Position numbers and translations under genes: made by a program
Assembly: GCF_040730185.1 (NCBI RefSeq)
Contig: NZ_CP160402.1
Location: forward strand, 558,001 to 622,000
Source: Streptomyces sp. Je 1-332
GTDB lineage: Bacteria; Actinomycetota; Actinomycetes; Streptomycetales; Streptomycetaceae
Reading direction: 5' to 3'
Length of the DNA: 64,000 nucleotides
The notes under the pieces: model-generated
The model's database searches: none
The model's input: the letters and a program-made list of their open reading frames with translations, nothing else
What the model was told of the DNA's origin: nothing
Shown here: positions 1 to 64,000 of the stretch, piece after piece
Position numbering within the stretch: position 1 is the stretch's first letter
Layout: the number at the start of each line of letters is the position of its first letter

Positions 1-45
1 GACTTCCGATTACCCGCATATCAGCACTGAAAACTCCTTAAATAC

Positions 46-64
46 CTAAAAGTGCCCCTTTTAG
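46..64. repeat. Inverted repeat upstream of first gene
   Basis: CTAAAAG and CTTTTAG form a perfect 7-bp stem around the loop TGCCC, about 80 bp before the GTG start at 143. It could be a terminator of the gene to the left of the window or a regulator site. The surrounding 60 bases are AT-rich compared with the rest of the window, which fits a promoter region. Confidence 0.4.
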
Positions 65-142
65 CCGGGTGCGAATGGGTGATACCTAGGTGCGGCTAGG
101 GTGATCCCGCGATGGCGCCACACACGCTCAGGAGGGGCAGAA

Positions 143-1926
143 GTGCGGGCTGAACCCCTGCCGATACGCGTGCCGGTCGGATACGACTCCGACCGCTGGG
201 CCAGCCGCGCGACGCAACGCCGGGTTCTGCTCGTGATCCACAACGCCACCTCCGCCGGTCGCCTGCTGGACGTGCTGCCGCTGTTCCATGACGACTTCCG
301 CGTCCAGCTGCTCGTCACCGCCACACATTCCTCCGCCTTCCAGGACGGAATCGACGAGCTCTTCTCCGACTTGGGCTTCCCCGTGCTCCCCTGGGAACAA
401 GCTCTGGCCACACCGGTGGATCTCGCCATCTCCGCAAGTTTTGGTGGTCAACTCACCTCTATTCAGGGCAAGTTGTCCATTCTCTCGCATGGGGTGGGAT
501 ATACTAAGAAACTAACCCAGCCGGGAGCCGGGAGCCGGGAGCCGGGAGCCGGGAGCCGGGAGCCGGGAGCCGGGAGCCGGGAGCCGGGAGCCGGGAGCCG
601 GGAGCCAGGAGCCAGGAGCCGACGTTCGGCCTTTCGCCGGAATGGCTCCTGGCAGACGGCAAACCGTTCATGGACGGCCTCGTGCTGTCGCATCCGGAAC
701 AGGTGGAGCGCTTGGGTCGTGTCTGTCCCGAGGCCGTGGACATCTCCGTGCTCGCCGGAGACCCTTGCTTCGACCGTATGCTCGCCGCGCGCCCGTACCG
801 CGATCGCTTCCGCCGCGGCCTCGGCATGCGACGAGGCCAACGGCTCGTCGTACTGAACTCCACCTGGAACCCCGAGGGTTTCTTCGGCAGTGGAGGCGGT
901 CATGACCTCTTGCCGAGTCTTCTGCCACGGCTCGCCGCGGAGTTGCCGGCTGATGACTACCGTCTCGCTGTCGTGCTGCACCCGAACATCTGGTACGGAC
1001 ACGGCCCCGGGCAGATCCGCGCCTGGCTGGACCAGGCCCGCCGCAGCGGACTGACCCTGATCGACCCCGCCCAGGCGTGGCGGCAGGCGCTGCTGGCCGC
1101 TGACGTCGTGCTCGGCGACTTCGGCGCGGCGACCTATTACGCGTCCGCTCTGGGAACCCCCGTGCTGATGGCAGCCACCGGGCAGGACAGGCTGGACCCT
1201 GACACACCGCTCGCCGCGTTCGTCCGCGACGCACCGCGACTCGACCCGCACGGCCCTTTGCGCCGCCAAGTGGAGAAACTGCTCGCAGACCATCAACCAG
1301 CCGCGGATCCAGCCGAGTTCGTCACCTCCGTACCCGGCAGCTCGGCTGCCCTCCTGCGGCGCCATTTCTACGCGTTGATGGATCTTCCCGAGCCCGCCAC
1401 CCCCGCTCTGCTGGAACCGCTGCCCCTGACTCCCCATGATCCGCCGCGGCTGACCGCACCCCTGCGCGTGCTCACACGCGTCCGTCGCACCGACATCGCC
1501 ATCGCCAGATCCACCGAGCAGCCCTACGAGGCTGACGGCGACGTACACCTCGCGGTGCACGAGGACACCCGGGACCCCGGCCTTCTGGAACTGGCCGACG
1601 TGATCGTGCGCGAGGGGGCCGCCGACGACCCGCGTCTGGGTGGTCCGGAGGCGTGGACCGCCGAGATTCTGGGCCGGCACGCGCACTGCGCGGTCGCCGC
1701 GTACGTGAGCGGCCCGCACGAGTGCACTCTCCGCAGCCGGCAGCACGGCCTGCTCCGGTTGTCCGCGGGCCCGGGGGCGGACCTCGATCCGGCGGCGTAC
1801 GCCTCTTCGCTGTACGCGTGGCTGGCGGACGGCGGCCGAGTGCCACCCGCCGGCGTCACGCTGGCGGTGCATGCGGCAGACGGCGTACACCCGGTGGTCG
1901 TGGAACCCGCTAAGGACGACGGCTAA
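143..1926 (+). pseudogene. Glycosyltransferase-like protein, frameshifted at a 7-bp repeat (possibly phase-variable)
   Basis: The start is GTG 143, with AGGAGGGG 5-10 bases upstream. The first part (frame of 143) reads about 126 residues ending SHGVGYTKKLTQ, then enters a 7-bp tandem repeat (521-618). In the present copy number that frame runs out at 856. The rest of the protein continues in another frame from the repeat through FGLSPEWLLADGKPF, then to 1926 (418 residues from ATG 670). Both halves look like one protein of a family common in Streptomyces that resembles CDP-glycerol glycerophosphotransferases and UDP-sugar transferases (AGDPCFDR, HPNIWYGHGPGQ, LGDFGAATYYASALGTPVL); the reaction is not known to me. 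One more 7-bp unit, or two fewer, joins the halves in frame. It converges on the STAND gene, with overlapping stop codons at 1923-1926. It may be a dead gene or a slippage switch now OFF. Confidence 0.7.
521..618 (+). repeat. Heptanucleotide tandem array (14 units)
   Basis: Twelve perfect CCGGGAG units (521-604) are followed by two CCAGGAG variants (605-618). Three units make 21 bp and encode a repeating PGAGSRE heptapeptide in every frame, so the array is open in all three plus-strand frames and only sets the phase between its flanks. It lies inside the coding region of the gene at 143. The same heptamer occurs in opposite orientation at 43635-43669. Confidence 0.95.
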
Positions 1927-4040
1927 GGACGAGCCTCGCAACGCAGCCGCAACCCATCCAGATACCGCAGGTGCGGAGCAGCCGTCGGGCCCAGCAGCCC
2001 CTCGGCCTCGGTGATCCTCGCCAGAGCTTCGGTGTCCTCGCCCGCGTCATGGAGGGCCTCGGCAAGGTCGGTCAGGGCACGTGCCTGGTTGTAGCTCTCT
2101 CCCTGCTCTTTGAAGAAGTTGGTGGCGGCCTCCAGAAGGTGCCGTGACTCCTCCAGCCGCCCCATCCCCCGCAGTGCGCGCCCTTGGTGACGCCCGGTCA
2201 GGGCGAGAGCGCGTGCCACGTCCTGCGCCCCCTCTTGGCCGGGAGCGATCCTCCGGTAGATGTGCTCAGCCTCGACGAACCGCTCATGGGCTGTCGCGTA
2301 ACGCCACCGGTAGAGGTTCAGGAGACCCAACAGCTCGACGGACGACGCCTCGCCCCGCACATGGCCCGCAGCGCGCTCACTCTCGGCGGCGGCGTGCGCC
2401 GCCTGCTCGGCCTCCTCCCATCGCCCGAGTTCGCCCAGACAGTGCCCGAGTTGAAAGTGCAGCCCCGCCGCCGTACGCGAGCGGGGCTGATGCTCGTCGG
2501 CGCACCGGGCCGCGACCCGCAACGCGGGCAGCACCTCGTCCCAGTGGCCGGCCTTCAGCTGGAGTGGCCACAGGGCGCGAGCCAGCCGCAGCGCGGTCGT
2601 GATGTGCTGGTACTCCACCGCCACGCTCACCGCGCGGACCAGATTTCCCACCTCCGCTGCCAGCACTGTCACGCCCTGCGCTTCGTCGCGGTAGGCGTCC
2701 CCGTCCGCCGGCACGGGCTCGGTACGCCAGCTCTGCGGCAGCGCGGCGTGGGCCGCGCGCAGAGCGCGGTTCAGGAGGGTGTCGAGTGTGCGCTCCACTG
2801 CGGCGGAGCATTCGGGAATCCCGTGCCGTGGCCCCGCGGCGTCAGCCAGAATGCGCCGCACCTCGGGGCGGAAGCGGTAGCGGTCGTCGGCCACGAAATC
2901 CAGCAGTTGGCCTTCTGCCACCTCGCCGAGCATGCGTGCCGCCTCTTCAGGCGTGACGTCGGCAGCCGCCGCGGCGAGGTGGGCGTCGATGGCGGGCCAG
3001 CCACCCAGCGCCGTCAGGCGGAGCAGCCGCGCCGTGTCCGGCCCGAGGCCGTCGCAGGCGTTCTGGACGGCACCGCGCACGGGATCGCCCGCCGGTGCGT
3101 CGTCCCCCGGCTCCGGGGCGGCGTCTTCCGACAGCAGACGCATCGCCTCTGCCTTCAGCGCGAAGGCGTTGCCCGCGCAGTGCTCCAGTAGCCCGGGTAT
3201 CCGCGCCTTGACCCGTGCGACGTTGTCCTGTCCAGCGACTTTCTTCACCATCTGCGTCGCGTACCGGTCGGTGAGGGGAGCGACCTGGACGCGCTCGGCC
3301 TCCAACGCGAAGGGACGGCCGGAGACGACCACCAACAGGAAGACGTCCGGAGTGCCCGGTATCAGGCTCCGGACCTGGGCCGCTGACGTGGCGTGGTCGA
3401 CGATCAACAAGGCCTGGCGTCCCGCGGTGAGTTGGCGGTAGAGCTGTTCGCGGGCCGAGGCCGTGGGCGGCATCTGCTCCGGCGCGACACCCATCTGTCG
3501 GAGCAGGCGCAGCAGGACATGGGCGGGTTCGGGGTCGTGTTCCGCTGCGGCGTCACGCAGGTCGACGTAGAACTGCCCGTCGGGGAAGTGTGCATAGAGA
3601 GTGGAGCCCAAGTGCAGTGCCACGGCGGTGGTGCCGATTCCCGGCGGCCCGTGCAGCAACGCGACGCGTGGCCGCCCTGCCGCGGGGCGGGTCGCCTCCC
3701 GCTTGAGCTGCTTCAACGCTTTCTGCCGGTTGGTGAAGTCCCTTGCCGCGGGCGGCAGTCCACTGGTGGCAGCCAGTGTCATGGCCGACGGCGGGAGGCT
3801 GCGAGCGAGGAGCGCCCACTCACCCGCCTGTTGCGGGTCTCGGCTCAGCCGCACGTGCATCTGCCCGGCCAGTGTCCGCCACTCTTCGGGGCTGGCCGGC
3901 CGTGGTGTCTCCCGGCCCATGGTCCTTCTCGCCAACGCACCGGTGGACAGGAGGAGTTGCTTGCCCATCTCTCCTGCGGCGCCGTTACCCGCTGCCGTGA
4001 GAAAAGCAGTCAACGCACTCAGCGCCACGATCTCCAGCAC
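1923..4040 (-). CDS. STAND/NB-ARC-like ATPase with C-terminal TPR-like repeats
   Basis: 705 residues, GTG start at 4040 with GGGAGG 8-10 bases upstream. Residues 1-35 are hydrophobic. An NB-ARC-like P-loop domain follows: GPPGIGTT near residue 130 sits at the Walker A position but has Thr where Lys is expected, and ALLIVDHA near 215 fits Walker B. A winged-helix-like middle is followed by about 250 residues of alpha-helical, TPR-like repeats (LHFQLGHCLGELGRWEEAE, ALRGMGRLEESRHLL). STAND proteins of this type act as ligand-controlled signalling scaffolds in actinobacteria. Loss of the Walker Lys suggests weak or no ATP hydrolysis. Its stop codon overlaps the stop of the convergent glycosyltransferase-like gene. 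Confidence 0.75.
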   Translation of the reverse strand: MLEIVALSALTAFLTAAGNGAAGEMGKQLLLSTGALARRTMGRETPRPASPEEWRTLAGQMHVRLSRDPQQAGEWALLARSLPPSAMTLAATSGLPPAARDFTNRQKALKQLKREATRPAAGRPRVALLHGPPGIGTTAVALHLGSTLYAHFPDGQFYVDLRDAAAEHDPEPAHVLLRLLRQMGVAPEQMPPTASAREQLYRQLTAGRQALLIVDHATSAAQVRSLIPGTPDVFLLVVVSGRPFALEAERVQVAPLTDRYATQMVKKVAGQDNVARVKARIPGLLEHCAGNAFALKAEAMRLLSEDAAPEPGDDAPAGDPVRGAVQNACDGLGPDTARLLRLTALGGWPAIDAHLAAAAADVTPEEAARMLGEVAEGQLLDFVADDRYRFRPEVRRILADAAGPRHGIPECSAAVERTLDTLLNRALRAAHAALPQSWRTEPVPADGDAYRDEAQGVTVLAAEVGNLVRAVSVAVEYQHITTALRLARALWPLQLKAGHWDEVLPALRVAARCADEHQPRSRTAAGLHFQLGHCLGELGRWEEAEQAAHAAAESERAAGHVRGEASSVELLGLLNLYRWRYATAHERFVEAEHIYRRIAPGQEGAQDVARALALTGRHQGRALRGMGRLEESRHLLEAATNFFKEQGESYNQARALTDLAEALHDAGEDTEALARITEAEGLLGPTAAPHLRYLDGLRLRCEARP

Positions 4041-4105
4041 TACGGCCCCTCCCCCGGGTCACGATCCGATCTTGTCGGACTGTATCGCCGTATCCGCCGG
4101 GCAGG

Positions 4106-5233
4106 TCAGTCGAAGTACGATTCGAGGGTGCCGCGGCGCCGCACATCGAGTGTGGCGCAGTGGAACGAGCCGCCGAAGGGCGCGTAGTGCAGCAGATCGC
4201 ACGGGATCGGCTCGAATCCCCAACTCTCCAGCGCACGCAGCGTTTCGGTGTGGTGCCTCTCGGCGATCACCCGCTTCTCGTCGATCATGAGCACGTTCAT
4301 GTTGAGCCATTTGCCGCACATCGAGGTCATCTTGAGCAGGCGCTCGTCGAGCGGGTCGGGCTCGGGGGCGACCAGGACGTCCCATGAGTTCAGTACGTCG
4401 GGCAGGCGGTCGACGTCGATGTATTCGGGGTTGACCAGAACCTTTCCGGGTGCGAGCAAGAGGAACGTCGTGTCGATGTGCATCGGCGTCCGGCAGCTGC
4501 TCTCGATCTCGTGGATGCGGTATCCACGTCCGAGGTGACGGCGCAGCCAGTCGATGCCCATCTGGTTGGTCACATTGCTCCGCGTCACGAACAGGTCGCG
4601 TCCCGCGCGGACGAAATCCGCCGCGTCGAAGACCGGCTCGAACTCGGTGAGGATGTAGCGCATGGGGTCGCCGGCCTTGGGCGCGCTGTAACCCGCATCG
4701 AACAGTTCGTCCGTGAGCTGCGGCCTCGGCGCAGCCGTCCAGCGCGCGCCGCGCCGGAAGTAGTCCTTGAGGAGCGTGCGGTACGAGTGCGTCTCGAAGT
4801 ACCGGCATGGCCAGGCCATCGGGGTCTCGATGATCTCGTCGCCGATCACGATCATGCTGTCACGCGGACAGGTGTTGCAGAATCCGCGCGACGACCAGTC
4901 CGGTGTGCCGAAGCGCTGCCTGTGGTCGACCTCGTCCGGGCGGGTGACCGTGACGCCGAGGGACTGCAGGAGAGCGATGAACTGATCGAGTTCCTGCTGC
5001 GCCGGCTCGATCAGCATGTTCGGATACTCGAAGCCGCCGGCGAGGCCCTGCAGTCGCGCCGCCCATGGCGGGATGTTGCAGGCCACGACCGGGTGGCTGG
5101 AGGGGATCGTGGCGCCCTCCAGCCGCCCGACGACGACCTCCTCCAGCGGGTCCCACTCGTTGTGTGAACCGACCGGTGAGACAAGGGGTTCCCCGGTGTC
5201 GCCCGTGGCGGCCGCCGACGTCGGGGCCGCCAT
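4106..5233 (-). CDS. Glycine/inosamine-type amidinotransferase
   Basis: 375 residues from ATG 5233; an in-frame GTG at 5257 would add 8 residues. This is the arginine:glycine amidinotransferase fold, which moves the amidino group of arginine to an amine acceptor. Family catalytic residues are visible: Asp in FDAADFVRAGRD, His in TPMHIDTTF, and the nucleophile Cys in GGSFHCATLDVRR close to the C-terminus. In Streptomyces such enzymes make guanidinoacetate or amidinate aminocyclitols; the acceptor cannot be read from sequence and no aminocyclitol genes are nearby. The ATG overlaps the stop of a 19-codon frame (TGATG), so translation may be coupled to it. The stop lies 65 bp before the STAND gene on the same strand. 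Confidence 0.85.
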   Translation of the reverse strand: MAAPTSAAATGDTGEPLVSPVGSHNEWDPLEEVVVGRLEGATIPSSHPVVACNIPPWAARLQGLAGGFEYPNMLIEPAQQELDQFIALLQSLGVTVTRPDEVDHRQRFGTPDWSSRGFCNTCPRDSMIVIGDEIIETPMAWPCRYFETHSYRTLLKDYFRRGARWTAAPRPQLTDELFDAGYSAPKAGDPMRYILTEFEPVFDAADFVRAGRDLFVTRSNVTNQMGIDWLRRHLGRGYRIHEIESSCRTPMHIDTTFLLLAPGKVLVNPEYIDVDRLPDVLNSWDVLVAPEPDPLDERLLKMTSMCGKWLNMNVLMIDEKRVIAERHHTETLRALESWGFEPIPCDLLHYAPFGGSFHCATLDVRRRGTLESYFD

Positions 5234-5292
5234 CACACGTGCCCTGCCGCAGCCCACGCACGGGCTTGCTTCTCTGTCATCACCGTCAGCAT
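5233..5292 (-). CDS. Putative 19-residue leader peptide of the amidinotransferase
   Basis: The frame MLTVMTEKQARAWAAAGHV starts at ATG 5292, with GGAGGG about 7 bases upstream, the best ribosome site in this stretch. It ends with TGA overlapping the ATG of the amidinotransferase (TGATG). The amidinotransferase ATG itself has only a weak site (GCAGGG), so re-initiation from the leader is likely. No family recognised; the frame could be accidental. Confidence 0.4.
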   Translation of the reverse strand: MLTVMTEKQARAWAAAGHV

Positions 5293-5462
5293 GCCGACCC
5301 TCCGCCTTGCCACCATGCTCAATCGCCTTCGATCAGGGGAATCGGCAACCGCCCGCGTGCGTGCCGTTGCCTCGTCCAGGATGGTGCGCCCAGAAGCAAA
5401 GTGCAGGGCTCCTTAGCCCGAATGCCCCCGCCCGGGAAGAGCATGCCGACGGTTCTGAGACC

Positions 5463-5660
5463 TCAGCGAGCCTGGGCCAGTTCCCAGCTCGTAGCCGCCA
5501 CATCGAGGCCCGTTCGCACCCCGTCGACGACTTCCTGGGGATTCTCGGGGAGGTTGATGCCCCCTTCACCACTGGATTCGTCCGCACTGGCGGGGCCGGC
5601 CACGGCAAGGGCAGCCGCGGCAACGGTCAGGGCAACGACGACGCGCTTTGTGTTCCTCAT
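5463..5660 (-). CDS. Small secreted protein
   Basis: 65 residues from ATG 5660, with AGGTGG 4-9 bases upstream. The N-terminus MRNTKR and a run of about 18 small hydrophobic residues ending PASA form a Sec signal peptide, with likely cleavage after ASA near residue 27. The mature part is only about 38 residues, acidic, with no cysteine. Short exported proteins beginning MRNTKR are frequent in Streptomyces; function unknown. It is divergent from terC. Confidence 0.7.
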   Translation of the reverse strand: MRNTKRVVVALTVAAAALAVAGPASADESSGEGGINLPENPQEVVDGVRTGLDVAATSWELAQAR

Positions 5661-5787
5661 GCCCACCTGAACGATCATTCGGCGCCGAGGATACGGAAAT
5701 GCCCGTCCGTCGGGTCTTCCGGGCCGGGTGGGCTGCGGGCGACAAGGGGGGACCGCTGGGTCAGAATTGTTCGGAAGGAAGACTTTC

Positions 5788-5809
5788 ACCCCCGACCGCG
5801 TCAGGGGGT
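5788..5809 (+). promoter_or_regulatory. Hairpin masking the terC ribosome-binding site
   Basis: ACCCCC (5788-5793) can pair with GGGGGT (5804-5809). The second arm is the purine-rich ribosome site AGGGGG of terC, whose ATG is at 5818. The arrangement would lower initiation unless opened. TerC/Alx genes in other bacteria are often under yybP-ykoY manganese riboswitches; I did not recognise that fold here. Confidence 0.4.
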
Positions 5810-5817
5810 CTCCCGTC

Positions 5818-6777
5818 ATGGATGTGCCGTTCTGGCTCTGGGCGACGTTCGTCGTCACCGTGGTCGTGTCGCTGGCTGTGGACCTGCTGGCGCACCGGGA
5901 GGCGCATGTCATCGGGTTCAGGGAAGCGGCCGCGTGGAGCGGCGTGTGGATCGGTCTCGCGCTTGTCTTCGGCGCGGTCGTCTTCCTGGTGCTCGGCACG
6001 GATCCGGGAGTGGAGTACACCACCGCGTGGCTGCTGGAGAAGAGCCTGTCGGTCGACAACCTCTTCGTCTTCGCGCTGATCTTCGCCTACTTCAGGGTGC
6101 CGCGCGCCTACCAGCACCGTGTGCTGTTCTTCGGCGTCATGGGGGCGCTGGTGTTCCGAGGTGTCTTCCTGGCCGCCGGAGTGGCCGTGGTCAGCCGGTT
6201 CACCGCGGTGCTCTTCGCCTTCGCGGCGATCCTCTTCTACAGCACCTACAAGATCCTGAAAGGGGAAGAGGACAGCTTCGACCCCGGCAAGAGCATCGCC
6301 GTACGGCTGCTGCGCAAGGTGGTGCCGGTCCGGGACGAGTACGACGGAATGAAGTTCTTCGTGCGAGAGGCCGGCAAGCGCGTCGCCACGCCTCTGCTCG
6401 CGGTCGTCGCAGCGATCGAGGCGGCCGACCTGATCTTCGCCGTGGACAGCGTGCCCGCCGTCCTCGCGGTCAGCGACGACGCCTTCATCGTCTACACCAG
6501 CAACGCGTTCGCCATCCTCGGCCTGCGGGCCCTCTACTTCCTGCTCGCCGGCCTCCTTGATCGGTTCCACTACCTCAGCAAGGGCCTGGCGCTGATCCTC
6601 TCGTTCATCGGCGTGAAGCTGATCCTTCAGGCGTCCCACAAGCTGATCAGCAGCAGCATCCCGGAGATCCCCTCACCGATCAGCCTCGCGGTGATCGTCG
6701 CGGTCCTGGCGGCCTCCGTCACGTTGAGCATCCGCCGGCCCCCCTCGCCGCCACCGGACACCACCCCATCGCCGTAA
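5818..6777 (+). CDS. TerC/Alx family integral membrane protein
   Basis: 319 residues from ATG 5818. About nine hydrophobic segments. The family signature is present: EYTTAWLLEKSLSVDNLFVF near residue 70, with conserved acidic residues within the membrane, and a second acidic motif IEAADLIFAVDSVPAVLA near 205. TerC/Alx/MeeY proteins act in metal (Mn2+, tellurite) handling and can assist metalation of exported proteins. The C-terminus ends in a Pro/Ser/Thr tail. Upstream it is divergent from the small secreted peptide gene. Confidence 0.9.
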   Translation: MDVPFWLWATFVVTVVVSLAVDLLAHREAHVIGFREAAAWSGVWIGLALVFGAVVFLVLGTDPGVEYTTAWLLEKSLSVDNLFVFALIFAYFRVPRAYQHRVLFFGVMGALVFRGVFLAAGVAVVSRFTAVLFAFAAILFYSTYKILKGEEDSFDPGKSIAVRLLRKVVPVRDEYDGMKFFVREAGKRVATPLLAVVAAIEAADLIFAVDSVPAVLAVSDDAFIVYTSNAFAILGLRALYFLLAGLLDRFHYLSKGLALILSFIGVKLILQASHKLISSSIPEIPSPISLAVIVAVLAASVTLSIRRPPSPPPDTTPSP

Positions 6778-6818
6778 AATTCTGCCCATTTTATGGCAAA
6801 AGAGCTTACTCTGGTCAC

Positions 6819-7019
6819 ATGCGCAGCAAAGAGCACATAAAGGCCCCGCAGGCCGGCGCTGATGTCTGCCCCGCCTGCCACGAACCCGTGACCGCGGAGC
6901 TCACGCGGCACAAGACGATGGGAATCTACGTACCGCAGTGGAAGCCGGGTCCCTGCCACAACCCGAGCTGTTCGAAGTGCCAGGAAGCGGAGAAGAGCCC
7001 GCCGAGCCACACCGCGTAG
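6819..7019 (+). CDS. Small cysteine-rich (zinc-ribbon-like) protein
   Basis: 66 residues. CPAC at residues 17-20 and a later CHNPSC-SKC cluster give five Cys and one adjacent His, suggesting a zinc knuckle or ribbon. The core CPACHEPV...RHKTMGIYVPQWKPGPCHNP resembles an uncharacterised small Streptomyces family. It begins 41 bp after terC in an AT-rich gap with no obvious ribosome site, so it may be leaderless or weakly translated. It converges on xdhC. Confidence 0.65.
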   Translation: MRSKEHIKAPQAGADVCPACHEPVTAELTRHKTMGIYVPQWKPGPCHNPSCSKCQEAEKSPPSHTA

Positions 7020-7048
7020 CCGCGACGGACCTGCCCCCGCACGCTTGG

Positions 7049-7858
7049 TCAGGCCCCCTCGGTTTCGAACGTGCGCAGCAGATCGGCGGCGACGCTCACC
7101 GCGATCGTCGCGGGCTCCTTACCCGTGATGTCCGCGAGGCCGATCGGGGTCTTGATCCGGTCGATGGTTGCCTCGTCGTGCCCGCCCTCGGTCGCGAGGC
7201 GTTTGCGGAACCGCACCCACTTGGCCGCCGACCCGATCAGGCCGATGGATCCGAGATGGGTGGTGCGCAGGGCGGCGTCGCACAGAGCGGCGTCCTCGGC
7301 GTGGTCATGGGTCATGATCAGGACGTGGGTGCCGGGCGGCAGCTCCGCGAGCACCTCCTCGGGCAGCAGCGGCGTGTGATGCACGTGCACCTGCCCCGCC
7401 GCGTCCGCCAGCACGCCGAGCCGATGCTCGGAGAGCAGGTCGGATCGGCTGTCGACCAGATGGAGGTCGAGATCCTGGCGTGCCAGGATGCGCGCCAGTT
7501 CGAGACCGACGTGGCCGATCCCGAAGATCGCCACCGCCCGTACCACCGCCAGGGGTTCGAGCAGGACCGAGACCGTGCCGCCGCAGCACTGCACGCCGTG
7601 CTGATTGGTCACCTTGTCGTTCAGGGCGAAATCGATCAGCTCCGGCTCCGGCTCGGACGCGACGATCATTTCCCGGGCCCGGTCGATCGCCACGGCCTCG
7701 ACGTTGCCGCCGCCGATCGAACCCCATGTCTCGGTCTGCCCCACGACGAGTTTGGCTCCTGCGTCCCGCGGGGCATGACCGCGCACGGTCGCGACGGTCA
7801 CCAGCACGCCGGGCTCCCGGCGTGCTCGCAACCGCGCGACCGCGGCGACCCACGTCAT
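7049..7858 (-). CDS. xdhC: XdhC/CoxI family molybdenum-enzyme maturation protein
   Basis: 269 residues from ATG 7858 (in-frame GTG 7867 is an alternative). XdhC binds molybdenum cofactor and inserts its sulfurated form into xanthine dehydrogenase. Visible family features: N-terminal XdhC/CoxI domain with GSIGGGNVE and CCGGTVSVLLE, and a C-terminal Rossmann-like domain with AIFGIGHVGLELARILA and the IGLIGSAAKWVRFRKRL motif. It is the last gene of the xdh operon and overlaps or abuts the xdhB stop, so translation is coupled. Cytoplasmic. Confidence 0.92.
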   Translation of the reverse strand: MTWVAAVARLRARREPGVLVTVATVRGHAPRDAGAKLVVGQTETWGSIGGGNVEAVAIDRAREMIVASEPEPELIDFALNDKVTNQHGVQCCGGTVSVLLEPLAVVRAVAIFGIGHVGLELARILARQDLDLHLVDSRSDLLSEHRLGVLADAAGQVHVHHTPLLPEEVLAELPPGTHVLIMTHDHAEDAALCDAALRTTHLGSIGLIGSAAKWVRFRKRLATEGGHDEATIDRIKTPIGLADITGKEPATIAVSVAADLLRTFETEGA

Positions 7859-7859
7859 G

Positions 7860-11791
<3,932 letters not shown>

Positions 11792-12401
11792 GCCAGGCCT
11801 TCTTTTCGGTGCGTGATGGGTCGATACATCATGTTCGCCAATGTCAGGCAGCTTTCTGTGTTCAAAGGCGCCAGTGGAAGAAGCGGGCGCAAAACGGCAC
11901 GCGAGAGTTACGTGCCAGGGAGTGGTGAGGTGCGAGGGGAACCCGGGGACGGGCCACGAGCGCGCGGACGTACGGGTGCCACGGGCACAGGCACATCAGA
12001 ACTAGGGGCTCAGCGCCGGTTCGAAACGGCGGTGCAGCGGCCGATCAGAGCCGGTCAGAACGGCGGATTCAGCAGCCGTGGGCAATCCGGCCCGGGACCC
12101 AGACGGTGCGCTGGGCGAGGCGGCCGAGGTCAGAGCTGGTGTTCATCTGCTGGTCGCCCCCTTTCACCGGTGACAGGTCGACAGCCACCGCAAACTAATG
12201 GGCTGAAGCCGTCGAGGTCAAGAGGTCGGCCTCCCGTGGAGAGCCGCACCGCGGCCCGTATGGCCGAGTCGGCGCAAGGGTTCGGCCCCCGGTGATACGG
12301 GCCGTCACCACGCCACCGTTCCGTTGAGTGGGTGTACCGCGGTTGTGCGCGCCCCGAGGACGGCGGATTCTGTAGGAGATGAACGGGGCTGGTGTGGCGC
12401 C
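11792..12401. other. 610-bp intergenic region between divergent xdhA and SpoIIE-type gene
   Basis: The only frame I can support here is the small minus-strand peptide at 12069-12146. Long plus-strand frames through the region have no ribosome site and no recognisable protein. The area must hold the promoters of xdhA and of the phosphatase. Just before the phosphatase, GGAG (12375-12378) precedes a mini-frame ATG 12379 (MNGAGVAP) whose TGA overlaps the phosphatase ATG (ATGA). Confidence 0.6.
12069..12146 (-). CDS. Putative 25-residue peptide upstream of the xdh operon
   Basis: The frame starts at ATG 12146 with AAAGGGGG 11-18 bases upstream and ends TGA 12069. It begins MNTSSDLGRLAQRTVW and ends RIAHGC. 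Codon third positions are mostly G or C, as in real genes here. It has no signal peptide or membrane segment, and one Trp and one terminal Cys. It could be an attenuation-type leader for xdhA or an independent small protein. No family recognised. Confidence 0.45.
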   Translation of the reverse strand: MNTSSDLGRLAQRTVWVPGRIAHGC

Positions 12402-14807
12402 ATGACGGCATGGAACGTGGAGCAAGGTGCTGACTTTCGTGGACCCCTCGACGTCACCAGGGCGGCCACGGCGGTCGTCGATGCCCAGGACACGGTCATC
12501 GGCTGGAGCCCCGCGGCGCAGCGACTCCTCGGTCACCGGCCGCAGGACATCGTCGGGCGGCCCCTCAGCACGTTCCTCTCCCCCGGCCCGGTGCCCCCTG
12601 TTCTGCCCCTTCCCCCCGAGTTCCGGGGCAACGAGATCCGCGTCGCCCGGCACCGGGACGGGCATGAGCTGATCGTCGCCATCGCGGTGTGTGCCCTGCC
12701 GGGCGACGGGCCGGCGGCGCGCGTCCTCGTCGCGACGGAGCTGAAGGACCTCCAGCTGTGGGAATCCCGGCTGGCCCTGCTGCACGGCCTTGCCACGCAG
12801 TCACCCGTAGGCCTGGGGATCTATGACGACGACCTGCGCCTGACCTGGTGCAATACGGCGTTCGAACGAGAGATCGGACAGCCGTTCGCGGAGTTCCAGG
12901 GCCGGAGGGCCGATGAGCTCTACTCCGAGGGGAAATTCGTGACCAAGGGGCACCCGCCCACCCTCGAAGCGGTCATGCGCCACGTACTGGACACCGGTGA
13001 ACCCTTCCTGGACCTGCACTTCCAGGGCAAGCCGCCCAGTGACCCGGAGACGGTCCACCTGTGGTCCTGCGCCTATTACCGGCTCCAGGACGCCGACGGA
13101 CGCGTCATCGGCGTCTGCGAGGACGCGTTCGACATCTCCGACCGCTACAAGGCCCAGCGGCGTCTGGCCCTGCTCGTAGAGGCGGGCCGGGGCATCGGTA
13201 CCGCCCTCGACGTGCGGGTCACCGCCGAGAAGATCACCGAAGTGGCGGTACCGGAGTTCGCCCACACGGTGACGGTCGATCTCGCCCAGGCGGTGCTGGA
13301 GGGCGAGGTGCCGGCCACCAGCGGCGCGGCGGCGACGTCTCTGGTGCGGGTCGCCCGCTGCTCGGCGGGGGAGACCGGCCACGAGAAGCCGGGGCAGCAG
13401 CCCTCTCCCCCGGTTCCCGTCGTGAACGAGCCCGTGCAGTACCCGCCCGGCTCGGCGCAGCATCGCAGCCTCTCCTCGGGCGGACTCGTGCTCGACGGCT
13501 CGGACCTGGTGGTGCCGCTGCGGGCCGGGATCAACACCCTGGGGCTCGTCACCTTCACGCGCGACGGCATCGGTTCGGCGACCTTCGACAACGGCGAAGT
13601 GGCACTGGCCGACGAGCTGGTGGCCCGTACGGCCGTGTCCATCGACAACGCCCGCCGGTTCGCCCGCGAGCGCACCGCATCTCTCGCACTCCAGCGCCAG
13701 CTGCTGCCGCAGCACGTGCCGGAGCAGTCGGCGGTCGAGCTCGCGCACCGCTACCTGCCCACGGACGACGTGACAGGGGTCGGCGGTGACTGGTTCGACG
13801 TCATCCCGCTCTCCGGAACCCGGGTCGGGCTCGTGGTCGGGGACGTGGTCGGCCACGGGCTGCAGGCAGCCGCCACCATGGGCCGGCTGCGTACCACCGT
13901 GCGCGCGTTCGCCCAGATGGACATGGACCCCGTCGAGTTGCTCTCGCGCCTCGACGATCTGGTGGCGCAGTCGGCGGAGGAGCAGCGCAGCGAGCTCGGA
14001 ACGCCCGACGGGACGTATGCCGATGTGACCACCGGGGCGACCTGCCTCTACGCGGTCTACGACCCGGTATCGCGGCGCTGCGTGATGGCCAGGGCCGGGC
14101 ACCTGCCACCGGCCGTCGTCGCCGCGGACGGCCGGCCGACCTTCCCCGACCTGCCGGCCGGCCCGCCGCTTGGCCTCGGCGGCCTGCCGTTCGAGTCGAT
14201 GGAGATCGAGCTGCCGGTGGGCAGCCTGCTTGCTCTGTTCACCGACGGCCTGGTCGAGGCGCGCGACCGCGACATCGATCACGGACTCGACACCCTGGCG
14301 CGGGTGCTCAGCGACCGGCACGCCTCACTCGAGGAGCTGTGCGACCGGGCGGTGGCGGAGCTCCTGCCGAGCGGTTCGACGGCCGACGACACCGCCCTGC
14401 TGCTCGTGCGTACCCGTGAACTCGACACTTCGCAGGTCACCGAGTGGGAGTTGCCCGCGGAACCGGTCGCCGTGGGCCGTGCCCGTGACCTGGCGACCCA
14501 GCAGCTTCATCAGTGGGGTCTCGAGGAGCTGACGTTCGCGACCGAGCTCGTGGTCAGCGAGCTGGTGACCAACGCGGTCAGATATGCCGAAGGGCCGGTA
14601 CAGGTGCGCCTCATCCGCGACCGCACCCTCCTGTGCGAGGTCGCGGACAGGGGCCACACCTCACCGCACCTGCGCCACAGCGGCGACGAGGACGAGGGCG
14701 GGCGCGGCCTGTTCATCGTCGCGCAACTCGTCCAGAGGTGGGGAACGCGCTACTCCCGTTCCGGCAAGACCATCTGGACCGAACAGGCCTTCCCGGCCTC
14801 CGGCTGA
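12402..14807 (+). CDS. PAS-GAF-SpoIIE (PP2C) phosphatase with C-terminal HATPase kinase-like domain
   Basis: 801 residues from ATG 12402. Order: PAS domain (about 20-110), second PAS (about 130-255, ending VCEDAFDISDRYKAQRRL), GAF (about 265-430), SpoIIE/PP2C phosphatase (about 435-660) with metal ligands in GGDWFDVIPL, VGDVVGHGLQAA, LFTDGLVEARD and ADDTALL, then an RsbW-like HATPase domain with the N-box ELVTNAVRYAE and G-box DEGGRGLFIV. Such fusions in Streptomyces dephosphorylate anti-anti-sigma factors and can bind or phosphorylate the same partners, controlling stress or developmental sigma factors. A short upstream frame overlaps the start (ATGA); an in-frame GTG start at 12324 is possible but less likely. 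Convergent with the aldo/keto reductase. Confidence 0.9.
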   Translation: MTAWNVEQGADFRGPLDVTRAATAVVDAQDTVIGWSPAAQRLLGHRPQDIVGRPLSTFLSPGPVPPVLPLPPEFRGNEIRVARHRDGHELIVAIAVCALPGDGPAARVLVATELKDLQLWESRLALLHGLATQSPVGLGIYDDDLRLTWCNTAFEREIGQPFAEFQGRRADELYSEGKFVTKGHPPTLEAVMRHVLDTGEPFLDLHFQGKPPSDPETVHLWSCAYYRLQDADGRVIGVCEDAFDISDRYKAQRRLALLVEAGRGIGTALDVRVTAEKITEVAVPEFAHTVTVDLAQAVLEGEVPATSGAAATSLVRVARCSAGETGHEKPGQQPSPPVPVVNEPVQYPPGSAQHRSLSSGGLVLDGSDLVVPLRAGINTLGLVTFTRDGIGSATFDNGEVALADELVARTAVSIDNARRFARERTASLALQRQLLPQHVPEQSAVELAHRYLPTDDVTGVGGDWFDVIPLSGTRVGLVVGDVVGHGLQAAATMGRLRTTVRAFAQMDMDPVELLSRLDDLVAQSAEEQRSELGTPDGTYADVTTGATCLYAVYDPVSRRCVMARAGHLPPAVVAADGRPTFPDLPAGPPLGLGGLPFESMEIELPVGSLLALFTDGLVEARDRDIDHGLDTLARVLSDRHASLEELCDRAVAELLPSGSTADDTALLLVRTRELDTSQVTEWELPAEPVAVGRARDLATQQLHQWGLEELTFATELVVSELVTNAVRYAEGPVQVRLIRDRTLLCEVADRGHTSPHLRHSGDEDEGGRGLFIVAQLVQRWGTRYSRSGKTIWTEQAFPASG

Positions 14808-14817
14808 GACTCAGCCG
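14801..14817. terminator. Palindrome covering both convergent stop codons
   Basis: CGGCTGAG and CTCAGCCG are perfect inverted arms around a single A. The arms contain the TGA of the phosphatase (14805-14807) and the stop of the convergent aldo/keto reductase (14811-14813). With only 3 bp between the genes, this hairpin may terminate both transcripts. Confidence 0.45.
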
Positions 14818-15638
14818 TTGAAGCGGTCCGGGTCGGGGCCGGTCCGCTCGTCGCGGTTCAGCGAGGAGATCTCTCCGAGGTCGCCCTCGGTGAGCTCGAA
14901 GTCGAAGAGGTCGAAGTTCTCCTCGATGCGCTTTTGGGTCCCCGACTTGGGAAAGACGATGTCGCCGCGCTGGATGTGCCAGCGCAGCGTCACCTGGGCC
15001 GGAGTCTTGCCCACCCGCTGCGCGATGCGGTTGAGGGTGGGGTCGTCGAGCACCTTGCCCTGCGCGATGGGCGACCAGGCCTCGGTGGCGATGTCGTGCT
15101 CGGCGCCGAAGGCCCTGACGTCGTCCTGGGTGAGGTAGGGGTGTACCTCGATCTGGTTGACCGCGGGCACCACGTCACTGTCCTGAAGCAGGCGACGCAG
15201 GTGGTGGGGCTGGAAGTTGGAGACACCGATGGCCTTGGACCGTCCCGAGCGGTAGATCTCCTCCAGGGCCTTCCAGGTCTCCACGAAGTCACCCTTGCCG
15301 GGCAGCGGCCAGTGGATGAGGAAGAGGTCCAGGTAGTCGAGGCCCAGGTCGTCCATCGTGCGGTCGAACGCCTTGAGTGCGTCGTCGTGCGCGTGCGCGT
15401 CGTTGTTGAGCTTGCTGGTCACGAAGATGTCGGCGCGGTCGATACCGGAGTCCCGGACCGCCTGGCCGACCTCCTTCTCGTTGCCGTACATCTGGGCCGT
15501 GTCGATGTGCCGGTAGCCGGCCTCCAGCGCGGCCAGCGTCGTCTCGCGGGTCTCCTCCGGCTCGATCTGGAAGGTGCCGAAGCCGAGCTGGGGGATGCGC
15601 ACTGCGTTGTTGAGGGTGATGTCGGGTACTGCGGTCAC
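14811..15638 (-). CDS. Aldo/keto reductase
   Basis: 275 residues, NADPH-dependent carbonyl reductase of the 2,5-didehydrogluconate reductase (AKR5) type. The catalytic tetrad is visible: Asp and Tyr in HIDTAQMYGNE (near 46-51), Lys in VTSKL, His in FLIHWP. The NADPH-binding C-terminal motif VFPKSGTQKRIEEN is present. It is 43 bp downstream of the aldehyde dehydrogenase on the same strand, so the two probably share a transcript for aldehyde detoxification or use. Confidence 0.92.
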   Translation of the reverse strand: MTAVPDITLNNAVRIPQLGFGTFQIEPEETRETTLAALEAGYRHIDTAQMYGNEKEVGQAVRDSGIDRADIFVTSKLNNDAHAHDDALKAFDRTMDDLGLDYLDLFLIHWPLPGKGDFVETWKALEEIYRSGRSKAIGVSNFQPHHLRRLLQDSDVVPAVNQIEVHPYLTQDDVRAFGAEHDIATEAWSPIAQGKVLDDPTLNRIAQRVGKTPAQVTLRWHIQRGDIVFPKSGTQKRIEENFDLFDFELTEGDLGEISSLNRDERTGPDPDRFNG

Positions 15639-15681
15639 GATGGCTCCTTGGCGTTGCTCATTGGTGGTGGTCAGGGTGATT

Positions 15682-17100
15682 TCAGCCGGCGATTCCGTGC
15701 AGCTTCGCGTCGGGCGGCAGGACGCGGACGAGCTTGCGGTTCACGAACTCGCGCATGCCGAGCTCCGAGAGCTCACGCCCGTAGCCCGAGCGCTTGATGC
15801 CGCCGAACGGCAGGTCGGGCTGGGTCGATGTCGGATGGTTCACCCAGACCATGCCGGTCTCCACGCGCTCCGCCACCCGGCGGCCCCGCTCCACGTCCGC
15901 GCAGAACACGGACCCGCCGAGTCCGTACTGGCTGTCGTTGGCGAGGGCGATCGCCTCGTCCTCGTCGGCCACGCGGTAGACGACCGCGGCGGGCCCGAAG
16001 AGCTCCTCGGCGTAGGCGCGCATCCCCGGCTTGACGCCGGTGATGATCGTCGGCTCGACGAAGGCGCCGGGACGGTCGACGCGGTGCCCGCCGGTGACCA
16101 GTTCGGCTCCCTGGTCCACCGTCTCGCGGATCTGGTCGGCCAGGTCCGCGGCCGCCTGCTCGGAGGAGAGCGGGCCCAGGGTGGTCGCCTCGTCCGCGGG
16201 GTCGCCCGGCCGCAGTGCCTCGAACTCGCGACGCAGCCCGTCGACGAAGTCGTCGTACACGTCGTCGAGGACGATGAACCGTTTCGAGGCCACGCAGCTC
16301 TGGCCGGTGTTCGCCATCCGGCCCGCCACCGCGGCGCCGATGGTGCGGTCGAGATTCTCGCCGTCGAGGACGATGAAGACGTCGCTGCCGCCGAGCTCCA
16401 GCAGGCTGGGCTTCATGTTCCGCCCGGCCCGTTCGGCGACCTTGGACCCTGCTCCCTCGCTGCCGGTGAGGGAGGCTCCGCGGACCACCGGGCTGTCGAT
16501 GACGCGCGAGATCTCCTCATGGCTCACGAAGAGGTTTGTGTAGACGCCTTCGGGGGCCTGGGCGTCGCGGAAGAGGGTCTCCAGGGCGAGGGCGGACTGC
16601 GGGCAGATGCCCGCGTGCTTGACCAGCACGGTGTTGCCGAGCACCAGGTTCGGCCCGGCGAACCGGACCACCTGGTAGAGCGGGAAGTTCCACGGCATGA
16701 CGCCCAGCAGCACACCGAGGGGCTCGCTGACGAGGTACGCCTCGCCCTCGCCCTCGAAGTCAAGCGGCTCGGCCGCGGCGAAGTCCGGGCCGCGGTGCGC
16801 GTAGTACTCCAGGATCGACGCGGCGAGGTCCACCTCTCCGCGCGCTTCCGCGATGAGCTTGCCCATCTCCAGGGTGATGAGCTGAGCCAGCTCTTCCTTG
16901 CGTTCCTTCATCAGACCGGCCGCGCGTCCGACGACGGCCGCCCGCTCCGCGATCGGGCGTTTCCGCCACGCGTCGAACGCGTCGCCCGCCGTTTCGAGCG
17001 CCGCATCGACCTCATCGCCCTCGATGACCGGGAACTCCACGAGGGTCTCCCCCGTGTACGGACTCACGGTCGCGAACGAACTCTTGCGCTGATCCGACAT
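15682..17100 (-). CDS. NAD(P)-dependent aldehyde dehydrogenase (succinate-semialdehyde dehydrogenase-like)
   Basis: 472 residues from ATG 17100, chosen because GGAG lies 6-9 bases upstream; the open frame extends further but without family similarity. Family motifs: [10 protein letters not shown] (cofactor site), [12 protein letters not shown] with the general-base Glu, and [10 protein letters not shown] with the nucleophile Cys. Length is usual for class 3-like or succinate-semialdehyde dehydrogenases. Substrate is inferred only; the neighbour aldo/keto reductase suggests shared aldehyde metabolism. Confidence 0.9.
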
Positions 17101-17254
17101 GAACTCTCCAGAACGACGACTGGGGCAGTGAGGCAAGGGGCGGAACGTCACGTTCCGGCTCCATCCCGGGGTACCCGTCATCGCAGAGAGCAAACAGTTC
17201 ATATGCCAAAAAGGGTGCGTATGCGCTCCGCGGCGGATGGGCACCCGGCGGACG

Positions 17255-18760
17255 TCACCCCCGCTCGCCTGCCCGCGCCGCGGGACCGACATGGATGCTC
17301 AGCCCCCCGAACCGGTGGGACGGCCAGCCGCGCGCGTACCCCGGCGGCGCGTCTTGCACCCTGGTGAGGGTGGCCGTCGGCGTCCGCCGCGCGGTCCGCA
17401 GGAGCTCCTCCCGGGTGGTGCTGGCGTTGTGCCCCTGGGTCTGGGCGGAGGAACACCCGGCGTAGAAGGCGATCGGCAGCGCCTCATGTCCGTTCACCAC
17501 GCAGGGCGGCCGTACCCCGAGCCGGTGGAGCTCGGCTGCCGTGCGGGCCCACGCCTGGCGGCCCGCGGTGGAGCGGCCCACGGCGTCCTCCAGGATCGCG
17601 TACTGCACGGCCAGGTGACCGGCGAAGACCAGCGCGGCCAAGGTCACCGCCACCGGCCGCCACGTGCGGCGCGTGGCGGTGACCAGATGGACGAGGGCGT
17701 CGGCGACCGGGATGGCCAGGAGCGCGTAGAACGGCAGCAGGAAGCGCGGCGCGGCATAACCGATCATGAACAGGTACGGGATGCTCGCCGTGGTGGCGCA
17801 GGCCAGCGGCAGGAGCGTACGCGCGGTACGCCCGCCCCTGACCGCGACGGCGAGCCCCAACGCGGCGAGCACCGGCAGGGCGAACCACCACGCGATCAGC
17901 TCGGGAGCCGGGACCGAACTGTCGCACGGGCGGCACAGGGTCTGGCCGCCCAGGCTGCGCAGCTGATCCAGGACGGCGATGTTCCAGCCGAGGCCGCCCT
18001 GGATCCGGGAGGCATCGGCCAGCCGCTCACCCAGGCCGCCGAAACTGACGTACGCCTCGGCCACCCAGCCGAGAGCCCCCGTCCCGAGTCCGGCGACGAG
18101 CACCGCGAGGAGCCGCGGCCGCCGCCACCGGCGGACGCACACCAGCAGCACGAGGAGCGGAAGGACCACCCAGACGGCGTCGGTGGGCCGCATCCACGCC
18201 AGCAGCGCCGCGCTCGCGCCCGCACCCCACAGCGCGGCCCGGTCCCGGCGGTCGGCCTGGGCGCGCAGGAAGCATCCGACGCCGGCCAGGGCGCCGATCG
18301 CGACCCAGTAGTTGGGCATGACCTCCGGGCCGTAGAACACGGTCACCCAGAGCGTCGCGAAGAGGACACCGGCGAGGACCACCACCCGTTGGGGGAAGAG
18401 CCCCCGCCAGACGCGCAGTGCCAGGAAGAGGCCGAGGCCGGACAGCAGCGCCAGATAGATCCGCAGGAGTGAGGTGGACGACGACCACGAGGCGATCGGC
18501 GCGACAAGGAGGGAGACCCCCCGGGAGCGGGGCGCGCTGAAGAACGCCGCCGGGGCGTGTCCGCTGACCTGGCTGACGTACACCGCCTCGTCCCATCCGA
18601 GCCCCATTCCGGGCCGTACGAACGCCAGTTGGGCCAGTGTGAAGGCCACCGCGACGGCAGCCAGCAGGCCCTGACCTCCGGTGCGCCGCGGGGTGCGGAC
18701 GTCCGGCGGCGGGCTGTGCCTCTCCACTGGGGTGAGCGGGGCGCTCAGGGTCTTGACCAT
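17255..18760 (-). CDS. Multi-pass membrane glycosyltransferase-like protein (GT39/ArnT-like)
   Basis: 501 residues from ATG 18760, with GAAGG 7-11 bases upstream. After a cytoplasmic N-terminus there are about ten membrane helices. The acidic motif GWDEAVY in the first external loop fits the catalytic Asp/Glu of GT-C enzymes that use polyprenyl-phosphate sugars. A C-terminal external domain of about 110 residues has Cys in RPPCVVNG and YAGCSS, possibly a disulfide. Acceptor unknown. Confidence 0.75.
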
Positions 18761-19178
18761 CGCCTGCCTTCCCCCCTACACGCGGTAGGGCTCCTCTTCC
18801 GGCCTCTTCCGGCCTACGGGCGCAGGACAGAAGTAATAAGTCGGAAAAACGAAGACAAACTAACCCGGGTCGCTCGGGAGCGCAGCGCGAGGATCAGGGC
18901 CGCTCGGGGAACGTCTGCGGGACGAGGGCGGGCACCGGGCAGGAGCGAAGGGCAGAATGTGACGCCCCGTTACATGGCGTGTGGCGTCAGGGGTTTGTGC
19001 GGCGTGTCGCCCCGGCGGGTTGCGCCACTTGAGTGGACGGCGCGCCGGACCGGCGCATCAATCCGAACGCTCCTCGTCGCCACGCACGCCGACGAGGGGC
19101 CGTTGGTCCCGCCGGGGAGGGGGCTGACCCGATCACCTCAACCGGGACAGCCCCCCTCGTCCGCGAGAAGGCAAAGAG
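18761..19178. other. 418-bp intergenic region
   Basis: The part near 18830-18870 is AT-rich (AAGTAATAAGTCGG, AACGAAGACAAACTAAC) and should hold the promoter of the membrane glycosyltransferase. CTCTTCCGGC occurs twice in direct repeat at about 18791-18812. I see no gene in 18880-19178, which is the downstream flank of the rhamnosidase gene. Confidence 0.6.
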
Positions 19179-22100
19179 TCAGGGGCGCCCGCTGAACCCC
19201 CAAGTCCCGTGCGGAGCCCGGTACACCGCGTAGCCCGGTTCCGTACGCAGGAACTCCGTGCCCCGCGGCGCCCGCGCGGCCTTGCGGGAGGCGGCGGGCA
19301 CATGGACCTCGGCCGTCGCGCCCACCGGCACCCGCACCGTCAGGCGCACGGTCTCGTCGACACGTGACCAGGACACCTCCGCCGGCCCCCGCACCGTGTG
19401 GAACTCCGTACGCGCCCAGCTGACGCCCGTGCGCGCGTCGGGCCGCACGGTGAAGGTCCGGTATCCCTCGTCGCCGGGCCGCAGTCCCGCCACGTTCTCG
19501 TACAGCCACTGCACCACGGTGCCCTGGAAGTAGTGGTCGCGGGAGCGTGAGTCGAGCGGCCACATCTCCCACATGGTGTCCGCGCCGCTGTCGAACCAGT
19601 GGCCCCAACTCGGGTACGTCCGCTGGGTGGCGATGGCGTGGGCCACGTCCGAGTGCCCCTGCGCGCTCAGGCAGCGGAGCAGCACGCTGGTCCCGAGGCA
19701 ACCGGTGTTGAGGTGGTTGCCCCGCTTCTCGATGTCTTCCAGGAGCGAAGCCGTGACGCTCGCCCGCGCGCCCGGCGGGACCAGGCCGAAGGCCAGCGGG
19801 ACGCAGTTGTTGGTCTGCCGGTATTCCGGGTCCTTGGCCGTGCGGTAGTGCCCCTCGGGGGCGAGGAACGTCGCGTTGAGGCTCTTCTTCAGCTTCTCGG
19901 CGGTGGCGAGGAAGCGCCGCCGGACATCGTTGTCACCCGCTACGCGCGCCATCTCGGCGGTGTCGGTGAGCGCCCGGAACAGGTAGGCGGTCGCGGTGAG
20001 CCGGGTGTCCTCGGGCGGGTTGCCCCCGTAACCGGGCGAGAGGTAGTCGCCGAGCGCCGTGACCGCGAGACCGTCCTTCAGACGGTCGGCCTCCCAGTCC
20101 AAGTACCGCGCCAGGGTGGGCAGATGGGTCTCGATGACACGCTCGTCGCCATAGACCCGGTACATCTCGCGCACCAGGAACGGGTAGACCGTGGTCCACT
20201 CCGGGGACGGGCCGAGGTCCCCGTACCCCCAGCCTCCGCTCGGCACGATGACCGGCAGCTGGCCGTCCTTGTTCTGGCTGTCCCGCAGGTCGCCGAGCCA
20301 CTTGCTCAGGAAACGGTGCATGCCGAGGGCGTACATCATGACGGGCGCGCCGACCTGCGCGTCGCCGGTCCAGCCGTTCTTCTCGTACATCGGCGTGTCG
20401 GTGGGGATGCCGTGCAGGTTGTTCTGGATCGTGCGCCGCATGGCCTGTTCGAGCCGCTCGTAGAAGGGCTCGGAGCACCTGAACGTGCCCGTGTCGTCGA
20501 CGGGCGTGTGCACCAGCCGGCCGAGCACGTCGTCCGGGTCGGGCTTGCCCGGCAGACCACTGATCTGGACATAGCGGAAGCCCTTGTACGAGAAGCGGGG
20601 TTCCCACACCTCATCGGCTCCGCCACCCGCGCAGATGTACTCGTCGGTCTGGAAGCGGCCGGGCACATGGCCCGTCTCGGCGTGCACGCTCCCGTCGTCC
20701 TTGAGCTTCTCGCCGTGCGCGAGTCGCACGAGGGTGCCCGCGTCGGCCCGCACGCGCAGCCGCGTCCAGCCCGCCATGGTGCGCCCCATGTCGACGATCC
20801 AGTCGCCGCCGTGCGCCTTCACCGCCACGGGACGCACGGTGTCGATGACCTCGATCGCGTCGTGCGGCTGCGCGCACAGCTCTCCCTTGGGCGGATCACG
20901 GCGTACGGGCTTCTGCCAGTCGCCGTCGTCGAAACCCGGGTCGGTCCAGTCCCCGGGGTGCTCGCGGGCGTCGTAGGTCTCCCCCGCGTAAAGGGAGTTG
21001 GTCCGGGTCGGGCCCTCCGTGATCCGCCAGGAGCCGTCCGTGGCGACGGTGGTGCGGGAACCGTCCGAGTGATCGACCTCGAGTTGGCCGAGGAGTTGGG
21101 GCTCCCCGTGCCACGGCGGCTTGTGCCAGTTCCATACGTTGGGCGTCGTCATGCCGTAGAAGCCGCGACCGAGCGTGACCCCGATGGCATTGGAACCCCG
21201 GCGGAGGTCGTCCGTCACGTCGTGCACGGCGTAGAGCACCGTCTCCTCGTAGTCCGTGAAGCCCGGGTCGAGCACCTGCCGGCCCACCCGGCGGCCGTTG
21301 ATGTGGGCCTCGTAGTAGGCGAGGCCGCTGATGTAGAGGCGTGCGCGCTCCACGGGTTTGCGGAGGGTGAACTCGCGGCGCAGCAGTGGCGCGGGCCGCT
21401 CGGTCGCCGGAACCTGTGCGTCGCTGCCCCAGGGGCCCTCACCGAACGGCGCGAGTACCTCCGCCTCGGGCCAGCCGCTGTCGTCGAAGTCACGGCCCTG
21501 CCAGCCCTGTTGCTCCGATTCCGCGCAACGCCATCCTTCTCCGGACGCCAACTCCTGGGTTCCGCCGCCGGATTCCACCAGCAGACGGACGAGCAGGCCG
21601 CCGGGGTTGACCGAGGCGCTGCCCCGGTTCGTCGCGCGGGCGGCGACCACGACGCGCCGGCCCGCGCCCCGTACGCGCTCGGTCACGTCGGCGAGACGTG
21701 CGGCCCGCCAGCCGTCGGTCTGCTCGGGGGCGTGCAGCGCCTCCTCACCGTCCACGTAAAGGGTGAAGTCGTCGTCGGCGGTGGCCACGACCTGGGCGGC
21801 GGACACATCGATTCCCTCGGGCAGTTCGAGCTCTCCGCGGAACCATCGCGCTCCCGCCGGTGCGTCCTGCGCGGTGGAGCCCGGCGACCAGATCCATGAC
21901 GCCCCCTCGAAGCCCGGCGGTTTCGGCGCGGCGTCCGCGCCGATCCAGTGCCCACGCCAGGCGTCCTTCGCCAGAGCGGTCTCCCACCAGCGTGAGGTGC
22001 TCCAGGCGGAGGCCCGGCCGTCGGCGTCCCAGACCCGCACCTGCCAGTGATAGCGGGTGCGGGGTTTCAATGCCGGTCCGCCGTAGGGGACTTGGATGCT

Positions 22101-22472
22101 CCGCGAGGAGGCAACCCGCCCTGAGTCCCAGACCTTCTTGGCGCCCTTCTCGCCCGCGCCGGCTGCCGGGCCCGACGAGACCCTGATCTGGTACGCGCTC
22201 TGCCGGGCGCCCTGGCCCGGCGCCGACAGTTCCCAGCTCAGCCTCGGCTCGGTGACGTCGGTGCCGAGGAGGGAGGTCGCGTACTCGACCGTGGTGCGCT
22301 CGACTCTCAGCGTCGCTTCCCCCTCCCCCTGACCCCCGCGATCGTCCGCGGCGAACGCTTCCCCACTCTGGCTCAGACCGATGACGCCCACTCCGGCGCC
22401 GACCGCGGACGTCCTCAGGAAGGCCCGCCGGTTCCACGCACTGCCACGCGCAGTCTCACGCTCTTCGCTCAT
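19179..22472 (-). CDS. Exported alpha-L-rhamnosidase, GH78
   Basis: 1097 residues from ATG 22472, with AAGGGG about 9 bases upstream. A Tat signal lies in residues 14-42 (NRRAFLRTS, then a hydrophobic stretch ending EAFA). Domains: fibronectin-like and lectin-like N-terminal beta domains, rhamnosidase N domain, an (alpha/alpha)6 catalytic barrel and a C-terminal beta domain. All family catalytic acids can be placed: TDTPMYEKNGWTGDAQ carries three and GADTMWEMW carries the general-base Glu. It removes terminal rhamnose from plant glycosides or pectin outside the cell. A perfect LacI-type operator lies 53 bp upstream, so induction by rhamnose or a glycoside is likely; the regulator is not in this window. 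Confidence 0.93.
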   Translation of the reverse strand: MSEERETARGSAWNRRAFLRTSAVGAGVGVIGLSQSGEAFAADDRGGQGEGEATLRVERTTVEYATSLLGTDVTEPRLSWELSAPGQGARQSAYQIRVSSGPAAGAGEKGAKKVWDSGRVASSRSIQVPYGGPALKPRTRYHWQVRVWDADGRASAWSTSRWWETALAKDAWRGHWIGADAAPKPPGFEGASWIWSPGSTAQDAPAGARWFRGELELPEGIDVSAAQVVATADDDFTLYVDGEEALHAPEQTDGWRAARLADVTERVRGAGRRVVVAARATNRGSASVNPGGLLVRLLVESGGGTQELASGEGWRCAESEQQGWQGRDFDDSGWPEAEVLAPFGEGPWGSDAQVPATERPAPLLRREFTLRKPVERARLYISGLAYYEAHINGRRVGRQVLDPGFTDYEETVLYAVHDVTDDLRRGSNAIGVTLGRGFYGMTTPNVWNWHKPPWHGEPQLLGQLEVDHSDGSRTTVATDGSWRITEGPTRTNSLYAGETYDAREHPGDWTDPGFDDGDWQKPVRRDPPKGELCAQPHDAIEVIDTVRPVAVKAHGGDWIVDMGRTMAGWTRLRVRADAGTLVRLAHGEKLKDDGSVHAETGHVPGRFQTDEYICAGGGADEVWEPRFSYKGFRYVQISGLPGKPDPDDVLGRLVHTPVDDTGTFRCSEPFYERLEQAMRRTIQNNLHGIPTDTPMYEKNGWTGDAQVGAPVMMYALGMHRFLSKWLGDLRDSQNKDGQLPVIVPSGGWGYGDLGPSPEWTTVYPFLVREMYRVYGDERVIETHLPTLARYLDWEADRLKDGLAVTALGDYLSPGYGGNPPEDTRLTATAYLFRALTDTAEMARVAGDNDVRRRFLATAEKLKKSLNATFLAPEGHYRTAKDPEYRQTNNCVPLAFGLVPPGARASVTASLLEDIEKRGNHLNTGCLGTSVLLRCLSAQGHSDVAHAIATQRTYPSWGHWFDSGADTMWEMWPLDSRSRDHYFQGTVVQWLYENVAGLRPGDEGYRTFTVRPDARTGVSWARTEFHTVRGPAEVSWSRVDETVRLTVRVPVGATAEVHVPAASRKAARAPRGTEFLRTEPGYAVYRAPHGTWGFSGRP

Positions 22473-22524
22473 CACACGCCCCTTGGATCATGAATCCACG
22501 ATGAATCCGAGTGTCCACAACAGA

Positions 22525-22540
22525 AATGAAACGTTTCATT
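22525..22540. promoter_or_regulatory. LacI-family operator for the rhamnosidase gene
   Basis: AATGAAACGTTTCATT is a perfect 16-bp palindrome with the central GAAACGTTTC typical of actinobacterial LacI-family sugar regulators. It lies 53 bp before the rhamnosidase start. Confidence 0.75.
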
Positions 22541-22861
22541 CACGACCCGGCAAGCCTAGGTCGCGCACGGCGGGCAACTCAAGAGGTGTGCACGGGCCGC
22601 CGGTCACCGCTGACGGCCCGTCACATGCAGGTTCGGTCGGCCTGGTTCAGCGGCGCAGCGCCGCGTTCACGACCTGGTCGCCGCGCTCCCAGAGCTGCCC
22701 CCGTGATTCCAAGCGAGCTGGGGCGGTGCGAGGAGGCGGCAGGCCTTGATGCGACCAGAGGTCACGCCGACGTTGCCCCGATCTAGGCCAGCATCTGACC
22801 TATAGGGATCATAGCGTGGTCCTCGACCGGCGGGACAGGAAAACTTCGGAAGGCAGAGCCC
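22541..22861. other. Intergenic region with a possible gene tail on the minus strand
   Basis: A minus-strand frame ending TGA at 22647 reads GQLWERGDQVVNAALRR with strongly GC-ending codons, like the C-terminus of a lost gene. Upstream the frame loses coding character and meets a stop near 22795 without a start codon. The DinB promoter must lie near 22780-22860, where GATCTAGGCCAGCATCTGACCTATAG breaks the GC-rich pattern. Confidence 0.4.
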
Positions 22862-23422
22862 ATGACTTCGAACGAGCTGACCACCACCCCCGAGCAGGCG
22901 GAAACCCCGGCCGTCACCGGCGAGCGCGCCGAATGGCTGGACGCGCTGGCCAAGCACCGGCACTTCCTGCGCTTCACCGCACGTGACCTCACCGACGAGC
23001 AGGCCGGGCTGCGGACCACCGCGAGCGAGCTGTGCATTGGCGGTCTGATCAAGCACGTGACGGAGGTCGAGAAGGCCTGGGTGGACTTCATCCTGGACGG
23101 CCCGTCGACCATGGGGGACTTCACGTCCATGACCGAGGAGGACTGGGCCGACCGTAGCGACGGGTTCCGGATGCTGCCGGGCGAGACGCTGGCGGGCGTG
23201 CTGGCAGACTACGAGAAGGTGGCGATCCGCACCGACCAACTGGTCTCCACACTGCCCGACTTGGACGTCACGTGGCCGTTGCCGAAGGCTCCGTGGTTCG
23301 AGGCCGACGCACAGTGGTCGGCCCGGCGGGTGCTGATGCACATCGTCACGGAGACCGCCCAGCACTCTGGCCACGCCGACATCATCCGTGAGTCCTTGGA
23401 CGGTGCGCAGAGCATGGCCTGA
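22862..23422 (+). CDS. DinB-like metal-binding protein (DUF664 type)
   Basis: 186 residues from ATG 22862, with GGAAGG about 11 bases upstream. A four-helix DinB/YfiT-like fold; the three expected His metal ligands are in GGLIKHVTEVEKAW and in HIVTETAQHSGHADIIRE. Many members of this superfamily are thiol-dependent transferases using mycothiol in actinobacteria. The first 18 residues are a Thr/Glu-rich extension. A strong hairpin follows the gene. Confidence 0.85.
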   Translation: MTSNELTTTPEQAETPAVTGERAEWLDALAKHRHFLRFTARDLTDEQAGLRTTASELCIGGLIKHVTEVEKAWVDFILDGPSTMGDFTSMTEEDWADRSDGFRMLPGETLAGVLADYEKVAIRTDQLVSTLPDLDVTWPLPKAPWFEADAQWSARRVLMHIVTETAQHSGHADIIRESLDGAQSMA

Positions 23423-23436
23423 GGCGGGCCAGCAAG

Positions 23437-23455
23437 CTCCCAGGCGACCTGGGAG
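23437..23455 (+). terminator. Hairpin after the DinB gene
   Basis: CTCCCAGG, loop CGA, CCTGGGAG form a perfect 8-bp stem 15 bp after the stop codon. A second partial copy (GGCTGCCTGGGAGCC) follows at once and can form an alternative stem. Confidence 0.6.
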
Positions 23456-23486
23456 GCTGCCTGGGAGCCTGTTGACCCCCACCATC

Positions 23487-23502
23487 TGACTACATTTTCA
23501 GT
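23487..23502. promoter_or_regulatory. Second copy of the TetR-type operator
   Basis: TGACTACATTTTCAGT matches the site in front of the tetR gene (24210-24225, TGACTGAATTTTCAGT) at 14 of 16 positions. It lies between the DinB terminator and the 3-prime end of tetR, where no promoter is needed for the known genes. It may be a duplicated operator or a decoy. Confidence 0.45.
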
Positions 23503-23567
23503 CCCACGAAGGATTCAACCAACCCCACAAAGGAACCACCCTCGAAGGATCCAGTCCCACGAAGGAT
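23499..23567. repeat. Direct repeats downstream of tetR
   Basis: CAGTCCCACGAAGGAT occurs at 23499-23514 and again at 23552-23567 (period 53). A diverged copy, CTCGAAGGATCCAG, lies between them. The block fills the gap between the second operator and the tetR stop codon. Confidence 0.7.
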
Positions 23568-23570
23568 CCA

Positions 23571-24152
23571 TCACTCCCGCAGCAGCGCCAGCTCGGCGTC
23601 GATGGCCCCGCGCATCAGGTCGCGCGCGTGGTCGATCCGCAGTCCGCCGCTGAGCCAGCGCATGCTGAGCCCTTCGAGGAGCGCGGTGAGCCGCTCGCCC
23701 GCCGCGGCCAGGGCGGGCGCCGGCGCCGTCGGCCGCACCTGGCCGATGAGGGCCGCCACCTCCTGCGCCCACACGAGGGTGGCCCTGGCGAGGTCCTCCC
23801 GCAGCACCTCGTCGAAGACGGCGCTCGCCCGCAGCTCGCCCCAGGCGGTGCTGTTCTCCCTGACCACCTGGAGGTCCTGCAGTTCCAGGAGGAGGGTCTC
23901 CTCCAGCTCCGCCCGCGGCGTCAGCGGCTCGGCGTCCGCGGCGCGGTCGGTGGTGTAGCGGTCGGCGCGGTCGTTGATGAACTCGAGCGTGTGGCGCAGG
24001 ATTCCGGTGCGGTCCTTGAAGTGGTAGTAGATCAACCCGGTCGAGACGCCCGCCTCGGCGGCGAGCTCTTCGACGCGCAGGCCGCGTACGCCGCGACGGG
24101 CGATGAGCCGCGCGGCGGCTTCGAGGATCTGAAGTGTGCGGGACGACGCCAT
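23571..24152 (-). CDS. TetR-family regulator
   Basis: 193 residues from ATG 24152; an earlier frame start at 24206 would add a Pro/Gly-rich extension without family similarity and would run into the operator. N-terminal helix-turn-helix VEELAAEAGVSTGLIYYHF is clear (residues 26-45); the C-terminal ligand domain is all-helical. It is divergent from the exported agmatine-deiminase-like gene, and an inverted-repeat operator lies between them, so it probably represses that gene and itself. Confidence 0.88.
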   Translation of the reverse strand: MASSRTLQILEAAARLIARRGVRGLRVEELAAEAGVSTGLIYYHFKDRTGILRHTLEFINDRADRYTTDRAADAEPLTPRAELEETLLLELQDLQVVRENSTAWGELRASAVFDEVLREDLARATLVWAQEVAALIGQVRPTAPAPALAAAGERLTALLEGLSMRWLSGGLRIDHARDLMRGAIDAELALLRE

Positions 24153-24209
24153 GATTCCGAACCCTACCGGCCCTCCCCCGGCTCGGTGATCCCGGGGACG
24201 CGGCATCTT

Positions 24210-24225
24210 TGACTGAATTTTCAGT
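24210..24225. promoter_or_regulatory. Operator between tetR and the agmatine-deiminase-like gene
   Basis: TGACTGAATTTTCAGT contains the inverted arms ACTGAA and TTCAGT with a 2-bp centre. Its position between two divergent starts (24152 and 24278), and a near copy at 23487, support a TetR binding site. Confidence 0.65.
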
Positions 24226-24277
24226 TCGTGTCAGAGTCGAGGCACTGAGCGGTTCCCGCGATGATCGGAGCTCACCC

Positions 24278-25459
24278 GTGTCCCCCCTCCTCCCGCCTCT
24301 TCCGTCTCGCCCGTCCCGCTCCTCTTCACTACCGTCCCGCCGTACCGCCCTGCGCGCAGCTGCCGGCATCGGCACCGCTGTCCTCGGGGCCTCGGCGTGC
24401 GGGCCCGGCGCCGAAGCGGCGAAGGCCGCGGACGACACGGAGACCGAGGGGCTGCGCATGGGTGCCGAGTGGGAGAGCCACGCACGCACCTTCATGTCGT
24501 GGCCCGCCCTGGAGTCGGTGTGGGGCAGGGACCTGCCTTACGTGCGCGAGGACATCGCTCGCGTCGCCCGGACCATCGCGGAGTACGAGTACGTCGTGAT
24601 GCTGGCCGGGCCCGGCCAGCGGAAGGCCGCCCAGCGGGCCTGCGGGCGCGGCGTCGAGGTCATCCCCCTGGCGGTCGACGACCTGTGGGCCCGCGACACC
24701 GTGCCCGTGTTCGTGGAGCGGGACGGCGAGGTCGTCGGTGTCGACTTCCACTTCAACGGGTGGGGCGACAAGCAGGAGCACACGAACGACGCCTGCGTGG
24801 GCCGCAACCTCCTGTCGAAGTACGGGATCCCGCGCGAGAAGGCTCCTCTGATCTCCGAGGGCGGCTCCTTCGAGACCGACGGTGAAGGAACCCTCCTCAT
24901 CACCGAGAGCTCGATCGTCAACGACAACCGCAACCCCGGAAAGAGCCGCGACCAGATCGAGGCCGAACTCGAGCGGGCGCTGGGCATCGAGAAGGTGGTC
25001 TGGCTGGCCGGCGTGCGCGGCGAGGACATCACCGACGCGCACGTCGACAGCCTCGTGCGCTTCACCGCGCCCGGCGTGGTGCTTCTCGACCGGGCCGCCC
25101 CCGGCACGCTCGCCGACTCCTGGTCGCGCGCGGCAGACCAGGCGAAGACCGTGCTCAGCAAGGCGAAGGACGCCAAGGGCCGGTCCTTCGAGATCATCGA
25201 TCTGCCGCAGCCCGACCTGGACAGGATCACCGGGGAGGGCGACGACTTCGTGTCGACGTACACCAATTTCTACGTCGCCAACGACTCCGTCTTCCTGCCC
25301 AGGTTCGGGGACCGGAAGGCCGACGACCGCGCCCGGAGCATCCTGCGGGAGCACTTCCCCGAGCGCGACGTCGTACCGGTCCGGATCGACACCATCGCCT
25401 CCGGTGGCGGCGGCATCCACTGCTCCACGCACGATCAGCCCGGCAGTCCGGTCGACTGA
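24278..25459 (+). CDS. Exported agmatine deiminase/peptidyl-arginine deiminase-like enzyme
   Basis: 393 residues from GTG 24278, chosen for GGAG 7-11 bases upstream. Tat signal: RRTALRAAAG then a hydrophobic stretch and GASAC, which could be a lipobox Cys near residue 42 (non-standard residue at -3). The guanidine-modifying fold is clear: DLWARDTVPVFV, SEGGSFETDG, DAHVDSLVRF (His/Asp pair) and the nucleophile Cys in GGGGIHCSTHDQP near the C-terminus. It should hydrolyse a guanidino substrate (agmatine or related) to an ureido product plus ammonia. Location outside the membrane is unusual for agmatine deiminases. Likely repressed by the adjacent TetR. Convergent with the protease gene, 10 bp apart. 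Confidence 0.88.
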   Translation: MSPLLPPLPSRPSRSSSLPSRRTALRAAAGIGTAVLGASACGPGAEAAKAADDTETEGLRMGAEWESHARTFMSWPALESVWGRDLPYVREDIARVARTIAEYEYVVMLAGPGQRKAAQRACGRGVEVIPLAVDDLWARDTVPVFVERDGEVVGVDFHFNGWGDKQEHTNDACVGRNLLSKYGIPREKAPLISEGGSFETDGEGTLLITESSIVNDNRNPGKSRDQIEAELERALGIEKVVWLAGVRGEDITDAHVDSLVRFTAPGVVLLDRAAPGTLADSWSRAADQAKTVLSKAKDAKGRSFEIIDLPQPDLDRITGEGDDFVSTYTNFYVANDSVFLPRFGDRKADDRARSILREHFPERDVVPVRIDTIASGGGGIHCSTHDQPGSPVD

Positions 25460-25469
25460 CTCCGCGGGG

Positions 25470-26597
25470 TCAGTTGCCGCCCGCGCCGATCTCGGCTCCG
25501 ACCGCCGCCAGGGCGGTGGTCACGGGCTGGAAGAACGTCTCGCCGCCCGCGGTGCAGTCACCGCTGCCGCCCGACGTGAGGCCGATCGCGCTGCCGTCGG
25601 CGGTGAACAACGAGCCGCCACTGTCTCCCGGTTCGGCACAGACGTCGGTCTGGATGAGACCGCTGACGGTCCCTTCGGGGTAGTTCACAGTGGCGTTGAG
25701 ACCGGTGACCGTCCCCGACTGGAGGCCGGTGGTGCTGCCCATGCGGGACACCTCCTGCCCGACCGCGGCCTCGGCGGCCTGCACGATCTCCGTGGTCTGG
25801 CCGTCGCCCGTGTTGACCGTGCTCGGGGCTTCCGTCGCCGGATCGTCGTACGTGACCAGGGCGAAGTCGCCGTCCCCCGGGAACGTGGCGGCCTGGACGG
25901 TGCCGATGGCCGCGCCGTCCTGGGCGTCCGACCAGCTTTCGGTGGCGACCCCGCAGTGCCCCGCGGTGAGGAAGCCGGGGTTGCCGTCCTCGGTCGTCAC
26001 GTTGAAGCCGAGCGAACAGCGTGCGCCGCCACCGAAGATGGCGTCACCGCCCGCGGCGAAGGGCTTGAACTCTCCCGCGGACTTCTGGATGCGTGCCATT
26101 CCCGAGCCGAGTGAATCGACGGTCGACTCGAGCTTGTCCCAGCGTTCGCCGGTGACGGTGCGGTCGGCCGTGACCACGATCTGGTTGGTCCTCGGGTCGG
26201 TGGCCCAGGCGGTCCCGGCCATGGTGGCCCGGCTCGCCAACGCCTTGGTGGCGGAGCCCAGTTCACCGGTGCTGTTGTCGACGCTACGGGCCACCGCCCC
26301 GGCCTTTCTCACCTGTACGTTCACCGCGTTGTCGCTGCCCACGACGTTGACGACGAGCTGCTGCTTGTCCTGGTCGTAGTACGCCCCCGCGTAGGCATCG
26401 CCGAGCTGCGAGGCCAGCGGCTCCACCAGCTGCGACGCCGATGCCGCGCTGATCCTCTCGGCAGCGGCCCCTGGAGCGGTCTTTGACCCGGACTGCGAGG
26501 CGTTGGCCTGCTGCAGCAGGACGGCCGTCGCGACCATGCCCAGGGCCGCGGCCCCTGCCAGAACGGCCTTTCGCTTGGGTATTCGCTTGTGCCTCAA
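25470..26597 (-). CDS. Streptogrisin-type S1 serine protease with pro-region
   Basis: 375 residues; the start is TTG 26597, placed 7 bases after a strong AGGAGG. Signal peptide in residues 1-33, an alpha-lytic-protease-type pro-region (about 34-185), then a chymotrypsin-fold domain. Catalytic triad: His in LTAGHC, Asp in DFALVTY, Ser in EPGDSGGSLF. Cys pairs (RCSLGF with AGHCG; DVCAEPG with SGDCTAGG) match the streptogrisin disulfides. No chitin-binding domain follows. Secreted, self-processing protease. Confidence 0.93.
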   Translation of the reverse strand: MRHKRIPKRKAVLAGAAALGMVATAVLLQQANASQSGSKTAPGAAAERISAASASQLVEPLASQLGDAYAGAYYDQDKQQLVVNVVGSDNAVNVQVRKAGAVARSVDNSTGELGSATKALASRATMAGTAWATDPRTNQIVVTADRTVTGERWDKLESTVDSLGSGMARIQKSAGEFKPFAAGGDAIFGGGARCSLGFNVTTEDGNPGFLTAGHCGVATESWSDAQDGAAIGTVQAATFPGDGDFALVTYDDPATEAPSTVNTGDGQTTEIVQAAEAAVGQEVSRMGSTTGLQSGTVTGLNATVNYPEGTVSGLIQTDVCAEPGDSGGSLFTADGSAIGLTSGGSGDCTAGGETFFQPVTTALAAVGAEIGAGGN

Positions 26598-26730
26598 CTC
26601 GTCGCCTCCTGTGGGGGATACCGAATGCGCTGACCGACCGAAGCCGGTGACATGTCCGGTCCTAGATACGGGTGTGACGAGAGTTGTGTTCAGTGGGTGA
26701 CTCGATGAGCGTGCGACAACGGTCAGTGGC

Positions 26731-27729
26731 TCAGGGCTTGTTGGTGTCCGGCGATGGCGGGGCCGTCGTGCCGGCCGCCAGCAGTCTCCGCGCCAGCGCG
26801 CGGCAGCGTTCCCCGAGCTCCGGAGGTTCGAGCACCTCGAAGTCGTGCCCCAGCAGGACCACTCGCATGAGGACGGCGTCCAGGCGCTCGGCGCCGCTGA
26901 GCACCTCGCAGAGCTCGCTCCCCCGCGGTCGAACGACCGCCGCCGACGCCGGGATCTGCGCGCGCACGGTGTCGGCCGGCGCGTGAACGAGGAAGCGCGC
27001 CTGATGTGGGTAGACCCGACTCGCCACCCCCTCCTGTACGTATGGCGCGGCGTCGGGCGCCTCGCGCGGACGGAAGCGGAAGGTCCGGGCGGATGCCTCG
27101 GTCATCCGGTCGACGCGGAAGCTGCGCCAGTCCTCGCGATCGAGGTCGTACGCGAGGAGATACCAGCGCCGGTCGGACGCGACCAGGCGGTAGGGCTCGA
27201 CCCGTCGCCGTCGCACCTCGCCCTTGGAGGGGTAGTCGAAGCCGGCCTCGACCTCGTCGCGGCACGCTCTGGCCAGCGTCATCAGCGCCTCGGGATCGAC
27301 GGGGGTGCGGCCCCCGCCGAAGAACTCCACCGAGCCGGAGAGCGCACGCACCTCGTGCCGCAGCCGCGCGGGCAGCACCTGGTCGAGCTTGGACAGGGCT
27401 CGGAGGGCGGCGTCCCCCGCACCGGCGACCGCGCCTCCCGCACCGGCGAGCAGCGAGACCGCGGTGGCGATCGCCTCCTGGTCGTCGAGGAGCAGCGGCG
27501 GCAGGTCCCGCCCCGGGCCGAGCCGGTAGCCACCGCCGACGCCCTGTCCTGCGAGAACCGGGTAGCCGAGCGTGCGCAGCCGCTCGACGTCACGCCGTAC
27601 GGTGCGCGACGTGACCCGGAGCCGGTCGGCGAGCTCGGGGCCGGTCCACACGTGGCGTTGCTGCAGCAGCCCCAGCAGGGTGAGTACCCGCTCCGTCGTG
27701 CCCAGTTCGTCGTCGCGCGCCCCGTCCAT
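26731..27729 (-). CDS. WYL-domain transcriptional regulator (DeoR-like HTH)
   Basis: 332 residues from ATG 27729; the open frame extends upstream without similarity. N-terminal winged helix (ERVLTLLGLLQQRHVWTGPELADRLRVTSRTVRRDVERL), then a WYL domain (VEPYRLVASDRRWYLLAYDLDREDWRSFRVDRM) and a C-terminal WCX region. WYL proteins sense nucleic-acid or small-molecule ligands. It is divergent from a VOC-family gene, with a 174-bp gap, and probably controls it. Confidence 0.9.
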   Translation of the reverse strand: MDGARDDELGTTERVLTLLGLLQQRHVWTGPELADRLRVTSRTVRRDVERLRTLGYPVLAGQGVGGGYRLGPGRDLPPLLLDDQEAIATAVSLLAGAGGAVAGAGDAALRALSKLDQVLPARLRHEVRALSGSVEFFGGGRTPVDPEALMTLARACRDEVEAGFDYPSKGEVRRRRVEPYRLVASDRRWYLLAYDLDREDWRSFRVDRMTEASARTFRFRPREAPDAAPYVQEGVASRVYPHQARFLVHAPADTVRAQIPASAAVVRPRGSELCEVLSGAERLDAVLMRVVLLGHDFEVLEPPELGERCRALARRLLAAGTTAPPSPDTNKP

Positions 27730-27903
27730 GCCGCTCAGCCTGCCAGAGACAGCGGACCGATCCTGTCCGCCAGGGGTGTCACGGTGGCTTCGGGAGCGCA
27801 GCCGGGCGTGCGTCCGCGCGGCGCCTCGGAGACGCTGGCTGCGTGCGCCGGCCGGCGAGAAGAACCCCACCCACCTGAAGCGCGCCACGAACGGAGCAAT
27901 CCC

Positions 27904-28365
27904 ATGAGCCGCCACATCCAGATCACCTTCGACGCCCATGACCCGCGGGCTCTGTCGTCCTTCTGGCGCGATGTGCTGGGTTACGTCCACCCCGGCCCGC
28001 CCGGGGTCGACCTGCCCGAGGGCGCCGACGCGCTCGCCGCGTGGGACGACTTCCTCGCGCGGATCGGCGTACCGGAGGATCAACGCAACTCCAAGTCGGC
28101 CATCGAGGACCCGGCAGGGAACGGGCCACGGGTGTTCTTCCAGCAGGTCCCGGAGGACAAGGTCGCCAAGAACCGCGTCCACCTCGACGTCCGTGCGGCT
28201 CCCGGGCTCGAGGGCGCGCAGCGCATGGCGGCCCTTGAGGCCGAGTGCGACCGCCTCGTCGCCTTGGGGGCGAAGCGGGTGCGCCGCGACGAGCCCGCTC
28301 CCCCGATGAGCGCCGGCTTCATCGTGATGACCGACCCCGAGGGCAACGAGTTCTGCCTGGACTGA
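27904..28365 (+). CDS. VOC/glyoxalase-like protein
   Basis: 153 residues from ATG 27904, with GGAG 7-10 bases upstream. Two beta-alpha-beta-beta-beta modules: ITFDAHDPRALSSFWRDVLGY at the start, RVFFQQVPEDKVAKNRVHLDV in the middle and VMTDPEGNEFCLD at the end. His in VHLDV and Glu in NEFCLD are the likely metal or substrate positions. Such proteins range from dioxygenases to antibiotic-binding proteins; substrate unknown. Divergent from the WYL regulator. Confidence 0.85.
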   Translation: MSRHIQITFDAHDPRALSSFWRDVLGYVHPGPPGVDLPEGADALAAWDDFLARIGVPEDQRNSKSAIEDPAGNGPRVFFQQVPEDKVAKNRVHLDVRAAPGLEGAQRMAALEAECDRLVALGAKRVRRDEPAPPMSAGFIVMTDPEGNEFCLD

Positions 28366-28491
28366 CCTCACCCCGTCGTGACCGTGCGTGACGGCTGGAC
28401 GGGCGGGGTCCCCGTGTCCCGCTTACGTTTGAACGCAGAGGCCGACACCGTGAGTGAGAGCGGTGGGCGCTGTACCGACAAAGGAGTGGGC

Positions 28492-28683
28492 ATGGCTGAC
28501 AAGGGCGGCATGGACAAGATGAAGGGCAAGGCCAAGGAGATGACCGGCAAGGTCACGGGCGACCGCGGCAAGCAGGCCGAGGGCAAGATGGACCAGGCGA
28601 AGGGCGAGGCCAAGAAGTCCATGGACGACGTCCGCGACCGCGCCCAGGAGAAGCGAGACTCCATGAAGCGCCGCGACGCCTGA
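28492..28683 (+). CDS. CsbD family stress protein
   Basis: 63 residues from ATG 28492, with AAGGAG 6-11 bases upstream. Highly charged and Lys/Asp-rich with no Trp, Tyr or Phe. The GKAKEMTGKVTGDRGKQAEGKMDQAKG core is the CsbD repeat. Members are usually induced by general stress sigma factors; the role is unknown. A strong terminator follows at 28711. Confidence 0.88.
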   Translation: MADKGGMDKMKGKAKEMTGKVTGDRGKQAEGKMDQAKGEAKKSMDDVRDRAQEKRDSMKRRDA

Positions 28684-28710
28684 CCGGCTCCGCCTGAGCC
28701 GAAGCCGCAA

Positions 28711-28746
28711 CCGAAGCCCCCGCCCACTCCCGTGCGGGGGCTTCGG
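28711..28746 (+). terminator. Rho-independent type hairpin after csbD-like gene
   Basis: CCGAAGCCCCCGC (28711-28723) and GCGGGGGCTTCGG (28734-28746) are perfect 13-bp arms with a 10-base loop. No U-tract follows, as is common in Streptomyces. Confidence 0.85.
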
Positions 28747-28793
28747 CCGTCCTGGACGACTCACGGGGGACCCGCGGCGGGGGCACTAGGCCG

Positions 28794-29010
28794 CCACGAT
28801 GAGCACCTGAGGGAACTCCAGGCGCCGGTCAGGTGGTTCGAGTACCTCGGGGCCGCGGATTTCTGGAACCGCACGCTGCAGAACTGGCAGTCCGAGCTTC
28901 TCGCCGTCGGGTCGATGGCCATCTTCTCCGGCTATCTGCGCCAACGCGGCTCACCGGAATCGAAGCCGGTGGGCTCGGCTCATGAGTCGACCGGGGTCGA
29001 TGGCGGCTGA
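28794..29010 (+). pseudogene. C-terminal remnant of a DUF6766 membrane protein
   Basis: About 70 codons read DEHLRELQAPV, WFEYLGAADFWNRTLQNWQ, ELLAVGSMAIFSGYLRQRG and SPESKPVG, matching the C-terminal part of DUF6766 proteins as I remember them (normally over 200 residues with two related membrane halves). The N-terminal two thirds is missing: the sequence goes straight from the csbD terminator into the remnant, and there is no start with a ribosome site. The end overlaps the convergent uracil-DNA glycosylase by 31 bp. Confidence 0.65.
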
Positions 29011-29771
29011 GGCGCGTACGGCGCGATGCCCGCCTCGCCCGCGGCCTCCCGCAGGACGTCCTTGAGCATGTCCGGAGTCAGTCGGCCCGTGAACGTGTTC
29101 CGCTGGCTGACGTGGAAGCAGCCATGCAGGGTGACGGGACCCGGTCCGGGCTCGCCGGGAGCGACGGCCGCCGAGCGGCCTCCGGTCGCCTGTTCGGCCT
29201 CACGCTCCAGCGTCACCCGCGCGCCATGCGCGAACCGCGGCCGTGGCCTGGGCACGCGCCACCCCGCCGCGGCGAACGCCGGCAGGGCGGCCTGCCAGCC
29301 GAACGCGCCCAGGATCACCGCCGACCGCAGCCTCGGCCCCAGCAGCTCCAACTCCCGCACGAGCCACGGCCTGCACGTGTCCCGCTCACCGGGGGTCGGC
29401 TTGTTCTCGGGCGGTGCGCAGTGCACCGGTGAGGTCACCCGCAGCCCGCGCAGCGTCAGGCCGTCGTCCATGGACACGGCGTGCGGGCTCGACGCGAGAC
29501 CCAGGTCGTACATCGCCCTGTACAGGACGTCTCCGGACCGGTCACCCGTGAACATACGGCCCGTCCGGTTTCCACCATGCGCGGCCGGGGCGAGCCCGAT
29601 GACGAGCAGCGAGGCGTCCGGCGGCCCGAAACCGGGCACCGGCCGGGCCCAGTACGTCCAGTCCATGAAGGCGGCCCGTTTGACCCGGCCCACCTCCTCC
29701 CGCCACGCGACAAGTCGGGGGCACGCCGAGCATCCCGCTACCCGGGCGTCCAGCTCGTCCAGCGGGTTCAT
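28980..29771 (-). CDS. Uracil-DNA glycosylase, family 5 (UdgB type)
   Basis: 263 residues. It removes uracil, and in family 5 also other deaminated bases, from DNA. Motifs: GLAPAAHGGNRTGRMFTGDRSGD (active-site loop, Ala instead of the Asp/Asn of other families) and CFHVSQRNTFTGRLT near the C-terminus. Four Cys fitting an iron-sulfur cluster: two in CSACPRL (14 and 17), one in PVHCAPPENKP and one in DTCRPWL. Its ATG overlaps the stop of the isochorismatase-like gene by 4 bp, so the two are cotranslated. Confidence 0.92.
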   Translation of the reverse strand: MNPLDELDARVAGCSACPRLVAWREEVGRVKRAAFMDWTYWARPVPGFGPPDASLLVIGLAPAAHGGNRTGRMFTGDRSGDVLYRAMYDLGLASSPHAVSMDDGLTLRGLRVTSPVHCAPPENKPTPGERDTCRPWLVRELELLGPRLRSAVILGAFGWQAALPAFAAAGWRVPRPRPRFAHGARVTLEREAEQATGGRSAAVAPGEPGPGPVTLHGCFHVSQRNTFTGRLTPDMLKDVLREAAGEAGIAPYAPQPPSTPVDS

Positions 29772-30316
29772 CCGGCCCCGAAGAGCGTGTCGTCCGTGGA
29801 GCGGACCATGCGTGCCTGCATGTTCCGCTCCATCATCTGCAGCGCGGCGGTGGCCAGGTCACTGTGGATGCTCGCGCAGGCGTCCTCGGCCACCTCGACG
29901 TCCAGGTGCCGGATGTGGGCGTCGAGTGCCGAGTAGAGGATGCACTGCTCGGTCACCTGACCGCAGAGGAGCACGGAGTCGATGCCGCGCTGGCGGAGCA
30001 GGTACTCCAGAGGGGTGTCGTAGAAGATCGAGTGGCGGGCCTTCACCACGAAGAGCGAGTCGCCTTCGGGGCGGATCGGGGTGACCAGATCGGCATGCGG
30101 GCCGCTCAGGACGATGTCCAGGAGCTCGTCATGATGAGAGCGCCACAGGCCGAAATTGTCGTTGGCGTAGATCACCACGATGTCCTCGGCCCGTGCCCGC
30201 TCGATCAGCCTGCGGACGTTCGGCAGCACTTCCTTGACCGACCTGCGGAGGATTTCCGCGTCGGGGTGGTCGTACATGTTGATCATGTCGACGACGATGA
30301 GAGCCTTCACAACCAT
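29768..30316 (-). CDS. Isochorismatase-like cysteine hydrolase
   Basis: 182 residues from ATG 30316. Catalytic triad of the family: Asp in IVVDMINMY (residue 10), Lys in VVKARHSIFYDT, Cys in GQVTEQCILYSALDA. Members include nicotinamidases and N-carbamoyl hydrolases; substrate unknown. Overlap of 4 bp (ATGA) with the following udg gene suggests a joint function, perhaps handling products of base damage, but this is inference. Confidence 0.9.
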   Translation of the reverse strand: MVVKALIVVDMINMYDHPDAEILRRSVKEVLPNVRRLIERARAEDIVVIYANDNFGLWRSHHDELLDIVLSGPHADLVTPIRPEGDSLFVVKARHSIFYDTPLEYLLRQRGIDSVLLCGQVTEQCILYSALDAHIRHLDVEVAEDACASIHSDLATAALQMMERNMQARMVRSTDDTLFGAG

Positions 30317-30379
30317 GCCCCGAGTCCATCACGGGCCTCACCTGTCCGCACGGCCGCCCCGGCTGATCAAGGGCGGTGC

Positions 30380-30913
30380 CTATCCGGCGGCGACCGCTTC
30401 GACGGAGAGCCGGATCTTCAGACGGCGGCCGGTCATGCCCTTCGCCGTGGTCACGCCGAACGCGTACCGGTCGATGGTGGCCGTGCCCTCGACGGACAGC
30501 CGTCGCCCGTTCAGCGCGACCGACCCGATACTGACGGCGACGGGCCGTGTGACACCCCGTACCGTCAACTCCCCCTGCAGCACTGCCGTTTCCGTCGGTG
30601 ATTCTGTCACCCGGCGGCTGCGGAACCCGATCTCCGGATGCTCGGCCGCGTCGAGGTAGTCGGCGGAGGTGACGTGCCGGTCACGGCGCCCCAGACCCGA
30701 GTCGAACGAGTCCGCCCTGACCGTCACGTCCACCGATGACTCCTCGACGGCATCGGCCACGGTGATCCGCCCCCGGCTGATGCCGAAGGAGCCCCGCACC
30801 GGAAACAGGCCGAAGACCGTGCGTGTACGGAAGCGCACCGTCGAAGCCGCCGCGTCGATCTCGTACGTGCCGCTCGTCGGCACCGTCTGGTCTTTCCGAA
30901 CCGTCAGGACCAT
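30380..30913 (-). CDS. YceI family lipid-binding-like protein
   Basis: 177 residues from ATG 30913, with AGGAGG 11 bases upstream (an in-frame GTG sits 9 bp earlier). No signal peptide, so it is cytoplasmic. YceI beta-barrel: TYEIDAAASTVRFRTRTVFGLFPVRGSF at the start, the SFDSGLGRRDRHVTSADYLDAAEHPEI motif in the middle and LTVRGVTRPVAV. YceI proteins bind isoprenoid quinones or polyisoprenoid lipids. Confidence 0.9.
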   Translation of the reverse strand: MVLTVRKDQTVPTSGTYEIDAAASTVRFRTRTVFGLFPVRGSFGISRGRITVADAVEESSVDVTVRADSFDSGLGRRDRHVTSADYLDAAEHPEIGFRSRRVTESPTETAVLQGELTVRGVTRPVAVSIGSVALNGRRLSVEGTATIDRYAFGVTTAKGMTGRRLKIRLSVEAVAAG

Positions 30914-31032
30914 GATCCCCACGCCTCCTTCTCCTGCCGTCCGCCACTCGTCTCAGCGTGCCCGCCGAGCTCGGTGCGGGGCAGATCCGGATGTCGCCGG
31001 TCCCCCGGTACAAATGTCACCGCCGCGGACGG

Positions 31033-32535
31033 TCAGTGACCGGTGAGTTCGCCGCTGAGCTTCTCGTGGAGCTGGGCACTCGGCCTGTTCAGGCCGATGA
31101 TCTCGACCGTCTTGCCGCGCTGGGCGTACTTGGTCTCGATCGCGTCCAGGGCCGCGACGGACGAGGCGTCCCAGATGTGGGCGGCCGTGAGATCGACGAT
31201 GACCTTGTCGGGGTCCCCTGCGTAGTCGAACTGTCCGACGAGGTCGTTGGCGGAGGCGAAGAACAGCGCGCCGGTCACCGCGTACGTGACGTTGCCGTCG
31301 TCCTTGTCGGTGGTGGCGGTGACCTCGGCGAGGTGGGCGACGCGCCTGGCGAAGATGACCATGGCGGTGACGGATCCCGCCACCACGCCGACGGCGAGGT
31401 TGTGCGTGGCGACCACGCAGGCCACGGTGACGACCATGACCGTGATCTCGCCGGCGGGCATCCGCTTCAGCGTCTTCGGCGCGATGGAGTGCCAGTCGAA
31501 GGTCGCGAAGCAGACCATCACCATCACGGCGACCAGGGCGGCCATGGGGATGTCGGAGACGACGGGTCCGAAGACGATGCACAGGACCATCAGGAAGGCG
31601 CCGGCGAGGAAGGTGGACAGGCGGGTGCGGGCCCCGGACACCTTCACGTTGATCATCGTCTGCCCGATCATGGCGCAGCCGCCCATGCCGCCGAAGAAGC
31701 CGGTGACGATGTTGGCGATGCCCTGGCCGATGGACTCGCGGGTCTTGGAGGAGCGGGTGTCGGTGATGTCGTCGACGAGCTTGGCGGTCATCAGGGACTC
31801 CATCAGGCCGACCAGCGCCATGGCGAGCGCGTAGGGCGCGACGGTCGTCAACGTGTCCAGGGTGAACGGCACGTCGGGCAGGCCGGGCACCGGCAGGGAG
31901 GACGGCAGCTCGCCCTTGTCGCCGACGGTCGGCACCGCGATCCCGGCGGCGACCGTGATCGCGGTGAGGATCACGATGGACACGAGCGGGGCCGGGATCA
32001 CCTTGGTGACCTTCGGGAAGAACACCATGAGCGCGAGACCGCCGATGATCAACGGATAGACGGGCCACGGCACGTCGTGCATCTCGGGGACCTGAGCCAT
32101 GAAGATCAGGATGGCGAGGGAGTTGACGAAGCCGACCATCACGCTGCGGGGCACGAAACGCATCAGCTTGGCGACGCCTACGGTGCCGAGGACGATCTGG
32201 AAGACGCCGGCCAGGATGACGGCGGCGACCAGATAGCCGAGTCCGTGCTCGCGGTTGAGTGGCGCGATCACCAGGGCCACGGCGCCGGTCGCGGCGGAGA
32301 TCATCGCGCGGCGTCCGCCGACGAGCGAGATGGTCACGGCCATGGTGCAGGAGGCGAAGAGACCGATCGCGGGGTCGACCCCGGCGATGACGGAGAACGA
32401 GATCGCCTCGGGGATCAGCGCGAGCGCGACCACCAGGCCGGCGAGCACCTCGGTGCGCCAGACCTTCGGGTCCAGGAGCCAGTCGGGGCGCAGGTCACGC
32501 AGCCGGGCGGCCGGGGACGGTGCGGACGTGGACAA
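31033..32535 (-). CDS. SulP/SLC26 anion transporter with STAS domain
   Basis: 500 residues; TTG start at 32535, the only start that keeps the N-terminus at family length; the ribosome site (ACAGG) is weak. About 12 to 14 membrane segments, with family signatures ALIPEAISFSVIAGVDPAIGLFAS and NIVTGFFGGMGGCAMIGQTMINV. A shortened STAS domain follows (about 400-490, VIVDLTAAHIWDASSVAALDAIETKY). Usual substrates are sulfate, bicarbonate or dicarboxylates; not decidable here. Confidence 0.9.
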   Translation of the reverse strand: MSTSAPSPAARLRDLRPDWLLDPKVWRTEVLAGLVVALALIPEAISFSVIAGVDPAIGLFASCTMAVTISLVGGRRAMISAATGAVALVIAPLNREHGLGYLVAAVILAGVFQIVLGTVGVAKLMRFVPRSVMVGFVNSLAILIFMAQVPEMHDVPWPVYPLIIGGLALMVFFPKVTKVIPAPLVSIVILTAITVAAGIAVPTVGDKGELPSSLPVPGLPDVPFTLDTLTTVAPYALAMALVGLMESLMTAKLVDDITDTRSSKTRESIGQGIANIVTGFFGGMGGCAMIGQTMINVKVSGARTRLSTFLAGAFLMVLCIVFGPVVSDIPMAALVAVMVMVCFATFDWHSIAPKTLKRMPAGEITVMVVTVACVVATHNLAVGVVAGSVTAMVIFARRVAHLAEVTATTDKDDGNVTYAVTGALFFASANDLVGQFDYAGDPDKVIVDLTAAHIWDASSVAALDAIETKYAQRGKTVEIIGLNRPSAQLHEKLSGELTGH

Positions 32536-32748
32536 GAGAGGTACCTGTCATGCTCGGGCAGCGCCGGGCATCACCCTGGGCGTGCGAAGGGAAAGTGGGC
32601 CGAGAACGCCGCTCTCGACAGCTGCGACACGGCGGGGGCTCGGAAGGCTCCCGCACCCGGGAGCGGGGAGAGCGCTCGGGCCGAGGCCGGCGTCCGCCGG
32701 CCCACCCTAACGCTACGGTAGAGATCGAGGGTGGCTCCCCCGTCGGCC

Positions 32749-33972
32749 TCAGACGCCGGCGCCCTTGCCGATGTAGATCTCGGCGAAAGCGGCCGCGGCG
32801 GCCGGTGAGCCGAGGATTCTGCGTAGCCGGGCGGCAGCGGTGCCCGCCTCGAACGGGACACCCGAGGACGCCCCGTGCAGGAGTTCCGAGAGCCACTGGG
32901 AGAACTCCTGGTACTGCCACACCGGCGGCAGACAGGCGTCCGAGTATCCACTCAGCTCGCTGGCGTTGCCTTCCGCGCAGTAGGCGACGAGGGCGTCGCC
33001 CAGCAGGAAGGCGTCGTGCAGCGCCAGGTTCATTCCCTTCGCGGCGATCGGAGCGGCGAGGTGCGCGGCGTCGCCCGCGAGGTAGAGGTGCCCGTGGGAC
33101 ATGGGCTCCACGACGTAGTTGTGCATGTCGAGGACGCGCTTCTCGATCAGACGCCCCTCGGTGAGCGGCGGCGTCCCCGCCACCGTGAGGCGGGCGTGCA
33201 GCTCGGACCAGACACGCTCGTGCGGCCAGTTCTCGGGGTCGTCGCCGGGCGGGCACTCGAGGTAGTAGCGGGTGACCTGGGGGCTTCGTGCCATGTGGGC
33301 GGCGAAGCCGCGCGGGTGGATCCCGAAGACGACACAGTCCGATGAGGGTGGTGCCTCCGCGAGGAGGGCGAGCCAGCCGATGCCGTAGTCGTGCCGGGCG
33401 ACGGTGGCCCGCTCCGCACCCAGGTAGGTGCGCGTGACACCGCGCGCCCCGTCGCAGCCCGCGACGGCGTCGCAGTCGATGCGTGTGCGCTCGCCCGTCT
33501 CGCGGTCGGTGTACGACACCGAGGGGTGGTCCGTGTCGATGTCGTGCAGTGCCACGTCGCGTACGCCGAAGCGGATGTCCCCGCCCGCCTCGTCGGCGTA
33601 GGAGCGCACCAGATCCGTCACCAACAGGGGCTGGGGGTAGACGAAATGGCGGTGCCCGGAGAGCTCGCCGTACGCGAACCGGTGGCGCTCCCCGGCCCAT
33701 CGGAATTCGCACTCGCCGTGCGTCTGCGCGCGGGCGAGGAGCCGCTCGGCGAGTCCCCGCTGTTCCAGAGCGCGCACCGCCCATTCCTCGATGAAGCCCG
33801 CGCGGGGCCGCTGTTCGATGAACTCTCGGCTCTCCGTCTCGAGAACCACGCAGTCGACGGAGGCGGCACGCAGGATGTTGGCGACGGTGAGGCCAGCCGG
33901 TCCTGCTCCCACGACGACGACGCGGGCACGCCGTGGCGGCGTGGAGGGCTCGGGAGTTGCGGCGAGGTTCAT
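32749..33972 (-). CDS. pobA: 4-hydroxybenzoate 3-monooxygenase-like flavoprotein
   Basis: 407 residues from ATG 33972. Converts 4-hydroxybenzoate to protocatechuate with FAD, NAD(P)H and O2. Motifs: GAGPAGLTVANIL (FAD), EQRPRAGFIEE (the RAG motif next to the isoalloxazine in PobA), CDGARG (FAD/NADPH) and LAGDAAHLAAPIAAKGMNLAL. Length agrees with PobA. No protocatechuate pathway genes are adjacent. The start has no ribosome site, but a -10-like CATAAT lies 6 bases upstream, suggesting a leaderless message. Confidence 0.85.
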   Translation of the reverse strand: MNLAATPEPSTPPRRARVVVVGAGPAGLTVANILRAASVDCVVLETESREFIEQRPRAGFIEEWAVRALEQRGLAERLLARAQTHGECEFRWAGERHRFAYGELSGHRHFVYPQPLLVTDLVRSYADEAGGDIRFGVRDVALHDIDTDHPSVSYTDRETGERTRIDCDAVAGCDGARGVTRTYLGAERATVARHDYGIGWLALLAEAPPSSDCVVFGIHPRGFAAHMARSPQVTRYYLECPPGDDPENWPHERVWSELHARLTVAGTPPLTEGRLIEKRVLDMHNYVVEPMSHGHLYLAGDAAHLAAPIAAKGMNLALHDAFLLGDALVAYCAEGNASELSGYSDACLPPVWQYQEFSQWLSELLHGASSGVPFEAGTAAARLRRILGSPAAAAAFAEIYIGKGAGV

Positions 33973-33978
33973 CCGGGA

Positions 33979-33984
33979 ATTATG
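33979..33984 (-). promoter_or_regulatory. Candidate -10 element of pobA (leaderless)
   Basis: On the minus strand CATAAT is followed by TCCCGG and then the ATG of pobA. Transcription from this element would begin at or next to the start codon, which agrees with the absence of a ribosome site. No clear -35 is seen. Confidence 0.4.
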
Positions 33985-34169
33985 ACGGGGACACGACCAG
34001 AGGACGACGCCGGACGGCCCTTCTCGGATGTGGTGCGACAATCTGCCCGAGACAACGCCCCGTGCCCCTTCTCCGGATCTCCGGTGCGTCGGTCTCGTTG
34101 CGGGAGGCGCCGGTCACGAACGTCCCCGGGGCAGCGGCGCCCCGGCGGACCGGCGGTGGGGAGGAATCG

Positions 34170-34583
34170 ATGGTGGTGGAGTGGCGGTACATCGCCAAGG
34201 GCGTACGGGTCGTTCCCGAACCTGTGGCCACGCCCTTCATCTGGACGGGAGCCTACGCGGGCGCCTTCGTGCTGGTGACGGTGCTCGATCTGCTCGGTGC
34301 GCTCGACCGCACGGGGATCGCGCTCGCGGCTCTCTCCGTCCTTGCCGCGCTGCTGGGGGTGCGTGGCCGTTTCATCGCTGCGCCGGGGACGGCCCTGTTG
34401 TGCTGGATGCTCCTGAACTTCTTCGCCGCGCATCCCATCGGGGAGATCTCCTGGGCCGGGAACCGGGACCCCGAGTGGATCACCTGCCTGCTGGCCGCGG
34501 CGCTGGTCGGCACGACGGCGGGACGCGTGCTGCATGCCCGCGCCGCGTACCGCCGCGTGAGCCCGTACGACGGCACGGGCTGA
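34170..34583 (+). CDS. Small integral membrane protein
   Basis: 137 residues from ATG 34170, with GGGGAGG 6-12 bases upstream. After a basic N-terminus ([20 protein letters not shown]) there are four hydrophobic segments (roughly residues 20-42, 47-65, 70-87, 100-120). No recognised family. Divergent from pobA; it precedes the chloramphenicol phosphotransferase gene by 49 bp on the same strand. Confidence 0.75.
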
Positions 34584-34632
34584 CCGGCGAAATGCGTTTC
34601 CCGCGGCGCCGTACTGCTTCTACTGTGGCGCC

Positions 34633-35166
34633 GTGACAACTCAAGTGATCGTCCTCAACGGCGGTTCCAGCTCCGGGAAGTCCGGCATCGCACGGTGTCT
34701 GCAGGCGGTGCTGCCCGATCCGTGGCTTGCCTTCGGCTGCGACACGCTGGTCGACGCGATGCCCGCGTCCCTGCGGACCGCGTCGGAGGGAATCGAGTTC
34801 GGCGCCGACGGTGGGGTGATCGTCGGCGCCGGCTTCCGGGCGCTGGAGGCGGCGTGGATCGAGGGAATCGCGACGATGGCCCGGGCGGGCGCCAGGGTCA
34901 TCGTCGACGAGGTCTTCCTCGGCGGTGCGGCGTCGCAGGAGCGGTGGCGCGAGTCCCTCGGTGATCTGGGGGTGTTGTGGGTCGGCGTCCGCTGTGACAG
35001 CACGGTCGCCGCCGGCCGGGAGACGGCGCGAGGCGACCGGGTGGCCGGAATGGCCGCCTCGCAGGCCGAGGTGGTCCACCACGGCGTGCACTACGACATG
35101 GAAGTGGACACCACGCGCACCGAGTCCCTGGAATGCGCGCGAGCCATCGCCGCCCGAGTCGACTGA
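34633..35166 (+). CDS. cpt: Chloramphenicol 3-O-phosphotransferase
   Basis: 177 residues from GTG 34633. P-loop GGSSSGKS at residues 10-17; [10 protein letters not shown] follows with the Asp that acts as catalytic base in the Streptomyces venezuelae enzyme (Asp37). The stretches [49 protein letters not shown] and [10 protein letters not shown] align along the whole length of that protein, which has 178 residues. It phosphorylates the primary hydroxyl of chloramphenicol, giving resistance. No chloramphenicol biosynthesis genes are nearby. A 15-bp-stem terminator follows. Confidence 0.88.
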
Positions 35167-35232
35167 TCTGCCGCGCAGCCTCGGGAGCATTCAGCGGTGC
35201 AGAGGTGTTGGTCGTTTTCAGGAACAGCTGAA

Positions 35233-35267
35233 TGGCGCCCGAGGCAGTAAATGCCTCGGGCGCCATC
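35233..35267. terminator. Strong bidirectional hairpin
   Basis: ATGGCGCCCGAGGCA and TGCCTCGGGCGCCAT are perfect 15-bp arms around GTAAA. It lies between the convergent cpt and PRC-barrel genes and can serve both. Confidence 0.88.
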
Positions 35268-35316
35268 GGTTTCAGTGGGGCGGCGTGGTCACGCCCCGGT
35301 CATGCCTTCGCGAGGA

Positions 35317-35673
35317 TCAGTGACCCGGGCCGAGACCGCCGTAGTAGCCACCGATCTGGTCTCGGTAGGCGGGGTCGCCCAGGTGCTTTTCCTTGTCGAA
35401 CTCGGGCGCTTCCTTGATCTGCTCCTTGGTACGCGAGACCAGGATCTTCCGCGCCTCGTGGTCGATGGCGGTGACGGTGCTCGCAGGCAGCAGCACCTCC
35501 TTGCCGAAGATCCACACCCCGGTGTCGACGACGATGTACTGGTTGGCGACCTCGTTCGAGTGCTTGTCGACCTTGCCGATGTGACCGTCCGCGGCCTCGA
35601 CCTTGTAACCCGTCAGGTCGGCGTCCGGGCCGTGACCGGCGGTCGGGGTGTAGCTCCAGATTTCGTTGCTCAC
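35317..35673 (-). CDS. PRC-barrel domain protein
   Basis: 118 residues from GTG 35673, with GAGGAG about 7 bases upstream. The PRC-barrel fold is seen in LTGYKVEAADGHIGKVDK, QYIVVDTGVWIFGKEVLLPASTVTAID and KILVSRTKEQIKEAP. Found in photosynthetic reaction-centre H subunits and RimM, and as free-standing stress-related proteins in Streptomyces. Role unknown; cytoplasmic. Confidence 0.88.
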   Translation of the reverse strand: MSNEIWSYTPTAGHGPDADLTGYKVEAADGHIGKVDKHSNEVANQYIVVDTGVWIFGKEVLLPASTVTAIDHEARKILVSRTKEQIKEAPEFDKEKHLGDPAYRDQIGGYYGGLGPGH

Positions 35674-35818
35674 GAGAACTCCTCAATTGGTTTTCCCTGA
35701 AAAGCAGGGATTCAAATAACGCGAGGAGATGATCAACCTCCACACATCGGGTGCCCTGCCGGAAAGAGCCCAAACAGAAACTTCAGGCCGTCTCACCTCG
35801 GCTGTTTCCGCCGTGGTG

Positions 35819-37867
35819 TCACAGCAAGTCGCGGGGCACCGTTTCATTCCAGGTACGCGAGAAAACCCGCCTGTCACCCTCGTAACCGTCCAGGGTGGCG
35901 TCCACCCGGAAGTTGTCCTCGTCGCAACTGAGCACCGTGCGGGTCTCCACCCGTACGTCCCAGTCGTCGCGCCGGAAGGTCATCGTCCAGGTCGATTCGC
36001 CGGTGGCGGATGTGAAGTCCTCGGCCACGGAGGTGTAGCGCTCGTAGGCCCTGCGGCCGACGTCGAGGTTGATGTCCTCAAGGCGCATCGTCCCCCGGTC
36101 CTTGACGATCTCCAGCTCCGCGGCGTAGTCGACCAGGTCACGCTTGACCTGCCAGCGCGACTCGGGTGGGGAGAGCTGAACGGGAGACCTCGGCCGGGTC
36201 CCTTCCGGCTCGTCGAAGGGCTGGTCCGGCAACGCGTCGGGCTCCGCCAGCGGGCGGACCGGGAGCGTCAGGGTGCTCGATGTCTCGTACACGGTCAGGA
36301 GTACCGGCTTCGGCGGCGGCCAGGCCAGCGGCCAGTACGAGGTGGAGAGGGACAGGCGGATGCGGTGCCCGGGCGGGAAGGCCTGGGCGACGCCGTTGAG
36401 CGGGATGACCGCGCGGTAGCGGCGCCCCGGTTCGAGCGGACGCGGATCGCCGTGTGCCTCACTGCGGGTGAGGTTCAGCAGCCCGTAGCTGACCCGGGTG
36501 GCACTGCCGTCCGGGGCCACGTCGGACAGGCGGGCAGCAACCATGGCGACGGGTTCGTTGACGCTCAGGTCGAGCTCGACGCTGGGCGAGCCGAGGATCT
36601 CCGTGCGCTCGGTCAGCTGGTCGGTCTGGAAGACCAGCGAGCCGCCGTCCTCCTCACGCTGGTCGTAGGGCAGGTCCGGGGGCGCGTTGTAGGAGGCCCA
36701 CTTTCCGCCGAACTGGCCTACGGACAACGGTGATTGGACGGAGAGGCCCTCGTCGGGGCCGACGGCGTCCGCCGGAGCGTCGCTCTGGTCGACCGGCTCG
36801 GACAGACCGTGGCGTGTGAGGCGCCGCACGACGGGTTTGATGTGCGGGGAGGGCCAGGACGGCTCCCCCACCCAGCGGCCCGGACGTTCCTCGTACGACG
36901 TGGAGGGCGGGACGCTGTCCTGCATCCACGTCCGCAGCATCGGTCCTTCCATGACGCCGTTGTCGACGCCCTTGAGCCAGTGGTCCCACCAGCGCACCAC
37001 TTCCTGGAGATAGCCGATGGCCGGGCCCGGTTCGCCCAGGTGCGGGAACTTGTGGGACCAGGGGCCGATCAGGCCCTTGCGCGGCACGTCCAGGTTGCCG
37101 AGCAGCCGTGTCACGGCGTTCGAGTAGCCGTCCGCCCAGCCGCTCGACGCGAGGACGGGGCAGCGTACGGCCTGGTAGTCCTCGCAGACCGATGCGTGCC
37201 GCCAGTAGTCGTCGCGGCGCTGGTGCTTGAGCCATTCGAGCACCCAGGGGCGGGTGCCCTCCATCCGCTCGTGCCACATGTCGCGCCACCGGTCACCGAC
37301 CATGGCCGGGTCCGGCGGCATGGTGCCGTAGGCGAACATGGTGCCCGCCTCGGCGAGGTTGTCGGACAGCAGCTGGCCGCCCATGTAGTGCATGTCGTCG
37401 GCGTACCGGTCGTCGGTGAAGGACGCGATGACGATGGCACGCAGACTCTCCGGCTGTCGCGCGGCGACCTGGAGCGCGGCGAACGCGCCCCAGGAGATCC
37501 CCATCATGCCGGTGGTGCCGTCACACCAGGGCTGGTCGGCGAGCCAGGCCAGGACGTCCTCGGCGTCGGTCTGCTCCTGCTCCAGGTACTCGTCCTTGAG
37601 CACCCCTTCGGAATCACCGGTGCCGCGCAGGTCCACGCGGACGCAGGCGTAGCCGTGCCCGGCGATGTAGGGGTGGTGGATGGAGTCGCGCTCGGCGGTG
37701 AGATCGCGCTGACGGTAGGGGATGTACTCCAGGACCGCCGGGACGGGTTCCTGGTCGGAGGACGTCGGCCGCCAGATGCGGGCCGCGAGGCGGGTTCCGT
37801 CCGCCACGGGGATGCTGACGTTCTCCTCTTCCTTGGTCTCGTACGGAAGGTCGCTCACATAGCGCAA
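35819..37867 (-). CDS. CocE/NonD family hydrolase (X-Pro dipeptidyl-peptidase-like)
   Basis: 682 residues. Alpha/beta hydrolase with helical cap and C-terminal jelly-roll (X-Pro dipeptidyl peptidase C-terminal domain). Catalytic triad: Ser in MGISWGAFAA (near 125), Asp in SSGWADGYSN (near 245), His in GPWSHKFPH (near 275). YIPYRQRD and VRVDLRGTGDSEG are family motifs. No signal peptide. The ATP-grasp gene ends 39 bp upstream on the same strand, so the two form an operon: one enzyme likely builds an amide or ester bond and the other cleaves one. Confidence 0.9.
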   Translation of the reverse strand: MRYVSDLPYETKEEENVSIPVADGTRLAARIWRPTSSDQEPVPAVLEYIPYRQRDLTAERDSIHHPYIAGHGYACVRVDLRGTGDSEGVLKDEYLEQEQTDAEDVLAWLADQPWCDGTTGMMGISWGAFAALQVAARQPESLRAIVIASFTDDRYADDMHYMGGQLLSDNLAEAGTMFAYGTMPPDPAMVGDRWRDMWHERMEGTRPWVLEWLKHQRRDDYWRHASVCEDYQAVRCPVLASSGWADGYSNAVTRLLGNLDVPRKGLIGPWSHKFPHLGEPGPAIGYLQEVVRWWDHWLKGVDNGVMEGPMLRTWMQDSVPPSTSYEERPGRWVGEPSWPSPHIKPVVRRLTRHGLSEPVDQSDAPADAVGPDEGLSVQSPLSVGQFGGKWASYNAPPDLPYDQREEDGGSLVFQTDQLTERTEILGSPSVELDLSVNEPVAMVAARLSDVAPDGSATRVSYGLLNLTRSEAHGDPRPLEPGRRYRAVIPLNGVAQAFPPGHRIRLSLSTSYWPLAWPPPKPVLLTVYETSSTLTLPVRPLAEPDALPDQPFDEPEGTRPRSPVQLSPPESRWQVKRDLVDYAAELEIVKDRGTMRLEDINLDVGRRAYERYTSVAEDFTSATGESTWTMTFRRDDWDVRVETRTVLSCDEDNFRVDATLDGYEGDRRVFSRTWNETVPRDLL

Positions 37868-37906
37868 GCCGGGTCGCTCCTTCGTGGTGCGGAGGGTGTT
37901 CGCGGT

Positions 37907-39211
37907 TCAGTCGTTCTTCGTGTCGCGACCACCCGGTTCGGCCTCGTCGAAGGTGAGGCCCAGGGCGGCCACGCACTGGTCGTACTTGGCCCGTATGTCC
38001 TCCTCGCTCTCCCCGCCCGTGAAGATGTGAGCCAGCTCGTAGCTGTAGCTGTCCTGTTCGGACGCGTCCGACAGGCGCTGCCCCTCCTCGACCACCACGT
38101 CGACGCGCACGCCGGGGATACGCCGCTCGATGCTCTCGATGTCCTTGCGGGAGGGCACGTTGTGGACCGTGGCGTCGGCGAACCAGCGGTAGTACCACTT
38201 GGCGGCCGTCTTGTACTCGCCCTGGCGGAACGGCAGTTCGGGGTCCTTGCCGAGCGCGAGGCTCAGCATGCAGTGGTGGTTGGGCACTCCGTCGACGTAC
38301 TCGAACAACTCCGCGTGCGACTGGGAGTGGCGGGGATTGATCTCGAGCAGGTTGATCGAGTCGGTCCGCGGGTCGTAGAAGTACTCGATGCTGAAGGTCG
38401 CCGCGTCCATGCCGATCTGCCGCATGACCTTCTCGGACACGTCCCGGAGCCGTTCGAGCACGGGCTCGGGGAGAGTGGAGGGGTACTGGTGGCGCAGGAA
38501 GCACGGCGAGTCGGGGTACTGGATCGAGTCGAGGACGCCGTAGACGGTGACCTCGCCCTCGTGGACGTACCCCTCGATCGCGACCTGGATGCCGCTCAGG
38601 GCGCCTTCGGCCAGGCACACCTGGCCGCCCACGTCGGCCATCTCCGGGGGCAGCTCGACGCGGGCGAGGATGTCCTCGAAGGGCCGCCCGATGCGCCCCA
38701 TCCCCTCACGGATGCGGTCGGCCGCCTCCGTGAACTCGGTCTGGTCCTTGACCCCGTATGCCAGTTCCGACGAGTACGACAGCGCCGGCTTGAGCCACAT
38801 CGGGAAGTCCATGCCCTCGGGAGGCTTGGGATCGGCGCTTTCCATGTCGACCCGGCCGAACGGCGGGTGCGCGTCGGTGACCCGCCGCTGCTCCAGTCGG
38901 CTCCAGTACTTGTGCTCGCACTTGACCACGGAATCCAGACTGGTGCTGCGCGTGCCATACCGCTCGGCGAGAATCGGGATGAGCGTGCTGACGGGGAAGT
39001 CCCAGTAGCCGACGATCGCGTCGATGTGGCCGTCGAACGCGTCGAGGATCTGTTCGGCCTTGGTGAGCAGAGCGGGGACCGACACCTCGCCGCTCTGCAG
39101 CTCGTCGACGGTGAGCAGGGGGTGAAAGACGTAGTCCTGTGCGTTCGGCACCGCTCGCAGTGTCGGCAGGTTGGCCTCGTCGAGGCCGAGCACGAAGATG
39201 TTGTACGGCAT
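37907..39211 (-). CDS. ATP-grasp ligase
   Basis: 434 residues from ATG 39211, with AAAGG about 8 bases upstream. N-terminal pre-ATP-grasp region MPYNIFVLGLDE, then ATP-grasp subdomains with FPMWLKPALSYSSELAYGV (ATP-binding Lys), VAIEGYVHEGEVTVYGVLD and the metal-binding EINPRHSQSHAELFEYVDG. ATP-grasp enzymes join a carboxylate to an amine or thiol through an acyl phosphate; substrate unknown. It is followed by a CocE-type hydrolase in the same operon. Confidence 0.88.
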   Translation of the reverse strand: MPYNIFVLGLDEANLPTLRAVPNAQDYVFHPLLTVDELQSGEVSVPALLTKAEQILDAFDGHIDAIVGYWDFPVSTLIPILAERYGTRSTSLDSVVKCEHKYWSRLEQRRVTDAHPPFGRVDMESADPKPPEGMDFPMWLKPALSYSSELAYGVKDQTEFTEAADRIREGMGRIGRPFEDILARVELPPEMADVGGQVCLAEGALSGIQVAIEGYVHEGEVTVYGVLDSIQYPDSPCFLRHQYPSTLPEPVLERLRDVSEKVMRQIGMDAATFSIEYFYDPRTDSINLLEINPRHSQSHAELFEYVDGVPNHHCMLSLALGKDPELPFRQGEYKTAAKWYYRWFADATVHNVPSRKDIESIERRIPGVRVDVVVEEGQRLSDASEQDSYSYELAHIFTGGESEEDIRAKYDQCVAALGLTFDEAEPGGRDTKND

Positions 39212-39430
39212 GGCGCCCTTTCGTCGTGGGGTGCCACAGCTGTGTTGCTGGGTGGCAGGACTGGCCGCGTACCCACAGCACAGTGGCGCAATCACCACCC
39301 CTCTCCCGCATCGGCACCGCTCCCGTGTCCGGCGACGCCGGGCGGGCGCCGCACGTGTGTTTCACGGTTCGTCGGGCACCAGGGACGGACGACAGTCGCG
39401 GGAGCGAGCCCCGAGCACCAAAAGGAACCC
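39212..39430. other. Divergent promoter region
   Basis: 219 bp between the ATP-grasp gene (minus) and the methyltransferase operon (plus). I see no frame with a ribosome site and no strong inverted repeat. Confidence 0.5.
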
Positions 39431-39580
39431 ATGAGGCCAGAGGGACACGCAGTCGGCCCGGCATGTCACCGTGCGTCATCACTCGAGTGGTGGGCGGCGC
39501 TGGAACAGCGGAGGGTGGTGGGAGGGCGGAGCAAGGAGGGAAACCGCCCGGCCGGCCCCAGAACGACCGGAGGTGCGTGA
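39431..39580 (+). CDS. Putative 49-residue first protein of the methyltransferase operon
   Basis: Starts at ATG 39431, with AAAGGA 5-10 bases upstream; it ends TGA overlapping the methyltransferase ATG (TGATG at 39578-39582). The product begins MRPEGHAVGPACHR, carries a central SLEWWAALEQRRVV helix and a Gly/Arg/Pro-rich tail. No family recognised. Coupling to the next gene supports it being translated, but it could be only a leader. Confidence 0.45.
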   Translation: MRPEGHAVGPACHRASSLEWWAALEQRRVVGGRSKEGNRPAGPRTTGGA

Positions 39581-40260
39581 TGATCGCCGATACGACAGCG
39601 GGTGCGGCACCGGGACGTCTGCTGACCCTTCCCGGGGTCTACGCACCGCAGGACGACACGGGCCTCCTCGCCCGCGCCCTCTGCCGCGAGGACATCGGGC
39701 CGGGCACGGACGTACTGGACCTCGGCACCGGCAGTGGCGCGCTGGCCGTTCACGCGGCGCGGCTCGGCGCCCGGGTGACGGCGGTGGACATAGCCCGGCG
39801 GGCCGTCCTGACCGCCCGGCTCAACGCGCTGGCGGCGCGGCAGCGCGTCACCGTGCTGCGGGGCGACCTCACGGCCGCCGTACCGGGTCGGTCCTACGAC
39901 TTCGTGGCGAGCAATCCCCCCTACGTGCCCTCCCCCTCCGGCCGGCTGCCGCGGCGCGGTGCGGCCCGTGCCTGGGATGCCGGGCACGACGGCCGCGCGG
40001 TGGTCGACAGGATCTGTGACGCGGCGCCGCAAGTGCTGCGCCCCGGAGGCGTGTTGCTCATGGTCCACTCGGCTCTGTGCGGAACCGACGAGACGCTGCG
40101 GCGCCTGTCGAAGGCAGGCCTGGAGACCTCGGTCGCCGACCGTGCCCTGATACCGCTCGGTCCTGTCCTGCGCTCGCGCCTGGCATTCCTGCGCGGTCAG
40201 GGTCTCCTGGGGGACGAGGACTTGGAAGAACTGGTGGTCATCCGTGCCGAACGCACCTGA
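39580..40260 (+). CDS. HemK2/MTQ2-like N5-glutamine-type methyltransferase
   Basis: 226 residues from ATG 39580, with GGAGG 6-10 bases upstream. SAM-binding motif VLDLGTGSGALAVHAA near residue 46, acidic motif AVDIARRAV, and the catalytic NPPYVPSP motif near 113 that marks methyltransferases acting on a planar nitrogen (glutamine or nucleobase). Shorter than PrmC, as it lacks the N-terminal helical domain. The next gene starts inside it (17-bp overlap), so it is coupled to the CDGSH gene. It may methylate a protein or a small molecule made with the diiron enzyme. Confidence 0.85.
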   Translation: MIADTTAGAAPGRLLTLPGVYAPQDDTGLLARALCREDIGPGTDVLDLGTGSGALAVHAARLGARVTAVDIARRAVLTARLNALAARQRVTVLRGDLTAAVPGRSYDFVASNPPYVPSPSGRLPRRGAARAWDAGHDGRAVVDRICDAAPQVLRPGGVLLMVHSALCGTDETLRRLSKAGLETSVADRALIPLGPVLRSRLAFLRGQGLLGDEDLEELVVIRAERT

Positions 40261-40570
40261 GCCCGCGCCACCGACCGCACGGGAGTCACGGCCCCGCCGG
40301 GTCACGATCGACCCCGAGGGCCCCCTGCTCGTCGAGGGGCCCGTCGAAGTGGTCGCGGAGGACGGCAGCGTGATCGCTTCCCGGCGCTTCACGGCCGCGA
40401 TCTGCACGTGCCGCCGCAGCCGGACCTATCCGTGGTGCGACACCAGTCATCGCCGCCGCGTGAAGACCGAGGACAACGCCTCGTCGCCCACCGACACCGA
40501 CACCGACACCGACACCAACACCAAGGATGCCGAGAACACCACGGGGGAGGAAGCACCCGATGTCCGTTGA
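40244..40570 (+). CDS. CDGSH iron-sulfur domain protein
   Basis: 108 residues from GTG 40244. Single CDGSH motif: Cys-Thr-Cys, Ser, then PWCDTSH, giving the 3Cys-1His ligands of a redox-active or transferable [2Fe-2S] cluster. The barrel before it reads GPLLVEGPVEVVAEDGSVIASRRFTAA. The C-terminal tail is disordered: an acidic (TD)n tract from a 6-bp DNA repeat, then an acidic end. It overlaps the methyltransferase by 17 bp and the diiron-enzyme gene by 11 bp, so it probably supplies electrons or iron to the latter. Confidence 0.88.
   Translation: MPNAPEPAPPTARESRPRRVTIDPEGPLLVEGPVEVVAEDGSVIASRRFTAAICTCRRSRTYPWCDTSHRRRVKTEDNASSPTDTDTDTDTNTKDAENTTGEEAPDVR
40490..40525 (+). repeat. Hexanucleotide tandem repeat in the CDGSH gene
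   Basis: Four ACCGAC units (40490-40513) followed by ACCAAC and ACCAAG. The unit is two codons, so copy-number change alters only the length of a Thr-Asp tail and keeps the frame. Confidence 0.85.
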
Positions 40571-41606
40571 GAACCAGGTCGCCCCCGACGGCGTCCGCGA
40601 GTCGCGCCACACGAGCCCCGACCTGCCCGAGCCCCGCGGCCCGCTGTCCCGCCTCGTGATCAGCACGCTGCGCTCCGGCGGGAGCTCCGGTCCGCTGCCC
40701 CTCGACACGCACGACGCCGACCCGTACGGGGACGACCTCCAGCTCGCTCTCTACACGCTGTACGAGCTGCACTACCAAGGCTTCGACGGGGTCCGCGAGG
40801 ACCTCGAATGGGATCCCGAGCTTCTTGGTCTGCGCCGCGCGCTCGAAGGGCGCTTCCTCCACGCCCTGCGCGCCAACTGCCGTTCCACGGACAGCGCCGA
40901 ACGCGCCCTGGCCGACCTCCTGGTGGAACCCATCGGTCACAGCGACGCCAGTGTCAGCCACCACCTCCAACGCGACGGCGAGCTGTGGCAGTTGAGGGAG
41001 TACGCGGCCGCGCGCTCGCTGTACCACCTCAAGGAGGCCGACCCGCACGCCTGGGTCATCCCCCGGCTGCACGGCCGTGCCAAGGCGGGCATGGTGGCCA
41101 TCGAGTTCGACGAGTTCGGGGCCGGGCGCGCCGAGGACATCCACGCCCGGCTCTTCGCCGATCTCATGGCGGACCTCTCGTTGGAGACGGCGTACGGCTA
41201 CTACCTGGACGCCGCTCCCGCCGAGGCGCTCGCGACGGTCAATCTGATGTCCCTGCTCGGCCTGCACCGGGCGTTGCGTGGCTCGCTGGTCGGACACTTC
41301 GCCGCCGTCGAGGTGACCTCCTCGCCGGGGTCGCGGCGGCTGGCGAAGGCCATGCGCAGGTGCGGCGCAGGGCAGGCGGCCGAGCGGTTCTACGACGAGC
41401 ATGTGGAGGCCGACGCCGTTCATGAGCAGGTGGTGCGCCGTGACGTGATCGGCGGCCTGCTCGCGAGCGAACCCGGCCTCGAGGCCGACGTGGTCTTCGG
41501 CATCGAGGCGACGGGCTTCCTGGAGGACCGCCTGGGCGCACGGCTTCTGGCCGCCTGGCGCGACGAACGCAGCGCCCTGCGCGCGCCGTTGGCGGCGGCA
41601 GGCTGA
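40560..41606 (+). CDS. Iron-containing redox enzyme, haem-oxygenase-like diiron oxidase family
   Basis: 348 residues from ATG 40560, with GGGGGAGGAAG 7-17 bases upstream. All-helical. Motifs expected for the HDO fold: LYELHYQGF (near 72), LREYAAARSLYHLKEADPHAWVIPRL (Glu/His), VAIEFDEFGAGRAEDIHARLF (acidic/His ligands near 190) and ERFYDEHVEADAVHEQVVRRDVIGGL (two His and acidic residues near 290), which give a complete set of possible diiron ligands. Members oxidise fatty acids or amino acids in natural-product pathways. Operon with a CDGSH protein and methyltransferase points to oxidation followed by methylation; substrate unknown. Confidence 0.82.
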   Translation: MSVENQVAPDGVRESRHTSPDLPEPRGPLSRLVISTLRSGGSSGPLPLDTHDADPYGDDLQLALYTLYELHYQGFDGVREDLEWDPELLGLRRALEGRFLHALRANCRSTDSAERALADLLVEPIGHSDASVSHHLQRDGELWQLREYAAARSLYHLKEADPHAWVIPRLHGRAKAGMVAIEFDEFGAGRAEDIHARLFADLMADLSLETAYGYYLDAAPAEALATVNLMSLLGLHRALRGSLVGHFAAVEVTSSPGSRRLAKAMRRCGAGQAAERFYDEHVEADAVHEQVVRRDVIGGLLASEPGLEADVVFGIEATGFLEDRLGARLLAAWRDERSALRAPLAAAG

Positions 41607-41613
41607 CGCGGGG

Positions 41614-42672
41614 TCACCTCCCCCGGTCGGCCTCGGCCTCCCCGCGCACTCTGCCGATCTGGGTCAGTGCCTCCCGCAGGCTGGTGGGCCGCAGCGCGCC
41701 ACGCACCGCGGGGCCCGCCCACCCGGGCCCGGCGAGCATGACCACCGGGCGGCCGCGGGCGCCGCGCATCCCCCACCGGGTGTCGGCGATGTGCCGGGCC
41801 AGCGGGACGCTCGCGGTGGAGCGGGCCTGGGCCCACAGCACGACGACGGCCGGACCCGTTCTGCGCACGGCTGCCGAGACCGCTTCGACCGGCACGGCCG
41901 CCCCGAACATGCGTTGTGGGACGCCGAGTTCACCCAACGCCGCGCTGAGCGCCTCCAGCGGGAGTGAGTGCTGTTCACCCGGTACGCAGGCCAGGACGAG
42001 GGGCGCTTCGGCGGCGGACGCGCCGCCCGGCTGGGCCGGAGCGGTCGGAGCGGTCGGGGCCGTGGCACAGCGGTGCAGGGTCCGGGAGACGTGCCAGGAG
42101 AGCAGATGCTCGACCTCCACGTAACGGTCGCCGGCCTCCTCCCATTTACGGCCCACCGCGTGCAGCGTCGGCACCATCACCTCCTGCCACGCGGTGACCA
42201 GACTGTGGCTCTCCACCGCGTCGGCCAGCAGGTCCTGCAGGGTGGGGGCGTCGAGCCGTACAGCGGCGCGCGAGAGGCCGCGTCGCCGGCGCACGAACGT
42301 GTCGGGCGGCTGTTTCGGGGCGGGGCGCGCGGGCTGTCGCTGACGCTGACGCGGCAGGGCGTCCTGGCGGGGCTGTTGGGCGCCGGGTTCGGCACCGCCG
42401 CCGTGGTCGAGCAGCTTGAGCGCCTCGTGCGCCGCCTCGGCCGGGGGTACCCCCGAGGAGGTCAGGCGACCCATCTCCTCCACCATGGCGACGTCACGCT
42501 CGGACCAGCGCCGATGGCGCCCGGGATCGCGCCGGGCAGGCCCGAGTCCGTACCTGCGGTCCCAGGTCCGCAACGTCGTCGGCGACACCCCGAGCCGCCG
42601 CGCCAGGGCGCCGGTGGTGAGTCCGGTGACCGTCGAATCGCTGCCCTGACCGCGGCGTCGCCCCTCGCTCAT
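41614..42672 (-). CDS. litR: MerR-family regulator with B12-binding-like C-terminal domain (LitR/CarH-like)
   Basis: 352 residues from ATG 42672. N-terminal MerR helix-turn-helix: TGALARRLGVSPTTLRTWDRRYGLGPARRDPGRHRRW. A Gln/Arg/Pro-rich linker (about 95-130) precedes a helical cap domain (LVTAWQEVMVPTLHAVGRKWEEAGDRYVEVEHLLSWHVSR) and a Rossmann-like cobalamin domain with PGEQHSLPLEAL, where His fits the lower cobalt ligand. In LitR/CarH this domain binds adenosylcobalamin and senses light. It is divergent from an ECF sigma-factor gene, the same arrangement as litR-litS of Streptomyces coelicolor. No carotenoid genes are in the window. The start lacks a ribosome site. Confidence 0.8.
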   Translation of the reverse strand: MSEGRRRGQGSDSTVTGLTTGALARRLGVSPTTLRTWDRRYGLGPARRDPGRHRRWSERDVAMVEEMGRLTSSGVPPAEAAHEALKLLDHGGGAEPGAQQPRQDALPRQRQRQPARPAPKQPPDTFVRRRRGLSRAAVRLDAPTLQDLLADAVESHSLVTAWQEVMVPTLHAVGRKWEEAGDRYVEVEHLLSWHVSRTLHRCATAPTAPTAPAQPGGASAAEAPLVLACVPGEQHSLPLEALSAALGELGVPQRMFGAAVPVEAVSAAVRRTGPAVVVLWAQARSTASVPLARHIADTRWGMRGARGRPVVMLAGPGWAGPAVRGALRPTSLREALTQIGRVRGEAEADRGR

Positions 42673-42826
42673 CCGGCCACGATACGACGCACGAACGATC
42701 CAAGTTGCCGTGCGCGAGCGGCTGTTCCAAGGATGACCGGATCGCGGAGACGGTGACGGCGAGGCTGCCCGTTTCCGTTCGGTCGTACGGCGATCGCGAT
42801 CGCCGGGAGGAGTTGACGGGACGCCA
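42673..42826. promoter_or_regulatory. Divergent promoter region of the litR/litS-like pair
   Basis: 154 bp. TCCAAG occurs twice in direct orientation at 42699 and 42726 (27 bp apart). The palindrome GGCGATCGCGATCGCC spans 42789-42804, just before the GGGAGGAG ribosome site of the sigma-factor gene. Either could be a regulator site. Confidence 0.35.
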
Positions 42827-43399
42827 ATGAGCACACTGGCGCCACAGCAGGCGCGAGTCCCCGCCCCGGACGCCGAGGACGAGGACGAGGACGAGGCGAG
42901 CCTCGCGGCGGTGTACCGCCGGTGGGGGCCCCTGGTGCACGCCCTGGCCCAACGCTCGCTCGGGGACAGTCGTGAGGCGGAGGACATCACGCAGCAGGTG
43001 TTCCTCGCCGCGTGGCGCTGCCGGGCGGGATACCACCCCGAACTCGGCAGCCCGGCAGCGTGGTTGACCGGGATCACACGGCACAGGATCGCCGACGCGC
43101 TCCATGCGCGCGCCCGACGGGCGGCGCTCGTCGAGGGTGCGGGGGCGCAGTACGCCACCATGCGTCACCGCGCCCAGGAGGGCATGGACCTCGCGCTCGA
43201 CCGGACGCTGATGACGCAGGAGCTTGCGAGGCTGCCGGCGCCGCAGCGGACGGTGCTGCGCCTGGCGTTCTACGAGGACCTGAGCCATCCGCAGATCGCC
43301 GAGCGCACCGGCTGGCCGCTGGGCACGGTCAAGAGCCATGCCCGGCGCGGCTTGCGTGGTCTGCGGCTCCGCCTGGAGGACGTACAGGACGGCGGCTGA
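42827..43399 (+). CDS. ECF RNA polymerase sigma factor (LitS-like)
   Basis: 190 residues from ATG 42827; GGGAGGAG lies 14 bases upstream, a long spacing. Region 2: SLGDSREAEDITQQVFLAAWR and AWLTGITRHRIADALHARARR. Region 4: LARLPAPQRTVLRLAFYEDLSHPQIAERTGWPLGTVKSHARRGLRGLR. An acidic tract DAEDEDEDE lies near the N-terminus. Divergence from the LitR-like gene suggests a light-induced sigma factor as in Streptomyces coelicolor. No anti-sigma factor is adjacent. Confidence 0.88.
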   Translation: MSTLAPQQARVPAPDAEDEDEDEASLAAVYRRWGPLVHALAQRSLGDSREAEDITQQVFLAAWRCRAGYHPELGSPAAWLTGITRHRIADALHARARRAALVEGAGAQYATMRHRAQEGMDLALDRTLMTQELARLPAPQRTVLRLAFYEDLSHPQIAERTGWPLGTVKSHARRGLRGLRLRLEDVQDGG

Positions 43400-43517
43400 G
43401 AAATTCTCGGGCGCGGGTGCATCCATGGGCGCTGTTTCGACCGAAGCAAGAAGTGGCTCGTGGTGACCGTCATTGAGCCTGAGGTCGGCAGGTCCGCCCG
43501 GACCCTGCATCCTGCCG

Positions 43518-43545
43518 GCCTCAGCGGAGTCGGTGCCGCTGAGGC
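43518..43545. terminator. Hairpin 1 between convergent genes
   Basis: GCCTCAGCGG (43518-43527) and CCGCTGAGGC (43536-43545) are perfect 10-bp arms. It lies downstream of the sigma-factor gene. Confidence 0.6.
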
Positions 43546-43582
43546 TGTCGTCGTCGCCCCCGAGACGGCGACCGTGCGGGCT

Positions 43583-43615
43583 GTGGGTGGCGCATGTGTC
43601 GGTGGCGCCACCCAC
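43583..43615. terminator. Hairpin 2 between convergent genes
   Basis: GTGGGTGGCGC (43583-43593) and GCGCCACCCAC (43605-43615) are perfect 11-bp arms with an 11-base loop. It can stop transcripts from both the sigma-factor gene and the convergent peptidase gene. Confidence 0.7.
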
Positions 43616-43634
43616 GGTCGGCACCTCACGGCAC

Positions 43635-43669
43635 CCGGCTCACGGCTCCCGGCTCCCGGCTCACGGCTC
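43635..43669 (-). repeat. Second heptamer array (five units)
   Basis: CCGGCTC, ACGGCTC, CCGGCTC, CCGGCTC, ACGGCTC. On the minus strand the consensus is GAGCCGG, a rotation of the CCGGGAG unit at 521-618. It ends 2 bp before the peptidase stop codon, in its 3-prime untranslated region. Confidence 0.85.
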
Positions 43670-43671
43670 CC

Positions 43672-44382
43672 TCAGGCCGCGTATCCCTTCGGCGGGATGA
43701 GGGTGGCCAGCTGGTCGAAGGAGAGCCAGTAGATCTGGTTGCCGCCGAAGGAGGCGGGGTCGGCGATGAGGACCGTGCGATTCGCGTCGTCGTAGCCGAT
43801 GACCGTGAAGTAGTGGTAGATCGTCTGGTCCGACGGATAGCCGGGCGGCTGGTTGCCGGGCGGGGCCACGATGTTGGTCACCAGCGGGTAGTTGTTGTCG
43901 ATGTCCAGGACGATGTCGTTCCACAGCAGGTCCTTCTGCGCCTGCGTGGGCGGGTCGTTCGGCATCTCCTTGGTCTCGTACCAGCCGGTGCCGAGGTTGG
44001 CGTTGAGCACCCCGGTCACCTGGCTGATGTGGTCGGTGCCCGCCTCGGTGGTGCCGAGCTGCGCGGCCAGCGCGCCCTGGCTCGGCGGGGCGATCCTTGC
44101 GGACAGGGCGATGCGGGTGGCGGCGGGCCCGCACCAGTAGCCGGTCTCCTGGACCTGGTAGTCGACCGGGAGCGTGTGTGCGCTCCTGGTCCGGGCACCG
44201 CCGATGCTCAGCCGGGTGCCGGGCTCGTTCTGTCCGCTGACGACCGCGGTGCCGGCTTTCGAGCCGTGGCCGAGGACGGACACGCTGTGCGGGTGGGCGG
44301 GCTCCGCCTGGGCGGCGGCCGGGGTGACGAGGGCGCCGACCGCTGCCACGGCGATCGCGGTGGAGACAAGTCTCTTGCGCAT
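43672..44382 (-). CDS. Secreted C39-like cysteine peptidase
   Basis: 236 residues from ATG 44382, with AGGAGC 5-10 bases upstream. Sec signal peptide (residues 1-27, ending AAAQA). C39-like fold: catalytic Cys in ETGYWCGPAATRIAL, His in YHYFTVIGYDDANR, Asp in LIADPASF. Related Streptomyces proteins are stand-alone exported peptidases rather than parts of transporters. It lies 68 bp downstream of another secreted protein gene on the same strand. Confidence 0.85.
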   Translation of the reverse strand: MRKRLVSTAIAVAAVGALVTPAAAQAEPAHPHSVSVLGHGSKAGTAVVSGQNEPGTRLSIGGARTRSAHTLPVDYQVQETGYWCGPAATRIALSARIAPPSQGALAAQLGTTEAGTDHISQVTGVLNANLGTGWYETKEMPNDPPTQAQKDLLWNDIVLDIDNNYPLVTNIVAPPGNQPPGYPSDQTIYHYFTVIGYDDANRTVLIADPASFGGNQIYWLSFDQLATLIPPKGYAA

Positions 44383-44449
44383 ACGGGCTCCTGGGGTGAG
44401 GGAACGGTGGTGAGAGGCGGGGGTGCGAGATACGGAGAGCGGCCGGGGA

Positions 44450-45130
44450 TCAGGGAATCGGCGGGACCGTGGGCCCTTCCTGGGCGAGCAGGTCGCGGGC
44501 GAACTGTTCCCACTGCGCATAGCGGTCGGGGTAGGCGGAGACCTGGACGGCCTGGCAGACGTCACCCGGGGGCATGGTCTGCCAGCCGTCGATCTGGATG
44601 AGCCCCGGGTTGTTGCCGAAGGGAGCCACCCCGTAGAAGGACTTCGACGAGGTGGCGACGTCGGTGATCTGCTCGGGAGTGCCCCAGCCGGTGCTCGGCC
44701 GCTGCTGGAAGATGCCCAGGGAGTCGTGGTCCACCGGCGTCAGGTAGTTGACGAACTTCGATTCCTGCATGGCGGTCATCAGCGCGATGACCAGGCCCTG
44801 TTCCGGGATCTGCGCACCCTTGCCGACACCGATGACGGTGCGCGCGTTGGCGAGTTCCTCGGGCCCGAGGTCGGCGACTGTCCGGAACGTGCGGCGCAGT
44901 TCGGCATCGGAGGCCTGCTGCAGGGCTCTGGCGGTCGCCCTGTCGACCGAGCCGGTTCGTGGCAGGCCGTGACGCTCCTGGAACCACTTCAGGCCGTGCC
45001 CGGAGGATGCCACGGAGGCCGTGGGCGGCGCGGAGGCCTGGGCCATGCCGGGAACGGCGCAGAGGGTGCCGGCGATGGCGAGCGAGGTGGCCACGGCCGC
45101 GCGGCGGGTGAGGGTACGAGTAGTGCGCAA
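44450..45130 (-). CDS. Secreted protein with transglycosylase-like core
   Basis: 226 residues from TTG 45130, preferred because AAGGAG lies 5 bases before it; GTG 45136 is in frame but directly abuts that site. Signal peptide ends near AQA-SA. A short peptidoglycan-binding-like stretch (GHGLKWFQERHGLPRTGSVDRATARALQQ) is followed by a region with lysozyme/transglycosylase-like features: ALMTAMQESKFVNYL (possible catalytic Glu) and DSLGIFQQRPSTGWGTPEQITD. The core is common in exported Streptomyces cell-wall proteins. Likely cotranscribed with the C39-like peptidase. Confidence 0.75.
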   Translation of the reverse strand: MRTTRTLTRRAAVATSLAIAGTLCAVPGMAQASAPPTASVASSGHGLKWFQERHGLPRTGSVDRATARALQQASDAELRRTFRTVADLGPEELANARTVIGVGKGAQIPEQGLVIALMTAMQESKFVNYLTPVDHDSLGIFQQRPSTGWGTPEQITDVATSSKSFYGVAPFGNNPGLIQIDGWQTMPPGDVCQAVQVSAYPDRYAQWEQFARDLLAQEGPTVPPIP

Positions 45131-45318
45131 CGCCACTCCTTCATCGGATCGTCGATGCGTCCCCCTCCTGCCGCGCGCGGGAGTTCACACGTGGACGCGC
45201 GTCGAACGGCGCGCACGGGGCGGGGTGTTGGGACGCAACGCGGTGGGGGATGCGTGGGCAACAGCCCGGCCAGCCTCCTGGCATGCCCATGCCTGAGGCA
45301 ATCAATGAAAGCCCAGAC

Positions 45319-46302
45319 TTACGACCCGCTGCTGCGCAGCAGCGCGCGCCCTTCCGCCGTCGCGACATGGAGCGAACGCCCCGCCCTGCGGACCGTGGTC
45401 ACCAGGCCCGCGGCGCGCAGCACCTTGACGTGCTGGCTTATGGCCGGGTGGGTGACCGCCAGGAGACGGGCGAGCTCTACGGTGGACGAGCCGGTGCGGG
45501 CCGCTCTGAGGACGGCCGCGCGCGTGTGCCCGATGAGTGGCCCCAGGGCGCCCTCGTCCGGACGGCCGGCGGGTGCGGGGTCGTGCGTCCAGTCCCTCGC
45601 GTGGTCTATGGGATACACCAGGACGGGCGGCAGTTCGCCGTCGGCGAGCGTGACGGGCGTGGGCCAGCAGAAGAACGAGGGCTGCAGAGTGAGCCCTCGC
45701 CCGTCGAGAAGCAGCTCCTGATCCACCGGGTAGTCGACCTCCAACACCGGCGGTCGCCAGCGCAGTTGGGGACCGAGCCCGGCTAGGAGCCCCTCGATTC
45801 CACCGTCGAGGAGGCTGTGCAGGCGGATGATGCGGTCGGCGTCGATCTGCGCGTGGACGCGGGGCCAGAACGGCGCGAGCGCCTCCAGGTGATACGTGTG
45901 AAGTGCTCGCCCCAACTTCCGCAGCGCGGCGGCGTCGCCTCGCGCCAGCGACTCCGTCCAGCCCGGCAGCCGACGGGACGCGGCCACCCGTGACAGGTCG
46001 GTGCGCAGCCGCGGCAGCGGGGTGCGTACGAGGGTGTCGACCGCGGCGTGCAGCGTTTCGCCCGCGCCGTGGGTGGGGGTGAGGAAGTCCGGGGAGCAGC
46101 CGTGCGGCGGCAGGAGCGGCGAAAGGAGTCGGCAGCTCTCCGAGAGACGCGGTCTCGCCCAGCGCCGCCACTCGCCGAACACCCTGGCCCCGTCGCGCCG
46201 TTGCAGCGTCTGTACGCTGTTGCTGATCTCCCAGAGGAAGTCAGGACCCGAGGCCACCCGCACCCGCGCCAGGTCCTCGGCCGTGAAGTACACCCGCAAC
46301 AT
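45319..46302 (-). CDS. ArsR-type winged-helix regulator with DUF5937-like N-terminal domain
   Basis: 327 residues from ATG 46302. The N-terminal 230 residues form an unassigned, mostly helical domain (LRVYFTAEDLARVRVASGPDFLWEI at the start; PVLEVDYPVDQELLLDGRGL, PSFFCWPTPVTL later), typical of large actinobacterial ArsR-like proteins. The C-terminal winged helix reads GSSTVELARLLAVTHPAISQHVKVLRAAGLV. Target unknown; no divergent partner is obvious. Confidence 0.82.
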   Translation of the reverse strand: MLRVYFTAEDLARVRVASGPDFLWEISNSVQTLQRRDGARVFGEWRRWARPRLSESCRLLSPLLPPHGCSPDFLTPTHGAGETLHAAVDTLVRTPLPRLRTDLSRVAASRRLPGWTESLARGDAAALRKLGRALHTYHLEALAPFWPRVHAQIDADRIIRLHSLLDGGIEGLLAGLGPQLRWRPPVLEVDYPVDQELLLDGRGLTLQPSFFCWPTPVTLADGELPPVLVYPIDHARDWTHDPAPAGRPDEGALGPLIGHTRAAVLRAARTGSSTVELARLLAVTHPAISQHVKVLRAAGLVTTVRRAGRSLHVATAEGRALLRSSGS

Positions 46303-46434
46303 GGCCCACCTCTCCCCCGTGTGTCCCTTCGCCCCCTTGCGGCAGGCCTCCAGGCGAACGTCGCAAGGCAGTTGCTGTCAAGACGCCCGCGGTCGCCGGC
46401 GCTCTCGTGGGGCCACATGACTGCGTACTCCTCG

Positions 46435-47001
46435 TCAGTCGTAGTCCCCGGAAGGCAGCGGCCAGGTCCGTACCGCTGTCGTGAAGGACGCGGCGGGGCA
46501 CACCGTGCTCCATGCCTGCTGAAAGCGTGCGTGCGCCCGACCGTCCATGCCCGTGAAGCGGCAACGCAAGCGGCGGCCTTGACGGATGTGGAGGTGCAGG
46601 ACGGCCGACCCGTCGCCAGGACTGTCGGGCTCCTGAAACGGCGTGACCACCAGGTGCACCCGGCTGACCGAGGCCGCCGGGATCTCCACCGCCCGCCCGA
46701 CGGCCCTGCGCAGTCTCAAGGCGACCCGCTCGCCGGGGACCATACGCACCTCGACGACGGCGCGGCTGTCGCGCACCCAATGGACGCCCACAGGCAGCGC
46801 GACGAGCAGCAGGCAGCCCATGACCACGGCGGCGCCGACGTGTTCGTCGGCGGCGAGCAGCAGGCCACCGAGAGCGAGCCCCGCCCCGACCGTGACCGCG
46901 GCGCTCGGTATCCGGCGCCGCAGGTGCCCGTCCCGGTCCGCGGCGCGCCAAAGGATCTCGCCGTTCGCGGCGGCAGCATCGACATCGTCGTCATCCCGCA
47001 T
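46435..47001 (-). CDS. Membrane protein with PH-like domain, uncharacterised
   Basis: 188 residues from ATG 47001, which has no good ribosome site. N-terminal MRDDDDVDAAAANGEI is acidic. Two adjacent membrane segments (about 38-75) are followed by a soluble beta-rich part (EVRMVPGERVALRL, AVEIPAASVSRVHLVVTPF, CRFTGMDGRAHARFQQAW) resembling PH-like domains of small bacterial membrane proteins. Divergent from the TIGR04222-like gene. Function unknown. Confidence 0.65.
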   Translation of the reverse strand: MRDDDDVDAAAANGEILWRAADRDGHLRRRIPSAAVTVGAGLALGGLLLAADEHVGAAVVMGCLLLVALPVGVHWVRDSRAVVEVRMVPGERVALRLRRAVGRAVEIPAASVSRVHLVVTPFQEPDSPGDGSAVLHLHIRQGRRLRCRFTGMDGRAHARFQQAWSTVCPAASFTTAVRTWPLPSGDYD

Positions 47002-47145
47002 GCGGACATGATGACCGCGGGACCTGACGGCACCAATGGGGCCGCCACCCTCAAGTTTTGCTCTGAAACCGCGCGGGCGACGGATGTGCGCTGTCGCCGT
47101 CGGGCACCACAGCCGAAAGACGGGGTGTCCGGAGGGGGTGTGGGC

Positions 47146-47733
47146 ATGCGGATGTACTTGAGGCGGGCCACGACGAAGGCGGGGGCGCGGCGGGCCCTTG
47201 GCGTGTACGAGGTCGCGTATCTGGCGGGCGGGCCGCGGCGGGTGGTGGAGTGCGCGGTGATCGCGCTGGCCGAGCGCGAACTGGTCAGGCTCAGGGCTTC
47301 CCGGATCCGCGCGGTGCACGGCGAGTTGGCCGCGCACCCGGTCGAGCTCGCCCTGGTCACGGCGTGCCCGCACGGCCGCAGCACGGCGTCCGTGTGCGCG
47401 GATCTGCAGGAGTCCCCCGAAGTGACGCAGATCGGTGACCGGCTCGCCGACTGGGGCCTGGTGACCAGGACCAGGCATCAGCTGACCCGGGCCGGCAGGC
47501 AGCGGCTCCGGGCGGCGGAGCAGGACGCTGGCCTCCCGGCGTACGTGTGCGGCGGCCCCGAGGTCCTCCCGAAGGGGACGGTACGGCGCGGCGTCATGGA
47601 GGCGCAGCTGGTTCCGTCCGGCCTGGGCCGGGCCATGATCCGCATGGCCAAAGCCCTTGAGCACGGCTCGGACTCCGATCACGCCGACTCGGGCTCCGGC
47701 TGCGGAGGAGGCGGCGGGGGCGGGGGCGAATGA
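47146..47733 (+). CDS. TIGR04222-like domain protein
   Basis: 195 residues from ATG 47146; GGAGGGGG lies about 8-15 bases upstream. The stretches LGVYEVAYLAGGPRRVVECAVIALAERELVRL and HPVELALVTAC, then RLADWGLVTRTRHQLTRAGRQRL, follow the pattern of TIGR04222, usually found in membrane proteins; here no membrane segment is present. The C-terminus is a Ser/Asp/Gly tail ending in eight Gly. Confidence 0.7.
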   Translation: MRMYLRRATTKAGARRALGVYEVAYLAGGPRRVVECAVIALAERELVRLRASRIRAVHGELAAHPVELALVTACPHGRSTASVCADLQESPEVTQIGDRLADWGLVTRTRHQLTRAGRQRLRAAEQDAGLPAYVCGGPEVLPKGTVRRGVMEAQLVPSGLGRAMIRMAKALEHGSDSDHADSGSGCGGGGGGGGE

Positions 47734-47763
47734 GGCGTGCCCCCGCCCTCGACCGGCGTGTGG

Positions 47764-48438
47764 TCAGGGCTGCTGGGGCACGTTCAGGACGAAGTCGAAG
47801 TCGGCCTCCTTCGCGTTTCCGACGGTACGTACGTCCATGAGCAGCCGGGCGTCGAAGATCGGGTCCGTGTTGTTGCGCGGCTCACCGGGGAAGTACAACT
47901 GGGTCGTGAGAACCGGGCGTCCCGGGGCCTGCACCTTGACGTGCAGGTGCCGGGTGCGGCCCGGATAGAGGCCGGGCACGATCGTGGTGAGCCTGAACGC
48001 GCCGTTGGCGTCGGTGAATTGGTGCCCTCGGAAGCGGAAGCCCGTGTTGTCGTACGTCCCGTAGGTGTCGGCCTGCCAGAAGTCCATCAGGACCCGGGGT
48101 ATCGGCCGGCAGGCGCGTCCGAAGACGTAGCCGGTGACGGTGAGCCGTGTGCCCGGTGTGCCGGGCTGCAGGAGCGAGGTGCGCCGGGGCGAGTTGGGTT
48201 TGAAGTACGGACCCTCCATCTGCGGTGGCGTCGGGTCGTCGCCGTCGTCGCAGGCCGGGGTCGCCTCGGGCACCACGCCCCGCTCGCCTGCGGTCCGCGC
48301 CAGTGCAGGGACTCCCATGAAGGCGACGGGCAGGGACATGCTCACGGCGGCGGCCGCTCTCAGGACGGTCTTGCGGCTGGGACCGCTGTCGCCGGTTTGC
48401 TTCGGCCTGTTTGCCCCGGTGCCGATCTCGCGCTCCAT
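47764..48438 (-). CDS. Exported intradiol ring-cleavage dioxygenase-like protein
   Basis: 224 residues from ATG 48438, with AGGAGG 4-9 bases upstream. N-terminal export signal (SRKTVLRAAAAVSMSLPVAF, possibly Tat with RK). Intradiol fold: MEGPYFKPNSPRR, LMDFWQADTYGTYDN and PGLYPGRTRHLHVKV, which place the two Tyr and two His ligands of non-haem Fe(III). Intracellular members open catechol or protocatechuate; exported ones are poorly studied. Located downstream of an AraC-type regulator on the opposite reading order (regulator ends toward... same strand, 69 bp upstream), with a G-rich repeat between. Confidence 0.85.
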   Translation of the reverse strand: MEREIGTGANRPKQTGDSGPSRKTVLRAAAAVSMSLPVAFMGVPALARTAGERGVVPEATPACDDGDDPTPPQMEGPYFKPNSPRRTSLLQPGTPGTRLTVTGYVFGRACRPIPRVLMDFWQADTYGTYDNTGFRFRGHQFTDANGAFRLTTIVPGLYPGRTRHLHVKVQAPGRPVLTTQLYFPGEPRNNTDPIFDARLLMDVRTVGNAKEADFDFVLNVPQQP

Positions 48439-48451
48439 CGCTCCTCCTGAA

Positions 48452-48488
48452 GGGGGGGTGGGGGTGGGGTGGGGTGGGGTGGGGTGGG
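48452..48488 (+). repeat. G-rich pentanucleotide repeat (quadruplex-prone)
   Basis: Seven runs of three to seven G separated by single T (G7, G5, four G4, G3). It sits 13 bp before the dioxygenase start; the C-rich strand is in that gene's message just ahead of AGGAGG. Four or more G runs can form a quadruplex on the template strand. Confidence 0.9.
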
Positions 48489-48507
48489 TTCCGGATCGGC
48501 TTCGAAG

Positions 48508-49488
48508 CTATGCGCGGGGGCGTGCGCGGGCGATGGACTCAAGTCGGTGGTCGTGGTGAATATCGCCACCGCCGCGCCGGAAGTCGCCGGGGCTCGCGCC
48601 GGTCTCGCGGCGGAAGAACCGGCAGAAGTAGGCGGGGTCCGCGAAGCCGACGCGCCCCGCGACCTGACGGACCGACAACTCCGTGCGCAGGAGCAGACGT
48701 TTGGCCTCGTGCACCCGTGCCTGCCGGATCAGTTCGCCGGGCGTGCGGCCGGTGGTCGTCTTCACCGCGTCGCTGAGGTAGCTCTCGGAGACACCCAAGT
48801 GCTGCGCGCACGCGCGCACGGTCTGCACACAGCCTTCCAGAGTGCCGAGCAGCGTCACGAACTCCGCGGCGACCGAGCCGGGTCGCGTGCGCGGCGAGGG
48901 CGCGGCCGACGTCGGCCGGCGTGCGGGCATCCGCGCCGCCCGCACCACGAGGACGTGCAGCAGGGCCCGCAGCACGCTCTCGAACCCGTCGGCCCCCGCA
49001 CGGTATTCACCGTCGAGGTCGGCGACGAGGCGCGCGGTCCGTTCGGCCGCTTCGTCGTGGAGTTCGAGCCACGAGCGTGGCCCGAGTTCTCGCAGTGCGC
49101 GGCGGTCCGCGGGGTGGTCCAGGAGGAAGTCGTCGGTGAAGAGGATGACGCTCCCTTCGAGACCGGTGACGTTCTCCCAGTGGTGGACCTGTCCGGGGGC
49201 GATGAAGCACAGGTTCGGCGGACGCAGCGGGAAGTGGGCCAGATCGACCACGTGCCCGCCGGTGCCGCCGGTGACGTGGACGATCTCGTGGAAGGTGTGC
49301 CGGTGCGGGAACGGCGCACGCGACATGGGCCCGATGGTGTCGAAGGTGCCGATGGCGAAGGGCAGCGTGTTGGGCATGGGAACTTCCAGGCGATGCGTCG
49401 GCATGCCCGGATCGCCGGGCGATCCGCTGCTGCCGTCGCCGGGTAAGCCACTGTTCCCCTCGCCGGGAAGTACCGTCGTGCCCCGCAT
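48508..49488 (-). CDS. AraC-family regulator
   Basis: 326 residues from ATG 49488, chosen for AGGAG 7 bases upstream. After a Gly/Pro/Ser-rich lead of about 30 residues come an AraC-type cupin (PFPHRHTFHEIVHVTGGTGGHVVD, HHWENVTG) and a C-terminal double HTH (CAQHLGVSESYLSDAVKTTTGRTPGELIRQARV, LSVRQVAGRVGFADPAYFCRFFRRETGASPGDFRR). The dioxygenase gene lies just downstream on the same strand and may be its target. Confidence 0.9.
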   Translation of the reverse strand: MRGTTVLPGEGNSGLPGDGSSGSPGDPGMPTHRLEVPMPNTLPFAIGTFDTIGPMSRAPFPHRHTFHEIVHVTGGTGGHVVDLAHFPLRPPNLCFIAPGQVHHWENVTGLEGSVILFTDDFLLDHPADRRALRELGPRSWLELHDEAAERTARLVADLDGEYRAGADGFESVLRALLHVLVVRAARMPARRPTSAAPSPRTRPGSVAAEFVTLLGTLEGCVQTVRACAQHLGVSESYLSDAVKTTTGRTPGELIRQARVHEAKRLLLRTELSVRQVAGRVGFADPAYFCRFFRRETGASPGDFRRGGGDIHHDHRLESIARARPRA

Positions 49489-49667
49489 GCGTACGCTCCT
49501 CACCATGACCGGGAGGCTGGTCCAGACCAGCTGACTCCCTCACCATGGCACGCGGGCCCACCGGCGGGGCAGAGGGCGGCCATGGTCCGCCGCTGAGCCG
49601 GGAGCGGCTCCCGGCGTGACAATGGTGGTGCGGAACACGCCCGCCGTTGCGGAGAGGCGGCCCACGG

Positions 49668-50426
49668 ATGCCGTACATAACAGTCACCGCGCTGAGCCAC
49701 CCCGGACTCGTACGCGACCACAACGAGGACAGCCTTGCCGTCGGCCCATGGACGCTGTGCGGGACGATGACCGAGAACCCGCAGACCCTGGGGTTCCCGC
49801 TCGGCAACCCCCTCGTCGTCGCGGTCGCCGACGGCATCGGAGGTCAGCCCGGCGGCGAGGTCGCCAGCGGTCTCGTCGTACGGCAGCTGGCGACGATCGG
49901 GCACTCGCTGGACAGCGAGCAAGCCGTCCATGACGCGCTGAACGCCTGCAACCACGCCGTGTACGCGGCGGCCGAGCGGGATCCGGAGCTGACGACCATG
50001 GGAACGACGGTCGCCGGTGTCGTGCTCCTCGGGAAGGAACTGCTGGTGTTCAACGTCGGCGACAGCAGAGTGCTCGACGTGAGCCGCCGCGGCGCGGACG
50101 GCACTCTCCGCCAGGTGAGCGTCGACGACAGCCCGCCGCCCGCGCCCGGCAGGCGCACCACGTCGATCGTCACGCAGGCGCTCGGCGGCGCGCTTCGGTT
50201 CAGCGCGATCACACCGCACGTCAGCACCCTGCCGCTGATCGGGGGCGAACGCTTCCTGGTGTGCAGCGACGGCCTGACCGACCCCGTGCCAGAGGACACC
50301 CTCGGCGAGATCCTCGCGGCCCACGACGGCGGCCGTGCGGTCTTCGAACTGTGGAAGGCCGCGATCGAGGCCGGCGGCCCCGACAACATCACGCTCGCGC
50401 TGATCACGGTCGTCGACGACGACTGA
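49668..50426 (+). CDS. PP2C-type Ser/Thr protein phosphatase
   Basis: 252 residues from ATG 49668. PPM signatures in order: HNEDSLAVG, VAVADGIGGQPGGEVAS, TTVAGVVLL, VFNVGDSRVLD, LVCSDGLTD and GGPDNITLALI, containing the Asp residues that bind two Mn2+/Mg2+. No membrane segment, so unlike PstP it is cytoplasmic. Starts at MPYITVTALSHPGLVRDHNED; the ribosome site is weak. Divergent from the AraC gene. Confidence 0.9.
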   Translation: MPYITVTALSHPGLVRDHNEDSLAVGPWTLCGTMTENPQTLGFPLGNPLVVAVADGIGGQPGGEVASGLVVRQLATIGHSLDSEQAVHDALNACNHAVYAAAERDPELTTMGTTVAGVVLLGKELLVFNVGDSRVLDVSRRGADGTLRQVSVDDSPPPAPGRRTTSIVTQALGGALRFSAITPHVSTLPLIGGERFLVCSDGLTDPVPEDTLGEILAAHDGGRAVFELWKAAIEAGGPDNITLALITVVDDD

Positions 50427-50518
50427 CCCCGAAGGGGGTCTGAAGACCGGCCCCGGGTGGTTTCGCTGCGCCCGGTGGGAAACCGGAGTCCGCTGTTGCG
50501 ATCCCGTAGGCTCGGCGA

Positions 50519-51139
50519 ATGGCGAAGTATTTTGACGTGCACCCCGAGAATCCCCAGCAGCGGAGCATCAGCACCGTGGCCGACAGCATCCGCTCCGGTG
50601 CGTTGATCGCGTATCCGACGGACTCCTGTTTCGCCCTCGGCTGCCAGCTGGGCAACCGCGACGGCCTCGACCGGATCCGGAAGATCCGGAACCTCGACGA
50701 TCGCCACCACTTCACCCTGGTGTGCGAGAACTTCGCGCAGCTCGGTCAGTTCGTGCACGTCGACAACGACGTGTTCCGTGCGATCAAGGCGGCCACCCCG
50801 GGCAGCTACACCTTCATCCTGCCCGCGACGAAGGAGGTGCCGCGCCAGCTCCTGCACCCGAAGAAGAAGACGGTCGGCGTCCGGATCCCCGACCACGTCG
50901 TCACGCAGGCCCTGCTCACCGAGCTCGGTGAGCCGCTGCTCTCCAGCACCCTGCTCCTGCCGGACGAGGAGGAGCCGCTGACCCAGGGCTGGGAGATCAA
51001 GGAGCGTCTCGACCACGTGGTGGACGCCGTGGTCGACTCGGGAGACTGCGGCACGAGCCCGACCACGGTCATCGACTTCTCCGGCGGCGAGGCGGAGATC
51101 GTGCGCCGAGGGGCGGGCGACACCTCGCGGTTCGAGTAG
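50519..51139 (+). CDS. YrdC/Sua5-domain protein, YciO-like
   Basis: 206 residues from ATG 50519. YrdC fold: IRSGALIAYPTDSCFALGC, a Lys-rich RIRKIRNLDDRHHFTLVC (nucleotide-binding loop) and PGSYTFILPATKEVPRQLLHPKKKTVGVRIPDH. TsaC/Sua5 makes threonylcarbamoyl-AMP for tRNA t6A. This sequence is closer to the YciO branch, whose role is less certain. Convergent with alkB. Confidence 0.85.
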   Translation: MAKYFDVHPENPQQRSISTVADSIRSGALIAYPTDSCFALGCQLGNRDGLDRIRKIRNLDDRHHFTLVCENFAQLGQFVHVDNDVFRAIKAATPGSYTFILPATKEVPRQLLHPKKKTVGVRIPDHVVTQALLTELGEPLLSSTLLLPDEEEPLTQGWEIKERLDHVVDAVVDSGDCGTSPTTVIDFSGGEAEIVRRGAGDTSRFE

Positions 51140-51149
51140 TCGCCAGGGG

Positions 51150-51815
51150 TCAGTCGGTGAGGCCGGTGACCCGCATGGTGATGTTCAGGCGGCCCGTTGT
51201 CAGGCCGGTCGCGGGGTCCGCGGTGCCTTCGTGGACCTTGGGCACGCCGTGGAAGATGTAACGCGAGGGGCCGCCGAAGACGAACAGGTCACCGGAGGCC
51301 AGCTCGACGTCGGTGTAGGGCTTGGTACGGGTGTCCGTGTTGCCCACGCGGAAGACGCAGGTGTCGCCGATGGACAGGGAGACCACCGGGGCGGACGACC
51401 GTTCGTCCTTGTCCTGGTGCATGCCCATCTTGGCCTGCCCGTCATAGAAGTTGATCAGCGCCGTGTCCGGGGTGTAGTCGGCCGCGGCCGCCGGGTCCCC
51501 GTCGCCGTAGGCCGTCGTGAGAGCGCGGCGGCCGAGGTCGGCCATCCACTCCGGGAAAGCGGCGACCCGGCGGCCGTTCACGTCACCGGCGGTGCGCGTG
51601 TACCGGTAGGGCTGCCAGTGCCAGCCCACGCACACCGTCCGCACGGACATGACGCCACCGCGCGGAAGCTCGGTATGGCGGATCGGCACCGGCCCCGTGG
51701 CCCACTCCCGGCACGCCGTGACGAGTTCGCGCTGCTGGTCGAGGGTGAGCCACTCCGGCACGTGTACGGCGCCGGGGGCGATCTCCCTGATGGGACGGGG
51801 GATCAGGGCGTTCAC
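51150..51815 (-). CDS. alkB: AlkB-type alkylated-DNA dioxygenase
   Basis: 221 residues from GTG 51815. Fe(II)/2-oxoglutarate-dependent repair enzyme that removes methyl groups from N1-methyladenine and N3-methylcytosine. Metal triad: His and Asp in MGMHQDKDE, His in RYIFHGVPK; the 2OG-binding Arg is in GRLNITMRVTG. Substrate-lid residues are in WHWQPYRYTR. Last gene of a five-gene repair operon; its GTG overlaps the stop of the previous gene (GTGA). Confidence 0.93.
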   Translation of the reverse strand: MNALIPRPIREIAPGAVHVPEWLTLDQQRELVTACREWATGPVPIRHTELPRGGVMSVRTVCVGWHWQPYRYTRTAGDVNGRRVAAFPEWMADLGRRALTTAYGDGDPAAAADYTPDTALINFYDGQAKMGMHQDKDERSSAPVVSLSIGDTCVFRVGNTDTRTKPYTDVELASGDLFVFGGPSRYIFHGVPKVHEGTADPATGLTTGRLNITMRVTGLTD

Positions 51816-52375
51816 GAGGTCTCCTCCGCGGGCTGACGGGTGGTGACCCAGCGGTGGTGTACGTCCCAGGTGCCGCCGTCGGCGGTGACGCCGCGCAGGC
51901 CGTCAAGGACGTCGTCCCCGGCGAGTGCGGGGACGCGGGAGTCCTGGAGGGAGGCGAACGCGTAGGTGCGGGCCGGGCCCCAGTCGGTGGAGTGGCGCAG
52001 GCGGCGGGCCAGCTGGGCGAAGCCGAGGGGCGCCGCCGCCATCACCCAGGCGTCGGGGATCTCCGCGGTCAGCCGGTGCGCGGGGCGCAGCCAGGACGCG
52101 GCGGTCTCCGGCCAGCTCACCGTGGAGAGGACCGTGCCGCCGCGTTCCGTCCATGCGGCGGCGAGGGCTTCGGCGGCGGCGCGGGACGCCGTGTCGCGGC
52201 TGTGGCCGAGGGTGACGGTCTCGATGCGGGCCTTCGGGAACGTCAACAGGCCAATGAGAGCGTCGAGTTCGACTTCGGTGTGGGCGGCGGGGGCGGGCAT
52301 GCCGGCGTGGGCGGACTGCTCGGCGGGGCCGATGAGGGGCGAGCGGGAGGATTCCCGCTCCTTCAGGAGGCTCAT
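51812..52375 (-). CDS. Unknown protein of the alkylation-repair operon
   Basis: 187 residues from ATG 52375. I do not recognise the family. It has no signal peptide and no Cys. An alpha/beta pattern is seen: ARIETVTLGHSRDTASRAAAEALAAAW, GTVLSTVSWPETAASW, AWVMAAAPLGFAQLARRL and ARTYAFASLQDSRVPALAG, somewhat like a nucleotide- or ligand-binding Rossmann half. The start overlaps the stop of the Ada-domain gene (ATGA), and the stop overlaps alkB (GTGA), so it is produced in step with both. A role in damage recognition or nucleotide handling is only inference. Confidence 0.7.
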   Translation of the reverse strand: MSLLKERESSRSPLIGPAEQSAHAGMPAPAAHTEVELDALIGLLTFPKARIETVTLGHSRDTASRAAAEALAAAWTERGGTVLSTVSWPETAASWLRPAHRLTAEIPDAWVMAAAPLGFAQLARRLRHSTDWGPARTYAFASLQDSRVPALAGDDVLDGLRGVTADGGTWDVHHRWVTTRQPAEETS

Positions 52376-52713
52376 GCTGTGCGGGTTCTTTCTGCGTCTG
52401 CTTTCCATCGAGCGTAATGAGCGGGGAGGCAGACCGCACAGGGGCGGTATCCGGCCGCGACCGCGGTGGCCTCGTCGGCGAAGAACACCCGGTGGACGGC
52501 GTAGGGGCCGCGGGCGACGGCCCGCAGCGCGGAGGGGCAGTCGAGGCGGCCGTACAGACGTCCGCGGCGGTGCCCACCGAGCGTGCCCGGCGTTCCACTC
52601 GGGTACGGCATTCCGTCCGGGCCGCACAACAGGTACGTACGCGGGCGGCGCGGCTCCCCGGCCCGGGAGAGGGCCACGGCGGAGGGCTCGGAGGGCGTCC
52701 CGGAGTGGGTCAC
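52372..52713 (-). CDS. Stand-alone Ada-type zinc domain protein
   Basis: 113 residues from GTG 52713. The segment RLYGRLDCPSALRA... HRVFFADEATAVAAGYRPCAVCLPAHYARWK matches the N-terminal Ada domain, in which four Cys hold zinc and one accepts methyl groups from phosphotriesters. Three Cys of the set are visible (DC, PC, VC), plus C30 (LLCGPDG) further upstream. There is no AraC helix-turn-helix and no Ogt domain: those parts of classical Ada are absent or on separate genes (ogt at 53483). Overlaps of 4 bp on both sides. Confidence 0.8.
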   Translation of the reverse strand: MTHSGTPSEPSAVALSRAGEPRRPRTYLLCGPDGMPYPSGTPGTLGGHRRGRLYGRLDCPSALRAVARGPYAVHRVFFADEATAVAAGYRPCAVCLPAHYARWKADAERTRTA

Positions 52714-53444
52714 GCCGCGTCGTGGAAGACCAGGCCGAGCGTGTACCGGCGCCCGGAGCGGACGGTGCTCACGCCGTGCCGCATCGGCCCGGTCGACCAG
52801 CCGCGCTTGGACGCCACGGGCCGGTCACGGGTGGTGAAGATCAGCCCGTGGCCTTGCGGCAGGGTGGTGGACGAGCCGCGTGACTGGGCGCGGGGACGCT
52901 GCTCGGTCATGATGAACTCGCCGCCGGTGAAGTCGGCTCCCGGGACGTCGAGCCCGATGACGACCTGGAGCGGGAAGAGCATGTCTCCGAAGACGTCGCG
53001 GTGCAGGGCGTTCCAGTCGCCGGGTCCGTAACGCAGCAGGATCTGCGCGGACTTGGCCTGCCCGGCCGCGTGACACATCTCCAGCCACTCCCCCAGGCTG
53101 TCGGGCCAGGGGGCGGGCTTGTCGAGTTTGGCGGCCCAGTCGCGGGCGATGGGCAGCAGCAGGGGGTAGAACGCCTCGCGCACATCCCGTACGACATCGG
53201 GGAGTTCGTGGGTGAAGTAGCGGTACTGGCCGGAGCCGAAGCGGTAGCGGGCCATGTCGATGGTGGCGCGGAAGCGGTCGGTCTCGTCGTACAGGGCTGC
53301 GATGTCGCGGCAGGCTTCGGGGGTCAGAAGCCGACCGGTGAGGGCGTGGCCGTGCTCGTCGAGCTCGGCGGCGATCGCGTCCCAGTCGCCCGCTGCGACG
53401 CGTGCGCCGACGCGGGTGTCCGCCGGGTGCGCGGTGTCGATCAT
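52710..53444 (-). CDS. 2OG-Fe(II) oxygenase (possible DNA or protein repair)
   Basis: 244 residues from ATG 53444, with GAAGGA about 10 bases upstream. Double-stranded beta-helix dioxygenase: metal His/Asp in NALHRDVFGDMLFPLQVV, distal His in PMRHGVSTVRSG, and the 2OG Arg in SGRRYTLGLVFHD. GADFTGGEFIM is a family loop. It resembles the proline-hydroxylase-like 2OG proteins often placed beside alkB and ogt. Substrate unknown. Its stop overlaps the Ada-domain start (GTGA). Confidence 0.85.
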   Translation of the reverse strand: MIDTAHPADTRVGARVAAGDWDAIAAELDEHGHALTGRLLTPEACRDIAALYDETDRFRATIDMARYRFGSGQYRYFTHELPDVVRDVREAFYPLLLPIARDWAAKLDKPAPWPDSLGEWLEMCHAAGQAKSAQILLRYGPGDWNALHRDVFGDMLFPLQVVIGLDVPGADFTGGEFIMTEQRPRAQSRGSSTTLPQGHGLIFTTRDRPVASKRGWSTGPMRHGVSTVRSGRRYTLGLVFHDAA

Positions 53445-53482
53445 GATGACGGGTCCTTCGTGGGGGTGCGTGGGCGTGCGGG

Positions 53483-53986
53483 TCAGACGAGGGTGGGTTG
53501 CAGGGCGCCCTCGTGGGTGAGGAGGTGCACCTTGCGCTCCACGCCGCCCGCGTAGCCGCGCAGGGAGCCGTCGGCGCCGACCACGCGGTGGCACGGGCGC
53601 ACGAGGAGCAGCGGGTTCGCGCCGATCGCGGCACCGAGGGCCTGGACCCGCCCGCGATCCACGCCGAGGTGCGCCGCGAGCTCGCCGTAGGTGGTGGTCG
53701 TGCCGTACGGGATCTCCTCCAGGCCGCTCCACACGCGCCGCTGGAAGTCGGTGCCGCTCGGAGTGAACTCGACGTCGAACGATCTGAGTTCACCACCAAA
53801 ATAGGCGGCCAGCTGTCGTTCGATGCCGGAGAACCGGCCGGGGTCGTGGGCCCAACTCCCCTGCACGACAGGCGCGTTCCGCTGGCCGGGCATGGACAGC
53901 GACGCCAGCGAGACCCCGCCCGCCGTAGGCACACCCACAAGCAGCAGCTGCCCGAGCGGGCTGGGGACGGTGGTGTAGACGGTCAT
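53483..53986 (-). CDS. ogt: Methylated-DNA--protein-cysteine methyltransferase
   Basis: 167 residues from ATG 53986, with GGAGG 8-12 bases upstream. Acceptor Cys in RPCHRVVGADGSLRGYAGG (usual motif begins IPCHRV; here Arg replaces Ile). DNA-binding helix region: IPYGTTTTYGELAAHLGVDRGRVQALGAAIGANP. It irreversibly removes alkyl groups from O6-alkylguanine. First gene of the repair operon, 38 bp upstream of the 2OG oxygenase gene. Confidence 0.93.
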   Translation of the reverse strand: MTVYTTVPSPLGQLLLVGVPTAGGVSLASLSMPGQRNAPVVQGSWAHDPGRFSGIERQLAAYFGGELRSFDVEFTPSGTDFQRRVWSGLEEIPYGTTTTYGELAAHLGVDRGRVQALGAAIGANPLLLVRPCHRVVGADGSLRGYAGGVERKVHLLTHEGALQPTLV

Positions 53987-54122
53987 GGGATGACCTCCCT
54001 CTCCTTGCTCTACTTCCACCCCCAACAGTGCGGGGGCGAGAGCAGGGATGCTGGCGGAAATCGGACACCGCGCTGACGTACCGCGACTGCCCGCGCCTCA
54101 CCCACCGGGACGCCGTGGTGCC

Positions 54123-54341
54123 CTAGCCCCGATCATTGACCCCCGGCTCGATGACCTCGTCCAGGACCTTTCGGACCGCCTCGTACGCTGAAGCGAAGAT
54201 CTCCGCTTTCAGGGCCTCGTTCGGGTCCTCCTTCTCGGGGCTTTCGGACTCTGCCTTCCAGTGCCGCTCCTCCTGCTGGGCCCAGGTCCGGGCTCGCTGG
54301 ATGCGGCGGAGTAGTTCGTCGGCGTCCACGGTGTCAGTCAT
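54123..54341 (-). CDS. Small acidic helical protein
   Basis: 72 residues from ATG 54341. Highly charged (many Glu, Lys, Arg) and predicted helical throughout; no Cys, no hydrophobic segment. Its start overlaps the end of the EamA transporter gene by 8 bp. No family recognised. Confidence 0.6.
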   Translation of the reverse strand: MTDTVDADELLRRIQRARTWAQQEERHWKAESESPEKEDPNEALKAEIFASAYEAVRKVLDEVIEPGVNDRG

Positions 54342-55353
54342 GCGGGGAATCTACCCACCTAAGTCCCGCGCCAGCCGGACGTGTCGAGGCGGCCGGGGTC
54401 TCCTTCGGCGGTGCGGACGGGGTTCGCTTCGGCTGTACGGACGGGGTTCGCTCCGGCAGTGCGGCCGAGGTCCGCTTCTGGCGGCGCGTCATGCTCACCC
54501 CGATGAGTACGACCGCCATCCCCGCGGCGACCCGGAAGCTGAAGGCCTCGTCGAGGACGATGGCGCCCAGCGCCACCGACACCACCGGCAGGAGGTATCC
54601 GACCGTCGCCGCGTTGGTCGCGCCCTCGTCCGCGATGATCCGGTAGGTGAGGTGGAAAGTGACGCCTGTGGCGAAGATTCCCAGGACGGCGATGGCGATC
54701 AGGGTCGTGGGGGTGACCTGGAGCGGCTGCGCTCCGCCGGCCGGCAGGGCCGGCGCCGTCAGGACCGTCGCCGCCATGAGCTGGGCGGCGGAGAGGGACA
54801 GCGTGGGCACGCCCTTCCCGACCAGGTGGTGACCCATGTACGCGAAGCCGACGGCGTAACTCGCCGCCGCACCCACGATCGCGAGGGCGCCCCAACTCGT
54901 CATCCCTGACTGCTCCCACGGGGCGAAGATCAGCGACGTACCCGCGAAACCGACGAGGAGCCCGGCGAGGCGCACCGGTCGCAGCCCTCGTTCCGTGCCG
55001 ATGGCGAGGCCGATCAGGACGGACCACAGCGGCGTCGTCGCGTTCAGCGCCCCCGCCACCCCGGAGTCCACCGTCTGCTGCCCGACGCTGAAGAGCCCGA
55101 AGGGCAGGGCGTTGCAGAAGAAGGCCGCGATGAAGATGTGTTTCCACATCGCGCGGCCCCGTGGGAGACGGTTGCGCGTGAGGAGGAGCAGGACCGTCAA
55201 GGTCGCCGCCCCGAGTGCGCAGCGCACGAGGGTCACCTGCGCGGGAGACAGGCCGTCCAGGGCCAGTTCGATCCACAAGAAGGTCGATCCCCAGAGAAGG
55301 GCGAGTACGCCCACCCTTGCCGCTGCCCACGTTCTTCCGGGGACGCCGTTCAC
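54334..55353 (-). CDS. EamA/DMT family transporter
   Basis: 339 residues. Ten membrane segments in two EamA repeats (LLWGSTFLWIELAL at the start of the first, AYMGHHLVGKG opening the second). Drug/metabolite exporters of this superfamily move amino acids, purines or drugs; substrate unknown. The cytoplasmic C-terminal tail after RRQKRTS carries three 8-residue RTPSxxPK-like repeats made by a 24-bp DNA repeat. Confidence 0.88.
   Translation of the reverse strand: MNGVPGRTWAAARVGVLALLWGSTFLWIELALDGLSPAQVTLVRCALGAATLTVLLLLTRNRLPRGRAMWKHIFIAAFFCNALPFGLFSVGQQTVDSGVAGALNATTPLWSVLIGLAIGTERGLRPVRLAGLLVGFAGTSLIFAPWEQSGMTSWGALAIVGAAASYAVGFAYMGHHLVGKGVPTLSLSAAQLMAATVLTAPALPAGGAQPLQVTPTTLIAIAVLGIFATGVTFHLTYRIIADEGATNAATVGYLLPVVSVALGAIVLDEAFSFRVAAGMAVVLIGVSMTRRQKRTSAALPERTPSVQPKRTPSAPPKETPAASTRPAGAGLRWVDSPHD
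54403..54474 (-). repeat. 24-bp imperfect tandem repeat, three units
   Basis: Units begin at 54403, 54427 and 54451 (CTTCGGCGGTGCGGACGG, CTTCGGCTGTACGGACGG, CTCCGGCAGTGCGGCCGA, each followed by a GGTTCG-like end). They lie in the tail of the EamA transporter; 24 bp keeps the frame. Confidence 0.8.
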
Positions 55354-55524
55354 TGTTGCTCTCCTTGCTCACCTGGTGCGCCAAGTGCGCCTGGTGCGCC
55401 GCACTGTGGTCCTCGGGCCGTCGTCAGTGAACGATGCCGCCGCCGACCTGAAAGGACAAGCAAAAGGTTTTGAAGCTTCTTTAAGCTCAGCTACATCCGC
55501 GATGAACCACCTCAGGACGATGGA

Positions 55525-56430
55525 CTACTTCAGGACGCTGACCCCGTTCGCCGTCACGATGGCGGCGATGGCCAGCCACTCCACCCAGTCCAGGGACTGC
55601 CCCAGGACGACCATGCCCACCAGGGCCGCGAGGACGGGGTTGACGCTCATGAAGATCCCGAAGAAGCGGGCGTCGACCCGGCGCAGGGCGAGCAGGTCGG
55701 CCAGGAACGGGACCGCGGAGGAGAGGATCCCCGCAGCGGCAGCGCAGGCCAGGGCGGTGGGCGTCGGCGTGTGGTGGGCGAACACGACGATGCCGACCGG
55801 CAGATAGAGGAGCCCGGAGACTCCCGCGGCGGCGGCCGAGCCCTCGACGCCCGGGATACGGGCTCCGACCGTACGGTTCAGCAGGATGTACGAGGCCCAG
55901 CAGGCCGCGGCGAGCAGACCGAGCGCGATGCCGGCGTAGTCCGTGCTGGGTTGCGGGCGGGCCAGCGCGACCACCGCGGCCCCCGCCACGACCGCGCAGC
56001 CGAGGTCCACCGCACGGCGGGAGGCGGCCAGCGCGACCGTCAGCGGGCCCAGGAACTCCAGGGTCACCGCGAGGCCGAGGCCCACGCGGTCGATCGCGGT
56101 GTACAGCGAGAGGTTCATGGTGGCGAAGACCGCCGCCAAACACAGCAGCGGCCACCACTGGCGCCAGGTGAAGGCGCGCACCTTGGGCCTGCCCACGGCC
56201 AGCAGCACGGCTCCGGCGACCCATTGCCGTACGGCCACGACGCCGGCGGGACCGATGACGCCGAACGCCAGGGCGCCCGTGGCGGCGCCGACCTGGTTGG
56301 ACAGACCACTGCCGAACATCATCACCATGCCCGGGAGGCGGCCACCTCGCCAACTCCGGTCCGGGTCACCGGCATGCGTCGGGGATCCCTGAACTTCGGC
56401 GGGCACGGTTCGGCTCTGGGACGTTCGCAT
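55525..56430 (-). CDS. EamA/RhtA-like exporter
   Basis: 301 residues from ATG 56430 (an earlier in-frame start at 56505 would cross the promoter repeats). Ten membrane segments in two repeats; motifs FATMNLSLYTAIDRVGLGLAVTLEFLGPL and FFGIFMSVNPVLAALVGMVVLGQSL are close to RhtA-type threonine/homoserine exporters. Divergent from a LysR-type regulator, which probably controls it. Confidence 0.88.
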   Translation of the reverse strand: MRTSQSRTVPAEVQGSPTHAGDPDRSWRGGRLPGMVMMFGSGLSNQVGAATGALAFGVIGPAGVVAVRQWVAGAVLLAVGRPKVRAFTWRQWWPLLCLAAVFATMNLSLYTAIDRVGLGLAVTLEFLGPLTVALAASRRAVDLGCAVVAGAAVVALARPQPSTDYAGIALGLLAAACWASYILLNRTVGARIPGVEGSAAAAGVSGLLYLPVGIVVFAHHTPTPTALACAAAAGILSSAVPFLADLLALRRVDARFFGIFMSVNPVLAALVGMVVLGQSLDWVEWLAIAAIVTANGVSVLK

Positions 56431-56482
56431 GCATCGCAGGATGCGCCACTCGCCCGCATGCGAGAAATGCATGCGAGGTCCC

Positions 56483-56520
56483 ATCCATACGCTCTGGTCA
56501 TCCATACGCTTTGGTTATCC
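56483..56520. promoter_or_regulatory. 17-bp tandem direct repeat in the divergent promoter
   Basis: ATCCATACGCTCTGGTC (56483-56499) is followed at once by ATCCATACGCTTTGGTT (56500-56516) and a third start ATCC. Just to the left, CATGCGAG occurs at 56457 and 56470. The repeats lie between the EamA gene and the LysR gene and are good candidates for regulator sites. Confidence 0.6.
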
Positions 56521-56550
56521 GTGCCCTCCAGCCGTCCCTACACTGAGGCC

Positions 56551-57402
56551 ATGGATCTGGAACTGCGGCATCTGCGCTGCCTGGTCGCCATCGTCGACTC
56601 CGGTGGCTTCACCGATGCCGCCGCCGAGTTGGGTGTCTCCCAAGCGGCCGTCTCCCGCACCCTCGGCGGACTCGAAGCGGTGCTCGGGGTGCGCCTGCTG
56701 CACCGCACCAGCCGGAGCATCACGCCCACCACCGCGGGAGTCCAGGTGCTCGCACGGGCCCGGCACCTGCTCGCGGAGGCCGACGACCTCATGCGCGAGG
56801 CGACCACCGGACACACCCGGCTGCGCATCGGCCACGCCTGGTCGGCGATGGGCCGGCACACGGCGGAGTTCCAGCGCCGCTGGGCAGCCGGACACCCCGA
56901 CGTGGAGCTGTACCTGATCCGGACGAACTCCGCGACCGGCGGCCTCGCCGAGGGCCTGTGCGACCTCGCCGTCGTCCGCACCGCCTTCGACGAGACCCGC
57001 TTCGCCAGTGCCGTCGTCGGTCACGAGCGCCGCTTCTGCGCCCTGGCGAGTGACGACCCGTGGGCCAAGCGGCGCTCCGTTCCCCTGGCCGACGTACGGG
57101 ACCGGACGCTCCTCATCGACCGGCGCACGGGCACCACCACCGCCGAGCTGTGGCCCGAGGAGGCCCGCCCCCCGGTGGAGTACACCCAGGACATCGACGA
57201 CTGGCTGGCCATCATCGCGTCGGGGCGCTGTGTCGGCCTCACGCCGGAGAGCACCGCCAACCAGTACCGCCGCGACGGCGTCGTGTTCCGCCCGCTGCGC
57301 GACGCCGACCCCATCGCCGTCCATCTCATCTGGCGCCGCCACGACCCACATCCGATGACGCACGCCGCCGTGGCGCTCCTGACGGACCTCTACCGCAAGT
57401 GA
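56551..57402 (+). CDS. LysR-family regulator
   Basis: 283 residues from ATG 56551. N-terminal winged helix LRCLVAIVDSGGFTDAAAELGVSQAAVSRTLGGLEAVLGVRLLHRTSRS, then the two-lobed effector domain (LRIGHAWSAMG onwards, DDWLAIIASGRCVGLTP). The effector is unknown; the divergent RhtA-like exporter suggests an amino acid. Confidence 0.92.
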   Translation: MDLELRHLRCLVAIVDSGGFTDAAAELGVSQAAVSRTLGGLEAVLGVRLLHRTSRSITPTTAGVQVLARARHLLAEADDLMREATTGHTRLRIGHAWSAMGRHTAEFQRRWAAGHPDVELYLIRTNSATGGLAEGLCDLAVVRTAFDETRFASAVVGHERRFCALASDDPWAKRRSVPLADVRDRTLLIDRRTGTTTAELWPEEARPPVEYTQDIDDWLAIIASGRCVGLTPESTANQYRRDGVVFRPLRDADPIAVHLIWRRHDPHPMTHAAVALLTDLYRK

Positions 57403-57516
57403 GCCCACCGGACACCGCCGCCTCGCACAACAGTGTCAACAACCCGCTGCCTCAGGTGATGTTGCTGTGGCAGACTGCGGCGATCCAAGCGTCTCTCAGC
57501 AGCAACGGAGTACGTC

Positions 57517-58302
57517 ATGACCGCAGGTGAGCCCCAGCCGACGATCGACACCAGCAAGCCGCATCCCGCGCGTGTCTACGACTGGTTGCTCGGCGGCAAG
57601 GACAACTACCCCGTCGACGAGGCCGTGGGCGAGAAGCTGCCGCCCGAGGCGAAGGACGCGGCGCGGCAGAACCGCGCGTTCATGAACCGCGCGACCGCCT
57701 GGCTCGCGACCCAGGGCGTGGACCAGTTCCTCGACATCGGCACCGGCATCCCCACCGCCCCGAACCTGCACCAGATCGTCCAGGAGACGGTGCCGGCGGC
57801 GCGGGTCGTCTACACCGACAACGACCCCATCGTGCTGCGCCACGCGGAGGCCCTGCTGGTCAGCCACCCCGAGGGGGTGACCGACTACATCCAGGCGGAT
57901 GTCCGCGAGCCGCTGGAGATACTCGAGCACGCCCGCGGCCTCCTCGACTTCGACCGTCCGATCGCCCTCTCCCTCATCGCGCTCATGCACTTCCTGCCGG
58001 ACGACCAGGACCCGTACGGCATCGTGAGCACGCTGGTGGACGCGCTGCCGTCCGGCAGCCATCTGGTGCTCTCGCACGCCTCGTCCGACATCTTCCCGGA
58101 GCTGGCCGAGCAGGTCACCGCCGAGTACGCGAAGGGCGGCATCAAGCTCGGCTTCCGGACCCGCGCGGAGGTGAGCCGCTTCTTCGAGGGACTCGACCTC
58201 GTCGACCCCGGCCTGGTGACGGCCACGGAGTGGTTCAGGGGTGACGCACGGCCGGTGGCCGAGGCCAGCGGAATCTACGCGGCGGTGGCACGCGTCCGCT
58301 GA
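57517..58302 (+). CDS. DUF574 SAM-dependent methyltransferase
   Basis: 261 residues from ATG 57517. Family opening: IDTSKPHPARVYDWLLGGKDNYPVDEAV; SAM site QFLDIGTGIPTAPNLHQI and VVYTDNDPIVLRHAEALL. Streptomyces genomes carry dozens of these; some act in secondary metabolism or on regulators, most are uncharacterised. Convergent with the FAD monooxygenase gene. Confidence 0.9.
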   Translation: MTAGEPQPTIDTSKPHPARVYDWLLGGKDNYPVDEAVGEKLPPEAKDAARQNRAFMNRATAWLATQGVDQFLDIGTGIPTAPNLHQIVQETVPAARVVYTDNDPIVLRHAEALLVSHPEGVTDYIQADVREPLEILEHARGLLDFDRPIALSLIALMHFLPDDQDPYGIVSTLVDALPSGSHLVLSHASSDIFPELAEQVTAEYAKGGIKLGFRTRAEVSRFFEGLDLVDPGLVTATEWFRGDARPVAEASGIYAAVARVR

Positions 58303-58313
58303 CGGGCGGGGCA

Positions 58314-59450
58314 CTAGTCGCCGGCGAACAGGTCGAGCAGGCCCTGCGGGGCGTCCTGGTGGAAACAGCGGACGAGACCGTCGGCGGACTCGGCGGCGGT
58401 CTTCTCGCTGCGCGGGAACAGCGCCTCCTCATAGGAGGCCAGTGCCGCTTCCGCGTCTTGGGGGTGTGCCGCGATGGCCGCCGCGAGTTCGGCTCCGTCG
58501 AGCATGGCGAGGTTGGCGCCCTCCCCCGCGAAGGGGGACATGAGGTGCGCCGCGTCGCCGAGCAGCGTGACACCCGGGACGCGGTCCCAGCGGTGGCCGA
58601 TCGGCAGCGCGTGGATCCTGCGGGGGACCAGGGGGCCGTCGGCGTCGGCGACCAGCGCCTGGAGGCTCTTGTCCCAGTCGGCGAAGTGCTCCAGTACGGC
58701 CGCCTTGGCGAGACCCGTGTCGTCGGCGGTGAAGTCGATGGTCGAGATCCAGTCCTCGGGGGCCCTGAGAGCGGTGTAGACGTGCAGGCTGCCGTCGGGC
58801 TCACGGTGGGCGAGGAAGCCCTTGTCCTCGCCGAGCGCGAAGAACATCCCGCCGCCCACGACCGCGGCGCTGTCCGGGTGGCGTACGTCGGCGTCGACGA
58901 GGTCCACCTCGACGAAGGAGATGCCGGTATAGGCGGGCGTGGCGTCCGAGACCAGCGGGCGGATGCGGGACCAGGCGCCGTCCGCCCCGATCAGCAGGTC
59001 GGTGGTGAAGGCGGAGCCGTCGGCGAGGGTCACCTCGTGGCGGCCGCCACCGAGCGCACGCGCGCCGGTGATCTTCGCGCCCCAGTGCACGGCGCCGTCG
59101 GGCAGCGAACCGAGCAGCAGGTCACGCAGGTGGCCGCGATCGACCTCGGGGCGGCCGCCGTCGCCGTCGTCCGCCTCCTCCATGCGGACCACGGCGTCCT
59201 TGTCGAGGACGCGCATGGCCTCGCCACCCGGGTGGATGAGCGCGCGGAACTCCTCGTACAGACCGGCGGCGCGGAGGGCGGCCTGCCCGGACTCCTCGTG
59301 GATGTCGAGCATGCCGCCCTGGCCGCGGGCCGCCGGTGAGGCTTCCAGGTCGTACAGGGCGGCATCGATGCCGTTGACGTGCAGGACGCGGGCGAGAGTG
59401 AGGCCTCCGAGGCCCGCGCCGACGATGGCTATGGGGTGGTGTGTGGTCAT
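58314..59450 (-). CDS. FAD-dependent monooxygenase, Tet(X)-like
   Basis: 378 residues from ATG 59450, with AAGGAG 8-13 bases upstream. FAD motifs: IVGAGLGGLTLARVL at the N-terminus, GQGGMLDIHEESGQAALRAAGL, LIGADGAWSRIRP, and LLGDAAHLMSPFAGEGANLAMLDGAELA. The layout and the HLMSPFAGEGAN motif are those of Tet(X) and related aromatic hydroxylases that can inactivate tetracyclines; substrate not proven. The TetR gene ends 62 bp upstream on the same strand, so both are under the operators at 60233. Confidence 0.88.
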   Translation of the reverse strand: MTTHHPIAIVGAGLGGLTLARVLHVNGIDAALYDLEASPAARGQGGMLDIHEESGQAALRAAGLYEEFRALIHPGGEAMRVLDKDAVVRMEEADDGDGGRPEVDRGHLRDLLLGSLPDGAVHWGAKITGARALGGGRHEVTLADGSAFTTDLLIGADGAWSRIRPLVSDATPAYTGISFVEVDLVDADVRHPDSAAVVGGGMFFALGEDKGFLAHREPDGSLHVYTALRAPEDWISTIDFTADDTGLAKAAVLEHFADWDKSLQALVADADGPLVPRRIHALPIGHRWDRVPGVTLLGDAAHLMSPFAGEGANLAMLDGAELAAAIAAHPQDAEAALASYEEALFPRSEKTAAESADGLVRCFHQDAPQGLLDLFAGD

Positions 59451-59512
59451 GGTGGTGCTCCTTGGGCGCGTGCGGATAGTGGTCGTGCTGTCGCTCCTGG
59501 CCGCGGAAGGGC

Positions 59513-60223
59513 TCAGCTGCGGGCGCCGTCAACGGGGACAGGCGTGCCGAGGATGCCGTTGATCAGCGCCCGGAAGCCCCAGGAGATCCGTTCCTCCGGC
59601 CGGCCGGACACGAGCTCGCCGGCGAGCCGGGCGACGTGGGGGTGCGTCCTGTCCGACGCGTCCCGCAGGGCTCCGGCGAGCGCGTCCCACTCCTCCTGGG
59701 CGCCGTCGGCCTGATCGGCCGGGGAGTGCTCGGCGGCGGTCGCGGTGGCGTACTGCAGCAGCAGGTCGACACCCCATGCGGCCTGGCCGGGCGGGACCCC
59801 GCCCTCGTCGAGCAGGGCGAGCAGGGTCTCGATGAGGCGCAGATAGTGCTCACCCCGGGGCCGGGCCACCAGCGCGGCCTTCGCGAGGCCTCGGTGGCGG
59901 AAGAGCACCGCGGTGTAGGAGGTGAGGACGCCCTCCAGGCGCTCCTTCCAGTCGCCTCCAACCGGCGGCGGCTCCACCACCCCGAGGAGCTCGTCCAGGA
60001 CCGCCGCGTGCAGCTCGGCGGTGTTGCGGACGTACACGTACAAGGAGGCGGGCCCGGTGTCGAGCTCCTGGGCGAGCCGACGCATGGTCACCTTGCCCAG
60101 GCCCTCCGCGCGCATGATCTCCACCGCGGCGGCCACGATCCCCGCCCGGGTCAGGGCGGGCTTCGCCGGGCGCTCACGGCGGCTGCGCGGGGCTGGAGGA
60201 CGGGCTGAGGAATGAGCTGTCAT
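59513..60223 (-). CDS. TetR-family regulator of the monooxygenase
   Basis: 236 residues from ATG 60223, without a clear ribosome site. A basic N-terminal arm (RSRRERPAKPALTR) precedes the HTH (KVTMRRLAQELDTGPASLYVYVRNTAELHAAVLDEL). The C-terminal domain is of the tetracycline-repressor C type. Three phased palindromes start 10 bp upstream, consistent with autoregulation. Confidence 0.9.
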   Translation of the reverse strand: MTAHSSARPPAPRSRRERPAKPALTRAGIVAAAVEIMRAEGLGKVTMRRLAQELDTGPASLYVYVRNTAELHAAVLDELLGVVEPPPVGGDWKERLEGVLTSYTAVLFRHRGLAKAALVARPRGEHYLRLIETLLALLDEGGVPPGQAAWGVDLLLQYATATAAEHSPADQADGAQEEWDALAGALRDASDRTHPHVARLAGELVSGRPEERISWGFRALINGILGTPVPVDGARS

Positions 60224-60232
60224 ACGACCAGG

Positions 60233-60278
60233 GTAACGAACATGTTCGTTACGAGCACGTTCGGGGCGAACATGTTCG
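60233..60278. promoter_or_regulatory. Three TetR operators with 15-bp phasing
   Basis: Site 1: GTAACGAACATGTTCGTTAC (60233-60252), a perfect 20-bp palindrome. Site 2: CGAGCACGTTCG (60252-60263), two mismatches to the core. Site 3: CGAACATGTTCG (60267-60278), perfect. Centres are 60242.5, 60257.5 and 60272.5. Confidence 0.85.
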
Positions 60279-60427
60279 TCCAGACGTACTCCCAGGAGCT
60301 CGATTGACGATCAGCGTGGGCGGGCATCACCGAGGGGCAGGATCGGCCGCGCAAGACATGCCGCGGCCCCGGTGAGCGGAAACCGTCGCGAGCAGCCGGT
60401 TGTCCCAGGGGAGGGGAGTGAGTCGCC

Positions 60428-60844
60428 ATGCGTGCGCACAAGCGCGCCCATCGGCACGTCGCCCGCGTTGAGTACGCACTGCCGCAGGAAGCCGCTTCGG
60501 CCGGCCAGGCGCGGAAGTTGACCTCCGCGTTCCTCACCCGGCCTCGTCGGCACCTGACAGAAGTGGATGCAGAGCGGGTGGACGATGCCACGCTGATCGT
60601 GTCCGAACTCGTCGCCAACGCCACCCAGCACGGCCGCAGTCCCTGCCGGCTGCGCCTCGAGGTCTCCGGTGACAAGGTGACCGTCGAGGTCCACGACGCG
60701 AGCCCCGTCGGCCCGCGCGTGCTCAAGCCGAGTACCGACCGGGACAGCGGACGGGGTCTGGCCATGGTGCGTCATCTCTCCGCGCGCCTCGAGGTCGTCG
60801 GCAGCGGCCGACGCGGCAAGGCCGTTCGGGCGGTGCTCGCCTAG
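60428..60844 (+). CDS. RsbW-like ATP-binding regulatory protein
   Basis: 138 residues from ATG 60428, with GGGGAGGGGAG 12-22 bases upstream. GHKL fold: N-box SELVANATQHG and G-box DRDSGRGLAMVRHL. Proteins of this type in Streptomyces act as anti-sigma factors or switch kinases for anti-anti-sigma proteins. No anti-anti-sigma gene is adjacent. N-terminal 20 residues are His/Arg-rich. Confidence 0.88.
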   Translation: MRAHKRAHRHVARVEYALPQEAASAGQARKLTSAFLTRPRRHLTEVDAERVDDATLIVSELVANATQHGRSPCRLRLEVSGDKVTVEVHDASPVGPRVLKPSTDRDSGRGLAMVRHLSARLEVVGSGRRGKAVRAVLA

Positions 60845-60935
60845 GGCCGTTCGGGCGGAGTTCACCGGACGGCCCGGTGGGTCGCGCCCCGGGACCGCAA
60901 CGTCCTCGCAACCTCGCCCGCGGTTGCATGGGTCC

Positions 60936-61292
60936 ATGACCGATACTCCGCGCGTGGAGCTGACCCCTGCCGCCGCCGATCTGGTGCGTCGGTTGCGCGA
61001 TGTCCACGGCCCCCTGATGTTCCATCAGTCCGGTGGATGCTGCGACGGCAGTGCGCCCATGTGCTACCCGGAGGGTGAGTTCCGCACCGGTGATTCCGAC
61101 GTACGCCTGGCGTCGCTGACCGTGGAGGGAGTGGCGGAACCGGTCACCTTCTGGATGTCGAGGAGTCAGTACGACGTGTGGAGCCACACTCGGCTGATCG
61201 TGGACGTGGTGCCCGGCCGGGGCAGCGGCTTCTCCCTCGAGGCCCCGGAAGGCGTGCGTTTCCTCATCCGTTCCCGACTGGTCGGCACCTAG
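60936..61292 (+). CDS. DUF779 protein
   Basis: 118 residues from ATG 60936. FHQSGGCCDGSAPMCYP is the signature of DUF779, with a Cys-Cys pair and a further Cys that could bind metal. Elsewhere the family is often next to acetaldehyde dehydrogenase genes, but not here. Cytoplasmic. Confidence 0.88.
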   Translation: MTDTPRVELTPAAADLVRRLRDVHGPLMFHQSGGCCDGSAPMCYPEGEFRTGDSDVRLASLTVEGVAEPVTFWMSRSQYDVWSHTRLIVDVVPGRGSGFSLEAPEGVRFLIRSRLVGT

Positions 61293-61394
61293 CCACCTGC
61301 CCTGCACCCATCCGGCGCTGCCCTCTGGTGCACTTTCTGACCGACCCTCAGACTGGGGCGGTTGGACGGCCAGAAGGACTTCAGGGGGCTACGG

Positions 61395-62678
61395 GTGGCA
61401 TCACCGCACAAGCACATCGTGGGACGGTTCAGAACGGCGAGAGCGGCGCTCTCAGTATTGACGGCATTCGGAACGCTGGCCGGTGCGGCTCTGATGGGAG
61501 CGGCACCGGCCGGCGGCGTGGAGGCGGACGACAAGACTGCGGCGTCGCGGATCGCGCCGGGCGTGGAGTACCGGCAGTTCGACATCCCGGCCTCCCACGG
61601 CACGGCCCGCGCGCACGTACTCGACATCGATCTGAACAACAAGAACACGGGAGTCGACCTGCTGTATCCGGGCGCGGTGGGCGCCCGCTCCGTCGTCTCC
61701 GCGCTCGCGGACGAGGCGGGGGCGGTCGGCGGGATCAACGGCGACTTCTTCAACATCTCCGAGACCCAGCATCCGGGCGTCGAGCCCACCGGCGCGCCCG
61801 TCGGCCCGGCGGTCGCACGGGGCCGGGCCCTCAAGGCGGCGGTGCCCAACGGTCAGCGCTTCGGGCCCGCGATGCCTCCCGGCGTGACCACCGAAGCCGT
61901 GCTCGGCGTGGGCTTCGACCGCAGGGCCCGCATGGACAACCTCAGCCTCGACGGCGAAGTACGGACCGCGCAGACCCGTTTGCCGCTCGGCGGACTCAAC
62001 CAGTACGCCATCCCGGTGGGCTCCGTCGGCGCGTTCACCAGCGACTGGGGCAGCACATCGCGGGTGCGCTCCACCTGCGGCACCGACACCAGCCGCGGCG
62101 CGCCCTGCAGCACGGACACCCATGAGGTGACGGTGCGCGACCGCCGTGTCGTGGCGTCCGCGGGCACACCCGGCAGCGGTCCGGTGGCCGCCGGCACCAC
62201 GGTCCTCGTCGGACGCGAGGCGGGCGCCCAGGAGCTGCGCAAGCTCTCGGTCGGTGACCGGGTTCAGGTCAAGCACCGGCTGGTGGCGGCCCACTCCGGC
62301 GCTCCGTTCCGCTTCGCGCTCGGCGGCTTCCCCGTCCTGCGCGACGGCGCCCCGCTGCCCGGCCTGGACTCCGTCACGTCGGCCGTGCGCACGGCGGTCG
62401 GGATCTCCGACAACGGCCGACGCCTCCTGCTGCTCTCCCTGGACGGCTCACCCGAGTTCCGTACGGGGCTGACCATCGCCGAAGTCGCATCGACTCTGCG
62501 GGAGTTGGGCATGCGGGAGGGCTTCAGTCTGGACGGCGGCGGCTCGTCCACCCTGGCCTCCTCCACCACCCTGGTCGCCAGGGCCCCGGGCGCCGAGGCC
62601 GTCACCGTACGCAACAACCCGAGCGGCGGCGTGGAACGCGCGGTGCCGAACGGCATCGGCGTGTTCTCCCAGGGCTAG
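61395..62678 (+). CDS. Exported phosphodiester glycosidase (NAGPA-like)
   Basis: 427 residues from GTG 61395, with AGGGGG 8-13 bases upstream (TTG 61362 would lengthen it by 11). Signal peptide about residues 15-40 (RAALSVLTAFGTLAGAALMGAAPAGG). NAGPA domain: VGGINGDFFNISETQHPGVEPTGAPV and the C-terminal EGFSLDGGGSSTLA, containing the conserved Asn-Gly-Asp-Phe-Phe and Gly-Gly-Gly-Ser-Ser motifs of N-acetylglucosamine-1-phosphodiester alpha-N-acetylglucosaminidase. Likely acts on cell-wall or extracellular phosphodiester sugars. Convergent with the next gene. Confidence 0.88.
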   Translation: MASPHKHIVGRFRTARAALSVLTAFGTLAGAALMGAAPAGGVEADDKTAASRIAPGVEYRQFDIPASHGTARAHVLDIDLNNKNTGVDLLYPGAVGARSVVSALADEAGAVGGINGDFFNISETQHPGVEPTGAPVGPAVARGRALKAAVPNGQRFGPAMPPGVTTEAVLGVGFDRRARMDNLSLDGEVRTAQTRLPLGGLNQYAIPVGSVGAFTSDWGSTSRVRSTCGTDTSRGAPCSTDTHEVTVRDRRVVASAGTPGSGPVAAGTTVLVGREAGAQELRKLSVGDRVQVKHRLVAAHSGAPFRFALGGFPVLRDGAPLPGLDSVTSAVRTAVGISDNGRRLLLLSLDGSPEFRTGLTIAEVASTLRELGMREGFSLDGGGSSTLASSTTLVARAPGAEAVTVRNNPSGGVERAVPNGIGVFSQG

Positions 62679-62691
62679 CCGACCGGCGTGT

Positions 62692-64000
62692 TCACTCGGT
62701 GTCCCGCACCGCCACCAGGCCGTTGAACACGCCCACGTACGCGGTGCCGTCCGGTCCGAGGGTCACCGGCGCCCAGTTGTTGTCGTACGCGACGCCCGTG
62801 CCGGCGAGCCGTTTCCACTTGGTCTCGCCGGTGCGGAAGTCGACGGCCGTCAGGTACCACGCATCGATGCCGAGGCTGCTCGGCTCCTTCGTGTAGAAGT
62901 ACAGCAGGCCGTTGGCGGTGGACAGTTTCGGCACGTTCGACGGGGCGCGGACGCCGCTCTCCCACACCGTGTCGCAGCCGCTGCCGTCCTCGCGTACGTC
63001 GATCCTGCTGACGCCGCCGACGACACTGCGCCCGAAGGTGAGTGAGGTGATGTTCTCGTAGCCGTAGTTGTTCTCGACGACGAGGCTGTTGCCCCAGGTG
63101 ATCAGCGAGTTGTCGGTGGTCGACGCGCCGGAGCGGAAGACGGGGACCTTGCAGACGAGGCGCTTGTCGTCGGCGATGTCGTCGCCCCTGCGGTAGACGA
63201 GGACGTTCATGCGGTCGTCGGCGTTGTCGGTGATCGCCACGTACGCGTCGTCGCCCTTGCCGAAGAGGTCGGGCGTGGTGCCCGAACCCTGGTTGACCGA
63301 GCCGGGCTTGGTGCCTGTCCCCCGGTCGTACGTCTGACGCCAGACGGCCTTCGGGGTGCCGTCCGCGTCCGCCCGGAAGCTGTAGAGCGCGTGGTCGGAG
63401 ACGATCGAGACGCCGTCCTCGGCGACGGAGAACGAGTTCTGGATCTCCTCGCCGTCGAGCCGGACGGAGCGGACGTCACCGGACGCGGGGTCGACGGTGC
63501 CGACGCGCCCCTGCCGGGTCACCCACCAGATGCGGCCGTCCCAGTCGGGCATCACCGACGTGACCGGGTCGCATTCACCACTCGGGTAGAGATTCGACCA
63601 GGTCACGCAGTCGTGCGGGACCTGCGCCGTCAGATCCCAGTCCTTGTCGACGACGAAACGCCAACTGCCGTCCGCCGTCTGCTCGTGCGCGAGGCGGACG
63701 ATGTGCTGCCGGGAGTCGGCGAGGACGAGCCGGTCCTCGTTGTCGAGGTAGGAGTAGGCGCCGCCCGAGGTGTCCTTGAAGATCTTCGAGAAGTCCAGGC
63801 GCGTGATCGCCTCGACGGTGGAGGGGCGCTGCGGGAGCTTGTACTCGGCGAGCGTGTCCATCGTGTCCGGGTCGAGCAGCTTGACCAGGAAGCCGGTGAA
63901 CGTACCGCAGACGGTGACGATGCGGCCGGCCCGGTCGAAGGTGACGGTGGCGCACTCACCACCGAGCGCCGCCATCTTCTCGCTGCTGACGCGCGGCTTC
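62692..64000 (-). CDS. Propeller-like protein, 5-prime end beyond the window
   Basis: About 436 codons are visible; the frame is open to the right edge, so the N-terminus is missing. Repeats with a WD/PQQ-like cadence (VTFDRAGRIVTVCG, VMPDWDGRIWWVTRQGRVGTVDPASGDV, FSVAEDGVSIVSDHALYSFRAD, VTLGPDGTAYVGVFNGLVAVRD) suggest a beta-propeller. Cys residues (CATVTF, VCGTF, DCVTWS, GECDP) could form disulfides, which fits an exported protein, but no signal can be seen here. Function unknown. Confidence 0.7.
   Translation of the reverse strand, partial: KPRVSSEKMAALGGECATVTFDRAGRIVTVCGTFTGFLVKLLDPDTMDTLAEYKLPQRPSTVEAITRLDFSKIFKDTSGGAYSYLDNEDRLVLADSRQHIVRLAHEQTADGSWRFVVDKDWDLTAQVPHDCVTWSNLYPSGECDPVTSVMPDWDGRIWWVTRQGRVGTVDPASGDVRSVRLDGEEIQNSFSVAEDGVSIVSDHALYSFRADADGTPKAVWRQTYDRGTGTKPGSVNQGSGTTPDLFGKGDDAYVAITDNADDRMNVLVYRRGDDIADDKRLVCKVPVFRSGASTTDNSLITWGNSLVVENNYGYENITSLTFGRSVVGGVSRIDVREDGSGCDTVWESGVRAPSNVPKLSTANGLLYFYTKEPSSLGIDAWYLTAVDFRTGETKWKRLAGTGVAYDNNWAPVTLGPDGTAYVGVFNGLVAVRDTE

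Follow-up and report, generated by a model that had tools for sequence, protein, structure and literature searches.

Is a gene that a run of heptamers holds out of frame in Streptomyces DNA a working genetic switch, a gene in recent decay, or the product of an assembly that is one repeat unit short? Coding repeats that switch the frame are known above all from host-adapted, small-genome bacteria, and the gene described here would represent a repeat switch seemingly kept at one codon over deep time in large-genome actinomycetes. It lies near the start of the window (the whole 64,000-nt stretch of Streptomyces sp. Je 1-332 DNA that was analysed), and an earlier note had proposed it as a candidate phase switch. 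From the comparison with its relatives, we consider it probable (roughly 0.8) that the array is the switch of a conserved phase-variable (contingency) gene. Many relatives, in several actinomycete families, have such a repeat at this very codon, which argues for a long-conserved random on/off switch and not for a dead gene.

According to the mechanism that we propose, units would be gained and lost at a high rate through slipped-strand mispairing, a net gain of one unit or loss of two from the state in the window would give the full-length protein, and populations would hold ON and OFF states together. In the ON state, the array would be translated as a flexible, length-tolerant loop directly after the conserved HGxGY of an enzyme with a predicted GT-B fold; in the OFF state, the product would be no more than the N-terminal part followed by a wrong tail. 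To judge from its fold, the probable task of the enzyme is to add or polymerise a glycopolymer of the cell surface, as TagF/TarL do, and an upstream cis motif, TAYAMTAAR, probably favours growth of the array at its 5' end.

The split gene

The gene in the window has three parts:

143..517, + strand: N-terminal half, the start of a predicted GT-B fold, ending in HGVGYTKKLT; 84% identical to relative L002
519..616, + strand: heptamer array, in an OFF phase (2 mod 3)
619..1926, + strand: C-terminal half in another frame (PTFGLSPEWLL...), the remainder of the GT-B fold and a C-terminal extension

The N-terminal half starts with GTG at 143, with AGGAGG upstream at 130-135, and its frame continues across the array to a stop at 856. 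Conservation of the C-terminal half begins at about 619, in a frame that differs from that of the N-terminal half, and its stop ends at 1926. Between them stand 14 heptamers on the + strand (519-616), 12 copies of AGCCGGG followed by 2 of AGCCAGG, and TRF gave this array (519-621, 14.7 copies, score 192) as the top of 26 rows for the window. Between 517, the last aligned N codon, and codon 670 lie 152 nt, which is 2 mod 3, so that adding 7 nt or removing 14 nt restores 0 mod 3. The arrangement is therefore as first described: two halves of one protein lie in different frames around 14 heptamers, the array has no stop in any of the three frames, and one unit more or two units fewer would join the halves.

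The array in the gene family

Relatives were collected by a C-half search of 61 genomes (matches in 30), by a scan of GTDB representatives in which 354 relatives were confirmed and the best 80 of 354 were retained with flanks, and from Streptomyces plasmids (five further members). The resulting set of 94 members comprises 16 from the 61-genome search, including the window gene, 73 named relatives and 5 plasmid-borne ones. It leaves out L041, L060, L073 and L104 (N half not found), L069, L072 and L075 (C half the same as in L003, L006 and L004) and L017-L030 (best C identity below 50% to the 16 query members). For most of the named relatives the assembly is a draft, in which array length may be misjudged, and public sources label family members mostly as 'hypothetical protein'. 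In a class-level sample, 32 of 296 genomes and 15 of 114 genera had a match.

An array of at least 3.3 copies is present in 82 of the 94 members, always at the same codon, just 3' of the codons for HGxGY(T/N)K plus a few residues. The period is 7 in 77 members, 8 in two, 5 in two and 10 in one, and in none is it a multiple of three; it was set by hand to 7 in five of the 77, namely L032, L038, L044, L066 (N gaps) and L090 (extra hexamer run). A non-triplet tandem repeat inside coding sequence, which is expected of a contingency locus, is thus found throughout these arrays. In close relatives, the number of units differs by whole units and the frame is joined (ON) or broken (OFF) accordingly. 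Conversely, both halves share one frame in 11 of the 12 members with no array or fewer than 3.3 copies; the exception, L067, is out of frame, retains fewer than 2 heptamer units and has ACC as a codon of its motif; it is perhaps a contracted OFF allele that has become stuck.

The unit itself changes while its place does not. Among 80 arrays, the leading units were of 18 distinct kinds up to rotation, none of which contains a stop triplet. Turnover is visible between close species: the units of L046, L048 and L036 are CGAGTCA, CGCGATC and GAGTCAA, at a C-half pS of 0.12-0.16, and site and period are kept despite the different units. At the same site, loci with family codes f19, f20 and f48 have arrays whose units are unrelated and in many cases richer in A, and the units in other families include the heptamers ACAGGAA, AAACAGG, GAAACCG, GGAAACC and CGGGAAA and the 8-mers ACCCAGGA and AGGGAACC. 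In the order-level loci L012-L016 (family code f3), four of five have 5-mers or heptamers. Among the class-level loci L158-L182, taken without the window and L158, 12 have a junction array (7 in frame, 5 out of frame), and all 10 array-less ones are in frame. By this comparison, the array is a feature of the gene family and not peculiar to the window strain. Such a locus offers a natural experiment in which a mutable site is maintained while the repeat sequence turns over.

Three junctions have additional features. In L090, the gap between the halves holds heptamers and then about 9 copies of a CTCAGG hexamer; in L158, a 9-mer run lies 3' of the heptamers; and L005 is split by an insertion of about 0.9 kb, presumably a transposase gene from its resemblance to one, that falls within the ACTAAG motif and adjoins a GGTGCCG array.

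Cis motif, array polarity and repeats elsewhere

Three elements precede the array in the window:

449..451, + strand: CAA codon with nucleotide-level constraint; CAA or GAA at -48 in 74 of 81 array members
473..475, + strand: TTG Leu codon with nucleotide-level constraint; TTG at -24 in 77 of 81 array members
497..508, + strand: cis motif GGATATACTAAG (GGNTAYAMTAAR), whose synonymous T at 505 tracks array presence

CAA/GAA and TTG are also kept in most of the array-less members listed. Of 81 array members, 79 have T as the last base of the Thr/Asn codon in GY(T/N)K, compared with 2 of 12 array-less ones, and the counts become 91 of 93 and 2 of 22 when the class-level loci are included; elsewhere in the N half, Thr/Asn codons seldom have A or T as third base (12.6%). 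Eleven independent tree pairs on supported branches differ in array presence, and the T was concordant in about nine and opposite in none (p 0.004). The labels for this test were read by script and 22 of the 25 loci L158-L182 entered it, with L177 (no N half), L158 (the same as L080) and L161 (the window) out; 16 of the 25 class-level loci with hand-set labels gave the same result. As controls, the neighbouring codons (H, Y, K and two G) had no significant link to array presence, the GGA codon leaning in the same direction (p 0.125), and in this control comparison (93 rows, 8 pairs) the T/N codon had a median p of 0.03 (0.03-0.125). The T completes a -10-like hexamer, TAYAMT, represented in the window by TATACT at 500-505, which ends 9-15 nt 5' of 74 of 78 arrays (median 12).

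The arrays also appear to have a direction. When units were parsed by a symmetric method, 11 of the 82 arrays had an internal unit change, and in all 11 the homogeneous run was 5' and the variants 3', as in the window; these 11 are not all independent, as L036/L063/L070 and L065/L082 are close relatives, and L165, with an irregular 5' array end, is a counter-case. A first count of 24/24 was discarded because the way in which it parsed units was biased towards the 5' end. This polarity suggests that the array is renewed from the motif side.

Some further uses of the upstream sequence were considered and dropped. A hairpin between GGTCAACT and AGTTGACC was abandoned because its arms, by eye, pair inconsistently, and no use was found for the out-of-frame TAA that the motif provides (ACTAAG). 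An internal promoter is a possibility only, as the TTG at -24 would imply a 21-nt spacer and the scan of 1-2100 was empty.

That a heptamer array sits in this gene is more than chance: in 1.19 Mb around members, we found only one other heptamer array of at least 4 perfect copies, upstream of a family paralogue. Arrays of other periods numbered 9 for hexamers, 3 for pentamers and 2 for octamers. As a repeat of 8 or more units, AGCCGGG was met at least 18 times in 150 Streptomyces genomes, in 17 of them. Ten lie inside the family, namely nine of the 17 loci examined, among them the paralogue L188 with its array before the N half, and G014:C306, whose array adjoins a family match. At least 8 such arrays lie outside the family, six outside predicted genes and two overlapping an ORF from a crude caller, so this unit is not confined to the family. 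The window itself has a degenerate heptamer run at 43625-43671 (CTCACGG, CTCCCGG, CACCCGG, complementary to units of the AGCCGGG type), which by eye lies close to the 3' end of a minus-strand gene and beyond it, and a GGGGT pentamer run at 48461-48488.

Paralogues about 34-44% identical to the family often have heptamer arrays (one has an 8-mer) either in the leader 5' of the gene or within its first codons:

L017-L019, L021, L025-L030, L033:10623-10712, L129-L149, L151-L152: paralogues with arrays in the 5' leader or first codons

Their units include GCCGCGA, CCGCGAG, GCGATCC, CGGACAC and CAGCGGG and others, with the 8-mer in L148, and no heptamer array was found in the paralogues L020, L022-L024 and L150. 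By eye, the paralogue arrays follow promoter-like sequence, often precede the ribosome site and often lie outside the frame. In L030:1-730, about 104 copies of CGAACCG stand upstream of the paralogue, from the first base of the stretch examined.

Taken together, motif and array may form an actinomycete hypermutation cassette, in which a promoter-like GGNTAYAMTAAR, held by synonymous codon choice, accompanies a non-triplet array renewed at its 5' end, the whole outliving the letters of its unit across families and being used by paralogues in 5' leaders. We offer this reading tentatively, as one to which we give less than even odds; if it were true, mutability itself would be encoded and selected. 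The motif in cis is open to test.

The leader arrays of the paralogues also make a role at the DNA or RNA level possible. In such a case, the array would be a promoter-proximal spacer or an element of transcription or mRNA control, and the effect on the frame would be a by-product. The placement of TAYAMT, with its synonymously conserved T, before nearly all arrays would agree with this, as would the promoter-like sequence ahead of the paralogue arrays and the tuning of hmw1A in Haemophilus influenzae by 7-bp promoter repeats (PMC8262952, in excerpt). However, the promoter scan of window positions 1-2100 returned no promoter-like site and TATACT has no -35 at the usual spacing, and the array interrupts conserved coding sequence of which both halves are under purifying selection. 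We consider it rather unlikely that the frame effect is a by-product.

ON and OFF alleles

Both states are met among the relatives. Arrays of at least 5 copies were ON in 27 members, OFF1 in 19 and OFF2 in 17, with 4 more N-gapped and 1 interrupted by an insertion. The ON share (27/63) is not significantly above one third (p 0.11), so that no selection on the state is demonstrated. On a quick 110-row tree, the ON/OFF state of 75 scored rows (63 family arrays and 12 class-level ones) required 26 changes compared with a mean of 25.2 after shuffling, and 214 of 300 shuffles needed 26 or fewer, indicating that the state has no memory of descent at the species level. Nine members hand-picked as single contigs, chromosomes or plasmids were ON in 4 cases (two with only 3.3-3.7 copies) and OFF in 5.

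Long-dead genes are expected to approach a pN/pS of 1. Among the 45 closest pairs listed, the C-half pN/pS was 0.19-0.29 in the five OFF-OFF pairs free of N gaps and 0.21-0.35 in ON-ON pairs, and all 94 members, the 42 OFF ones included, have N and C halves free of stop codons. The gene is thus otherwise maintained, with purifying selection and no further lesions, as a contingency locus would be. The other explanations named by the earlier note, recent decay of the gene or an assembly one unit short, start from the fact that the window allele is out of frame, and three relatives lend some weight to decay: L033 has lost motif codons, L005 has the insertion in its motif, and L067 is out of frame almost without an array, so some alleles may be damaged. 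Nevertheless, halves free of stops, low pN/pS in OFF pairs, arrays at one codon across families and L002, which is also out of frame with a different copy number (18.0 compared with 14.6 in the window), speak against decay or misassembly; we regard both as improbable.

Because the genome collections hold one genome per species, same-species evidence consists of a few named pairs. Two plasmids of S. anthocyanicus (NBC_01372, NBC_01668) carry an ON allele (L121) and an OFF allele (L122) whose N and C halves show no difference and whose arrays are 56 nt, or 8 units, apart. The ON allele is annotated as a full gene and the OFF allele only from inside the array onward; OFF alleles may hence be annotated as shortened genes, and such a system is easily overlooked. 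In S. cacaoi, with units counted by hand, P0014 is ON and full length with 8 units and L068 (NBRC 12748) is OFF with 6 units, at a protein identity of 100% in the N half and 99.1% in the C half. In S. phaeochromogenes, L107 is OFF and P0082 and P0118 are ON, but at a C identity of 91-94% they are too distant for a clean pair. In- and out-of-frame alleles within one species were thus found in relatives and not in the window's own species. The proposal of a candidate phase switch accordingly gains from four sides: relatives have non-triplet arrays at the corresponding site, phases are mixed without phylogenetic signal, both halves of OFF alleles are under purifying selection, and two species each provide an ON/OFF pair.

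Full-length protein might also come from OFF alleles through programmed ribosomal frameshifting, or through transcriptional slippage, on an array that, being repetitive and GC-rich, could slip. However, all three phases occur (27, 19 and 17), with 18 different leading units, whereas a programmed event would require that frame relation and site be constant; we attach little probability to this explanation.

The encoded enzyme

The protein product of the candidate switch was approached through intact relatives. With the model of one of them, Foldseek returned TagF as the best match (E 4.9e-10), and the structural Z scores for TagF (21.5) and UDP-GlcNAc 2-epimerase (21.6) amount to a tie; as modelled, the enzyme appears to have a GT-B fold, nearest to TagF teichoic-acid polymerase and UDP-GlcNAc 2-epimerase. 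Against the PF04464 gathering cut-off of 22.1, L069 scored above (23.4) and L120 below (15.4), and the window halves had no match, nor did they match anything else in Pfam with an E limit of 1. No NCBIfam model passed its cut-off, and a sequence search of the PDB with A1 (E up to 1) was likewise without a match. In alignment A3, two histidines, those of HGxG and of HP, are invariant. The wall teichoic acid polymerases TagF/TarL (PF04464, 3l7k, 8va1) have a GT-B fold, as is predicted for the family enzyme, which differs in being about 14% identical to them and in having an extra C-terminal domain and the array loop.

In the model of the ON protein of L057, residues 129-155, the array region, have a pLDDT below 50 and the remainder folds; the ON array thus encodes a loop that is predicted to be disordered. 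That this disordered loop is a length-tunable linker beside the active site, as the range of about 3 to 39 copies in ON arrays and two S. flavidovirens ON alleles 21 nt apart (P0115, 585 aa; L096, 592 aa) might suggest, or that the halves are separate proteins in OFF cells, is very improbable, because the array periods are never multiples of three, so that most unit changes destroy the protein, and by eye no start codon holds a fixed place before the C half in the junctions.

Relation to known systems

Researchers have found that pglX of S. coelicolor undergoes reversible ON/OFF phase variation at 10^-2 to 10^-4 (PMC4365076, in excerpt), and the earlier note's remark that phase variation is unusual for Streptomyces needs correction in this respect. 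As in our family, the length of a coding repeat sets the frame in a Streptomyces gene; in pglX, however, the repeat is a mononucleotide G-tract in a methyltransferase-type phage-defence gene (PMC4365076, in excerpt), whereas the window family has heptamers (also 8-, 5- and 10-mers) in a GT-B enzyme, at a position conserved over several families. With a heptamer as its repeat, the locus falls outside the pglX type of G-tract in a Pgl/BREX methyltransferase.

The coding SSR loci of H. influenzae likewise have non-triplet repeats whose unit number sets the frame, and they sit in genes for surface glycans and modification (PMC2651432, in excerpt). Those loci are mostly tetranucleotides in a host-adapted species (PMC2651432, in excerpt), whereas ours are in actinomycetes, with the unit changing from one close species to the next at a constant site and period. 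The hmw1A/hmw2A genes of H. influenzae have 7-bp repeats too, which act in the promoter by dose control (excerpts of PMC8262952 and PMC2651432), in contrast to the array of the window, which lies inside coding sequence; the 5'-leader arrays of the paralogues are the analogue, being closer to the promoter-repeat type of hmw1A (PMC8262952, in excerpt). Among the titles and abstract openings listed in searches of open PMC papers, we found neither a heptamer phase switch in Streptomyces nor this family. At the level of its sequence, the locus has the features of SSR phase variation; it is unusual in its taxon, in a site and period that persist while the unit is replaced, in its cis motif and in its polarity. 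If the enzyme acts on a surface glycopolymer, the switch would vary the cell surface, including, for example, phage receptors, and if it alters the cell surface, this might account for phage sensitivity or colony traits that are unstable in Streptomyces.

The convergent partner gene

The array gene is followed in the window by a convergent neighbour:

1923..4040, - strand: partner gene, an AAA/TPR ATPase resembling the ATPase-TPR part of AfsR

Against the AfsR equivalog of NCBIfam, the partner scored 148.2 bits (cut-off 1430) over profile positions 282-882 of 986, which places it outside AfsR proper. With an E limit of 0.1, no PADLOC family matched the partner (window, L120) or the intact relatives L120 and L069. 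The partner or a remnant of it was detected at 77 of the 79 loci with at least 1.5 kb downstream, 74 by clustering and L081, L095 and L119 by tblastn; L103 yielded no match, and L058 one of just 52 aa. Its spacing from the array gene is mostly an overlap or less than about 100 bp, with a greater distance in about 10 loci. On both S. anthocyanicus plasmids (L121 and L122, 7256-7471), the partner is reduced to a 71-residue TPR remnant, and the array state still differs between the two despite this.
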